Below are positions 1 through 40,089 of a DNA stretch of 40,089 nucleotides, one piece after another. Positions within the stretch are counted from its first letter, which is position 1. The number at the start of each line of letters is the position of its first letter. The notes below the pieces were generated by a model, which saw only the letters and a program-made list of their open reading frames with translations, ran no database searches and was not told where the DNA came from. Source of the stretch: Syntrophorhabdaceae bacterium (lineage in GTDB: Bacteria; Desulfobacterota; Syntrophorhabdia; Syntrophorhabdales; Syntrophorhabdaceae); NCBI GenBank assembly GCA_026415675.1, contig JAOAGQ010000053.1:1-40089 (forward strand), in the 5' to 3' direction. Made by a program: the position numbers and the translations under genes.

Positions 1-39
1 GGGGTATATAAAAATCTTTAACAATAAAAATAATCCCTT

Positions 40-79
40 AAGGGTTGTGTCGAAGGTTGTAAGACACAACCCTTTTTTC
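40..79 (+). terminator. Rho-independent terminator of a gene upstream of the window
   Basis: A perfect 12-bp inverted repeat (AAGGGTTGTGTC at 40-51, GACACAACCCTT at 63-74) encloses an 11-nt loop and runs into a T tract at 73-78. The T tract lies only on the right side, so it acts on rightward transcription. It separates whatever precedes the window from the cytochrome operon. Confidence 0.85.
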
Positions 80-155
80 TATGCTCTAATTTCGACTATG
101 TATTGGAAGGGTGTATTCTTTTGGCCTGAACCGATTATGAAAGGAGACAGGGTGT

Positions 156-1073
156 ATGGAGAAACCTAATAAAGCGTGGTCTTTTTCGGTCTTTTTACTG
201 GTGTCGTTATCCCTGCTTGTTTTTAATTTTGCTGTTTACGGGCAGGAGAAACCCTCGGGATACGTAGGGAGTGATGCCTGCAAAGAGTGCCATCAGGAGT
301 ACTTCCTAAGTTACTCAAAGTCCATCCACGGGAAAAAGGCGATCCCAGGAAGTCCAGGGGCGACACAGGGATGTGAATCCTGTCATGGTGGTGGTGCAGT
401 CCATATCGAAAAAGGGGGGAAGGGTGGCATCCTCGCCTTTGGAAAAAAAGGGGATGGTCGTATAAAATCTGCGCCCTGCCTGACCTGTCACGAAAATTCG
501 AAGGAGATGCTCACATGGTCAATGGGCAGACATATGAGTATGGGCGTTTCGTGCGATAGCTGCCACATGGTCCATTCAACCACAAAAAATAATCTTAAAG
601 CTTTAGAACCCGGCCTCTGTATCGGTTGCCACAAAAACATAAGGAACCAGATATCCCGGCAATCCCGCCATCCGATACAGGAAGGGAAGATGCGATGCAC
701 AAGCTGCCATACCCCCCACGGTGGACTCACAAACAAGATGTTAAAGACGGATTCCATAACAGAGCTCTGCTATAAATGTCATACAGAGAAGAGGGGTCCC
801 TATGCCTTTGAACACCCCCCTGTTTCGGAGAATTGCATAAATTGCCACTCCCCTCACGGCAGTAACCATACAGGGCTTTTAACCCGCAGGTCACCCCAGC
901 TATGCCAGGGATGCCATAATCTCGGTTTTGGGCACACATCAAACGCATACACCCTCCAGCATGGTTTCGGAGGGAAGGCAACGGCCAACAAGAACAGGTT
1001 CTTTGCCCAGGGTTGTCTGAACTGTCACGGCAACATTCACGGCAGTAACAGAAGTCCGATCTTTGAGAGATAG
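156..1073 (+). CDS. DmsE/MtrA-family periplasmic decaheme c-type cytochrome
   Basis: This 305-aa exported protein starts with a signal peptide (hydrophobic core at about residues 9-27, likely cleavage near AVYG-Q). It carries ten CXXCH heme-attachment motifs: CKECH, CESCH, CLTCH, CDSCH, CIGCH, CTSCH, CYKCH, CINCH, CQGCH and CLNCH. Ten hemes in about 280 mature residues is the MtrA/DmsE/PioA format, in which a thin heme wire sits inside an outer-membrane barrel. The next gene encodes such a barrel (gap 11 bp), which supports the role. The start has an AAAGGAGA ribosome site 10 bases upstream. I infer that it carries electrons from the periplasm into the barrel. The direction (out to a metal or electrode, or in from an electron donor as in PioABC) cannot be read from sequence. 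Confidence 0.9.
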   Translation: MEKPNKAWSFSVFLLVSLSLLVFNFAVYGQEKPSGYVGSDACKECHQEYFLSYSKSIHGKKAIPGSPGATQGCESCHGGGAVHIEKGGKGGILAFGKKGDGRIKSAPCLTCHENSKEMLTWSMGRHMSMGVSCDSCHMVHSTTKNNLKALEPGLCIGCHKNIRNQISRQSRHPIQEGKMRCTSCHTPHGGLTNKMLKTDSITELCYKCHTEKRGPYAFEHPPVSENCINCHSPHGSNHTGLLTRRSPQLCQGCHNLGFGHTSNAYTLQHGFGGKATANKNRFFAQGCLNCHGNIHGSNRSPIFER

Positions 1074-1084
1074 GAGGTGAAAAT

Positions 1085-3094
1085 ATGAGAGGAATAAGAC
1101 CTGTTCTTTCGGTTCTATTTACCGTTGTACTATCTTTCATCCCCCTATCGGTGGTCATGGCCCAGGAAAATGGGGGTACCTTAACATCAAGTATAGATGT
1201 AGAGATGAGGTCTTACAATGTAAACGGTAGTGATGCAAAGGCCCATGAGTATACGGATAAGAGAAACACCGGTCTTTTTGGCGGTATAGGTCTCTCCTAT
1301 GAATCGCAAAAATATAATGTAAATTTCTATTCAAGAGATATGGGCTATGATACACAGGAATACACCTTAAACGGTGGCCATTATGGAAAGTTCAAGTATT
1401 CTTTTGGTTATAACGAGATCATCCACAATATCACAACGGATGCCAAATCCGTATACGGTAACGTAAGATCCGATAACCTCAAGGCAACGCTACCCAACAC
1501 CAATCCCGATACCTGGCCCAGCACCTTTGACTATTACACAAAGAGAAAAATAATAGATATGGGGTTTAAACTCGACCTTTTGAAACCCTTTTTCTTCAAC
1601 GTCTATTATGGCCATGAGAAAAAAGATGGGATTAAACCCACAGGGGCATCTTCTTTTGGCAGTGCTGTCGGGCCATCCCTTGAGCTTCCGGAGCCTATAG
1701 ATTATAGAACGAACAACATGTCCTTAGAGGGAGGTTACGCAAAAAAGCCCTTCTTTGTCTCCTTTGGATATATTTACAGCGACTTTAAAAACAGCTCAAA
1801 CGACCTCAATTTTACCCTTCCCGGGGGGACAATGGATATATTCTCCCTTGCCCCTGACAGTAAACTCCAGAAGTTCTTCTTTAAAGGAAGCGCATTTCTC
1901 CCCATGAATAGCAGGTTTACTGTTAACTTAAGCGAATCGGACACAACGTCCGATGCGGCGAACTTCACAAGGTTTGACGGTAAGATCACAACAAAGAACT
2001 ATAACCTCCAGTTGACAACCAATCCTTTGAGGTTTCTTGATGGAAAAATCTACTACAAATATTATGAAAGGGACAATAGATCAACAGGCCAGATACTCAT
2101 TGGCGCTATATGGACCAACGCAACACCCCTGTATTACAAAAACGAGACGTTAGGGGCAGAGATGGGGATAAAACTCCCTTACAGCTTTTACATTGACGGT
2201 GGATACAGGTATATAAGAACCGAAAGGGAGATAAAAGATAATACGATTCCCCTCGCCTCCGTCCTGCCGTACAACTGGGATAATATCTATTTTGCAAACT
2301 TAAAATGGAACGGTATTGATTATATTTCGGCGAGGGCAGGGATCGAATTCTTGAGAAGGGGGGCCGATTACAGGACTGCCCAGAGCGAGGCCGCATACAA
2401 CAGACAGTTTGCATATGCCGCCCAGAACAGAGATACCTTTAAGGCAGGGGTTGACATCTATCCTGTTGAAAACTTGAATATCGGCCTTGAATATAACTAT
2501 AAGTGGACCAACTACAACGATACCCCCTTAGGCTATACCGATGACACAAGGGAAGCATTTAGCATAAATGCGGACTATTCCTTTAAAAAGTATGGAAAAT
2601 TATACGGTTACTTTGATATCGAGAAATTGGTGATGAATCAGCGGGCCATAACAGGTACTTCATACTGGGATTCCAAACAGAAGGAAAAGACATACGGTTA
2701 TGGTTTAAGGGCGGATATCTACGCCATACCGAAAAAACTTACATTTATTATCCAGCACGATTATCTCGACTCAAAGGGGACAAATGATCTGGGTCTATAC
2801 GGTGCCAATATATGGACCACGATCGGGGTACCCCCTAACCTCCCTGTTAACATCCCTAATGTTGACAAATATAAGAAATATACCGTTGGTGTCTCCGCTC
2901 TCTATAACGCTTCCGATGCTTTGAGTCTAAAAGCGGGGTACACATATGCGAGGTTTGATTACAGCGATGCCCAGTACGATAATTACCAGTATGCCCCCAC
3001 AACGGGTGGTTCTTCCTATCTGACAGGGGCATATAGCAGACCTTCATATAGCGCAAATATCGTTTTTCTCGGGCTTATGTACCGATTCAAATAA
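1085..3094 (+). CDS. MtrB/PioB-family outer-membrane beta-barrel of a porin-cytochrome conduit
   Basis: The 669-aa product has a signal peptide (cleavage near residue 26, VVMA-QE) and then alternating aromatic/polar strands rich in Tyr, Asn and Gly, typical of a large outer-membrane barrel. It ends in YRFK, close to the C-terminal aromatic signal of barrel proteins. Length and position after a decaheme cytochrome match MtrB (about 700 aa) and PioB. I find no cysteine in the whole protein, so the N-terminal CXXC of Shewanella MtrB is absent. AGGAGGTG lies just before the ATG, and translation is probably coupled to the cytochrome gene. The likely role is to sheath the decaheme protein through the outer membrane. 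Family assignment rests on context and composition more than on a catalytic motif. Confidence 0.85.
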   Translation: MRGIRPVLSVLFTVVLSFIPLSVVMAQENGGTLTSSIDVEMRSYNVNGSDAKAHEYTDKRNTGLFGGIGLSYESQKYNVNFYSRDMGYDTQEYTLNGGHYGKFKYSFGYNEIIHNITTDAKSVYGNVRSDNLKATLPNTNPDTWPSTFDYYTKRKIIDMGFKLDLLKPFFFNVYYGHEKKDGIKPTGASSFGSAVGPSLELPEPIDYRTNNMSLEGGYAKKPFFVSFGYIYSDFKNSSNDLNFTLPGGTMDIFSLAPDSKLQKFFFKGSAFLPMNSRFTVNLSESDTTSDAANFTRFDGKITTKNYNLQLTTNPLRFLDGKIYYKYYERDNRSTGQILIGAIWTNATPLYYKNETLGAEMGIKLPYSFYIDGGYRYIRTEREIKDNTIPLASVLPYNWDNIYFANLKWNGIDYISARAGIEFLRRGADYRTAQSEAAYNRQFAYAAQNRDTFKAGVDIYPVENLNIGLEYNYKWTNYNDTPLGYTDDTREAFSINADYSFKKYGKLYGYFDIEKLVMNQRAITGTSYWDSKQKEKTYGYGLRADIYAIPKKLTFIIQHDYLDSKGTNDLGLYGANIWTTIGVPPNLPVNIPNVDKYKKYTVGVSALYNASDALSLKAGYTYARFDYSDAQYDNYQYAPTTGGSSYLTGAYSRPSYSANIVFLGLMYRFK

Positions 3095-3139
3095 ACCGGT
3101 ATGGGAGAAATGGGAATTTTTAAAATAAAAGGAGGGCCT

Positions 3140-5107
3140 ATGAGTCAAAAATATGTTCGAGCTCTATTCTTATTCGGTTTTATTATGGGAGTTCTTTACG
3201 GTTGCGGAGGAGGTGGGGGAGGAAGCGATGTAACGATCAATACAACGGCCGCTGCAAATCCTGCAGTCCCTGTAACACTCGTCAACCCTGAATCGCAGGC
3301 CTGTGTCGCATGCCACTCGGCGGCACCGGCAGGAGGAACAACGGCGCAGTCACCATCCGCCCTTTATGCCCTCTCTCTCCACAATACGGAGAATGCGGCA
3401 ACCTGTGTGGACTGCCACCAGACAACCCCTGGGCATTCGGCAGCAAGTAGCCCTGGAACAAAGACAGCTCAGGCTATATACAACTTAAACAATCCCGACC
3501 TTCTTATGGTCAGTAACGGCAATGTCGTCGCAGGGAGTCAGTGTTTGAACTGCCATACAAAAGATAAACTCGGGCTACCCCATTTCAACAAAGATGTATC
3601 GAATACGATCACTGGCTTCAGTGGCACTCAACCGGCCCAGTATGTGGATGGTACGTACGACAGGGCAGGGGTACCTAAGTGTACCGGATGCCATACCTCC
3701 CACGATGCGAACAGGTACACGATGCCCATTTTTAAGGCTTACGCAGAGTCAGGACACGGAAATGTTAGGGGTCAGGGATGGGTGTACTACCGCTGGAAAA
3801 GTACAGGTCAGCCAGGGGCAGGGGGTGTTGCGGATCCTAACGGAAACAGGGCCGCATGCCAGAGGTGCCATACAACGAGTGGATTTCTATCGCAGATTCT
3901 CAATATAACTGCCACAGGGACGACAAGACTCGCAAGGGGACAGCTCCAGTTCGATACAAGCGGGAACAGCACAAGGGACAACACAAAGCAGGTGCTAAGG
4001 TGTGATGGGTGCCATGAGTACAAGAATTTCAGATATACTGTAAGGGATGCTTCCGGTTCCCTCACGGCCCTATACACGGATGTAAGCACATACGTCTATA
4101 AAGACCAGTACGGAAATGCAGGTAACGCGGCAAGAGAGGCGGAGATCATAGATGCCTCAGGTACGATAAGATACCCCAACATCGGTAAGTCAAACCTCTG
4201 TATTAACTGCCATGCAGGGAGAGAAAACGGCTACTCCATAAAGAGGTCAACTGCAAACTTTGCAAACGTAAGCTTTATAAACTCCCATTACCTCGGGGCA
4301 GCAGAGATACTTTACCGGACGGGGGGATACAGATACGATGATGTGAGTACGAATCTGACCTACGATAACAGATACAGCTTCAGACACAGATTTGCAGGGC
4401 TTGATACCCCTAACCTTAAGTATGATGCCTCCGGTAACACGGAAAGTCGTAATTATACCGCTACAACAGGTGACGGAGGCCCCTGTGTATCATGCCATAT
4501 GTACCCCATAAGGCATACATTTAAGCCTGTCAAAAAAGACGAATCGACGGGCAAAATAACGGCGGTAACAAGTGGTATCTGCGTTGCATGCCATACAACC
4601 GGTATGGGTAGTGCCGAGCTTGAAGAGGAGGCAGAAAACTTCAACACCACCCTCGATGTCTTCCAGGTACAACTCGCGGAAAAAGGTTTCCATTTCTATA
4701 ACGCCCATCCATACTTCTATACATCCCCGTACGATCCGAATTACAAAGAAACAGGCTCATGCTCTAAGAATCTCGCGGTCAGGAACTGGAATACGGGAGG
4801 TACAACGAACTTTACCTGGAGTGGTACAAGTTGTACCCCTGCGATCGGAACTGCAGGTACCGCCGGGACCGGTAAACACAACATGGGGGCCGCATTCAAC
4901 TTCAACCTCCTAAAACATGAACCAGGTGCCTACACCCACAACAGGAGATACACAAAACGCCTCATCTGGGATTCCATAGACTGGCTCGATGATAACGTGA
5001 TGAACGGAAGTACGATTGCAGCGATAGACGCCCTTGCCGCGGCAGGCAAGATCACGGCAACCCAGCAGACAAAGGCCAAGACCTATCTGGGAAGCACAAG
5101 ACCGTAG
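3140..5107 (+). CDS. Nine-heme outer-surface lipoprotein cytochrome (MtrC/OmcB-like role)
   Basis: I start this gene at 3140, not at the in-frame ATG at 3101. 3140 has AAAGGAGGG directly upstream and puts the lipoprotein signal at the N-terminus. The 655-aa product begins with a short hydrophobic stretch, a lipobox ending LYGC and a glycine run, so it should be lipid-anchored. It has nine CXXCH motifs (CVACH twice, CVDCH, CLNCH, CTGCH, CQRCH, CDGCH, CINCH, CVSCH) and several free His residues that could be distal ligands. Third in the operon after an MtrA-like cytochrome and an MtrB-like barrel, it occupies the MtrC or OmcB slot: the outer-face terminal reductase. It has no obvious sequence signature of MtrC itself, so it may be an independent cytochrome family filling that role. 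The gene ends at a strong two-way terminator. Confidence 0.85.
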   Translation: MSQKYVRALFLFGFIMGVLYGCGGGGGGSDVTINTTAAANPAVPVTLVNPESQACVACHSAAPAGGTTAQSPSALYALSLHNTENAATCVDCHQTTPGHSAASSPGTKTAQAIYNLNNPDLLMVSNGNVVAGSQCLNCHTKDKLGLPHFNKDVSNTITGFSGTQPAQYVDGTYDRAGVPKCTGCHTSHDANRYTMPIFKAYAESGHGNVRGQGWVYYRWKSTGQPGAGGVADPNGNRAACQRCHTTSGFLSQILNITATGTTRLARGQLQFDTSGNSTRDNTKQVLRCDGCHEYKNFRYTVRDASGSLTALYTDVSTYVYKDQYGNAGNAAREAEIIDASGTIRYPNIGKSNLCINCHAGRENGYSIKRSTANFANVSFINSHYLGAAEILYRTGGYRYDDVSTNLTYDNRYSFRHRFAGLDTPNLKYDASGNTESRNYTATTGDGGPCVSCHMYPIRHTFKPVKKDESTGKITAVTSGICVACHTTGMGSAELEEEAENFNTTLDVFQVQLAEKGFHFYNAHPYFYTSPYDPNYKETGSCSKNLAVRNWNTGGTTNFTWSGTSCTPAIGTAGTAGTGKHNMGAAFNFNLLKHEPGAYTHNRRYTKRLIWDSIDWLDDNVMNGSTIAAIDALAAAGKITATQQTKAKTYLGSTRP

Positions 5108-5117
5108 TATAGAAAAG

Positions 5118-5152
5118 AAAAAACCCCCACCTTTTAAGGTGGGGGTTTTTTT
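5118..5152. terminator. Bidirectional terminator between convergent genes
   Basis: Arms made of an A run plus CCCCCACCTT and its complement AAGGTGGGGG plus a T run form a GC-rich hairpin, with A tract and T tract on the two sides (5118-5152). It can stop the rightward cytochrome operon and the leftward aldolase gene. The TAA of the aldolase gene lies at its right edge. Confidence 0.9.
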
Positions 5153-5891
5153 ATGCCAAGTCGGGCATCGCCCTTTTTGCCCTCGCTATCCAGTACCCCC
5201 ACATACGCATAAGGGGCAGTTCACCAAATAGGGCCTTTTCCATTGCCTGTTTTGCCTCTTCTTCGCTTAAACACTTGATGTCCTTACCCAACATCATCGC
5301 CTGGAACTGAATGGTCGCATTATCCCTAAGATATATCGCAGAGGCAACAACAGCAGGAATACTCTCCGCAACAATATTGCAACCGTGACCCCTAAGTAAA
5401 TGGACCCTCCTATTTCCCAAATGGCGCGCTATCCTCTCTCCCTCTACCTTCGTCGATATGAGCATACCACAGCCAGGTTCATAGTCGTCGTATACAGGCA
5501 CCCCCTGGTAGAGAAAACTTCCCACATGGGTAACAGGAAGGATGGGGACCCCTGTTATGGAAAAGGGGATGATCGCTGCTGGATGGCCGTGGAAAACTGC
5601 GTTCATCTCAGGCCTTGCCTTGAGTAATGCAGCGTGGATGATACGTTCTCCATATGGCTTCATATCCGTCTTTGTGATTACATTTCCCTCCATATCGATC
5701 TCGAGGATGTCCTGCTCTGTAATCTCATAAGGGGAAAGGGACCTTGACTGGAAAAACGTATCGGGGTTCTCGGGGTTCCTTATACTTACATGCCCCAGTG
5801 CGTCGAGAACACCTTCGTTGGCGAGTATTCTACTTGCCAGCATAACCTGCCGTATCGCATCTTTTTTTGTCTCGGGTACAAACTTTTCCAT
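5151..5891 (-). CDS. Class II aldolase/adducin-family protein
   Basis: The 246-aa product is full length for the class II aldolase fold (fuculose-1-P aldolase, ribulose-5-P epimerase and related decarboxylases). The metal site is visible: His101 and His103 in FHGHP, His169 in RGHGCN, and Glu82 in the position of the catalytic acid. The usual phosphate-binding motifs of sugar-phosphate aldolases are not obvious to me, so the substrate may be a non-phosphorylated hydroxy acid, as in family members acting on carboxylates. It is a single gene with AAGGAGGGG upstream of its ATG, convergent with the cytochrome operon. No neighbour fixes its pathway. The family call is firm and the reaction is unknown. 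Confidence 0.8.
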   Translation of the reverse strand: MEKFVPETKKDAIRQVMLASRILANEGVLDALGHVSIRNPENPDTFFQSRSLSPYEITEQDILEIDMEGNVITKTDMKPYGERIIHAALLKARPEMNAVFHGHPAAIIPFSITGVPILPVTHVGSFLYQGVPVYDDYEPGCGMLISTKVEGERIARHLGNRRVHLLRGHGCNIVAESIPAVVASAIYLRDNATIQFQAMMLGKDIKCLSEEEAKQAMEKALFGELPLMRMWGYWIARAKRAMPDLA

Positions 5892-6021
5892 TGAAACCCC
5901 TCCTTAATCTGTGGAATGGCATATATTTTATACGATTTGTGTGGATTTGCAACTAAAGAAAATGGCAGAGATTATCCGTTTATCTTTGACTTCACCTACT
6001 TTTTGTTGTATTAATAATGGG

Positions 6022-6624
6022 ATGAATCGGAGGCCAAATAGATATATAACATTTATAATTATTGCGATTTTTCTCTCCTCCCTCCTCTATGTTGTGTCCG
6101 CATTTTCAGACGCCGGGGAGGAGAAAAAAGAGGTTGTCGTTAAAAGCATCGTCTCTTTTTTGAAAGAGCAAAAGGTGAAGATGAGCGACAGAAAACTCAA
6201 GGAAATGGCAAATACCATCTATGAGGAGGCCCGAGCAAACGATGTGGACTACCGTTTAATCCTCGCCATAATCAAGGTGGAGAGCAACTTCAGTCCAAAG
6301 GCCACCTCAAGGGATGGTGCAAAGGGATTGATGCAGATAAAACCATCCCTTGCCCGATTGATATCAAAGGAGAAGGGTATAGATCTGAAACACCCGAGAC
6401 ATTTAAACGAACCCGAAAAAAATATAAAGATAGGCACCTACCATATATCCCGGTTACTCGATGCCTTTGACAACATACACTCCGCCCTCCATGCCTATAA
6501 TGCCGGACCAAAAAAGGCCAAGAATAGAATCGAAAAGGATATTGATAGTGAGACGGCCTTTTCGAGGAAGGTATTAAGGGAGTACGGGGAATATATGGCG
6601 GTCCTTCCAGACCCTGCGGATTAG
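6022..6624 (+). CDS. Membrane-anchored lytic murein transglycosylase (SLT domain)
   Basis: I place the start at ATG 6022, because this puts a signal or anchor segment (about residues 8-29) at the N-terminus; an upstream in-frame ATG at 5911 would add 37 residues unlike a signal. The 200-aa product has a goose-lysozyme-like SLT domain. Catalytic Glu87 lies in KVESNFSPKA, followed by GAKGLMQIKP and the ALHAYNAGP motif. Such enzymes cut the glycan strand of peptidoglycan to give 1,6-anhydro-muropeptides and often make room for envelope machines. It is convergent with motB, with only 6 bases between stop codons. A role in flagellar or secretion insertion is possible but not shown. The ribosome site is weak. 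Confidence 0.8.
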   Translation: MNRRPNRYITFIIIAIFLSSLLYVVSAFSDAGEEKKEVVVKSIVSFLKEQKVKMSDRKLKEMANTIYEEARANDVDYRLILAIIKVESNFSPKATSRDGAKGLMQIKPSLARLISKEKGIDLKHPRHLNEPEKNIKIGTYHISRLLDAFDNIHSALHAYNAGPKKAKNRIEKDIDSETAFSRKVLREYGEYMAVLPDPAD

Positions 6625-6630
6625 TCCCCT

Positions 6631-7329
6631 TTACTTACCCTTCGTAATAATGATCTCTATTCTTCTGTTTAGTGCCCTATTTTCTGGGGTGTCATTGGGC
6701 ATGATAGGCCTATATTCAGCGTAGCCCGTTGCGGATACCCTCGTCGGGGGGACACCCCCCTTCTCTATTAAGTACCGCACTACCTCCGTTGCCCTTCTCA
6801 CGGATAGTTCCCAGTTTGATTTGAATTCGTATGTGTTGATCGGTATGTTGTCTGTATGCCCCTCAATCCTGATATGGTTATTTATCCTTTTTAGCACAGG
6901 GAGAATCTTTTCAAGGGCCTCTATCGCCCTCTCCTTCAAAACGGCCTTCCCCTCGTCAAAGAAGGCCCTGTCCATTATGCGTATCACTATACCCCTTTCA
7001 TCGGAGAGCACGGATATGTTGCCGTTTAAGCCGATCGTGGTGGTTATCTCCTTTACTTCCTCCTCAATCCTTCTCTTTATCTCCTCGTTATTCATGATAC
7101 CCGGCATTATGGAGGCCCCTTCCGCTTTGCCGTCCTTATAGGCAAGGGCCGAACCTCCTGAAAAAATAGTCTTTAGGTATGAAGTAACCTCCTGGTACTT
7201 TTGGGCATCCTGTTTTGAAAAGGTATACATCATGATAAAGAAAGCGAGAAGGAGTGTTATCAAGTCCGAATACGTCAAAAGCCATCTTTCAGTGTTCTCG
7301 TGGTCCTCTTCCCTCTTCTTTCTTCTCAT
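6631..7329 (-). CDS. motB: Flagellar motor stator protein MotB
   Basis: The 232-aa protein has one N-terminal membrane segment with the proton-channel aspartate (Asp22 in TYSDLITLLLAFF) and a C-terminal OmpA/MotB peptidoglycan-binding domain. That domain shows EGHTDNIP and the RRATEVVRYL and NRRIEI motifs. MotB anchors the stator to the cell wall and carries the protonatable residue that drives rotation. It follows motA with no gap. It is last in the operon, convergent with the transglycosylase gene. The length is slightly short for MotB but both domains are complete. Na+ rather than H+ coupling (PomB-like) cannot be excluded from sequence alone. Confidence 0.9.
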   Translation of the reverse strand: MRRKKREEDHENTERWLLTYSDLITLLLAFFIMMYTFSKQDAQKYQEVTSYLKTIFSGGSALAYKDGKAEGASIMPGIMNNEEIKRRIEEEVKEITTTIGLNGNISVLSDERGIVIRIMDRAFFDEGKAVLKERAIEALEKILPVLKRINNHIRIEGHTDNIPINTYEFKSNWELSVRRATEVVRYLIEKGGVPPTRVSATGYAEYRPIMPNDTPENRALNRRIEIIITKGK

Positions 7330-8094
7330 CTAATCATCACCTCGTCTTACCTTTGGGAGGAGAAAGGAAAGGAGTTTCATCCTGATTACCCTTGGATTAT
7401 CCCCCATTGCAAGGGCTACCACACCTTCGCATATCATCTCAAGGTACAGGGCCTCATCCTGGTGTTTTGCCTTCAACTTGTCGGATATAGGAAGATATAT
7501 GAGGTTTGCAAGGGATACCCCCCAGAGGGTGGCAATAAAGGCCCCGGCTATGGAAGAGGCCATGTTTGAGCTACTCTCCATATTGCTCAACGCATGGATT
7601 AGACCAAGAACAGTACCTATGATCCCGAGGGTCGGGGAAAAACCTCCCATCTTCTGAAAAAAGACAGAACCTACCTTGTGCCTCTCCTCTATGTATGACA
7701 TCTCTATCTCGAGGATCTCCCTTATTTTGTTTGTTTCAAAACCATCTATGGCGAGCTGTATCGCCTTTCGGAGAAAGGAATCCTTTATATCATGGAGTTC
7801 CTTCTCAAGACTTAAAAGTCCGTTTTTTCTTGATTTCTGAGCCAGTTCATATATAAGGTCCACCAGTTTCTGGGGGTTTAAGTTTCTCTCAAAGAGTATC
7901 ACCTTGAATAGTTTGGGTAACCCCTTCAGATGGTGTAGCGGGGTAGTAACGATTGAGGCCCCGAGGGTGCCGAAGACAACGAGGATTATGGCAGGCATCT
8001 GGAAAAGGGCCGAGATATGTCCCCCTTCCATGATAAACGAGACAAGGACAGCACCTATACCAATAATCAGGCCGACGATCGTTGTTAAATCCAT
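7330..8094 (-). CDS. motA: Flagellar motor stator protein MotA
   Basis: The 254-aa product has the four-helix MotA/PomA pattern. A first helix follows MDLTTIVGLIIG. A second lies near residues 30-50 with a TTPLHHLKGLPKL loop. A large cytoplasmic region is followed by two last helices, including the GGFSPTLGIIGTVLGLIHAL stretch around residues 150-170 and the AFIATLWGVSLANL helix. It forms the ion channel ring with MotB, encoded directly downstream. It sits 6 bases after the PilZ gene, so stator and PilZ protein are made from one transcript. Confidence 0.92.
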   Translation of the reverse strand: MDLTTIVGLIIGIGAVLVSFIMEGGHISALFQMPAIILVVFGTLGASIVTTPLHHLKGLPKLFKVILFERNLNPQKLVDLIYELAQKSRKNGLLSLEKELHDIKDSFLRKAIQLAIDGFETNKIREILEIEMSYIEERHKVGSVFFQKMGGFSPTLGIIGTVLGLIHALSNMESSSNMASSIAGAFIATLWGVSLANLIYLPISDKLKAKHQDEALYLEMICEGVVALAMGDNPRVIRMKLLSFLLPKVRRGDD

Positions 8095-8100
8095 TCCCCA

Positions 8101-8676
8101 TCACCTATAGTCTTTTCTTGCCCTCAAAAGTTCCCTTTCCCTCGCAAAGATAAAGCTCACAAGAAGGTCCCTATCCTCTTCGTTTATAACGTTAAACTTG
8201 AGTCCCACCTCCCACAATGAGAGGGTATCCTCCTCTATCCTTTTCGCCCTAACAACCTCACACAGGGTTGTAATCTTCGAGAGGGGTAATCCAGGGATGG
8301 CAAGCCTCATTTCAATGAAATCCCCTTCACAAAACTCTATATCCGACAAAAATTTCATCCCCGAACCGCTTAAGTTTACATCGAAAAACCTCTTTATATA
8401 GGAATCATCCCTCTCTGTTTGTTTCAAAAGTTCTATTACCATGTCGAGCTTTCTATTTATCATCTCCAAATAAATAAAAAGACTATCCTTTTCATCTCTA
8501 TCTATAAAACCCTTGGGGCTTTCTATCTCAGGCCTTTCCCTTTTCACGATTGAACTGTATTTAACTATATCCTCCATATCCTTATACTCTTCGAGGGTTA
8601 GCCTTCTAAATTCAACGGGGATCCTTACGTTGACCCGGAAGAACTCCCTTCCTTTGTTTTCCGCCTTACCCACCAT
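8101..8676 (-). CDS. PilZ-domain protein, probable c-di-GMP effector at the motor
   Basis: The 191-aa protein shows both c-di-GMP contacts of PilZ: RVNVR (Arg14 and Arg18) in the N-terminal stretch and NLSGSG (residues 101-106). A helical, charged segment of about 75 residues (about 25-98) separates the two motifs. In most PilZ domains these motifs are only 25-35 residues apart, so this domain carries an insertion. The gene lies directly upstream of motA-motB and overlaps the HD-GYP gene by 11 bases. It is therefore a good candidate for a brake- or clutch-like protein (YcgR role) that reads c-di-GMP and acts on the stator. The role is inferred from context. Binding residues are seen. Confidence 0.82.
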   Translation of the reverse strand: MVGKAENKGREFFRVNVRIPVEFRRLTLEEYKDMEDIVKYSSIVKRERPEIESPKGFIDRDEKDSLFIYLEMINRKLDMVIELLKQTERDDSYIKRFFDVNLSGSGMKFLSDIEFCEGDFIEMRLAIPGLPLSKITTLCEVVRAKRIEEDTLSLWEVGLKFNVINEEDRDLLVSFIFARERELLRARKDYR

Positions 8677-10153
8677 TTCCTACACCTTTTTCCTGCATCA
8701 TCTCTATAAAACAATCGGCAATAACAGGATCAAACTGCCTATTCTTACAACGTCTTATCTCTTCGAGGGCATAAGATTTATCAACGGCTTTTCTGTAAGG
8801 CCGTGTCGTTGTCATTGCATCGAACGTATCACAGATAGATATAATCCTCGAACTGACAGGTATCTCCTCCCCTTTCAACGCATTGGGGTATCCACTCCCA
8901 TCGAACCTCTCGTGGTGATGCCTTATGATACTCGCTTCATTTGAGAGTATGTCAAACCTGTTCAATATCTCTTCCCCCATTGTAGGATGGGTTTTCATAA
9001 TGTGGTACTCTTCGTCTGTCAGCCTATCGGGTTTCAGAAGGATTGAATCGGGGATACCGATTTTGCCAAGGTCATGAATGGGGCCTGCGACTTTTATAGC
9101 GCCTATCTCATTATCTTTGAGGCCCAACCTCTCTCCAAGCTCAACGGCCATCTCCGTTACCCTCCAGCAGTGATTTTCAGTATAGGCATCCCTTTTGTTT
9201 ATGGCCTTCATAAGGGAGGTTAAGGTCTTAAAGACACTTTCGAAGAGGCTTTCGTAGAGTATCCTGTTCTCTATATGGGTGGATGCCTTCTCTGCGATGA
9301 GTTTTAGAAGAAAAATATCCTCTTCCTCATTGCTTACGGGGCTTCCTACCCCTTTCTTTTTTGTGTCTACCGCGATAAACCCTATACATTCTCCTTTTAT
9401 AGTAATAGGCACAAACAAACGATTCTTTCTCAAGGCATATTTCTTACCTGACTCAAGGAGCTTTAAAAATCTTTTGTCTACTGTTATTGTTTTGTCCATT
9501 ACCGATATATGCCCATTCGACTTCTCTGAATAGAGGATCATCTCACCCTTATTATTGTCAAAGATATAGTATCCGCAAGATGTTACCTCGAGGACATCCT
9601 TTACGATCTGTACCATCCTGTCATAGACATCCGTAAAAATATTTATCGAGTTGAACTGGTTTGATATGTGGTACATGGTCGTCAACTCTTTTATCTTCTT
9701 CTGCAGCTCCCTGTTTAAAAGCTCTATCTTCTTCTTGTCCTCGAGCCGCTGGAAATAATGCTCCTTTTCTATCAGGAGGGACCTCTCCTTTAAAGCCCTG
9801 ATCAGGGTGAAGATCAGTTTTTCAAATTCAACAGGTTTTATTATGAAGTCGGAGGCCCCTTTTTTTATGGCCTCAACAATAGAGTCCGTACTCTGGTTGC
9901 CTGTCACTATAACAACAGAAACGGTGGGATTCTCCACCTTTATCATATCAAGGAGCGCTATGCCGTTTACATCAGGAAGGCCTACATCGAGGATGACGAC
10001 CTCTATCTCTTTGTTTTTTCGTAGTAAATCTATACACGCTTTTCCTGTAAATGCCGAAAATACATTGCAACCATTCAACCTTAAAAAATCGGTCAATGAT
10101 TCGATGATGTCCGGATTATCATCTACAACGAGTATGTTTGCGCCGCTGATCAT
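8666..10153 (-). CDS. Response regulator with GAF and HD-GYP domains (probable c-di-GMP phosphodiesterase)
   Basis: The 495-aa protein has three parts. A receiver domain spans about residues 5-120 (acid pocket Asp11/Asp12, phospho-acceptor Asp56 in VVILDVGLP). After a coiled coil at about 125-155, a GAF-like domain spans about 160-295. An HD-GYP domain follows (His360-Asp361 in IHDLGKIGIP, then HHERFDGSGYP at 413-423). HD-GYP enzymes hydrolyse c-di-GMP to pGpG or GMP, and all core motifs are present. It is 17 bases after another response regulator gene and overlaps the PilZ gene, so it probably lowers c-di-GMP near the PilZ/MotAB targets. The activating kinase may be the divergent hybrid kinase at 11124. 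Confidence 0.9.
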   Translation of the reverse strand: MISGANILVVDDNPDIIESLTDFLRLNGCNVFSAFTGKACIDLLRKNKEIEVVILDVGLPDVNGIALLDMIKVENPTVSVVIVTGNQSTDSIVEAIKKGASDFIIKPVEFEKLIFTLIRALKERSLLIEKEHYFQRLEDKKKIELLNRELQKKIKELTTMYHISNQFNSINIFTDVYDRMVQIVKDVLEVTSCGYYIFDNNKGEMILYSEKSNGHISVMDKTITVDKRFLKLLESGKKYALRKNRLFVPITIKGECIGFIAVDTKKKGVGSPVSNEEEDIFLLKLIAEKASTHIENRILYESLFESVFKTLTSLMKAINKRDAYTENHCWRVTEMAVELGERLGLKDNEIGAIKVAGPIHDLGKIGIPDSILLKPDRLTDEEYHIMKTHPTMGEEILNRFDILSNEASIIRHHHERFDGSGYPNALKGEEIPVSSRIISICDTFDAMTTTRPYRKAVDKSYALEEIRRCKNRQFDPVIADCFIEMMQEKGVGNGG

Positions 10154-10170
10154 GTCTGACCTTCCTTTTT

Positions 10171-10770
10171 TTATTCGATCATCAACCGGCCTTTAACGAG
10201 CCTCTCCAAGTTTTTGATCTCCGTCACTATCCTCTCTGTATCTATACCTCCTATGGTTTGTTCTTCTATATTTTTCTCCATAATATCCCTATCTTTCCTT
10301 GAGGGATTTCTCTCGTGTCTCCTATAACGTTCTATCTCATCGTAGAATGATCTTAACCTACTGTAGAGTTCAAGGTTTGCCTTTTTGAGTGTAATCTTGT
10401 CCTTAGCGTTTCTTACCGCTATCTTCAGTTCTTCCATTTTAAAAGGTTTTACAATATAGTCGTACGCACCGAGCTTGATCGCCTCCATCGCGCTATCAAG
10501 GGATGCGTAGGCTGTTATGATGATACACTCCGTCATCTCACTCTTCTTCCTTATGTGCCTCAAAAGGGCTATACCATCCATCTCCGGCATATTGAGGTCC
10601 GTGATGATAAGGTCAAAGGGATGCTTCTCGTACTTTTCAAAGGCCTCCTTTCCGTTTTGGGCACCATCGAGAAATACCCCCTCCTCTTCGAGATACTCTT
10701 TTATAATGGTTCTTATATCGGGGTTATCATCGACTATCAGTATACGGAAGTTTTCTTGCCTGTTATTCAT
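10171..10770 (-). CDS. Single-receiver response regulator with a helical C-terminal extension
   Basis: The 199-aa protein has a full receiver domain (residues 9-125): acidic pair Asp14/Asp15, phospho-acceptor Asp58 in IITDLNMPEMDG, Thr87 in the ITAYAS stretch and the Lys of YIVKPF. The remaining 75 residues are charged and helical, with no HTH or enzymatic motif that I recognise. It may signal by protein-protein contact, in a CheY-like way or as a phosphorelay intermediate. It overlaps the preceding small gene by 8 bases and is followed by the HD-GYP regulator. Confidence 0.85.
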   Translation of the reverse strand: MNNRQENFRILIVDDNPDIRTIIKEYLEEEGVFLDGAQNGKEAFEKYEKHPFDLIITDLNMPEMDGIALLRHIRKKSEMTECIIITAYASLDSAMEAIKLGAYDYIVKPFKMEELKIAVRNAKDKITLKKANLELYSRLRSFYDEIERYRRHERNPSRKDRDIMEKNIEEQTIGGIDTERIVTEIKNLERLVKGRLMIE

Positions 10771-10969
10771 GATTTTTTAGCTTCTCTGCCATTTGTTCGC
10801 CTATCCTGTTGTAGAGCATTTTTTTAATCGCCTCATCGGAGATGATAACCCTGTCTTCAGGAAATGGGATGCTCTTCTCTTCCCTGTTCTCTGAAGATTT
10901 GATCCTCACCTTCATATGTTTCATATATGTTTTTATTACACTGCTTACCTGGTAGTCTGAGATCGTCAT
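10763..10969 (-). CDS. Small protein resembling DVU0524-family FlgM-associated proteins
   Basis: The 68-aa protein is short, charged and has no membrane segment. Its pattern resembles the small deltaproteobacterial family usually found beside flgM: an N-terminal YQVSSVIKTYMKHMK helix and a C-terminal VIISDEAIKKML segment, where that family has a VxISPEA-type motif. The resemblance is from memory and the protein is too short to be sure. It is the first gene of the motility-control operon and overlaps the following regulator, which fits a flagellar link. No flgM is visible in the window. Confidence 0.5.
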   Translation of the reverse strand: MTISDYQVSSVIKTYMKHMKVRIKSSENREEKSIPFPEDRVIISDEAIKKMLYNRIGEQMAEKLKNHE

Positions 10970-11123
10970 ACACTTTCCTCTTATCTCATTATCGGTCGAT
11001 GAGCCAAAAACTTAAGAGATTTTTTTATGGAAAATTAGATCCGATAGAGTTAATAAAAAATATCTGTTGACGATAATATAAAAAAGAAACGGGTGAATTC
11101 ATATCAAACATATGAGAAAATAA

Positions 11124-13382
11124 ATGGAAATGGATATTAATGAGGAACACCTCCATTTTACAAAGTTTATGGTGGATTACGCCACAGACACCATCCTGCT
11201 GCTTGAAAAAAACGGTAAAATCCTATACGTAAACGAACAGGCATCGATAGATTCCGGTTATACAAAAGAGGAACTCCTCAATATGACGATCTTTGATCTG
11301 AACCCTACCCTTACCCCTGATGCATATATGGCAGATTGGGAGCAGAGGAGGAGGACGAAAAAGGCTGTCTTTGAGACGGTACATAAACATAAGTCGGGGC
11401 GGATCTATCCCGTTGAGGTGAGTTCAAATTATATCAATTATGGGGGTAGGGAGTTTAGATGTGCCATTATAAGGGATATAAGTGAAAAGAAAAGTATGTT
11501 CAAAATCCTTAAGGAGAGTAGTGAAATCCTCAATTCTCTTATAAACGCAACAAAGGAGTCCCTCCTCCTGATAGACAGGTCTGGAAAAGTCCTCATTGCG
11601 AATGACACTACGGCGGAGAGGCTGAATACCACAGTGGATCGTCTCATCGGAAGCACGTTATACGACCACTTGCCCCGAGAGGTGGCGGAGAAGAGAAAGG
11701 CCCATTTCGATTACGTCTTTTCAACAGGTCAGCATACGTCTTTTCAGGATGAAAGGGAGGGGAGATGGTATGTGACTTACGCCTATCCCGTGTTTGATGA
11801 GAAGAAAGAGGTGTCCAAACTCGCCATATTCGCAATCGACATTACGGAGAGAAAAAAGGCGAGGGAGTCCCTCAAGGCATCGGAGGAGAGATACAGGGCA
11901 ATATTTGAAAATACCGCAATAGGTATCGCCCAGTTTACCTTTGAAGGGAAGTTCCTCGATGTAAACCCTGCCCTTGCAAGGATATACGGTTACTCTTCCC
12001 CTGAAGAGCTTATCCACTCCATACATGATATAGGGAAACAACTCTACGTAAGACCGGAGGAGAGAAAGACCGTTCTAGAATATATCAGAAAATATGGGAG
12101 GATCGACAATTTCGAGACGGAAAGGTACAGGAAGGATGGCAGCAGAATCTGGGTATCCGTAAGTGCCAGGGCCATATATGACGAGAAGGGGGATATCATG
12201 TACTGTCTTGGCACGGTAGAGGATATCTCCGAAAAGAAACGCCTTGAACAGCAGTTGAGACAGGCCCAGAAGATGGAGGCGATAGGTATATTCGCAGGGG
12301 GTGTGGCCCATGATTTTAACAATCTCCTCACCGTTATCACAGGTTATGCCGCGCTTCTCCAGATGAAAATGGAAGGGGAGGATCCCCTTAAATCCTATGT
12401 TGACCAGATTATCTCCGCGAGCCATAAGGCCTCTACACTGACGGCCAATCTCCTTGCCTTCAGCAGAAAACAGCCCGTCTCTCTAAAACCGATAAAATTA
12501 AACGAGACCGTACAAGCTGCTGAAAAGTTTCTAATCAGGCTTTTACCGGAAAATATTACCCTCTCGATGAAGCTCTCCTCAGATGACCCCTCTGTGATGG
12601 CGGATTCAACGCAGATAGACCAGATACTCTTGAACCTCGCCGCAAACGCCAGGGATGCGATGCCAAAGGGCGGGGTACTCTCCATAGAGACCGATATAGT
12701 GGAAGATAAGATGATCTACCATAAGGCAGGGGAGCCTGCCAAAAACGGAAGGTATGCGTTTATAAAGGTATCGGATACAGGTATAGGCATGGATGAAGAG
12801 ATAAAGGAGCATATATTTGACCCATTTTTTACAACCAAAGATGTCGGTAAGGGTACAGGTCTCGGTCTATCAACGGTCTACGGGATTGTAAGACAGCATA
12901 ACGGATACATCACCTTTGATAGCGAAAAAGGTAAAGGCACAACGTTTTATATCTATCTTCCCGTTATAGAATGGGGGGTAGAGGATAAAAAACCTGTCCT
13001 TGAAAAAACCGTCAAAGGGAAAGAGACGATCCTTATCGCAGAGGATAGTAACGAGGTAAGACTCCTCATACAAGAGATACTTAAGGCCCATGGATATTCG
13101 GTCATCGAGGCCATAGATGGAGAGGATGCGATTTCAAAATTCGTATCAAACGACAACATAGATCTCATTGTCCTCGACTCGGTAATGCCGAAGAAAAACG
13201 GTCGAGAGGTATACGATATAATAGTGAAGAAAAATCCCAATATAAAAGTGCTCTTTATGAGCGGTTACACAAAAGATATCGTACTCGATAAAGGTATAGC
13301 AGAAGGAGAGGTGAACTTCATCTCAAAACCCATCTCCCCCGATAGGTTTCTCGAGAAGGTAAGGGAGATCCTCGCCTCCTGA
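11124..13382 (+). CDS. Soluble hybrid sensor histidine kinase with three PAS domains and a receiver
   Basis: The 752-aa protein has no membrane segment. Three PAS domains are visible (about 8-122, 130-245 and 253-372), each ending with the PAC-type DIS/ITE-(K/R)K motif. The HisKA helix carries His396 in [11 protein letters not shown]. The ATPase domain has an N box ([11 protein letters not shown], 503-513), DTGIGM (551-556) and [14 protein letters not shown] receiver domain (about 635-752) carries phospho-acceptor Asp685 in [14 protein letters not shown] domains suggest sensing of a cytoplasmic redox or ligand signal. It is divergent from the response-regulator operon 154 bases away, so those regulators are plausible partners. 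The start is uncertain: ATG 11124 or 11130, both with weak ribosome sites. Confidence 0.9.
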
Positions 13383-13397
13383 TAGCCACATTTTTAC

Positions 13398-13739
13398 CTA
13401 TCTCGGGTATGCAGCATTGACTATGATCAGCATCTCTTCATCGCCGATATTTTTTAAGGCATGGGGTTTGCCTGCAGGAAGCCATATCGCATCCCATTCC
13501 TTGACCTCCCTCTCCTCATCCCCGACCTTAATAATACCTCTTCCCTTTAACACGAGGTATATCTCCTCGACCTCATCGGTATGTTCTTCAATCGTATTTC
13601 CCGGAGGAAGGATAGCATATGCGAGAAACTCCATGCTCTCAAGGAAATGGCTTGTCATGACCATTCTCGCTATCGCGCCCCTGTGGGCGATATACGTCGT
13701 TGCCAGTACTTCAGGGTCGTTAAAATTTCTTACTATCAT
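13398..13739 (-). CDS. Small single-domain cupin protein
   Basis: The 113-aa protein is one cupin_2 barrel. Motif 1 appears as PGNTIEEHTDEVEEIYLVLKG, where Glu and His residues take the metal-ligand positions. Motif 2 appears as WLPAGKPHAL. Such stand-alone cupins bind a metal and a small molecule and may act as enzymes or sensors. It converges with the histidine kinase gene (15 bases between stops) and its upstream side faces the tctC promoter region, so it may belong with the transporter. Function unknown. Confidence 0.75.
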   Translation of the reverse strand: MIVRNFNDPEVLATTYIAHRGAIARMVMTSHFLESMEFLAYAILPPGNTIEEHTDEVEEIYLVLKGRGIIKVGDEEREVKEWDAIWLPAGKPHALKNIGDEEMLIIVNAAYPR

Positions 13740-13871
13740 CTCGTTTTGCCTCTCTTTTTGGCAAAGATTATGGGGCTATTTAAGAGGAAAAATCAACGAT
13801 TTTCATAAAAATTAAAAAAGAATAAATAACAGTAATGCGTATAGTCTTAATATTTCAAGGGGTCTTTTTTC

Positions 13872-13900
13872 TTGACACCGATACCCCCCTGTGCTAAATC
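13872..13900 (+). promoter_or_regulatory. Probable sigma70-type promoter of the tct operon
   Basis: TTGACA at 13872-13877 is followed by a 17-base spacer and TAAATC at 13895-13900. The -35 is perfect and the -10 is moderate. It is the only convincing promoter in the 240-base gap before tctC and lies just upstream of two inverted repeats. Confidence 0.55.
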
Positions 13901-13905
13901 GTAAA

Positions 13906-13926
13906 CGGTACGATATACTGGTACCG
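13906..13926. promoter_or_regulatory. Dyad CGGTAC-N9-GTACCG, operator candidate
   Basis: Perfect 6-bp arms (13906-13911 and 13921-13926) with a 9-base spacer start 6 bases after the predicted -10, right at the expected transcription start. This position suits a repressor site. No regulator gene is next to it, so the ligand and protein are unknown. Confidence 0.45.
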
Positions 13927-13927
13927 G

Positions 13928-13960
13928 TTTCTTTAAAACACCTTTTTCGTTTTAAAGAAA
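13928..13960 (+). repeat. Perfect 12-bp inverted repeat in the tctC leader
   Basis: TTTCTTTAAAAC (13928-13939) and GTTTTAAAGAAA (13949-13960) flank a 9-base loop. The repeat sits between the predicted transcription start and the ribosome site (13972-13977). It is AT-rich and lacks a terminal T run, so it is more like an operator or a translational hairpin than a terminator. Confidence 0.6.
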
Positions 13961-13981
13961 AACTTTTTAAAGGAGGGTATG

Positions 13982-15007
13982 ATGAAGCGTTCAATTTTGT
14001 TTGTCTCTTTACTTATAATCGCTTTGGTTCTTTCCTGGTCCCATGAGGCGTCAGCCCAGTTCTACAAAGGGAAGACATTGAGGATTACCGTCGGTTTTTC
14101 TGCCGGTGGGGGATTCGACCTCTGGGCAAGGCTCGTTTCACGCCATCTCGGTAAACACATACCAGGAAACCCTACCATAGTGGTTGAAAATATTACCGGT
14201 GCAGGGGGCCTCATCCAGACAAATCAACTCTTCAAGGCAACCAAACCTGACGGTCTGACAATAGGACATATAAACGGGGGGCTCATCCTCGGACAGATGC
14301 TCGGTCAGCCAGGTTATGACTTCGACCCGCAGAAATTCATCTATATAGGTGCCGCAAACAAGGAGAATGCGGTCTTTGTCTTCAGTGCCAAAAGCGGCAT
14401 TACCTCTGCGGAAAAATGGCGTACCTCTCCCACCCCGGTTAAGGTAGGAGGTCTCGTACCTGGCAATTTCGTCGATAATATGGGAAGGATAGCAAAATAT
14501 GTCCTCGGTTTTCCCACGCAGATCGTTACAGGCTACAAAGGTACCGCGGATATTCTGATAGCCACCGATAGCGGTGAGCTCGCCGGTGGTCCTCCCTCAT
14601 GGGACAATGTGAAGACGACAAGGAAAAAGGCCCTTGAGGCAGGAGATATGGTCGTTGTCCTCCAGGGTACGGCAAAACCCCTGAAGGAGCTCCCAAAAGT
14701 CCCGAGGATGATAGAGTACGCAAAGACAGAAGAGCAGAAAAAGCTCGTGGAAGTGGCCATACACTATCCAAACGATTATTCAAGACCCTTTGCCTGTCCT
14801 CCTGGAACACCTAAAGACAGGGTCGACATACTGAAGAAGGCATGGCAGGATATGATAGCGGATAAGGAATTTCTCGCGGAGATAGAGAAGATGAACCTCA
14901 CCCTCGACCCCACAACCGGAGAGGAACTGACAACGGCCGTCGCAAATTCAGTTAAAATAGATCCTGCCCTTAAGGCAAAGCTGAAAGATATCATCTTCAA
15001 AAACTGA
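13982..15007 (+). CDS. tctC: Tripartite tricarboxylate transporter substrate-binding protein (TctC/Bug family)
   Basis: The exported protein of about 341 aa has a signal peptide (about residues 1-25, cleavage at ASA-Q). The Bug-family signature near the mature N-terminus reads YKGKTLRITVGFSAGGGFD and is followed by NPTIVVENITGAGG. It captures a carboxylate in the periplasm for the TctAB permease encoded 40 bases downstream. Two ATGs are adjacent (13979 and 13982). I choose 13982 because GGAGGG at 13972-13977 would be only one base from the first. Bug proteins bind citrate, dicarboxylates, terephthalate and others, so the substrate cannot be read directly. An aromatic acid is attractive given the bam genes, but this is inference. 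Confidence 0.88.
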   Translation: MKRSILFVSLLIIALVLSWSHEASAQFYKGKTLRITVGFSAGGGFDLWARLVSRHLGKHIPGNPTIVVENITGAGGLIQTNQLFKATKPDGLTIGHINGGLILGQMLGQPGYDFDPQKFIYIGAANKENAVFVFSAKSGITSAEKWRTSPTPVKVGGLVPGNFVDNMGRIAKYVLGFPTQIVTGYKGTADILIATDSGELAGGPPSWDNVKTTRKKALEAGDMVVVLQGTAKPLKELPKVPRMIEYAKTEEQKKLVEVAIHYPNDYSRPFACPPGTPKDRVDILKKAWQDMIADKEFLAEIEKMNLTLDPTTGEELTTAVANSVKIDPALKAKLKDIIFKN

Positions 15008-15047
15008 TCACCCTACCATGTAACGATCAAAGGGTTCGGAGGGCTTG

Positions 15048-17081
15048 ATGTTTGAAACGGTCCAGTGTTTTTTCGCAGGGTTAACCCAGATATTCACCTT
15101 TACCACCTTTAGCCTCATGCTCCTCGGGATCGCCATCGGCTTTGCCGTTGGCATCCTTCCAGGGCTTGGAGGTCCAACGGCCATGGCCCTTATGCTCCCC
15201 TTTGTGGTGAAGATGACACCTGTTGAGGCCTTTGCCTTTCTTCTCGGCATGGCCTGTGTGGTAAATACCACAGGGGATATCACCTCTGTCTTATTCGGTA
15301 TCCCCGGAGAACCAACAACAGCAGCGGCTATCGTCGATGGCCACCCCATGGCAAAAAGGGGGGAGGCAGGGAGGGCCTTAGGGGCCATTCTGACTGCGGC
15401 CCTTTTTGGTTCTATATTCGGCGCATTCATGCTCGCCATTGCGGTTCCCATAGTAAGACCTCTGGTGCTTGCCTTCGGTTCCCCTGAATTTTTCATGCTT
15501 GCCTTGCTCGGCATTACCTTCGTGGCCTCTCTCTCGGGAAGCGATACGTTAAAAGGTCTCCTTGCAGGAGGGTTAGGGCTCTTTGTGGCCACCATCGGGC
15601 TCGATCCTGTCTCGGGCATCCAGAGGTTCACCTTCGGTCAGACCTTCCTATGGGACGGCATAGGTCTCGTCCCCATCACCATAGGTTTTTTTGCGATCCC
15701 TGAGATTATAGACCTCGCGGTCTCAGGGTCGAGCATATCGGGAGGCAAGACAGGTTCTTTAGGGGGTGTGAGGGAGGGCATCAAGGATGTTTTTAAACAT
15801 ATATGGCTTGTCGTGCGATGTGCTGCCATCGGTACGTTCTGCGCCATCATACCTGGCATGGGCGGTGCGACAACCCAATGGCTATCCTATGCCCATGCCG
15901 TTCAGAGTTCCCCCAATAAGGAACGCTTCGGAAAGGGTGCGATAGAAGGGGTTCTCGGACCCGGTGCTTCAAATAACTCCACCTTAGGGGGTAGCCTCAT
16001 CACCACGATCTCCTTCGGTGTTCCTGCAAGCGTCTTCATGGCGATACTTATAGGAGCCTTTATCATGCACGGTATTGCCCCCGGACCGGATATGTTAAAA
16101 CCGGAATCAAAAGGAGGCCATCTGAGTCTCACATACTCCTTTGTGTGGATCGTGGTCACATCGAATATCATAACCGTGGGGATGATCTTCACCTTCCTGA
16201 AACAGCTCGTAAAGGTGACACAGGTAAGGGGTTCCCTTATCATACCCTTTATCATGATCCTCATCTATCTCGGCGCCTTTGCGGAGAAGAACGCATTTCC
16301 GGATCTCATACTCGTTCTCGCCTTCGGTATCCTCGGATGGATTTTGGAGAAACTCAAATGGCCGAGACCACCCCTCATATTGGGCCTTGTTCTCGGGGGA
16401 CTCGCGGAAAGCAGGCTCTTCCTTGCCATGGGTAACTACGGTATCAGCTGGCTTAAAAGGCCGATGGTCCTTGTACTTATGGCCCTCATCCTCTTCGGTG
16501 CCCTATACCCCGTGATAAAAAATAGACTCAAAAAGAAAAGAGAAGATGCCGTTGTGGAGGGGGGCCCATCCCAGGACTTTGTAATAGAGAAGAGGAAGCC
16601 CAATAAATGGGGGGCGATATTCGCAGGTTTCATCGTCTTCGTTATATCCCTCGCCCTTTGGGAGAGTAGAAACTTTAGCGTAAGGGCAGGCCTATTCCCC
16701 TGGGTAATAGGATTTCCCCTCCTCGCCCTCGCCACCACCCAGCTCATAAGAGAACTCGTTGGAACAACGAAGAAGAGATCCCTCATAAAAACCTCCGATG
16801 AAGAGGAACACGAGATACCGAGGGAAGTGGTAAACAAGAGAACGAGGGATATGTTTATATGGATTTTCGTCTACTTCCTGGCGATATGGCTTCTTGGTTT
16901 CGCTATAGGGGGGACATTATGCTGTTTTGTCCATCTTAAGTTCGGTTACAAGGAGAAGTGGCCGATAAGTATCATACTTACGGTATGCCTATGGGCATTC
17001 ATATACCTTCTCTTCGAAAGAACCTTAAGCGTCCCCTTCCCCCCAGGACAGATCTTTGAATGGCTCGGTTGGGCCGAATAA
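15048..17081 (+). CDS. TctA-TctB fusion permease of a tripartite tricarboxylate transporter
   Basis: The start is ATG 15048, preceded by GGAGGG; the TTG three bases upstream is less likely. Residues about 1-500 are the large TctA permease with many membrane segments and the glycine-rich signatures GILPGLGGPTAMALMLPF, IPGEPTTAAAIVDG and IPGMGGATTQWLSYAHA. After a charged linker (about 490-520) there are four more hydrophobic segments (about 525-545, 555-575, 610-630 and 645-660). They end in FERTLSVPFPPGQIFEWLG, which is how small TctB subunits end. So the usual separate tctB is fused to the C-terminus of TctA. With tctC upstream this makes a complete secondary, ion-driven, binding-protein-dependent importer. 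A two-way terminator follows directly. Confidence 0.88.
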   Translation: MFETVQCFFAGLTQIFTFTTFSLMLLGIAIGFAVGILPGLGGPTAMALMLPFVVKMTPVEAFAFLLGMACVVNTTGDITSVLFGIPGEPTTAAAIVDGHPMAKRGEAGRALGAILTAALFGSIFGAFMLAIAVPIVRPLVLAFGSPEFFMLALLGITFVASLSGSDTLKGLLAGGLGLFVATIGLDPVSGIQRFTFGQTFLWDGIGLVPITIGFFAIPEIIDLAVSGSSISGGKTGSLGGVREGIKDVFKHIWLVVRCAAIGTFCAIIPGMGGATTQWLSYAHAVQSSPNKERFGKGAIEGVLGPGASNNSTLGGSLITTISFGVPASVFMAILIGAFIMHGIAPGPDMLKPESKGGHLSLTYSFVWIVVTSNIITVGMIFTFLKQLVKVTQVRGSLIIPFIMILIYLGAFAEKNAFPDLILVLAFGILGWILEKLKWPRPPLILGLVLGGLAESRLFLAMGNYGISWLKRPMVLVLMALILFGALYPVIKNRLKKKREDAVVEGGPSQDFVIEKRKPNKWGAIFAGFIVFVISLALWESRNFSVRAGLFPWVIGFPLLALATTQLIRELVGTTKKRSLIKTSDEEEHEIPREVVNKRTRDMFIWIFVYFLAIWLLGFAIGGTLCCFVHLKFGYKEKWPISIILTVCLWAFIYLLFERTLSVPFPPGQIFEWLGWAE

Positions 17082-17107
17082 AAAAGCCGCCTTCTGGCGG
17101 CTTTTTT
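17081..17107. terminator. Bidirectional terminator between tctAB and hisI
   Basis: AAAAAGCCGCC at 17081-17091 and GGCGGCTTTTT at 17096-17106 pair around a TTCT loop. An A run on one side and a T run on the other allow it to stop both the tct operon and the leftward biosynthetic operon. It overlaps both stop codons. Confidence 0.9.
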
Positions 17108-17483
17108 ATTCTACCTTTCCGTATACATCCTTTTCGTCGAATACCTTTTCCCCTGAGATCTTCCAGCCTCCATCCCAGACCCTGTAGAAACAACTCCAGA
17201 AACCTGTATGGCAGGCCGCAACCTTCTGGTCAACGGTAATGAGTATCGTATCGTTATCGCAGTCTATCCTTAAAGACTTCACCTCCTGGGTATGGCCTGA
17301 TGTCTCCCCTTTTAGCCAGAGTTTGTTTCGGGATCTCGAAAAATAATGGGCCTTTTTTGTCTTTAAGGTCAATTCAAAGGCCTCTTTATTCATATAGGCA
17401 ACCATAAGTACATCCTTTGTCCTCTCATCCTGGACGACTACAGGGACAAGACCCCTTTCATCCCATTTTATCTCATCCATCAT
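17106..17483 (-). CDS. hisI: Phosphoribosyl-AMP cyclohydrolase
   Basis: The 125-aa protein is a stand-alone HisI, without a fused HisE. It shows the family signatures [29 protein letters not shown], the metal-binding CDND (Asp-Cys-Asp cluster) and the later CHTG cysteine. It opens the adenine ring of phosphoribosyl-AMP in step 3 of histidine synthesis. It is last in the leftward operon, 13 bases after hisF. HisE activity must come from elsewhere in the genome. Confidence 0.95.
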
Positions 17484-17496
17484 ACGCTCCTTATCA

Positions 17497-18252
17497 TTAT
17501 AGCCTAACCAGAACGTTCTTTCTCTTCAGGTATTCTTTTGCCTCGATTATCGTATGCTCTCTATAATGGAAGATGGATGCCGCGAGAACCGCATCGGCCT
17601 TCCCGTAGACAACCCCTTCGTAGAGATGCTCCAAGGTCCCGACCCCGCCGGAGGCGATAACAGGTATGTTTACCGCCTCAGAGACGGACCTCGTCAATTC
17701 AATATCATAGCCCAACTTCGTACCATCTCTATCCATGCTCGTCAAAAGTATCTCTCCGGCCCCTAAGGCTTCGGCCCTCTTTGCCCATTCAATCGCATCA
17801 ATGCCGGTCGGTCTCCTCCCCCCGTATGTGTATACCTCGAAACCGTTCTCCCTCCTCTTCGCATCTATCGCCACGCATATACACTGGCTTCCGAATATCT
17901 CGCTCGATTCTCTTATAAATTCGGGATATTCCACGGCCTTCGTGTTAATGGTAACCTTGTCGGCCCCGGCAAGTAAAATCTCCCTTATATCCTCCACACT
18001 CCCTATACCTCCACCCACGGTTAGGGGCATGAATACCTCCCTTGCAACCCTTTCAACGACCTTTACAATGGTCTTTCTCTTCTCATGGGATGCGGTTATA
18101 TCGAGGAAACAGAGTTCATCCGCCATCTCGTCTTCATACATCTTTGCGTTATCAACAGGATCCCCCGCATCTTTCAACTTAAGAAAATTTATACCCTTGA
18201 CAACCCTGCCCTCCATCACATCAAGGCAGGGGATGATCCTTTTAGTCAGCAT
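17497..18252 (-). CDS. hisF: Imidazole glycerol phosphate synthase cyclase subunit
   Basis: The 251-aa (beta/alpha)8 barrel protein has the catalytic aspartates in place: the first in [12 protein letters not shown] (Asp11 region) and the second in [15 protein letters not shown]. Phosphate-binding glycine motifs (TVGGGI and ASGGVG) are also seen. It forms imidazole glycerol phosphate and AICAR with ammonia from HisH, which is not in the window. The gene overlaps hisA by 11 bases, and the two are translated together. Confidence 0.96.
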
Positions 18253-18949
18253 ACTCCATCGCCTCTTCTATTCTTATTCTCCCCTCATATAATGCCTTAC
18301 CCACCACCGTAGCCCAGACACCCATACTTTTCAACTGTTTTAAATCATTTAAGGACGTGACACCACCGCTTGCTATTACAGGCAGGGATGTCATCTCCAT
18401 CACCCTTTTAAGACCATCAAAATCAGGTCCTGAGAGCATCCCATCTCTTGCTATACTCGTACAGAGAATAGCCATAACCCCTGCCCTCTCCGCTGCCTTT
18501 AAGATTGAAGGTATCTCCCTGTTAACAACAGACTTCCACCCCCTTGACATGGCCTTACCCTCTAAAAGGTCAAGACCGAGGATCGTTTTTTTGAAGGAAA
18601 GGGGTCTGTCAAAAAAATCCTCCTCTTCGAGGGCAACGGTACCGAGGATGATCCCGTCTACACCGACCTTCAAATAAAAATCCATATCCTCTTCGGTCCT
18701 TACCCCGCCCCCTACCTCCATGTAACCTTCCACCACCTGCCTGATCTCCGCTATGAGGTTATGGTGTATCCTTCTGCCCATCCTTGCCCCATCGAGATCT
18801 ATAATATGGAAATCCCTTGCCCCGAGCCGTATCATATCCTTAACCGTCTCCAAAGGGTCATGGGAATATTCGGTCTTTCGTTCAAAATCCCCCCTCAAGA
18901 GTCTTACTGCCTTATTCTCCATGAGATCCATCGCGAAGAGTACCTTCAT
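18242..18949 (-). CDS. hisA: ProFAR isomerase (HisA)
   Basis: The 235-aa barrel protein has the HisA N-terminal motif around Asp8 ([17 protein letters not shown]), GGGVRT and the second half motif [15 protein letters not shown], followed by ASGGVTS. It isomerises ProFAR to PRFAR, the HisF substrate. It overlaps the upstream hypothetical gene by 4 bases (ATGA) and hisF by 11. The first motif reads MENK where most HisA have KDGK or GGK. A promiscuous HisA/TrpF (PriA) role cannot be excluded but nothing points to it. Confidence 0.92.
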
Positions 18950-19521
18950 TTCATAAACTCCTTGAGGGTATCCACCCCTTTCTCTATGCCCTCCTCAGAA
19001 AGCACATCCGCCGTCACCCATTTCATACCCCTTTTAAAGAATTTTCCGATACCGAAAATATTCTCGAGTAAAGGCCTCTGCTCCTCGTCAAAGACAAAGA
19101 CCTCCCTTACTTTGTCATGCTCCAAAAGGTGGAGATGGAAACCCACACTCGCCGGCCTCTCAATAGCCATGTTTCCCCCCTGTCTCTCTATAAACCGAAA
19201 AACATACAGATGGAGGTGGGATCCTCTCCTTTCGTTCTCGATGTAGGCTATCCCCCGGGAATCAAGGGCATCCTTCAACTGGTTTAAAAGGATCTGTTCC
19301 CCTTCCCTGTGGATGTGTCCGGGCTGTATCCTCTTCCCGCAGTAAGGGCATGGAAATACCTCGATACGGCCCTCCTTTGCCTTTGCCCTCTCGATAGAGA
19401 TGGATATTCCCTGGGCCCCGGACACCCCCTCATCGTCCCTCCCATCTACCTCCTGGGCAAGAAGGAAAGAAGAAAACATTATGAGTAAGGGGATAGCGAT
19501 TTTTAACATGGCCTTTTTCAT
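18946..19521 (-). CDS. Exported hypothetical protein with a CxxC motif inside the dap-his operon
   Basis: I do not recognise this family. I place the start at the ATG ending at 19521, which gives 191 aa with a signal peptide (MKKAMLKIAIPLLIMFSSFLLAQ). An upstream in-frame ATG at 19551 would overlap dapB. The mature part has CPYCGKRIQPGHIH, a possible metal or redox site, then about 120 residues rich in His and charged residues (SHLHLYVFRF, GFHLHLLEHDK). The gene is tightly packed between dapB and hisA, overlapping hisA by 4 bases. A cell-envelope role is likely from the signal peptide. A link to lysine or histidine synthesis is only positional. Confidence 0.7.
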   Translation of the reverse strand: MKKAMLKIAIPLLIMFSSFLLAQEVDGRDDEGVSGAQGISISIERAKAKEGRIEVFPCPYCGKRIQPGHIHREGEQILLNQLKDALDSRGIAYIENERRGSHLHLYVFRFIERQGGNMAIERPASVGFHLHLLEHDKVREVFVFDEEQRPLLENIFGIGKFFKRGMKWVTADVLSEEGIEKGVDTLKEFMK

Positions 19522-19534
19522 GTTTTTTTGTGCA

Positions 19535-20335
19535 CTATATGCCGAGGACATCCTTCATCGAATATATGCCGTTTTCCCTCCTGTAAAGCCATTTTGCAGC
19601 GAATAGGGCGCCTCTGGCAAAATTTTCCCTTGAGTATGCCCTGTGGGTTACCTCTACCCTTTCTCCAATCCCGGCAAAAATCACCGTATGTTCTCCAACC
19701 ACATCACCACCCCTTAACGCCATAACCCCAACCTCTTCTCTTCTCCGCTCCCCTGTAATGCCTTTTCTTCCGTATACCTCAAGCCATTCTTTAGAACTAT
19801 CGGAACTTATAACGGCGTCTTTCAATCTCAGGGCTGTTCCACTCGGGGCATCCTTTTTCATCCTGTGGTGCATTTCTACGATCTCAATATCATAATCGTC
19901 CTTCATGAGCCTCGATAGCCTCTCAACCACATCGAACATGATATTCATCCCTATGCTCATGTTTGGTGAAATCACCGCCTTTACGTCTTTTTCCCATTTC
20001 TTTATCCACTCCATCTCATCCTTTGAAAAGCCCGTAGTCCCTATTATAATCCCTTTTTTTGTATCCTTTGCAACGGTGAAATGGCTAAGTGAGGCCTTGG
20101 GCTCTGTAAAATCTATCACAACATCCCAGTCTTTTACCCCTTTAAGGAGGTCATCCTCGATCTTGATCTCTTCTTGACCTGAAACAATCCCCAACTGGGA
20201 TAAAGGGGAGCCTATCAAGGGATGGCCCTTTCTCTCCGTTGCCCCGACAACTTCAATCTCTTTATCCTGAAGGGCAAGGTACAGGATTGTCCTGCCCATC
20301 TTGCCTGCCGCACCTGTTACAACGATTTTTGTCAT
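19535..20335 (-). CDS. dapB: 4-hydroxy-tetrahydrodipicolinate reductase
   Basis: The 266-aa enzyme has an N-terminal Rossmann motif (GAAGKMGR) for NAD(P)H and the signature EMHHRMKKDAPSGTA with catalytic His and Lys. GTTGFS and SPNMSIGMN also match DapB. It reduces HTPA to tetrahydrodipicolinate on the way to diaminopimelate and lysine. It is 18 bases after dapA. In relatives with this gene order, dapL often follows; here the next gene is an unrelated exported protein. Confidence 0.96.
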   Translation of the reverse strand: MTKIVVTGAAGKMGRTILYLALQDKEIEVVGATERKGHPLIGSPLSQLGIVSGQEEIKIEDDLLKGVKDWDVVIDFTEPKASLSHFTVAKDTKKGIIIGTTGFSKDEMEWIKKWEKDVKAVISPNMSIGMNIMFDVVERLSRLMKDDYDIEIVEMHHRMKKDAPSGTALRLKDAVISSDSSKEWLEVYGRKGITGERRREEVGVMALRGGDVVGEHTVIFAGIGERVEVTHRAYSRENFARGALFAAKWLYRRENGIYSMKDVLGI

Positions 20336-20353
20336 GTTACAAAACCCCTTAAT

Positions 20354-21235
20354 CTATTTGATAAGACCGTACTCTCTAAGCAAGTTCATCAGATATGCCT
20401 TGTTCGTTTCAGACATGGGGCATAGGGGGAGCCTGAATTCCTCCTCTATCACCCCCATGAAAAAGAGGGCCTCTTTCACCGGTATAGGGTTTGTCTCTAT
20501 GAACATCGCCTGGAATAAGGGCATCAGTTCTCCATTTATAAGCATTGCCTTCTCTATATCCCTGTCTACGAGAAATGCCCTGTATAACTCCTTCATCCTT
20601 GCTGGGATGATGTTTGAGGCAACGGAGATAACCCCTTTTGCCCCTGTACTCATCATGGGGAGAAAGAGGTTGTCATCCCCGGATAATATCGTAAACTTAC
20701 CCTTTGTGAGCCTGAATATCTCTGTCACCTGGACAAGGGAACCTGAGGCCTCCTTTATACCGACTATGTTTGGGATCTCGGAAAGTCTGTAAATGGTCTC
20801 GGGGTTCATGTTTACCCCTGTCCTTCCAGGTATGTTGTAAAGGATAAGGGGTATATCCACCTCTTCCGCTATCTTCTTATAGTGTCTGTATAGACCCTCC
20901 TGTGTGGGTTTGTTATAGTAAGGTGTCGTGAGAAGGCACATATCCGCCCCTATCTCCTTTGCCTTTGCGGTGAGTTCGATCGCCTCCTTTGTGCTGTTTG
21001 ACCCGGTCCCGGCTATAACAGGCACCTTCTTTTTCGTGGCCTCTATGACCACCTCTATCACCCTCTCGTGCTCATCATAGTCGAGGGTCGATGCCTCCCC
21101 TGTTGTTCCACATGGCACTATACCGTCGACACCCCCTTCTATCTGTAACGCCACAAGGCGCCTCAACGCCTCTTCATCGAGACGGTAGTCCTTAAAAGGC
21201 GTCACCAGAGCTGTATATATACCTTTCAGTTCCAT
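20354..21235 (-). CDS. dapA: 4-hydroxy-tetrahydrodipicolinate synthase
   Basis: The 293-aa TIM-barrel enzyme keeps the key residues at their E. coli numbers: Schiff-base Lys161 (GIKEASG), Tyr133 (ILYNIPGRTG), and the Thr44-Thr45 pair (PCGTTGEAST). It condenses pyruvate and aspartate semialdehyde. An AAAGGAGA-type ribosome site precedes it. It is 42 bases after dapF, the widest gap between dapF and hisI, though I see no clear promoter there. Confidence 0.97.
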   Translation of the reverse strand: MELKGIYTALVTPFKDYRLDEEALRRLVALQIEGGVDGIVPCGTTGEASTLDYDEHERVIEVVIEATKKKVPVIAGTGSNSTKEAIELTAKAKEIGADMCLLTTPYYNKPTQEGLYRHYKKIAEEVDIPLILYNIPGRTGVNMNPETIYRLSEIPNIVGIKEASGSLVQVTEIFRLTKGKFTILSGDDNLFLPMMSTGAKGVISVASNIIPARMKELYRAFLVDRDIEKAMLINGELMPLFQAMFIETNPIPVKEALFFMGVIEEEFRLPLCPMSETNKAYLMNLLREYGLIK

Positions 21236-21277
21236 TTTGTCTCCTTTCTCACCATATATTTATCATTTTTCCCCTTT

Positions 21278-22090
21278 TCAAAGGAGGGCCTCCATATTCA
21301 GGTACCCCACAAAAATAATCCTCGCACTCCCCTCGAGGTACACCTCGTCATCCACATAGACCTTAAGGGCTTCACCCCCACGGGTTATAACGCTTACGGG
21401 ACTATTTATAAAACCTTTCTCCTTTAACACCACACCTGTTGCCACCGCCCCGGTCCCGCAGGCATACGTCTCCGCCTCGACCCCCCTTTCGTAGGTTCTA
21501 ATCTTTATATGATCCCTGTCGATCACCTCCACAAAATTTACATTCGTCCCTTTTTCACCAAAGACCTTGTGGTGTCTTATCACCCTTCCCAGTTCATGAA
21601 CAGGCACATGCTCCACATTGTCCGATAAAAGTACCGCATGGGGAACCCCTGTATTTACACTGCTTAAGAAAATCTCCTTATCCTCGAGTTTTATGGGGTA
21701 ATCGAGCTTCAGGTCTTCCGGCTTTGTGAGTTGTAGTTTAACCTTCTGGCCTTCTACCTTGGCCTTGATGAGTCCTGCCATAGTCTGAAATACCATCTTC
21801 TGACCTGTGATACCCTTTATATATGCATATCTTGCAGCACACCTCCCACCGTTGCCACACATCTCCGCCTCTGTTCCGTCGGAGTTGAAGAACCTCCATG
21901 AGAAATCGGCTTGTTTGGAGCTTTCGATCAATATCACCCCATCGGCCCCCACAGAATGGCATCTTCGGCATACACTTACAACAAAACCTTTTATGTCCTC
22001 AAAAAGTCTTTCGACCTTCCCGTCCCTGTTATCGATGAGTATAAAATCGTTGCCACTGGCACTCATCTTATAAAACTCAAGTTCTTCCAT
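21278..22090 (-). CDS. dapF: Diaminopimelate epimerase
   Basis: The 270-aa protein has two symmetric domains, each with the catalytic cysteine in place: Cys78 (EMCGNGGRC) and Cys211 (YACGTGA). Asn14 in SASGNDF and the QTMAG region also match. It interconverts LL- and meso-diaminopimelate, used for both peptidoglycan and lysine. It starts one base after the lysA stop, so translation is coupled. Confidence 0.97.
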   Translation of the reverse strand: MEELEFYKMSASGNDFILIDNRDGKVERLFEDIKGFVVSVCRRCHSVGADGVILIESSKQADFSWRFFNSDGTEAEMCGNGGRCAARYAYIKGITGQKMVFQTMAGLIKAKVEGQKVKLQLTKPEDLKLDYPIKLEDKEIFLSSVNTGVPHAVLLSDNVEHVPVHELGRVIRHHKVFGEKGTNVNFVEVIDRDHIKIRTYERGVEAETYACGTGAVATGVVLKEKGFINSPVSVITRGGEALKVYVDDEVYLEGSARIIFVGYLNMEALL

Positions 22091-22091
22091 C

Positions 22092-23360
22092 TCAGTCTGC
22101 CTCCAAAAAGTATGGTATGCTCTCTCCCTTTATCAAATCCTTGAAGGTCTCCCTCTTTTTAATGACAAAGAACTCCTTACCCCTGACCAAGACCTCAGGG
22201 ACCCTTCTTCTCGAGTTGTAATTGGAAGACATGGAAAACCCATAGGCCCCGGAACCTTTTATGGCGAGAAGGGCCCCTGCCTTTACAACGGGCATCTCTC
22301 TGTCTTTGGCAAAGAAATCCCCTGATTCGCATACAGGACCCACCACATCGACCTTTACAAAACCGTCTTTTCCGTTCTTTTTCTGGACGGGGATGATCTG
22401 ATGATATGCACCATATAAGGAAGGTCTGATAAGGTCATTCATCGCCCCATCGACTATATAGAAGACCTTTCCTGGCGATGTCTTCACATAGAGGAGCCTC
22501 GTGACAAGGATACCACTATTCCCCACAAGAACCCGTCCAGGCTCAAGTATTATATGGAGACCTGTGTTCTTTAGCTCCTTCCCGATCACCTTTGCGTATT
22601 CATCAGGGTGGGGGGGCAACTCATCGTTATACGTAATGCCAAGCCCTCCCCCAAGATCAAGGTATTTCACATTTATCCCCATCTCGGAAAGACTCTCCGC
22701 CATTTTCTTTAGGGACCTGACCGCCTCTATAAATGGGGAAAGCTCAAGTATCTGGGAGCCTATGTGGGAGGAGATACCTATTGGGGATAGATACTCCATA
22801 CCCTTTATCTCCCTGTACAGCTTTAAGGCATCTTCCCAAACGATACCGAACTTATTTTTCTTAAGCCCTGTGGTGATATAAGGATGGGTCTTTGGGTCTA
22901 TCTGGGGGTTCACCCTGATGGATACAGGCACAGTCACCTTCATGGTGCTGCCGATATCGGCAATCATATGTAGTTCTGCCTCGGACTCTATATTGATCAT
23001 AAGTATCTTTGCGGCAATCGCCGCCTTGATCTCGTCCTTTGTCTTACCTACCCCCGAGAATACTATTTTGTTGGGAGGGATCTTCGCCTTAAGGGCCCTG
23101 TAAAGTTCCCCCTGGGACACGATATCCGCCCCTCCCCCGAATCTCCCCATCACCTTTAATATGGCTATGTTGGAATTGGCCTTACAGGAATAACATACCG
23201 TATGGGGGATCTCCTTGAAGGCATCGTTGAATACCCGGTAGTGCCGTTCCAATGTCCTGTAACTATATATATAGACAGGTGTTTTTGTCTTCCTTACGAT
23301 CTTTGAAACAGGCACATCCTCACAGTAAAGCTCATCATCTTTATACTCGAAATAGTCCAT
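22092..23360 (-). CDS. lysA: Diaminopimelate decarboxylase
   Basis: The 422-aa fold-III PLP enzyme has Lys60 in the PLP-binding YSCKANSN motif, SHIGSQI, the GGGLGI phosphate loop, EPGR, and the C-terminal CESGD and AYGFSMSSNYN motifs. It converts meso-DAP to L-lysine. It lies between an FN3 lipoprotein gene (9-base gap) and dapF. The order argH, lipoprotein, lysA, dapF, dapA, dapB is, as I recall, common in Geobacter-type deltaproteobacteria. Confidence 0.96.
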   Translation of the reverse strand: MDYFEYKDDELYCEDVPVSKIVRKTKTPVYIYSYRTLERHYRVFNDAFKEIPHTVCYSCKANSNIAILKVMGRFGGGADIVSQGELYRALKAKIPPNKIVFSGVGKTKDEIKAAIAAKILMINIESEAELHMIADIGSTMKVTVPVSIRVNPQIDPKTHPYITTGLKKNKFGIVWEDALKLYREIKGMEYLSPIGISSHIGSQILELSPFIEAVRSLKKMAESLSEMGINVKYLDLGGGLGITYNDELPPHPDEYAKVIGKELKNTGLHIILEPGRVLVGNSGILVTRLLYVKTSPGKVFYIVDGAMNDLIRPSLYGAYHQIIPVQKKNGKDGFVKVDVVGPVCESGDFFAKDREMPVVKAGALLAIKGSGAYGFSMSSNYNSRRRVPEVLVRGKEFFVIKKRETFKDLIKGESIPYFLEAD

Positions 23361-23369
23361 AAACCTCCT

Positions 23370-24368
23370 CTACTCATGCAGGATATAAACCACCTCTCGG
23401 GATGGTTCGCTCTCATTGCCCGATTTATCAACGGCTGTTACATAATATGAAAGATACCGCTCCTCTCCAATCTCCCGGTCCACGTATCTGTTCTCCCCAA
23501 TAGGCACATCGTTTAGCCTCTTTTTCTTTGCCCCTTCAATCCTGTACACGTTGAATCCAAAAAAATCGGCCTCCCGGGCTTCTCTCCATGTGAGCAGGAC
23601 TCCCCTTTCATCCTTCTGAACCTTAAGCTCTCTCGGCGGAAGCGGGGGCGTGTTATCGATAGGGGTCACCTGAACCCGTACCCCTTCCCCTTCCCGGCTT
23701 ATACCGTTTCTAATGGCAACCTTTCTGACCTCGTATACATATCGCTTTCCATTCTCTACATCCGTATCGGAAAAAATGTTGGATGTCAAAGGCTCGGGGT
23801 TTAAAGGAAAGAGGGGATAGGCCCCATCCTCTAACCTGTAAACGGTGTACCTAAAACCCTCCTCTTTTTCCCACGATATATGGACCTTTCTGTCCTCACC
23901 CTTTGCCGATACCCCTCGAGGTGGAGGTGGTGGTTTCTCCCAGGTAATCGAATACGTATTCGATTCGTCCCCTCTCGTACCCCTTTTCGAAAAGGGATAG
24001 ACTTTATATGTATAGGTAACGCCCGGGGCAAGCTCATCATCGTAAATGTAGAGCCTGCCCTCATATAAGGCATAGCCTTTTTTCTCATCCAGTCTGATCT
24101 CTTTTAAGAGTTCAAAACCACCAGGACAGAAACCACAGGCCTTATACACCTTAAAACCCTCTAAGTCCTTTACTTCACCTCCATCTATATACTTTCCCGG
24201 AACAGAGAAGGACAAGAATAAAACGCCGTCTTTAACCTCCCCGGTCAGGTCTTTAATACCCTCGGGCATATTCACTTTAAGAGGTCTAGGATCCGCCTTC
24301 TTTCCACAGGATATAAAAAGGGAGGCGATGATCATGGAAAGGCTAACTATTACAATAGCTCTTCTCAC
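23370..24368 (-). CDS. Lipoprotein with fibronectin type III repeats
   Basis: The 332-aa product has a lipoprotein signal ending LFISC, then GKKADPRPL, which resembles the start of small YifL-like lipoproteins often found beside lysA. Two or three FN3-like beta domains follow (about 35-150, 150-235 and 240-332), with recurring patterns such as TYTYKVYPFSKRG, HISWEKEEGFRYTVYRLEDG and YYVTAVDKSGNESEPS. It is probably a structural or binding protein of the envelope. Function unknown. It overlaps argH by 26 bases. Confidence 0.8.
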   Translation of the reverse strand: MRRAIVIVSLSMIIASLFISCGKKADPRPLKVNMPEGIKDLTGEVKDGVLFLSFSVPGKYIDGGEVKDLEGFKVYKACGFCPGGFELLKEIRLDEKKGYALYEGRLYIYDDELAPGVTYTYKVYPFSKRGTRGDESNTYSITWEKPPPPPRGVSAKGEDRKVHISWEKEEGFRYTVYRLEDGAYPLFPLNPEPLTSNIFSDTDVENGKRYVYEVRKVAIRNGISREGEGVRVQVTPIDNTPPLPPRELKVQKDERGVLLTWREAREADFFGFNVYRIEGAKKKRLNDVPIGENRYVDREIGEERYLSYYVTAVDKSGNESEPSREVVYILHE

Positions 24369-25716
24369 GCTCTATCTCCCTCTCCACCTCTTCGAAGGAT
24401 GCACCTCCGTACGTCCTTCTCCTCGCCAGTATCTTTGAAGGCTCCATATATTCAAAGACATCCTCCTCAAAAAGTCCTGAGTACTCTTTTAACCTCTTTA
24501 ACTCGAGGTTTCTTAACCTGATCCCCTCCTCCTCGCATACCCTAACAATCTTCCCCGTGATTTCATGGGCCTCTCTGAAAGGCATTCCCTTTATCGTCAG
24601 ATACTCCGCCATCTCAACTGCAGGCATGAAACTCTCCTCCACAGACTCCTCCATCCTCTTCCTGTTTACCTTCATCTTTTTTACACAGAGTTCCGCTATG
24701 GAGATCGAATCCCCAACGGTATCCAGGGCATGGAAAAGGGGTTCTTTATCCTCCTGGAGGTCCCTGTTGTAAGTCATAGGGAGACCCTTCATCATCACAA
24801 GAACACTTACGAGATCCCCTATGACCCTTGAGGCCTTACCCCTTATCAGCTCAAGGCCATCTGGGTTTTTCTTATGGGGCATAAGGCTACTCCCTGTACA
24901 TAACTCATCGGGGAGGGAGATATAGGAGAACTCTTCTGTCGAGTATAGTATAAAATCTTCTGCAAGGCGGGATAGGTGCATCATGATCATGGCCATTGAG
25001 AAGACGGTCTCTATCAAGAAATCCCTGTCGGATATGGCATCCATGCTGTTCTCGGAGAGCCTTGAGAAGTTGAGTCTTCTCCTCACATACTCCCTGTCTA
25101 AGGGTATGGTGGACCCTGCGATGGCCCCACTCCCCAGAGGAAGGACATCGATGATATCGAGGGTCTTCTTCAGACGTTCCCTGTCCCTTTTAAACATCTG
25201 ATAATAGGCCATAAGGTAGTGGGCGAAAGGTACCACCTGTGCCTTCTGGAGATGGGTATAACCTGCCATCATCGTCTTCTTCTCTTTCTCCGCCCTTATA
25301 AGGAGGGCCTTTAAGAGATTCAACAGTCTTTTGTCGATCGTGGCAAGTTCTGCCTTCAAATATAGCCTCACATCGAGGGAGACCTGGTCGTTCCTGCTCC
25401 TGCCAGTATGGAGTTTCCTTCCCCCATCTCCTATCTTTTCGATGAGTCTCCCCTCTATGTGCATGTGGATATCTTCCCTTGCATCGGAAAAAGGGAACTC
25501 CCCCCTTTCAATCTCCTCCCCTATCTCCTTTAACCCCTTTACAATCTCCTTTAGTTCCAAATCTGAGAGTATACCAATCCTCTTTAACATCTCTGCATGG
25601 GCAATACTCCCTTCTATATCGTATCTGTAGAGTCTCTTATCAAAATCGATGGATGCACTGAACCGCTCCATCAGCGGATGGGTCTTCTGTTTAAACCTTC
25701 CCGACCATGCCTTCAT
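24343..25716 (-). CDS. argH: Argininosuccinate lyase
   Basis: The 457-aa protein belongs to the fumarase/aspartase superfamily and carries the signature GSSLMPHKKNPD with the catalytic serine. The conserved TGRSRNDQV and TLQKAQ-type (THLQKAQVVPFAH) motifs are also present. It splits argininosuccinate into arginine and fumarate. It overlaps yggS by 4 bases upstream and the FN3 gene downstream. Full length for the family. Confidence 0.97.
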   Translation of the reverse strand: MKAWSGRFKQKTHPLMERFSASIDFDKRLYRYDIEGSIAHAEMLKRIGILSDLELKEIVKGLKEIGEEIERGEFPFSDAREDIHMHIEGRLIEKIGDGGRKLHTGRSRNDQVSLDVRLYLKAELATIDKRLLNLLKALLIRAEKEKKTMMAGYTHLQKAQVVPFAHYLMAYYQMFKRDRERLKKTLDIIDVLPLGSGAIAGSTIPLDREYVRRRLNFSRLSENSMDAISDRDFLIETVFSMAMIMMHLSRLAEDFILYSTEEFSYISLPDELCTGSSLMPHKKNPDGLELIRGKASRVIGDLVSVLVMMKGLPMTYNRDLQEDKEPLFHALDTVGDSISIAELCVKKMKVNRKRMEESVEESFMPAVEMAEYLTIKGMPFREAHEITGKIVRVCEEEGIRLRNLELKRLKEYSGLFEEDVFEYMEPSKILARRRTYGGASFEEVEREIEREKSYCNS

Positions 25717-26384
25717 AACCTCTCCCCGAAAATGGCGGTTCCAATCCTCACCATTGTTGCCCCTTCCTCTACGGCAATCTCAAAATCGTTGGACATACCC
25801 ATCGATAGCTCCCCCATGTTAAGGCCGAATTCAGAGTTCACCTCCTCAAGGATCGTCTTTAGGCGCCTGAATATTTTCCTCAGATATGCCGGGTCAGCAT
25901 CAAAAGGGGGCATGGTCATAAGCCCGATAGGCTCTATGTATTTCAGTTCTCTTATCCTTTCGAGCATGCCTTTTAATCCCTTCTCATCCGTTCCGTGCTT
26001 TGTCTCCTCTCCGGCGAGATTAAGTTCAAAGAGTACCCGCATGGGCTTTCCAAAGCGTTCAAGGCCTTCGAGGACCTCGAAGCGGTCAACGGAATGGACG
26101 TAATCGAATAACCTGGGGATATATTTTATCTTATTCTGCTGTATATGACCTATCATATGCCACACCGCTTTGAAATCACAGGCCTCTATCTTTTTCCTTG
26201 CCTCCTGCACGTAGTTTTCGCCGAAATCTGTAATGCCACATTGAAAGGCATACCTGATCCTGTCCAGCTCCACCCCTTTTGAGGCCCCTACTATCTTCAC
26301 CTCTTCCTGGGGCCTACCTGACCTCTCGCAGGCTTTATAGATCCTCTCCCTTACCTGTTTTATTGAATAATCTATAGATTTCAC
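25713..26384 (-). CDS. YggS/PROSC-family PLP homeostasis protein
   Basis: The 223-aa single-domain barrel has the PLP lysine at residue 36 (KIVGASKGVEL), HMIGHIQQNK, HSVDR, and the C-terminal LSMGMSNDFEIAVEEGATMVRIGTAIFG. The family holds and balances PLP and affects amino- and keto-acid pools; no catalytic reaction is established. Here the usual KTV/KTK after the serine reads KGV. It is coupled by 4-base overlaps to maf upstream and argH downstream. Confidence 0.93.
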   Translation of the reverse strand: MKSIDYSIKQVRERIYKACERSGRPQEEVKIVGASKGVELDRIRYAFQCGITDFGENYVQEARKKIEACDFKAVWHMIGHIQQNKIKYIPRLFDYVHSVDRFEVLEGLERFGKPMRVLFELNLAGEETKHGTDEKGLKGMLERIRELKYIEPIGLMTMPPFDADPAYLRKIFRRLKTILEEVNSEFGLNMGELSMGMSNDFEIAVEEGATMVRIGTAIFGERL

Positions 26385-26971
26385 GAAAGCACACCGAGGG
26401 ATATCAGGGCCTCAGCCACCTCACATATGGGCAAACCTATGACATTTTGATAGGAACCTTTTATCTCCTTTATCATATAACCGCCTTTTCCCTGAACCGC
26501 ATAAGAACCGGCCTTGTCCAGGGGCTCCGATGTCTTTATGTATCGAATGATCTCCCGATCGGATAGGGCCCTCATGAAGACCTTTGTCTCTACCGCATCT
26601 CTGAAGAGGACGTTCTTCGTTATATTGAGCACACAATAACCGGTGATGACTTTGTGCCATTTACCTTTAAGGGCCTTCAGCATAGAAAAGGCTTCTCTCT
26701 CGCTTTCTGGTTTACCGAGAATCTTCCCTTTAAGGACAACCACCGTATCTGCCCCTATGATCCAGTTTTCAGGGAAAAGGTTGCCCACCTTTGCGGCCTT
26801 TTCAGAGGCTATACGGAGGACGTATTCTCTTGGTGTTTCCTCCTTCTTCCTGCTCTCATCTATATTTGGCGGTATTATGGCAAAGGGGATCCCCAGAGTC
26901 CTTAAAATATCGATCCTTCGAGGCGATTGGCTCGCCAAAATAATTGATGCACCATCCTTTACTTGAAACAT
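26381..26971 (-). CDS. maf: Maf-family nucleoside triphosphate pyrophosphatase
   Basis: The 196-aa protein has the Maf signature near the start (LASQSPRRIDIL), the GADTVVV metal-site motif and SEREAFSMLKALKGKWHKVITG. The family hydrolyses modified or canonical dTTP/UTP-type nucleotides to monophosphates. It is the first gene of the twelve-gene leftward operon. AGGAGA lies shortly before the ATG. Confidence 0.92.
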   Translation of the reverse strand: MFQVKDGASIILASQSPRRIDILRTLGIPFAIIPPNIDESRKKEETPREYVLRIASEKAAKVGNLFPENWIIGADTVVVLKGKILGKPESEREAFSMLKALKGKWHKVITGYCVLNITKNVLFRDAVETKVFMRALSDREIIRYIKTSEPLDKAGSYAVQGKGGYMIKEIKGSYQNVIGLPICEVAEALISLGVLS

Positions 26972-26994
26972 ATCTTCTCCTGTCGTAGAATAGA

Positions 26995-27023
26995 AAAATA
27001 TATGATATTCTCTATAATTTCAA
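26995..27023 (-). promoter_or_regulatory. Possible promoter of the maf-hisI operon
   Basis: Read on the minus strand, TTGAAA (27018-27023) and TATTTT (26995-27000) are 17 bases apart. They lie in the 94-base divergent gap between maf and cutA. The match is moderate, and the choice rests partly on position. Confidence 0.4.
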
Positions 27024-27065
27024 GTGAAAATTGAGAATGGTTATTTAAACAAAAAGGGGAGAGAT

Positions 27066-27383
27066 ATGCAAGACATAATTCAGGTGGTGACGACGGTAAG
27101 TACGGTGGAAGAGGCGGAAAAGATCGGGAGACACCTGGTCGACCAAAAACTCGCCTCCTGTGTCCAGATTGTAGGTCCTATAAAGAGTATATACCGGTGG
27201 AAGGGACAGATGGAGGAGGCCCAAGAATGGCAATGTATAATAAAGACAAAGAAATACCTGTACAAGGCTTGCGAGGAGATGATCCTATCCTTACACAGCT
27301 ATGAACTCCCCGAGATCGTATCTTTCAGTATCCACACGGCCCTGGCAGGTTATGCCCTATGGATTCATGAAGAGACGCTTTGA
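27066..27383 (+). CDS. cutA: CutA-family divalent-ion tolerance protein
   Basis: I start at ATG 27066, which follows GGGGAGAG; an in-frame ATG at 27024 would add 14 residues and lacks a ribosome site. The resulting 105-aa protein is the usual CutA size. It shows TTVSTVEEAEKIGRHLVDQKLASCVQI, SIYRWKGQMEE and the C-terminal SYELPEIVSFSI. CutA forms a very stable trimer with a ferredoxin-like fold. Its link to copper tolerance is old, and the molecular role remains unclear. Confidence 0.93.
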   Translation: MQDIIQVVTTVSTVEEAEKIGRHLVDQKLASCVQIVGPIKSIYRWKGQMEEAQEWQCIIKTKKYLYKACEEMILSLHSYELPEIVSFSIHTALAGYALWIHEETL

Positions 27384-27483
27384 TACATGGGAACCTTTAG
27401 CCTTGTAAGGAGGGGATACTTTTTTGTATCATATACCTTTAGGTCTCAATAAAGACATCTATCATACAAGTTAAAGAGGAGGG

Positions 27484-29943
27484 ATGATGATAGTAAAACT
27501 TACCCCTGACGAGATATATAAAAAATGTGACCCTTTTATATTCTCCCATGAGACGACGGATACAATGGAAGAGTTTACAGGTACCATAGGTCAGAAAAGG
27601 GCCCTTCAAGCCCTGGAGTTTGGTCTAAATATGAACACAACAGGTTTCAACATCTTCGCTATAGGAGAGACTGGAACGGGGAGGATGTCTACCATCATCT
27701 CTCTCCTTAAAGAGAAGGCCTCAAAAGAAAAAGTCCCCGATGACTGGTGCTACGTTTACAACTTCAAAGACCCCGATGCCCCTATTGCGATATCTTTACA
27801 GGCAGGGATGGGGGTTGTCCTCCAGAAGGAGATGGAAGAACTCGTAAATATTCTTAAAATCGAGATACCCAAGGCCTTTGAATCGAAAGAATACGAGATG
27901 CAAAAGAACAAGATTATAGAGGAGTTCCAGCAAAAACAGGCGGAATATTTTTCCCGTCTCGACGAAGAGGCAAAGACAAGGGGATTCGCTGTAAGGAGGG
28001 GGCCAACAGGGGTTCTGATCGTCCCTGTTAAAGAAAACGGGGAGCTCCTAACAAAAGAAGAGTTCGAAGCCCTCGATGAAAAGGCAAGAAGACAGCTTGA
28101 AGATACGGGAAGGATGTTCCAGGAAAGACTCAACGATGTGGTTAGGGTTTTAAAAGATGCGGAGAGGATAGTCAGGGATATGCTGATGAAACTGGAGAAG
28201 ATGATCGCCCTTGAAATAGTTGGCCCCCTTATAGAGGGGCTTAAGACGAAATACAGGGGAAACGATAAACTCTTAGCCTATTTTGAAGATGTAAAGGAAG
28301 AGATCGTTGCCCATATCGAAGAATTTAAGGTCCGGGGGGATGAGCAGCCCTCGCCTTTTCCTTTTTTAAAAATGACCCCCTCCCCTTCATCCCTTTCAAA
28401 ATACTCGGTGAACGTCTTTGTAAACAACGGTGAAACGAAAGGGGCGCCTGTAGTTATTGAGAATAACCCTTCCTACCTCAACCTCTTCGGAAGGATAGAG
28501 TTTAAGGTTTCATACGGTGTGGCCACAACGGATTTTACCCTGATCAAGCCCGGTTCTGTCCACAAGGCAAACGGGGGTTATCTGATCTTAAACGCAACAG
28601 ACCTCCTAAAAAACCCTTTCTCCTACGATGCCCTTAAAAGAAGTCTAAAAAACAGGGAGATAAGGATCGAGGATATCCTCGAACAGTATAGACTGATCAG
28701 TATGTCAACCTTAAAACCTGAACCAATCCCCCTCGATATAAAGGTGATCCTCATAAGTAACCCCCAGCTCTACTACCTTTTATACTGGTACGACGAGGAA
28801 TCGAGGGGGCTTTTTAAGGTAAAGGCAGATTTTGACAACATAATGGACAGGACAGAGGAGAATATGGAGAAGTATATGGCCTTTGTGGCAAGATGCCAGA
28901 AGGAAGAGAACCTATTACCCTTCGATAGAACGGCAGTGGCGAGGATAGTGGAGATAGGCTCACGGCTCGCGGACCATCAGAACAAATTGTCCATGAGATT
29001 CAGCGACATAGCGGATCTTATAAGAGAATCGAGCTACTGGGCATCAATGGAAGGGACAAAGACCGTAACATCGACCCATGTTACAAGGGCCGTGGAAGAG
29101 AAGATATACAGAACAGCGAGGATAAAAGAGAGACTCGACGAGATGGTGCTGGAAGGCACGATTATAGTGGAGACAGAGGGTAAAAAGACAGGGCAGGTAA
29201 ATGGCCTCGCCGTTATCGACCTGGGGGATTTCAGGTTCGGAAAACCATCGAGAATCACCGCAAAGACATTCACAGGCAGGGCCGGTGTCGTCAACATAGA
29301 GCGGGAAACCAAGATGAGCGGTAAAATACATGAAAAGGCGATCATGATCATCTCCAGTTATCTCGGGAGCAAATATGCGATAAAATCGCCGATAAGCCTA
29401 TCCGCATCGATCACCTTCGAGCAGCTATACGAGATGGTGGAAGGGGATAGTGCGACCTGTGCCGAGCTATACGCCCTTTTAAGTAGCATCTCCGGGGTTC
29501 CACTGAAACAGGGTATCGCCGTTACCGGTTCCATGGATCAAAACGGTGATGTCCAGCCCATAGGGGGGGTGAACGAAAAAATAGAAGGTTTCTTCGACAT
29601 CTGCAAGGCAAGGGGACTTGATGGCAGCCACGGTGTGATCATCCCAAAGAAAAACATCGTTCACCTCATGTTGAAGGAAGAGGTACAGAATGCGGTCAGA
29701 GAGGGTCTTTTCACCATATATGGTATAGATAAAATGGAAGAAGGCCTTGAGATACTCACCGATATGAAGGCCGGCGAACCCGACGGGAACGGTGACTACC
29801 CTGAGGGTACCATAAATTATCTCGTCACAAAAAGGCTTACTGAAATTTCGGAAGCTATGGAAAAGCGGAAAGATAAAAAGTCAGAGGAAGAGAATCAAAA
29901 AGAAAAGAGAGAGGAAGATGAATCAGAGAAGGTATGCTGTTGA
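27484..29943 (+). CDS. Lon-like ATP-dependent protease (AAA_32/Lon_C family)
   Basis: The 819-aa protein matches the Lon-related family without the LonA N-domain. The nucleotide site near residues 56-66 reads IGETGTGRMST, with Arg in place of the Walker A Lys; as I recall, this is usual in this family. A long coiled coil (about 120-275) follows, then the second AAA part and a C-terminal protease domain. The catalytic dyad is Ser656 (EGDSATCAE) and Lys699 (GGVNEKIEG), 43 residues apart as in E. coli Lon (679/722). The last 40 residues are a Lys/Glu-rich tail. It heads a tightly packed operon with the NUDIX, MFS and der genes. Two adjacent ATGs (27484, 27487) follow AGAGGAGGG. Confidence 0.93.
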   Translation: MMIVKLTPDEIYKKCDPFIFSHETTDTMEEFTGTIGQKRALQALEFGLNMNTTGFNIFAIGETGTGRMSTIISLLKEKASKEKVPDDWCYVYNFKDPDAPIAISLQAGMGVVLQKEMEELVNILKIEIPKAFESKEYEMQKNKIIEEFQQKQAEYFSRLDEEAKTRGFAVRRGPTGVLIVPVKENGELLTKEEFEALDEKARRQLEDTGRMFQERLNDVVRVLKDAERIVRDMLMKLEKMIALEIVGPLIEGLKTKYRGNDKLLAYFEDVKEEIVAHIEEFKVRGDEQPSPFPFLKMTPSPSSLSKYSVNVFVNNGETKGAPVVIENNPSYLNLFGRIEFKVSYGVATTDFTLIKPGSVHKANGGYLILNATDLLKNPFSYDALKRSLKNREIRIEDILEQYRLISMSTLKPEPIPLDIKVILISNPQLYYLLYWYDEESRGLFKVKADFDNIMDRTEENMEKYMAFVARCQKEENLLPFDRTAVARIVEIGSRLADHQNKLSMRFSDIADLIRESSYWASMEGTKTVTSTHVTRAVEEKIYRTARIKERLDEMVLEGTIIVETEGKKTGQVNGLAVIDLGDFRFGKPSRITAKTFTGRAGVVNIERETKMSGKIHEKAIMIISSYLGSKYAIKSPISLSASITFEQLYEMVEGDSATCAELYALLSSISGVPLKQGIAVTGSMDQNGDVQPIGGVNEKIEGFFDICKARGLDGSHGVIIPKKNIVHLMLKEEVQNAVREGLFTIYGIDKMEEGLEILTDMKAGEPDGNGDYPEGTINYLVTKRLTEISEAMEKRKDKKSEEENQKEKREEDESEKVCC

Positions 29944-30517
29944 GCCCGATAGAACTACCATAACCTTAATTGAAAATAAGTTAAAAGGATATAAGGCCCG
30001 TTTCCTCGATTCCCCAAAGGATGTGTGTGCCGGGGTGCTCATACCGATATTCGAAAATGATGAAGGGGTTCACATCCTCTTAACGAAAAGGACCGATAAG
30101 GTCAAGGTACATAAAGGGGAGATATCCTTCCCCGGAGGCACATGTGAGGCTAAGGATAGGGATGTCATGGATACGGCCCTTAGGGAGACAAAGGAGGAGA
30201 TAGGCATAGAGGAAGGGGATGTAAAAGTCATAGGAAGGCTCGACGACATGGTAACCCTCTCAGGTTTTGTCGTATCCCCCTATGTTGGGGTCATACCCTA
30301 TCCATACCCTTTTAAAATAAATACCGATGAGGTCGCCTATATCGTACCCTTCCCCCTCCACTATCTTTTGAAGGAGGAACCTGCCTGTGAACCTGCCGAA
30401 TATGAAGGAAAGTACGAGACGGTCCCTTCCTTCTATTTTAACGGTGAACGTATATGGGGGGCCACCTGCAGGATACTCCTTCGGTTAAAAAAGATCATAA
30501 AAGATGACAGAATTTAG
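29918..30517 (+). CDS. NUDIX hydrolase, CoA pyrophosphatase-like
   Basis: The 199-aa protein contains a NUDIX box with REtkEEIG (ALRETKEEIGI) preceded by GEISFPGGTCEAKDRD. This is the layout of the NudL/YeaB CoA diphosphatase group, where LLTKRTDKVKVHKGE also fits. It probably cleaves CoA or acyl-CoA to phosphopantetheine and adenosine 3',5'-bisphosphate. It overlaps the Lon-like gene by 26 bases and the MFS gene by 14. The Asp-for-Glu spacing in the box matches the CoA subgroup, but substrate is not proven. Confidence 0.85.
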   Translation: MNQRRYAVEPDRTTITLIENKLKGYKARFLDSPKDVCAGVLIPIFENDEGVHILLTKRTDKVKVHKGEISFPGGTCEAKDRDVMDTALRETKEEIGIEEGDVKVIGRLDDMVTLSGFVVSPYVGVIPYPYPFKINTDEVAYIVPFPLHYLLKEEPACEPAEYEGKYETVPSFYFNGERIWGATCRILLRLKKIIKDDRI

Positions 30518-31667
30518 CTTAAAAGTACTCATCATACTATCTATGGGCCATATGACGGTAGATATCTATCAGGGAGCCCTTCCAGCTATCCTCCCGTTTT
30601 TAAAGGAGAAACTCGGTTTATCGTACACCTTGACGGGAGTGATCATCATGATCTCCAACTTCACCTCATCCATACTCCAGCCCCTCTTCGGCTTCCTCTC
30701 CGATAGAAAAAAGAAACCCATACTTTTATATCTCGGTCTTCTATCGGCCGGGGCAGGCTTCTCCTTTCTCTTTATCCCCTCTGATTATACAGCGGTGCTT
30801 GTCCTTGTAATAATAAGTGGCCTTGGCGTTGCCGCATACCACCCTGAAGGCTATAAAACTGCCTATTTTTTCACCGGAGAGAAGAGGGCTACAGGCATGT
30901 CCATCTTTTCTGTGGGGGGAAACCTCGGCTTTTCCTTAGGCCCCATCCTTGCCATCTACACGATCCATTATGTAGGTTATACCCTTTTCCCTGTGATCAT
31001 CATACCCTCTATACTCTGTACAATGCTTTTTTTGAACTACAAAGAGAAATTTTCCCTATCGAGTAAGGGGTATACGGAGTCAAAAAAAATAGAGGGGAGA
31101 CCGACCCTTCAGGCATACTCCGCCCTTCTCCTGATCACCGCCTTTGTTGTTGTAAGGTCGTGGACACAGCTCGGCCTCTTAACGTACATACCCTTCTACT
31201 ACATAAACCACCTGAAGGGGGACCCCCTCTATGCAGGAAGGCTCGTCTTTGTCTTCCTCCTCTGTGGAGCGGCAGGGACACTGATAGGGGCTCCCCTCGC
31301 GGATAGATGGGGCCACAGACGTTTTTTGAGGATAAGTATGTTTCTCGCCACGGTGACCCTCCCTTTATTTTTCCTGCCCTTTATCCAGCACACATACCTT
31401 ATATTTTTCATCCTAGGTTTACAGGGCATGCTCCTCGTCTCTTCTTTTTCTGTCACCATAGTCATGGCGCAGAGGCTCATCCCTAACAGGCTCGGGGTGG
31501 TATCGGGGATATTGACCGGTCTCGCCATAGGTACAGGGGGTATCGGAGTTACCCTTCTGGGGGCCGTTGCAGACCGCTTTGGTGTCCTTGCGGCGATGGA
31601 ATCGATCATGCTACTGCCCTTTCTTGGGTTTATTTTCAGTATACTCCTCAGGTACAGGGACAGATGA
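30504..31667 (+). CDS. MFS transporter, fosmidomycin-resistance (Fsr)-like exporter
   Basis: The 387-aa protein has about 12 membrane segments and the Fsr-like N-terminus with MGHMTVDIYQGALPAILPFL, followed by the MFS loop motif GFLSDRKKKP between helices 2 and 3. The second half has ADRWGHRR at the matching position. Fsr proteins export fosmidomycin and similar small anions; the native substrate here is unknown. Coupled by overlap to both neighbours. Confidence 0.85.
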   Translation: MTEFSLKVLIILSMGHMTVDIYQGALPAILPFLKEKLGLSYTLTGVIIMISNFTSSILQPLFGFLSDRKKKPILLYLGLLSAGAGFSFLFIPSDYTAVLVLVIISGLGVAAYHPEGYKTAYFFTGEKRATGMSIFSVGGNLGFSLGPILAIYTIHYVGYTLFPVIIIPSILCTMLFLNYKEKFSLSSKGYTESKKIEGRPTLQAYSALLLITAFVVVRSWTQLGLLTYIPFYYINHLKGDPLYAGRLVFVFLLCGAAGTLIGAPLADRWGHRRFLRISMFLATVTLPLFFLPFIQHTYLIFFILGLQGMLLVSSFSVTIVMAQRLIPNRLGVVSGILTGLAIGTGGIGVTLLGAVADRFGVLAAMESIMLLPFLGFIFSILLRYRDR

Positions 31668-32998
31668 AACCTGTGATCACCATTGTGGGCAGACCGAATG
31701 TAGGTAAATCTACACTATTTAACAGGATTCTCGGATACAGAAAGGCTATCGTTGAGGATGCCCCCGGGGTTACAAGGGACAGAAATTACGGTGAATTCAC
31801 ATACAGAGGAAATTCCTTTACCTTAGTTGACACAGGGGGTTTTGTCCCCCTCTCCGATGATGTGATCTTCAATCTCGTAGAGGAGCAGATTTTTTTCTCT
31901 GTAAGGGAATCGTCCCTTGTTCTGTTTGTGGTGGATGGAAGGGAGGGTATCCATCCCCATGATATGGATACCGCCGAAAAACTGAGAAAGTTAGGGAAGA
32001 GGGTTTTCTGTGTCGTTAACAAGATGGATTCCCAAAAGACACATATAAAGGCCTATGAATTCCACGAACTCGGCTTTGAGGAGCTGTATATGGTTAGTGC
32101 CCTCCACGGTACGGGGATAGGGGAGCTCTTAGATGGGATCTACGATGTCCTTCAGGGTTCTGCCCTGACTGATGAGGTCGAGGAAGAAGGCGAGAAGAAT
32201 TTTAAAGAGGGGTATTTACTAAAGATTGCGATTGTTGGGAGACCAAATACAGGAAAGTCCTCGATAGTAAATAAGATTCTCGGCGAAGAAAGGATGATAG
32301 TGAGTGATATATCCGGTACCACAAGGGACGCCATCGATTCCGAATTCGATTACGGAGACAGAAAAATAATCATTATAGACACCGCAGGGCTTAGGAAAAA
32401 GAACAGGATATCGGAGAAGATAGAGGGTCACTCTGTAGCACACGCTATAAAAAGTATAGAGAGGGCGGATGTGGTAAACCTGATCATCGACGGTACCGAG
32501 GGTCCAAGCCATCAGGATTCAGCCATCGCCCATACCGTTGTCAAAAGGGGTAAGGGCCTCTGTATCGTTATCAATAAGTGGGACTTGATGGATAAAAAGG
32601 GGGAGCCAAAGGCATATACCAAAATGGTCCGGGAGAGGATACCCCATGCCTCTTTCGCTCCTGTGCTATTTGTCTCTGCAAAAACAGGGCTTAACATCGA
32701 GAAGATTCTAAAGGAAAACCTGAAGATAAGATCCCAGATGGAGATGCGAATCTCCACCCCTGAGTTGAACAGGGCCCTCGAAGAAATAACCGATGCCGTC
32801 TCACCTCCTATGATATCCGGCAAAAAGATAAGGCTTCTCTACATAAACCAGCCAAAGACAACCCCCCCTACCTTTGTGGTATTTTCAAACCACCCCGAAT
32901 CCATATCGGATCAATATAAGAGATACTTAGAAAGGGAGATAAGGAGGAGGTTCGGGTTTACAGGGGTCACAATACGACTCTATTTCAGGAAAAAGTGA
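31664..32998 (+). CDS. der: Ribosome assembly GTPase Der (EngA)
   Basis: The 444-aa protein has two tandem GTPase domains (about 1-165 and 183-350): GRPNVGKST with DTGGF and NKMD, then GRPNTGKSS with DTAGL and NKWD. A C-terminal KH-like domain ends near YFRKK. Der binds the 50S subunit and is essential for its maturation. It is the last gene of the lon-like/NUDIX/MFS/der operon, overlapping the MFS gene by 4 bases. Confidence 0.97.
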   Translation: MKPVITIVGRPNVGKSTLFNRILGYRKAIVEDAPGVTRDRNYGEFTYRGNSFTLVDTGGFVPLSDDVIFNLVEEQIFFSVRESSLVLFVVDGREGIHPHDMDTAEKLRKLGKRVFCVVNKMDSQKTHIKAYEFHELGFEELYMVSALHGTGIGELLDGIYDVLQGSALTDEVEEEGEKNFKEGYLLKIAIVGRPNTGKSSIVNKILGEERMIVSDISGTTRDAIDSEFDYGDRKIIIIDTAGLRKKNRISEKIEGHSVAHAIKSIERADVVNLIIDGTEGPSHQDSAIAHTVVKRGKGLCIVINKWDLMDKKGEPKAYTKMVRERIPHASFAPVLFVSAKTGLNIEKILKENLKIRSQMEMRISTPELNRALEEITDAVSPPMISGKKIRLLYINQPKTTPPTFVVFSNHPESISDQYKRYLEREIRRRFGFTGVTIRLYFRKK

Positions 32999-33019
32999 CC
33001 CTTTGATCCTTCTCGCACA

Positions 33020-33048
33020 TTGACAGTGAAATAAAAAACGTATAGATT
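33020..33048 (+). promoter_or_regulatory. Possible promoter before the Cys-rich protein gene
   Basis: TTGACA at 33020-33025 is followed after 17 bases by TAGATT (33043-33048), with TATAGA overlapping it. The -35 is perfect and the -10 weak. It fits the 87-base gap after der. Confidence 0.4.
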
Positions 33049-33085
33049 ACAGGGTTATTAGTTGTTGAATAAAGGGAGGACGAAG

Positions 33086-33493
33086 ATGGCTATACTCGAT
33101 GATATCAAAAGGTTGGGCCTTGAACTTGCCCCTCAGATCAAGGAAGAGGTGGACAGGATCGTTGAGAGCATAAATACGGAGATTAAGGATGAGTACGTAA
33201 GAGGCGCCCTGATCGAGGGCGCGGTTGGGGAGTTTCTCATGGCCTTCTGCCCCGATGTGATGGATGCGATCATAAAGGACAAAGAGAGGGAAAATCAGGA
33301 GTGGTTGAGGAAATGCCAGAGAAAATACGATGAAAAAGGAAACAGGGTATGCGAGGAAGAGTTCTGCCCTAATTCAGAGGATGTTGCCCCTTGTGTGTAC
33401 TGTGGCAGATACATCTGCAGGGCCCACAGCTTTCACGATGAAAAGAGATGCTGTTATGAATGCTGGGAGTTCCATTTTGGTGAAAAAAATTAA
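33086..33493 (+). CDS. Small cytoplasmic protein with a C-terminal Cys/His zinc-ribbon-like motif
   Basis: I do not recognise the family. The start at ATG 33086 follows GGGAGG at ideal distance; the annotated-looking ATG/TTG upstream lacks one. The 135-aa product has a helical acidic N-terminal half (about 1-75). Its Cys-rich tail has the spacing C-x2-C-x4-C-x2-H, then C-C-x2-C (CVYCGRYICRAH, RCCYEC), preceded by further Cys in CEEEFC. This looks like a treble-clef or B-box-type zinc site. No signal peptide. It stands alone between der and the PEP-CTERM gene. Confidence 0.7.
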   Translation: MAILDDIKRLGLELAPQIKEEVDRIVESINTEIKDEYVRGALIEGAVGEFLMAFCPDVMDAIIKDKERENQEWLRKCQRKYDEKGNRVCEEEFCPNSEDVAPCVYCGRYICRAHSFHDEKRCCYECWEFHFGEKN

Positions 33494-33539
33494 ATTTTAA
33501 TTTTTTTTAATTTTTAATGTGTTATTTGCTTTTATATTG

Positions 33540-33562
33540 TATAATTATATGTTATAATTATA
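33540..33562. repeat. AT-rich tandem repeat before the PEP-CTERM gene
   Basis: The 10-base palindrome TATAATTATA occurs at 33540-33549 and again at 33553-33562, in a very AT-rich gap (33494-33594). Either copy contains a -10-like TATAAT, but no -35 with good spacing is visible. It could be a promoter/operator region. Confidence 0.35.
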
Positions 33563-33594
33563 GCATGTATAAAAATTTCCATTAGGGGGTATAT

Positions 33595-34215
33595 ATGAAA
33601 AAATATTCTTTTTATAGGGTTATATTATTTTTTGTCCTTTTACTTCTGGTAATTATAACAGATGGAAGGGCGGATAATATATTAAACCTCAGAACCCTCC
33701 CGAATACAACCTATTATGGATACTATGTAGGGGCTATCGGCGGTAACATAGACGGGGGCTATGCGATGAAATTTTACTGCAACGATTTCTCTACAACCAC
33801 GTACATTCCCAGTTCCTTTGCCGTTGCTATAAGTACCCTCTCCGACTTATCCCAGACAAAGTTTGGGGGTAGCCCGGATGCCCTCCTTAAATATCAACAG
33901 GCAGGATGGCTTATAAGTCAGATGGAATCCAACCCTTCTCAGGTTGGCCCCATCCAGTTCGCTATCTGGAACCTTTTTTCAAATGATGTACCTACTGTAC
34001 CGGGGGCCCAAGATTGGCTTGCCTCTGCCCGTTCTATAAATACTTCAAGCTTTAACTTTTCAGAGATAAGGGTATATACACCAACAAATACAAGGAACCA
34101 GGAGTTTATAGGCGGCACAGTCCATTCCCTCGATGAACCATCGGTGCTTATCCTGATCATAGCGGGGTTATTGGGTACAACCCTTTTTATAAAAGTTCGC
34201 TGCAAGAAGGCTTAA
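33595..34215 (+). CDS. Exported protein with a PEP-CTERM-like sorting signal
   Basis: The 206-aa protein has a signal peptide (about 1-27). Its C-terminal tail has the order of a PEP-CTERM signal: DEPS, about 20 hydrophobic residues (VLILIIAGLLGTTLFIKV), then RCKKA. The middle part (YCNDFSTTTYIPSSF, then a stretch with IQFAIWNLF) resembles other PEP-CTERM proteins that carry an A-IQLAIWE-type segment. Such proteins are processed by an exosortase/archaeosortase-type protease and linked to extracellular polysaccharide. The motif has D where canonical tails have P before EP. No exosortase gene lies in the window. Start codon follows TTAGGGGG at 33583-33590. Confidence 0.78.
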   Translation: MKKYSFYRVILFFVLLLLVIITDGRADNILNLRTLPNTTYYGYYVGAIGGNIDGGYAMKFYCNDFSTTTYIPSSFAVAISTLSDLSQTKFGGSPDALLKYQQAGWLISQMESNPSQVGPIQFAIWNLFSNDVPTVPGAQDWLASARSINTSSFNFSEIRVYTPTNTRNQEFIGGTVHSLDEPSVLILIIAGLLGTTLFIKVRCKKA

Positions 34216-34321
34216 AAGCTTAAGGAGAAACCTTTTTCTACGAAATACAGGTTCTTAAAACTCAAATAAATACCCTGATATAAAAACATACCCCTATATT
34301 TAATAAACCCCTCTTTTTCTC

Positions 34322-34374
34322 TTGACACAGCCATGTTCAAATTGGTATAAAATAGCATGTGAAATTTTGAACAA
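34322..34374 (+). promoter_or_regulatory. bamB distal promoter, copy A
   Basis: TTGACA (34322-34327), an 18-base spacer and TATAAAAT (34346-34353), followed by GTGAAATTTTGAACAA (34359-34374). An 8-bp inverted repeat, TGTTCAAA (34334-34341) and TTTGAACA (34366-34373), brackets the -10. This suggests a dimeric regulator site over the promoter. Only this copy has perfect arms. Confidence 0.7.
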
Positions 34375-34422
34375 AATGGAAACATGGTTTGGTAGTTAAA
34401 TATGGCACCTCTTTCGTTATTC

Positions 34423-34476
34423 TTGACAAGGATATTAAACAATTGGTATAAAATCAGCAAGTGAAATTATGAACAA
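34423..34476 (+). promoter_or_regulatory. bamB proximal promoter, copy B
   Basis: TTGACA (34423-34428), an 18-base spacer, TATAAAAT (34447-34454), then GTGAAATTATGAACAA (34461-34476). The unit repeats copy A about 101 bases downstream: AATTGGTATAAAAT is identical and the downstream block differs at one base. The expected start point is close to 34460, giving a leader of about 40 bases. Confidence 0.72.
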
Positions 34477-34500
34477 CCTGAAAGTAAAAGGGGATAAACT

Positions 34501-36480
34501 ATGAGGTACGCAGAAACAGGGTATAATTTGGAAGTCGATTTGTCAACAGGAAACATAGAGAGGGTCGAGAGTGATCCAAAGATGACGGAACTTTTTATCG
34601 GTGGTCTTGGTACAAACTCGAAGATCCTATGGGACAGGGTTCCTCCTGAGGTTGAGCCTTTTTCTCCTGACAATATACTGATCTTCAGCACAGGTCTTCT
34701 ATGTGGCACCCCTGCCCCAGGCGCGAACAGGACTATCGTTTCAACCTTCTCCCCCCAGACGAACCTGATGGCTTACTCCATGATGGGGGGTTTCTGGGCC
34801 CCTGAACTGAAGTACGCAGGGTATGACAAGGTGATTATCCGGGGGAAATCCCCAAAGCTCGTCTATCTTCTCATCACCAACGATAAGGTGGAGTTAAGGG
34901 ACGCCACTCATCTAAAAGGTAAGGGGACCCTTGAAACGGCTACCCTCATAAAAGAAGAGCTAAACGATCCTAAAGTACAGGTTGCCTCCATCGGCCTTGC
35001 CGGGGAAAACAGGGTCTTTTTTGCCTCCATAGAGCAGGGAAGGTCAAGTGCAAGCCGCCTCGGCATCGGCGGTGTCATGGGGGATAAAGGTCTTAAGGCC
35101 ATTGCGGTGAGGGGAAAAAGGGATGTAAACATAGCGAGGCCTGCAGAATTTATAAAATACTGTAATGATATCCTCGAATATATAAAGTTCAGGGCAAATA
35201 ACCCCATAAAGGGTGTTCCCCCGATACTTGCAACCCTCGGCTCCCCCCAGGAGATGGCCTTACACGATGAGGAATGGCATACGACGAGTTTTAGCTGGGG
35301 TCATGCCCGTTTCCGTAGAAAAGACTTCTGGACCCCCGAGATTGCAGAGAGATGGACGAAGATACAGGATAGCACCGTTGAACGTCTGATCAGCTGCTAT
35401 AACTGTCCAATGAGGTGTGGTGGTATCATCATACATCCCATGCTGAATAGGTTTATGATGAAGTGCTACTCAAAGCTCACATACCTCATGGCAGCGGTCT
35501 CCGACGATTTAGGCTTTGCGTTTAAGATTACGGGTCTCGCCCAGGAATACGGTGTCGATGGCTTCACAACACCACAGGTGATGGCCTTTGCGATAGAGCT
35601 TTACGAGGCAGGCATCCTAACCGACAGTGATATGCCCGATTTTCCCAAATCAAACGAAGATAGGTTCTTCTATCTCCTCGATAAGATCGTAAGAAGGGAG
35701 GGCATCGGTGATGTCCTCGCGGATGGGGTCTACTGGGCTGCCCGCAAGATAGGTAGAGGAGCTGAACAGTATGACCATAATACCACAAGGAAACACGAAC
35801 AGATGGTCATAAAACTGGGCATGTTAAACCCCTTATACTACCTCATGTACGGTACAGGGGAGAAGGGGAATATCACCCAGATAGAGGGCCAGATACCACA
35901 GGCCCCTCTCCCGGAGGATACAAAGGAAGAGTTCGTAAAAGACTGGATCCATCCACCGAAGGAGTGGGCTGAAGAATTCAAACAGTTCATCCTCGAATGG
36001 GGACGGGGAGAAAATGTATTCCCCTTTTATCCACCCATATCCACGATCTGCAAGCTCGTGGAATGGCAGGAGATGATGCATTACATAGATGACTCAACGG
36101 GGGTATGCGCAGGTCTATCCTCCTTCCCCATCAAACCACCTTACCATATCCACAACTATCCACTCATAATATCGGCAGGGACAGGTCTCGATATCGATGA
36201 TGAAGGCTTATACAGGATGGCCAAGAGAAACCGTAACCTCTTAAGGGCAATAAATATCAGAAGGGGCTTAAAGAGACAGGATGAGAAGCCCCCTCAAGAC
36301 CACTGGAAGAAGAGATTCCCCGAGTATGAGGAAAAACTCCAGGATGAGTACTATAAGTTTAAAGGATGGGATAAGAACGGTGTCCCCACAAAGGAGACGC
36401 TGAAGGATTTAGGTCTCGATTATATCGCTGAAGACTTAGAAAAAAGAGGGATCTATGACAATGGAACAGAAAGCAAGTAA
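34501..36480 (+). CDS. bamB: Class II benzoyl-CoA reductase, tungsten active-site subunit BamB
   Basis: The 659-aa protein belongs to the aldehyde:ferredoxin oxidoreductase family. It closely follows BamB of Geobacter as I recall it, starting MRYAETGYNLEVDLS. Residues I remember from the BamB structure fall at the same numbers: Glu251, His260 (EEWHTTSFSWGHAR) and Cys322, a tungsten ligand. Cluster cysteines are Cys299, Cys302 and Cys306 (CYNCPMRC), with Cys536 as likely fourth. It would bind tungsten bis-metallopterin and reduce the aromatic ring of benzoyl-CoA to cyclohexa-1,5-diene-1-carbonyl-CoA without ATP. The genes after it (bamC, bamD, an HdrA-like gene) fit the Bam complex. In syntrophs the same enzyme can run in reverse. 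It overlaps bamC by 26 bases. Confidence 0.92.
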   Translation: MRYAETGYNLEVDLSTGNIERVESDPKMTELFIGGLGTNSKILWDRVPPEVEPFSPDNILIFSTGLLCGTPAPGANRTIVSTFSPQTNLMAYSMMGGFWAPELKYAGYDKVIIRGKSPKLVYLLITNDKVELRDATHLKGKGTLETATLIKEELNDPKVQVASIGLAGENRVFFASIEQGRSSASRLGIGGVMGDKGLKAIAVRGKRDVNIARPAEFIKYCNDILEYIKFRANNPIKGVPPILATLGSPQEMALHDEEWHTTSFSWGHARFRRKDFWTPEIAERWTKIQDSTVERLISCYNCPMRCGGIIIHPMLNRFMMKCYSKLTYLMAAVSDDLGFAFKITGLAQEYGVDGFTTPQVMAFAIELYEAGILTDSDMPDFPKSNEDRFFYLLDKIVRREGIGDVLADGVYWAARKIGRGAEQYDHNTTRKHEQMVIKLGMLNPLYYLMYGTGEKGNITQIEGQIPQAPLPEDTKEEFVKDWIHPPKEWAEEFKQFILEWGRGENVFPFYPPISTICKLVEWQEMMHYIDDSTGVCAGLSSFPIKPPYHIHNYPLIISAGTGLDIDDEGLYRMAKRNRNLLRAINIRRGLKRQDEKPPQDHWKKRFPEYEEKLQDEYYKFKGWDKNGVPTKETLKDLGLDYIAEDLEKRGIYDNGTESK

Positions 36481-37009
36481 TAAAAAAAAGGTAAAGGTAA
36501 TAAAGATAGACCTGGATAAATGCAATGGCTGCAGGGCATGTGAGGTGATATGTTCTGCCTTCCATGCAAATCCCAAATACAGCAGCAACAATCCAGCAAG
36601 GTCGAGAATTCGTGTCTATTTCGATCCGCTCAAAAACAAATACGTTCCTGTCTATGCAGGGGAATACACCCCTGCGGAGTGTATGGGCAGGGACAAATAC
36701 ATCATAAACGGAAAGGAATACGACGAATGCGGGTTCTGCAGGGCCTCTTGTCCATCAAGGGACCTCTTTAAAGAACCGGATTCAGGCCTTCCCCTTAAGT
36801 GCGATATGTGTGAGGATGATCCGCCCCAGGAAGAACCACTCTGCGTGAAGTGGTGCCTTGTCGATGCCCTAACATACGAGGAAAGGGAGGAAGAGGGAGA
36901 GGAAGAGGTCAAACCTGAAGATGTAGAGATCGGTTTGAATGCCCTCGTCGACAAGTACGGTCTGGATAAGGTCGTCGACACCGTCGCCCGTATGACCCAG
37001 AAAGATTAA
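36455..37009 (+). CDS. bamC: Benzoyl-CoA reductase iron-sulfur subunit BamC
   Basis: The 184-aa polyferredoxin-like protein has twelve cysteines that fit three [4Fe-4S] clusters: Cys23/26/29/33 (CNGCRACEVIC), Cys92/95/99 (CGFCRASC), Cys116/119/130/134, and an extra Cys76. It is HycB/DMSO-reductase-like in layout. In the known complex, BamC passes electrons to BamB. It starts inside the end of bamB (26-base overlap), which points to coupled synthesis in fixed ratio. ATG 36455 or 36461 could be the start. The C-terminus (about 140-184) is acidic and helical. Confidence 0.88.
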   Translation: MTMEQKASNKKKVKVIKIDLDKCNGCRACEVICSAFHANPKYSSNNPARSRIRVYFDPLKNKYVPVYAGEYTPAECMGRDKYIINGKEYDECGFCRASCPSRDLFKEPDSGLPLKCDMCEDDPPQEEPLCVKWCLVDALTYEEREEEGEEEVKPEDVEIGLNALVDKYGLDKVVDTVARMTQKD

Positions 37010-37033
37010 CATAACTATAAAGAGGTTTAAAAA

Positions 37034-38185
37034 GTGGAGACCATAGCGCCTTTTAAAGAAGTTATAGACGAGGTAAAGGCTTTAGGCGGTGAGGCCGTCT
37101 CATACTGCTATCAGTGCGGTAAGTGTGATACGGTATGCCCCTGGAACAAGGTAAAAACATTCAGCATGCGCCGACTGATCAGGGAAGCTACCTTTGGTTT
37201 AACGGAGATAGAAAAGGACGAGATATGGAGATGCACCACCTGCGGTAAATGCCCCCAGAGATGTCCAAGGGATGTAAAACAGATAGACGACATGGTGGCC
37301 TTAAGGAGAATGGCAACAGGCTATAATGTCTTCCCCTCATCGGTAAAACCTATCAGGACGGTGAGTACAGGTTTAACATCCCAGGGCAACCCCTTCAACG
37401 AGGATAGAAAGACAAGGGCAGACTGGGCAGAGGGACTTTCCGTAAAACAGTTCACCGAAGGTACAGAGTTTCTCTATTTTCCCGGATGTTATCTCTGTTA
37501 TGACCCGAGACTGAAAAAGGTCGCCCAGGCAACGGTTAAGGTCCTGAAAAAGGCGGATGTAGACTTCGGTATCCTCGGAACAAAGGAGAACTGCTGTGGT
37601 GAGAGCATTAGAAAGACAGGGAACGAGCAACTCTTCAAACGCCTCGCCAGGGAGAATATAAAAACCTTTATAGACAACGGCGTTAAAAAGATCATCGTCT
37701 CCTCTCCCCACTGTTACCATACCTTTAAAAACGAATACCCTGAGTTTAACGTGAACTTTCAGGTGATCCATATGTCCCAGTTTCTCCTCGACCTAATAAA
37801 GGAGGGGAGGCTAAAAATAGAGCACGGGTTAGACAAGAGGGTTACCTACCACGATCCCTGTTATCTGGGAAGGCACAACGGGATATTCGATGAACCGAGG
37901 GCGGTTTTGAAAAATATTCCGGGTCTTGAACTCGTAGAGATGGAAGAATCTGAGCTTGACAGTCTCTGTTGTGGTATGGGGGGAGGAAGGGTATGGATGG
38001 AAACGGAGAAACATGAGAGGTTCTCCAACATAAGGCTTGAACAGGCAACAAAAATAGGTGCCCAGGTCCTTGCTACAGCCTGTCCATACTGTATTACAGC
38101 CCTTGAAGATAGTAGACTTGTGATGAATTACGGAGACTCAATAGAGGTAAAGGATATTACAGAGATTTTACAGGAAGTAATCTAA
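37034..38185 (+). CDS. bamD: HdrD/HdrB-like iron-sulfur subunit BamD
   Basis: The 383-aa protein has two N-terminal [4Fe-4S] motifs (Cys25/28/31/35 in CYQCGKCDTVC and Cys67/70/73/77 in CTTCGKCPQRC). Two CCG domains follow: one with ENCCGES and later SPHCYHTF, the other with DSLCCGMGGGRVWME and later ACPYC. This is the HdrD or HdrC-HdrB fusion layout, which in heterodisulfide reductases builds noncubane clusters. In the Bam complex this subunit links the HdrA-like flavoprotein to BamBC. GTG is the start, with AGAGG about 9 bases upstream. The gap after bamC is 24 bases. Confidence 0.9.
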   Translation: METIAPFKEVIDEVKALGGEAVSYCYQCGKCDTVCPWNKVKTFSMRRLIREATFGLTEIEKDEIWRCTTCGKCPQRCPRDVKQIDDMVALRRMATGYNVFPSSVKPIRTVSTGLTSQGNPFNEDRKTRADWAEGLSVKQFTEGTEFLYFPGCYLCYDPRLKKVAQATVKVLKKADVDFGILGTKENCCGESIRKTGNEQLFKRLARENIKTFIDNGVKKIIVSSPHCYHTFKNEYPEFNVNFQVIHMSQFLLDLIKEGRLKIEHGLDKRVTYHDPCYLGRHNGIFDEPRAVLKNIPGLELVEMEESELDSLCCGMGGGRVWMETEKHERFSNIRLEQATKIGAQVLATACPYCITALEDSRLVMNYGDSIEVKDITEILQEVI

Positions 38186-38209
38186 GCGGGGTTTCATAGC
38201 CGGTTGCTT

Positions 38210-39010
38210 ATGGAAAGAAAAGAAGATTCACCGGAGATAAAAGGGGTAGCATCCCATATTGAATGTGATAGATATACCGATGATAGCCGGCAGAGGACAG
38301 AAGTCCATGTACCGATGGAGACAGAACTCACGATTTATGTGAACCTCAAAGAACTCGTTACGATCCTATGCACCCCGACAAAACTCAACTTCCTCGTCCT
38401 TGGTTTTCTTTATGGTGAAGGTATTATCTCAGGCCTTAAGGATGTCTTAAGTATGAGGGTATGTGAAGATGAGCTTATGGCAGATGTAAGGCTTACAAAA
38501 CCTGATTATGAACCCCCTGGACTTAGGGTACTCACTTCAGGTTGTGGCGGTGGTTCTTCCTTCACCCAGAAGGGTAAAAAGGTCATCTCCGATGTAACCG
38601 TTACCCCGAAACAGATATACTCCCTTATGAGGGAACTTCAAGAGAAGATGGATATGTACAGGTTTTGTGGTGGGGTACATACATCGGCCCTGGGAGACAA
38701 AAACGGTCTTATTGTGGTGGCAGAGGATATCGGCAGGCATAATACCATCGATAAGATTCAGGGTGAATCCCTTATGATGTCGATCCCCACAAAAGACCGC
38801 CTGCTTCTAAGTACAGGCCGGGTCTCCTCTGAGATGCTCCTTAAAGCATCGAGAATGGAGGTGCCGATAGTCGTCTCCCGCCATTCTTCAACGGCAAGGG
38901 CTATAGAGTTTGCAAAAGAACTTGGAATAACCTTGATCGGGTATGCCCGGGGGAATCGCCTTATGGTCTATTCCCACCCCGAAAGAGTGAGCTTGTCCGG
39001 GGACGGTTAA
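38210..39010 (+). CDS. FdhD-like sulfurtransferase/cofactor-maturation protein inside the bam cluster
   Basis: I start at ATG 38210; the in-frame TTG at 38204 is less likely. The 266-aa protein has the FdhD core: GFLYGEGII, TSGCGGGSS (Cys112), FCGGVHTSAL, EDIGRHNTIDK, and STGRVSSEMLLKASRM. FdhD moves sulfur from IscS to the molybdenum or tungsten bis-MGD cofactor of formate dehydrogenases. Its CxxC motif (CGVC-like in E. coli) here reads CGGG, so the second cysteine is missing. The position between bamD and bamE suggests cofactor maturation for BamB, but no formate dehydrogenase gene is in view, so a link to one nearby cannot be excluded. The ribosome site is weak. Confidence 0.85.
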   Translation: MERKEDSPEIKGVASHIECDRYTDDSRQRTEVHVPMETELTIYVNLKELVTILCTPTKLNFLVLGFLYGEGIISGLKDVLSMRVCEDELMADVRLTKPDYEPPGLRVLTSGCGGGSSFTQKGKKVISDVTVTPKQIYSLMRELQEKMDMYRFCGGVHTSALGDKNGLIVVAEDIGRHNTIDKIQGESLMMSIPTKDRLLLSTGRVSSEMLLKASRMEVPIVVSRHSSTARAIEFAKELGITLIGYARGNRLMVYSHPERVSLSGDG

Positions 39011-39067
39011 TCCCTCCCGGGACAAAAAATATATCAGGGCAGATTAAACTAAAAGAGGTGATGGAAA

Positions 39068-40089
39068 GTGGAAAAAGTACTGGTCCTTAAAGAGAATATC
39101 AAACAGATCATGAAAAACTTAAGAGACAGCAACTTTGCCGATGTTATGGTTGTAGGAGGGGGTATAAGCGGCATACAGGCCTCCCTTGACCTTGCCAATG
39201 CAGGGTTTAAGGTCTATCTCGTCGATCGGGCGCCATCCATAGGGGGACACATGGCCCAGCTCGACAAGACCTTTCCCACGAATGAGTGTTCCATCTGAAT
39301 ACTCTCCCCGAAACTGGTCGAGGTCGGCCGGCATCCAAACATCGAGGTTTTAACGTATACCGAGGTTGATAGGGTAGAAGGGGAATCGGGGGATTTCGAG
39401 GTAACCCTTGTGAGAAAACCGAGGTATATCATAGAGGATAAGTGTACGGGTTGTACCACCTGCGTCGAATACTGTCCTGTAAAATATCCGGATAAGTTCA
39501 ATCAGGAGATCTCAAAGAATAAGGCGGTCCACATATATTTTGCCCAGGCCATCCCCCTTATAACGTATATAGATGAGAGTTGCCTCTACTTGAAGGAGAA
39601 GAAGTGCCGCATCTGTGAGGCGGTATGTGAAAATAAGGCGATAGACTTTACCCAGAAACCGGAAAAGGTCGCCGTTAAGGTAGGGGCCATCATCCTTGCC
39701 GGAGGCTTTGAGCCCTTTGACCCAAGGATAAGGGATGAATACTGTTACGGTAAGTTTGCAAATGTGGTAACAAGCATGGACTTTGAGAGACTTTTGAGTT
39801 CCACAGGCCCCTACGAAGGAGAAATCAGAAGGGGCTCCGACCTAAAACACCCCCACCGCATAGCGTGGATCCAGTGTGTAGGTTCAAGGCAGGTGATCCC
39901 CGGGGGGAATAGTTACTGTTCTGCCGTATGCTGTACCTATACCCAGAAGCAGGTGATCCTGACAAAGGACCACGATGCCGATGCGGAGTGTACCATATTC
40001 CATAACGACATCCGTTCCTACGGGAAGGACTTTGAGAGGTTCTACCAGAGGGCAGAGAACTTACCCGGAGTCCGTTTCATAAGAAGCTA
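39068..40089 (+). CDS. bamE: HdrA-like flavoprotein with in-frame UGA (selenocysteine), BamE, cut by the window end
   Basis: The visible 340 codons start at GTG 39068 (AGAGGTG upstream). They encode an FAD domain ([27 protein letters not shown], residues about 27-55), then FPTNECSI, an in-frame TGA at codon 77 (39296-39298), and [23 protein letters not shown]. Most HdrA proteins have Cys at the TGA position, so selenocysteine fits. The frame then stays open for 263 codons, with ferredoxin motifs [11 protein letters not shown] and [11 protein letters not shown]-related [11 protein letters not shown], and CVGSR. HdrA is the electron-bifurcating flavoprotein of heterodisulfide reductase, and BamE is its counterpart in the benzoyl-CoA reductase complex. 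The rest lies to the right. Plain ORF calling would wrongly stop it at 76 aa. Confidence 0.9.
39296..39327 (+). promoter_or_regulatory. UGA codon and SECIS-like hairpin for selenocysteine insertion
   Basis: After TGA (39296-39298) the stem CCGA (39308-39311)/TCGG (39324-39327) and an inner CT/AG pair (39314-39315/39321-39322) close a GGTCG loop (39316-39320). The loop begins 17 bases after the UGA and carries the GGU of bacterial SECIS loops, such as E. coli fdhF (AGGUCU). The AA/G internal bulge is also typical. All bases are coding too. Confidence 0.75.

Follow-up and report, generated by a model that had tools for sequence, protein, structure and literature searches.

An fdhD gene embedded in bam operons encodes a candidate tungsten-cofactor maturase for BamB

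In the bam operon of a Syntrophorhabdaceae bacterium, an intact gene of the fdhD family lies between bamD and bamE, and fdhD genes recur near bam genes in many other genomes. We propose that the bam-linked FdhD is probably a chaperone or maturase of the tungsten cofactor of BamB, the catalytic subunit of class II benzoyl-CoA reductase; we infer BamB as the client and cofactor delivery as the act. To our knowledge, FdhD has so far been regarded as dedicated to formate dehydrogenases, and we found no description in the literature of the route by which the tungsten cofactor reaches BamB. The recurrence of the arrangement, the clade formed by the FdhDs concerned and the existence of genomes with a bam FdhD and no canonical formate dehydrogenase are new here. 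The position of the gene was already visible in ORM2a, in which FdhD is listed between BamD and BamE and was found by proteomics to be expressed with the Bam proteins (2026, PMC13101534); that position is the same as here, and the report gives an annotation only, arguing for no client or function.

Results

The window, by which we mean the whole stretch of 40,089 nucleotides that was analysed, holds bamB, bamC, bamD, fdhD and bamE on one strand with short gaps. The class II Bam gene set is represented by B, C, D and part of E, the contig ending inside bamE. The features are as follows.

34501..36480, + strand: bamB, W-containing catalytic subunit of class II benzoyl-CoA reductase, 659 aa, AFOR_N/AFOR_C
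36455..37009, + strand: bamC, polyferredoxin subunit with Fer4 matches, next to bamB in nearly all loci
37034..38185, + strand: bamD, HdrBC-like subunit with CCG and Fer4 matches
38204..39010 (TTG 38204 or ATG 38210), + strand: bam-linked fdhD, 268 aa, PF02634, with an AlphaFold model
38264..38266, + strand: codon of Cys21 of the bam FdhD, a residue conserved in 95% of the FdhDs of the bamD-bamE clade but rare outside it
38534..38554, + strand: loop motif TSGCGGG, residues 111-117; its one cysteine, C114, lies opposite E. coli C121 in the alignment
39068..40089, + strand: bamE, HdrA-like subunit, in-frame TGA 39296-39298 taken as a Sec codon, truncated where the contig ends

The BamB of the window carries E251, H255, E257, H260 and Cys322 at the residue numbers of the published Geobacter BamB (PMC12096430); judged by these residues, the protein encoded in the fdhD operon is a genuine BamB, with Cys322 as its predicted tungsten ligand. 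The copies of bamD found in bam loci are 59-82% identical.

The preliminary description placed an fdhD-like gene between bamD and bamE, and both the profile match and the operon position confirm it. The gene begins 24 bp from the bamD stop (counted to the ATG) and is followed by 57 bp up to the bamE start at 39068. Its product matches the Pfam family PF02634 (FdhD-NarQ) at 1.8e-69, with residues 38-262 covering profile positions 2-236 of 237; it scores 168.9 bits against NCBIfam TIGR00129, above the cut-off of 140.9, and falls below the cut-off of NF001943. The AlphaFold model has a pLDDT of 89, with disorder at residues 111-119, and its best PDB matches, normalized by target length, are 2pw9 (TM 0.89) and 4pde (TM 0.82), with no other good match. 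The family-invariant residues E39, G67, H159, D175, G177, R178, H179, D183, G187, R206, E210 and K214 are all kept, the single exception among near-invariant residues being a common proline at position 41. The gene is an ordinary, intact and complete member of the FdhD family; the family functions of sulfur transfer and cofactor binding for formate dehydrogenase are putative in its case.

The absence of the second cysteine of the CxxC motif, also pointed out in the preliminary description, stands: the loop reads LTSGCGGGSSF, the codon of Cys114 lies at 38543-38545, and the place of E. coli C124 holds no cysteine, which leaves C114 alone in the loop. What does not stand is the special one-cysteine mechanism proposed with it. 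In a census of 149 FdhD sequences plus that of E. coli, the single-cysteine loop was the commonest form overall, and a mechanism particular to the bam protein was rejected because of this. Such a loop occurs in all 7 FdhDs adjoining a formate dehydrogenase gene, in 16 of the 18 encoded between bamD and bamE, in 17 of the 37 found elsewhere near bam genes and in 61 of the 88 for which no bam or formate dehydrogenase gene was detected in the vicinity. The commonest loop, GCGxG, is also found beside formate dehydrogenase genes; the 2pw9 structure, with TSGCGGTG, likewise has one cysteine; and two bam-linked FdhDs (G024 and G342) have no loop cysteine at all. The CxxC motif was previously reported not to be conserved in the family, its cysteines being dispensable for active formate dehydrogenase (PMC6239281). 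CxxC is not a defining feature of the FdhD/NarQ family, and the single-cysteine motif of the bam FdhD is, by comparison of the loops, an ordinary one. A gene of the cysteine desulfurase family adjoins single-cysteine FdhDs outside bam loci (L115, L116, L119, L123, L197, L260 and L265).

To see how far the arrangement extends, the preliminary description had called for a survey of bam clusters, and this survey yielded many further cases. A BamB scan returned 80 named loci, five of which (Peptococcaceae BRH_c8a, two Bacillota, Deltaproteobacteria UBA6106 and Dehalococcoidia) encode between bamD and bamE an FdhD 53-63% identical to that of the window; further genomes share the arrangement, and other loci of the scan have more distant FdhDs nearby. 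Within the phylum, 105 of 395 genomes gave a strong BamB match. Among the 78 BamB genomes checked with the FdhD profile, the window genome included, 67 contain FdhD, and in 34 the distance between an fdhD and a bamB is 12 kb or less; random placement would give 0.89 such genomes. Two genomes beyond these 34 (G286 and G245) have the order bamD-fdhD-bamE on a contig other than that of bamB. The operon link between bam and fdhD exceeds chance and is real and broad. The statement that fdhD is not known from the Geobacter bam cluster is compatible with the Geobacter-titled loci, none of which shows one in the flank examined. In several genomes, an fdhD lies 6-9 kb from bamB. Elsewhere, fdhD is accompanied by other cofactor genes, in the order fdhD-moeA-moeA/PBP-mobB-bamB in one genome (G097); in two betaproteobacterial loci (L069 and L072), bamB is preceded by Moco genes together with fdhD and moeA. 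One Bacillota contig (L015, 1-16600) carries two tandem bam clusters, the first with fdhD and bamG-I, the second lacking fdhD and bamD. The search of viral contigs gave nothing.

In a tree of 145 FdhDs, all 18 FdhDs encoded between bamD and bamE fall into one group of 20 (SH-aLRT 98) that spans Desulfobacterota, Bacillota and Chloroflexota and is marked by the conservation of Cys21. The other two members are an FdhD encoded beside bamB and bamD remnants (G108) and one with no bam gene nearby (G458). The remaining bam-near FdhDs belong to several separate lineages, in which the gene directly precedes bamB (G176, G305), precedes a bamB paralogue (G021, G223, G200), diverges from bamB (G306) or stands at the cluster end; where it lies upstream, the distance to bamB is 0.25-1.3 kb. 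The preliminary description had proposed to check whether bam-linked FdhDs form a clade with CGGG; the bamD-bamE proteins do form a clade, but CGGG is not special to it and the bam link also arises in other lineages. Because the label "near bam" changes at least 12 times on the tree even if only starred branches are trusted (a count that takes distances up to 12 kb and in which relatives are not independent), the distribution points to repeated recruitment of fdhD to bam loci. Coevolution of the bam FdhD with one type of BamB was considered but not seen: the FdhDs are scattered over the BamB tree, where the 13 bamD-bamE rows require 13 label changes. The BamD tree shows partial grouping and many losses, with 12 of 14 rows falling into one group of 26, so that these FdhDs track bamD to some degree. 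Reading frames of about 450-480 aa for FdhD in five loci (L125, L252, L253, L254 and L261) suggest a fusion with another domain.

The main competitor of BamB as client is formate dehydrogenase itself. FdhD would then be its usual maturation factor, merely coregulated with bam, since cells living on aromatic compounds, especially in syntrophy, need more formate dehydrogenase to dispose of electrons. We regard this as rather unlikely, though it is the alternative that survives best. Most BamB genomes also have formate dehydrogenases; a canonical enzyme is present in 36 of the 42 genomes searched for it, the window genome has a Sec-type one (on C20) as well as other molybdopterin enzymes, and the bam FdhD keeps the residues of its family, bar the proline mentioned above. 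However, a second FdhD of the CxxC type, on C50 of the window genome, could do that job. Moreover, the 42-genome set, which was chosen partly for having linked genes, shows FdhD at 12 kb or less from BamB in 18 of 27 genomes and at 12 kb or less from a canonical formate dehydrogenase in 0 of 24. In six genomes (G125, G169, G152, G245, G293 and G361), FdhD is present but no canonical formate dehydrogenase reaches the family cut-off; some of these genomes are incomplete or have formate dehydrogenase-like proteins below it. The clearest is G125 (99% complete): the bam FdhD is the sole FdhD there, and formate dehydrogenase has a single strong relative in this genome, a CISM protein that lacks the CHxP motif. 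No formate dehydrogenase operon lies near the fdhD of the window, other bam-linked fdhD genes exist and the CGGG form is not confined to genes linked to formate dehydrogenase; the opposite of each had been named beforehand as speaking against a role of fdhD in the bam cluster.

BamB-type genes were also compared with the rest of the AOR family. Across 27 genomes, 27 of 38 BamB-type genes lie near an fdhD, versus 3 of 111 other AOR-family genes; as these genomes were chosen partly for linkage, the contrast weighs more than the fractions. In two genomes, a second FdhD is encoded near an ordinary AOR. Genes of the molybdopterin oxidoreductase family stand beside BamB paralogues in four loci (L156 2638-4800, 720 aa; L158 7167; L166 9218; L169 15154) and possibly correspond to the Gmet_1810-like neighbour of bamB2. 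The CISM protein of L156 was considered as a formate dehydrogenase and rejected, as it has no CHxP motif and scores below the cut-off.

By profile, 11 of the 78 BamB genomes have no FdhD (G007, G012, G045, G050, G081, G086, G111, G140, G144, G258 and G356; 91-99% complete). One of them, G081, has the BamB closest to that of the window (79%), so that BamB can mature without FdhD, and FdhD would be helpful or replaceable for BamB, not essential. These 11 genomes have Sec-type formate dehydrogenase, and some other protein may mature both enzymes there.

Discussion

Our results keep the core of the earlier proposal, that fdhD serves the tungsten cofactor of BamB as a new class of client, in that the linkage goes beyond chance and BamB is its best explanation; its one-cysteine mechanism is given up. 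In the mechanism we propose, the usual client of FdhD would have shifted. FdhD would bind the tungsten-pterin cofactor or one of its late intermediates, protect it and hand it to apo-BamB, the Cys-ligated tungsten subunit, which would allow large amounts of BamB to be produced while cells grow on aromatics. Since the bamD-bamE FdhDs are scattered on the BamB tree and partly grouped on the BamD tree, a broad chaperone fits better than a partner specific to the BamB sequence. One point counts against BamB as the client: its cofactor, bis-MPT, bears no nucleotides. Known FdhDs, in contrast, bind a nucleotide-bearing cofactor, bis-MGD, through a GDP site that holds the guanine part (PMC10609526).

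Deletion of moeA1, mobB or fdhD in M. extorquens in each case abolishes tungsten insertion into the formate dehydrogenase FDH1 (PMC13197769), so FdhD can be needed for tungsten-cofactor loading and not only for sulfuration. Some bam loci carry fdhD together with moeA and mobB, the same set that FDH1 needs in M. extorquens (PMC13197769). In G. metallireducens, a Moco gene near bamB2 is induced on benzoate (PMC1924859).

Whether sulfur transfer is part of the process bears on two further readings. FdhD could be a dedicated factor for both late tungsten-cofactor delivery and sulfuration, recruited several times independently, with the low-potential tungsten site of BamB going through a sulfurated intermediate or retaining a labile sulfur ligand that is lost on purification; we consider this unlikely. 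A stronger form of the BamB-maturase proposal, overlapping with it, holds that FdhD places a sulfido or persulfide ligand on the BamB tungsten, as in formate dehydrogenase, and that this ligand is lost on purification. FdhD is known to sulfurate, and BamB and formate dehydrogenase share a cysteine-type protein ligand of the metal (Cys322), but we find this form improbable. According to crystal, EXAFS and bond-valence analyses, the sixth tungsten ligand of BamB is water (PMC12096430) or possibly CO (PMC11858030), and the two bam-linked FdhDs without a loop cysteine and the 11 BamB genomes without FdhD argue in the same direction. A lasting sulfido ligand on BamB, which the description of the sixth ligand as unsettled had left room for, is thus not supported and looks doubtful, given that published data favour O or CO and that 11 of 78 BamB genomes lack FdhD.

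The operon would encode some components of a Bam-formate dehydrogenase complex if FdhD matured a formate dehydrogenase docking on the HdrABC-like BamDE, as FdhAB does on HdrABC in methanogens, but this is very improbable. In its favour are the Hdr-like character of BamD and BamE and, in one genome (G231), a formate dehydrogenase gene some 6 kb away from bamB; against it, such a gene is absent from the bamD-fdhD-bamE operons examined and from the G125 genome.

Among characterized proteins, FdhD/FdsC of E. coli and Rhodobacter capsulatus (PF02634; 4pde) share with the bam FdhD the fold, the D-x-G-R-H motif, the R/E/K residues and the disordered Cys loop. The bam FdhD is only 22% identical to 4pde over the structural alignment, has one loop cysteine instead of two, and its gene is part of a benzoyl-CoA reductase operon and has no formate dehydrogenase genes as neighbours. 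The closest solved structure is that of the FdhD-like protein of Desulfotalea psychrophila (2pw9; 26% identity), with its single-cysteine loop. Another FdhD linked to an AOR-family enzyme is that of the CsWOR41/YdhV-type tungsten enzymes (PMC13328260), whose clade shares the Cys metal ligand of BamB (PMC12096430); it is encoded downstream of a periplasmic class V enzyme, and the authors only suggest a role for it (PMC13328260). If the BamB-maturase proposal is right, FdhD would have a second client, from the AOR family and with a nucleotide-free cofactor, which would change the view of what FdhD recognizes. FdhD would also supply what recombinant production of class II benzoyl-CoA reductase has lacked, and the question of the sixth ligand of BamB could be tested on enzyme made with versus without it.

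Other features of the window were also recorded. A 143-aa protein (33062-33493) has a cysteine-rich C terminus (CVYCGRYICRAHSFHDEKRCCYECW) and no Pfam match. Upstream of bamB, a 206-aa protein (33595-34215), also without a Pfam match, has a signal-like N terminus and, towards the C terminus, a hydrophobic segment with KVRCKKA after it, an arrangement that resembles a sorting signal. The in-frame TGA of bamE (39296-39298) lies within ECSI(U)ILSPK, and the same TGA is found in 12 other loci, some of them overlapping; a selenocysteine-containing BamE is known in Desulfococcus multivorans (PMC5109826).
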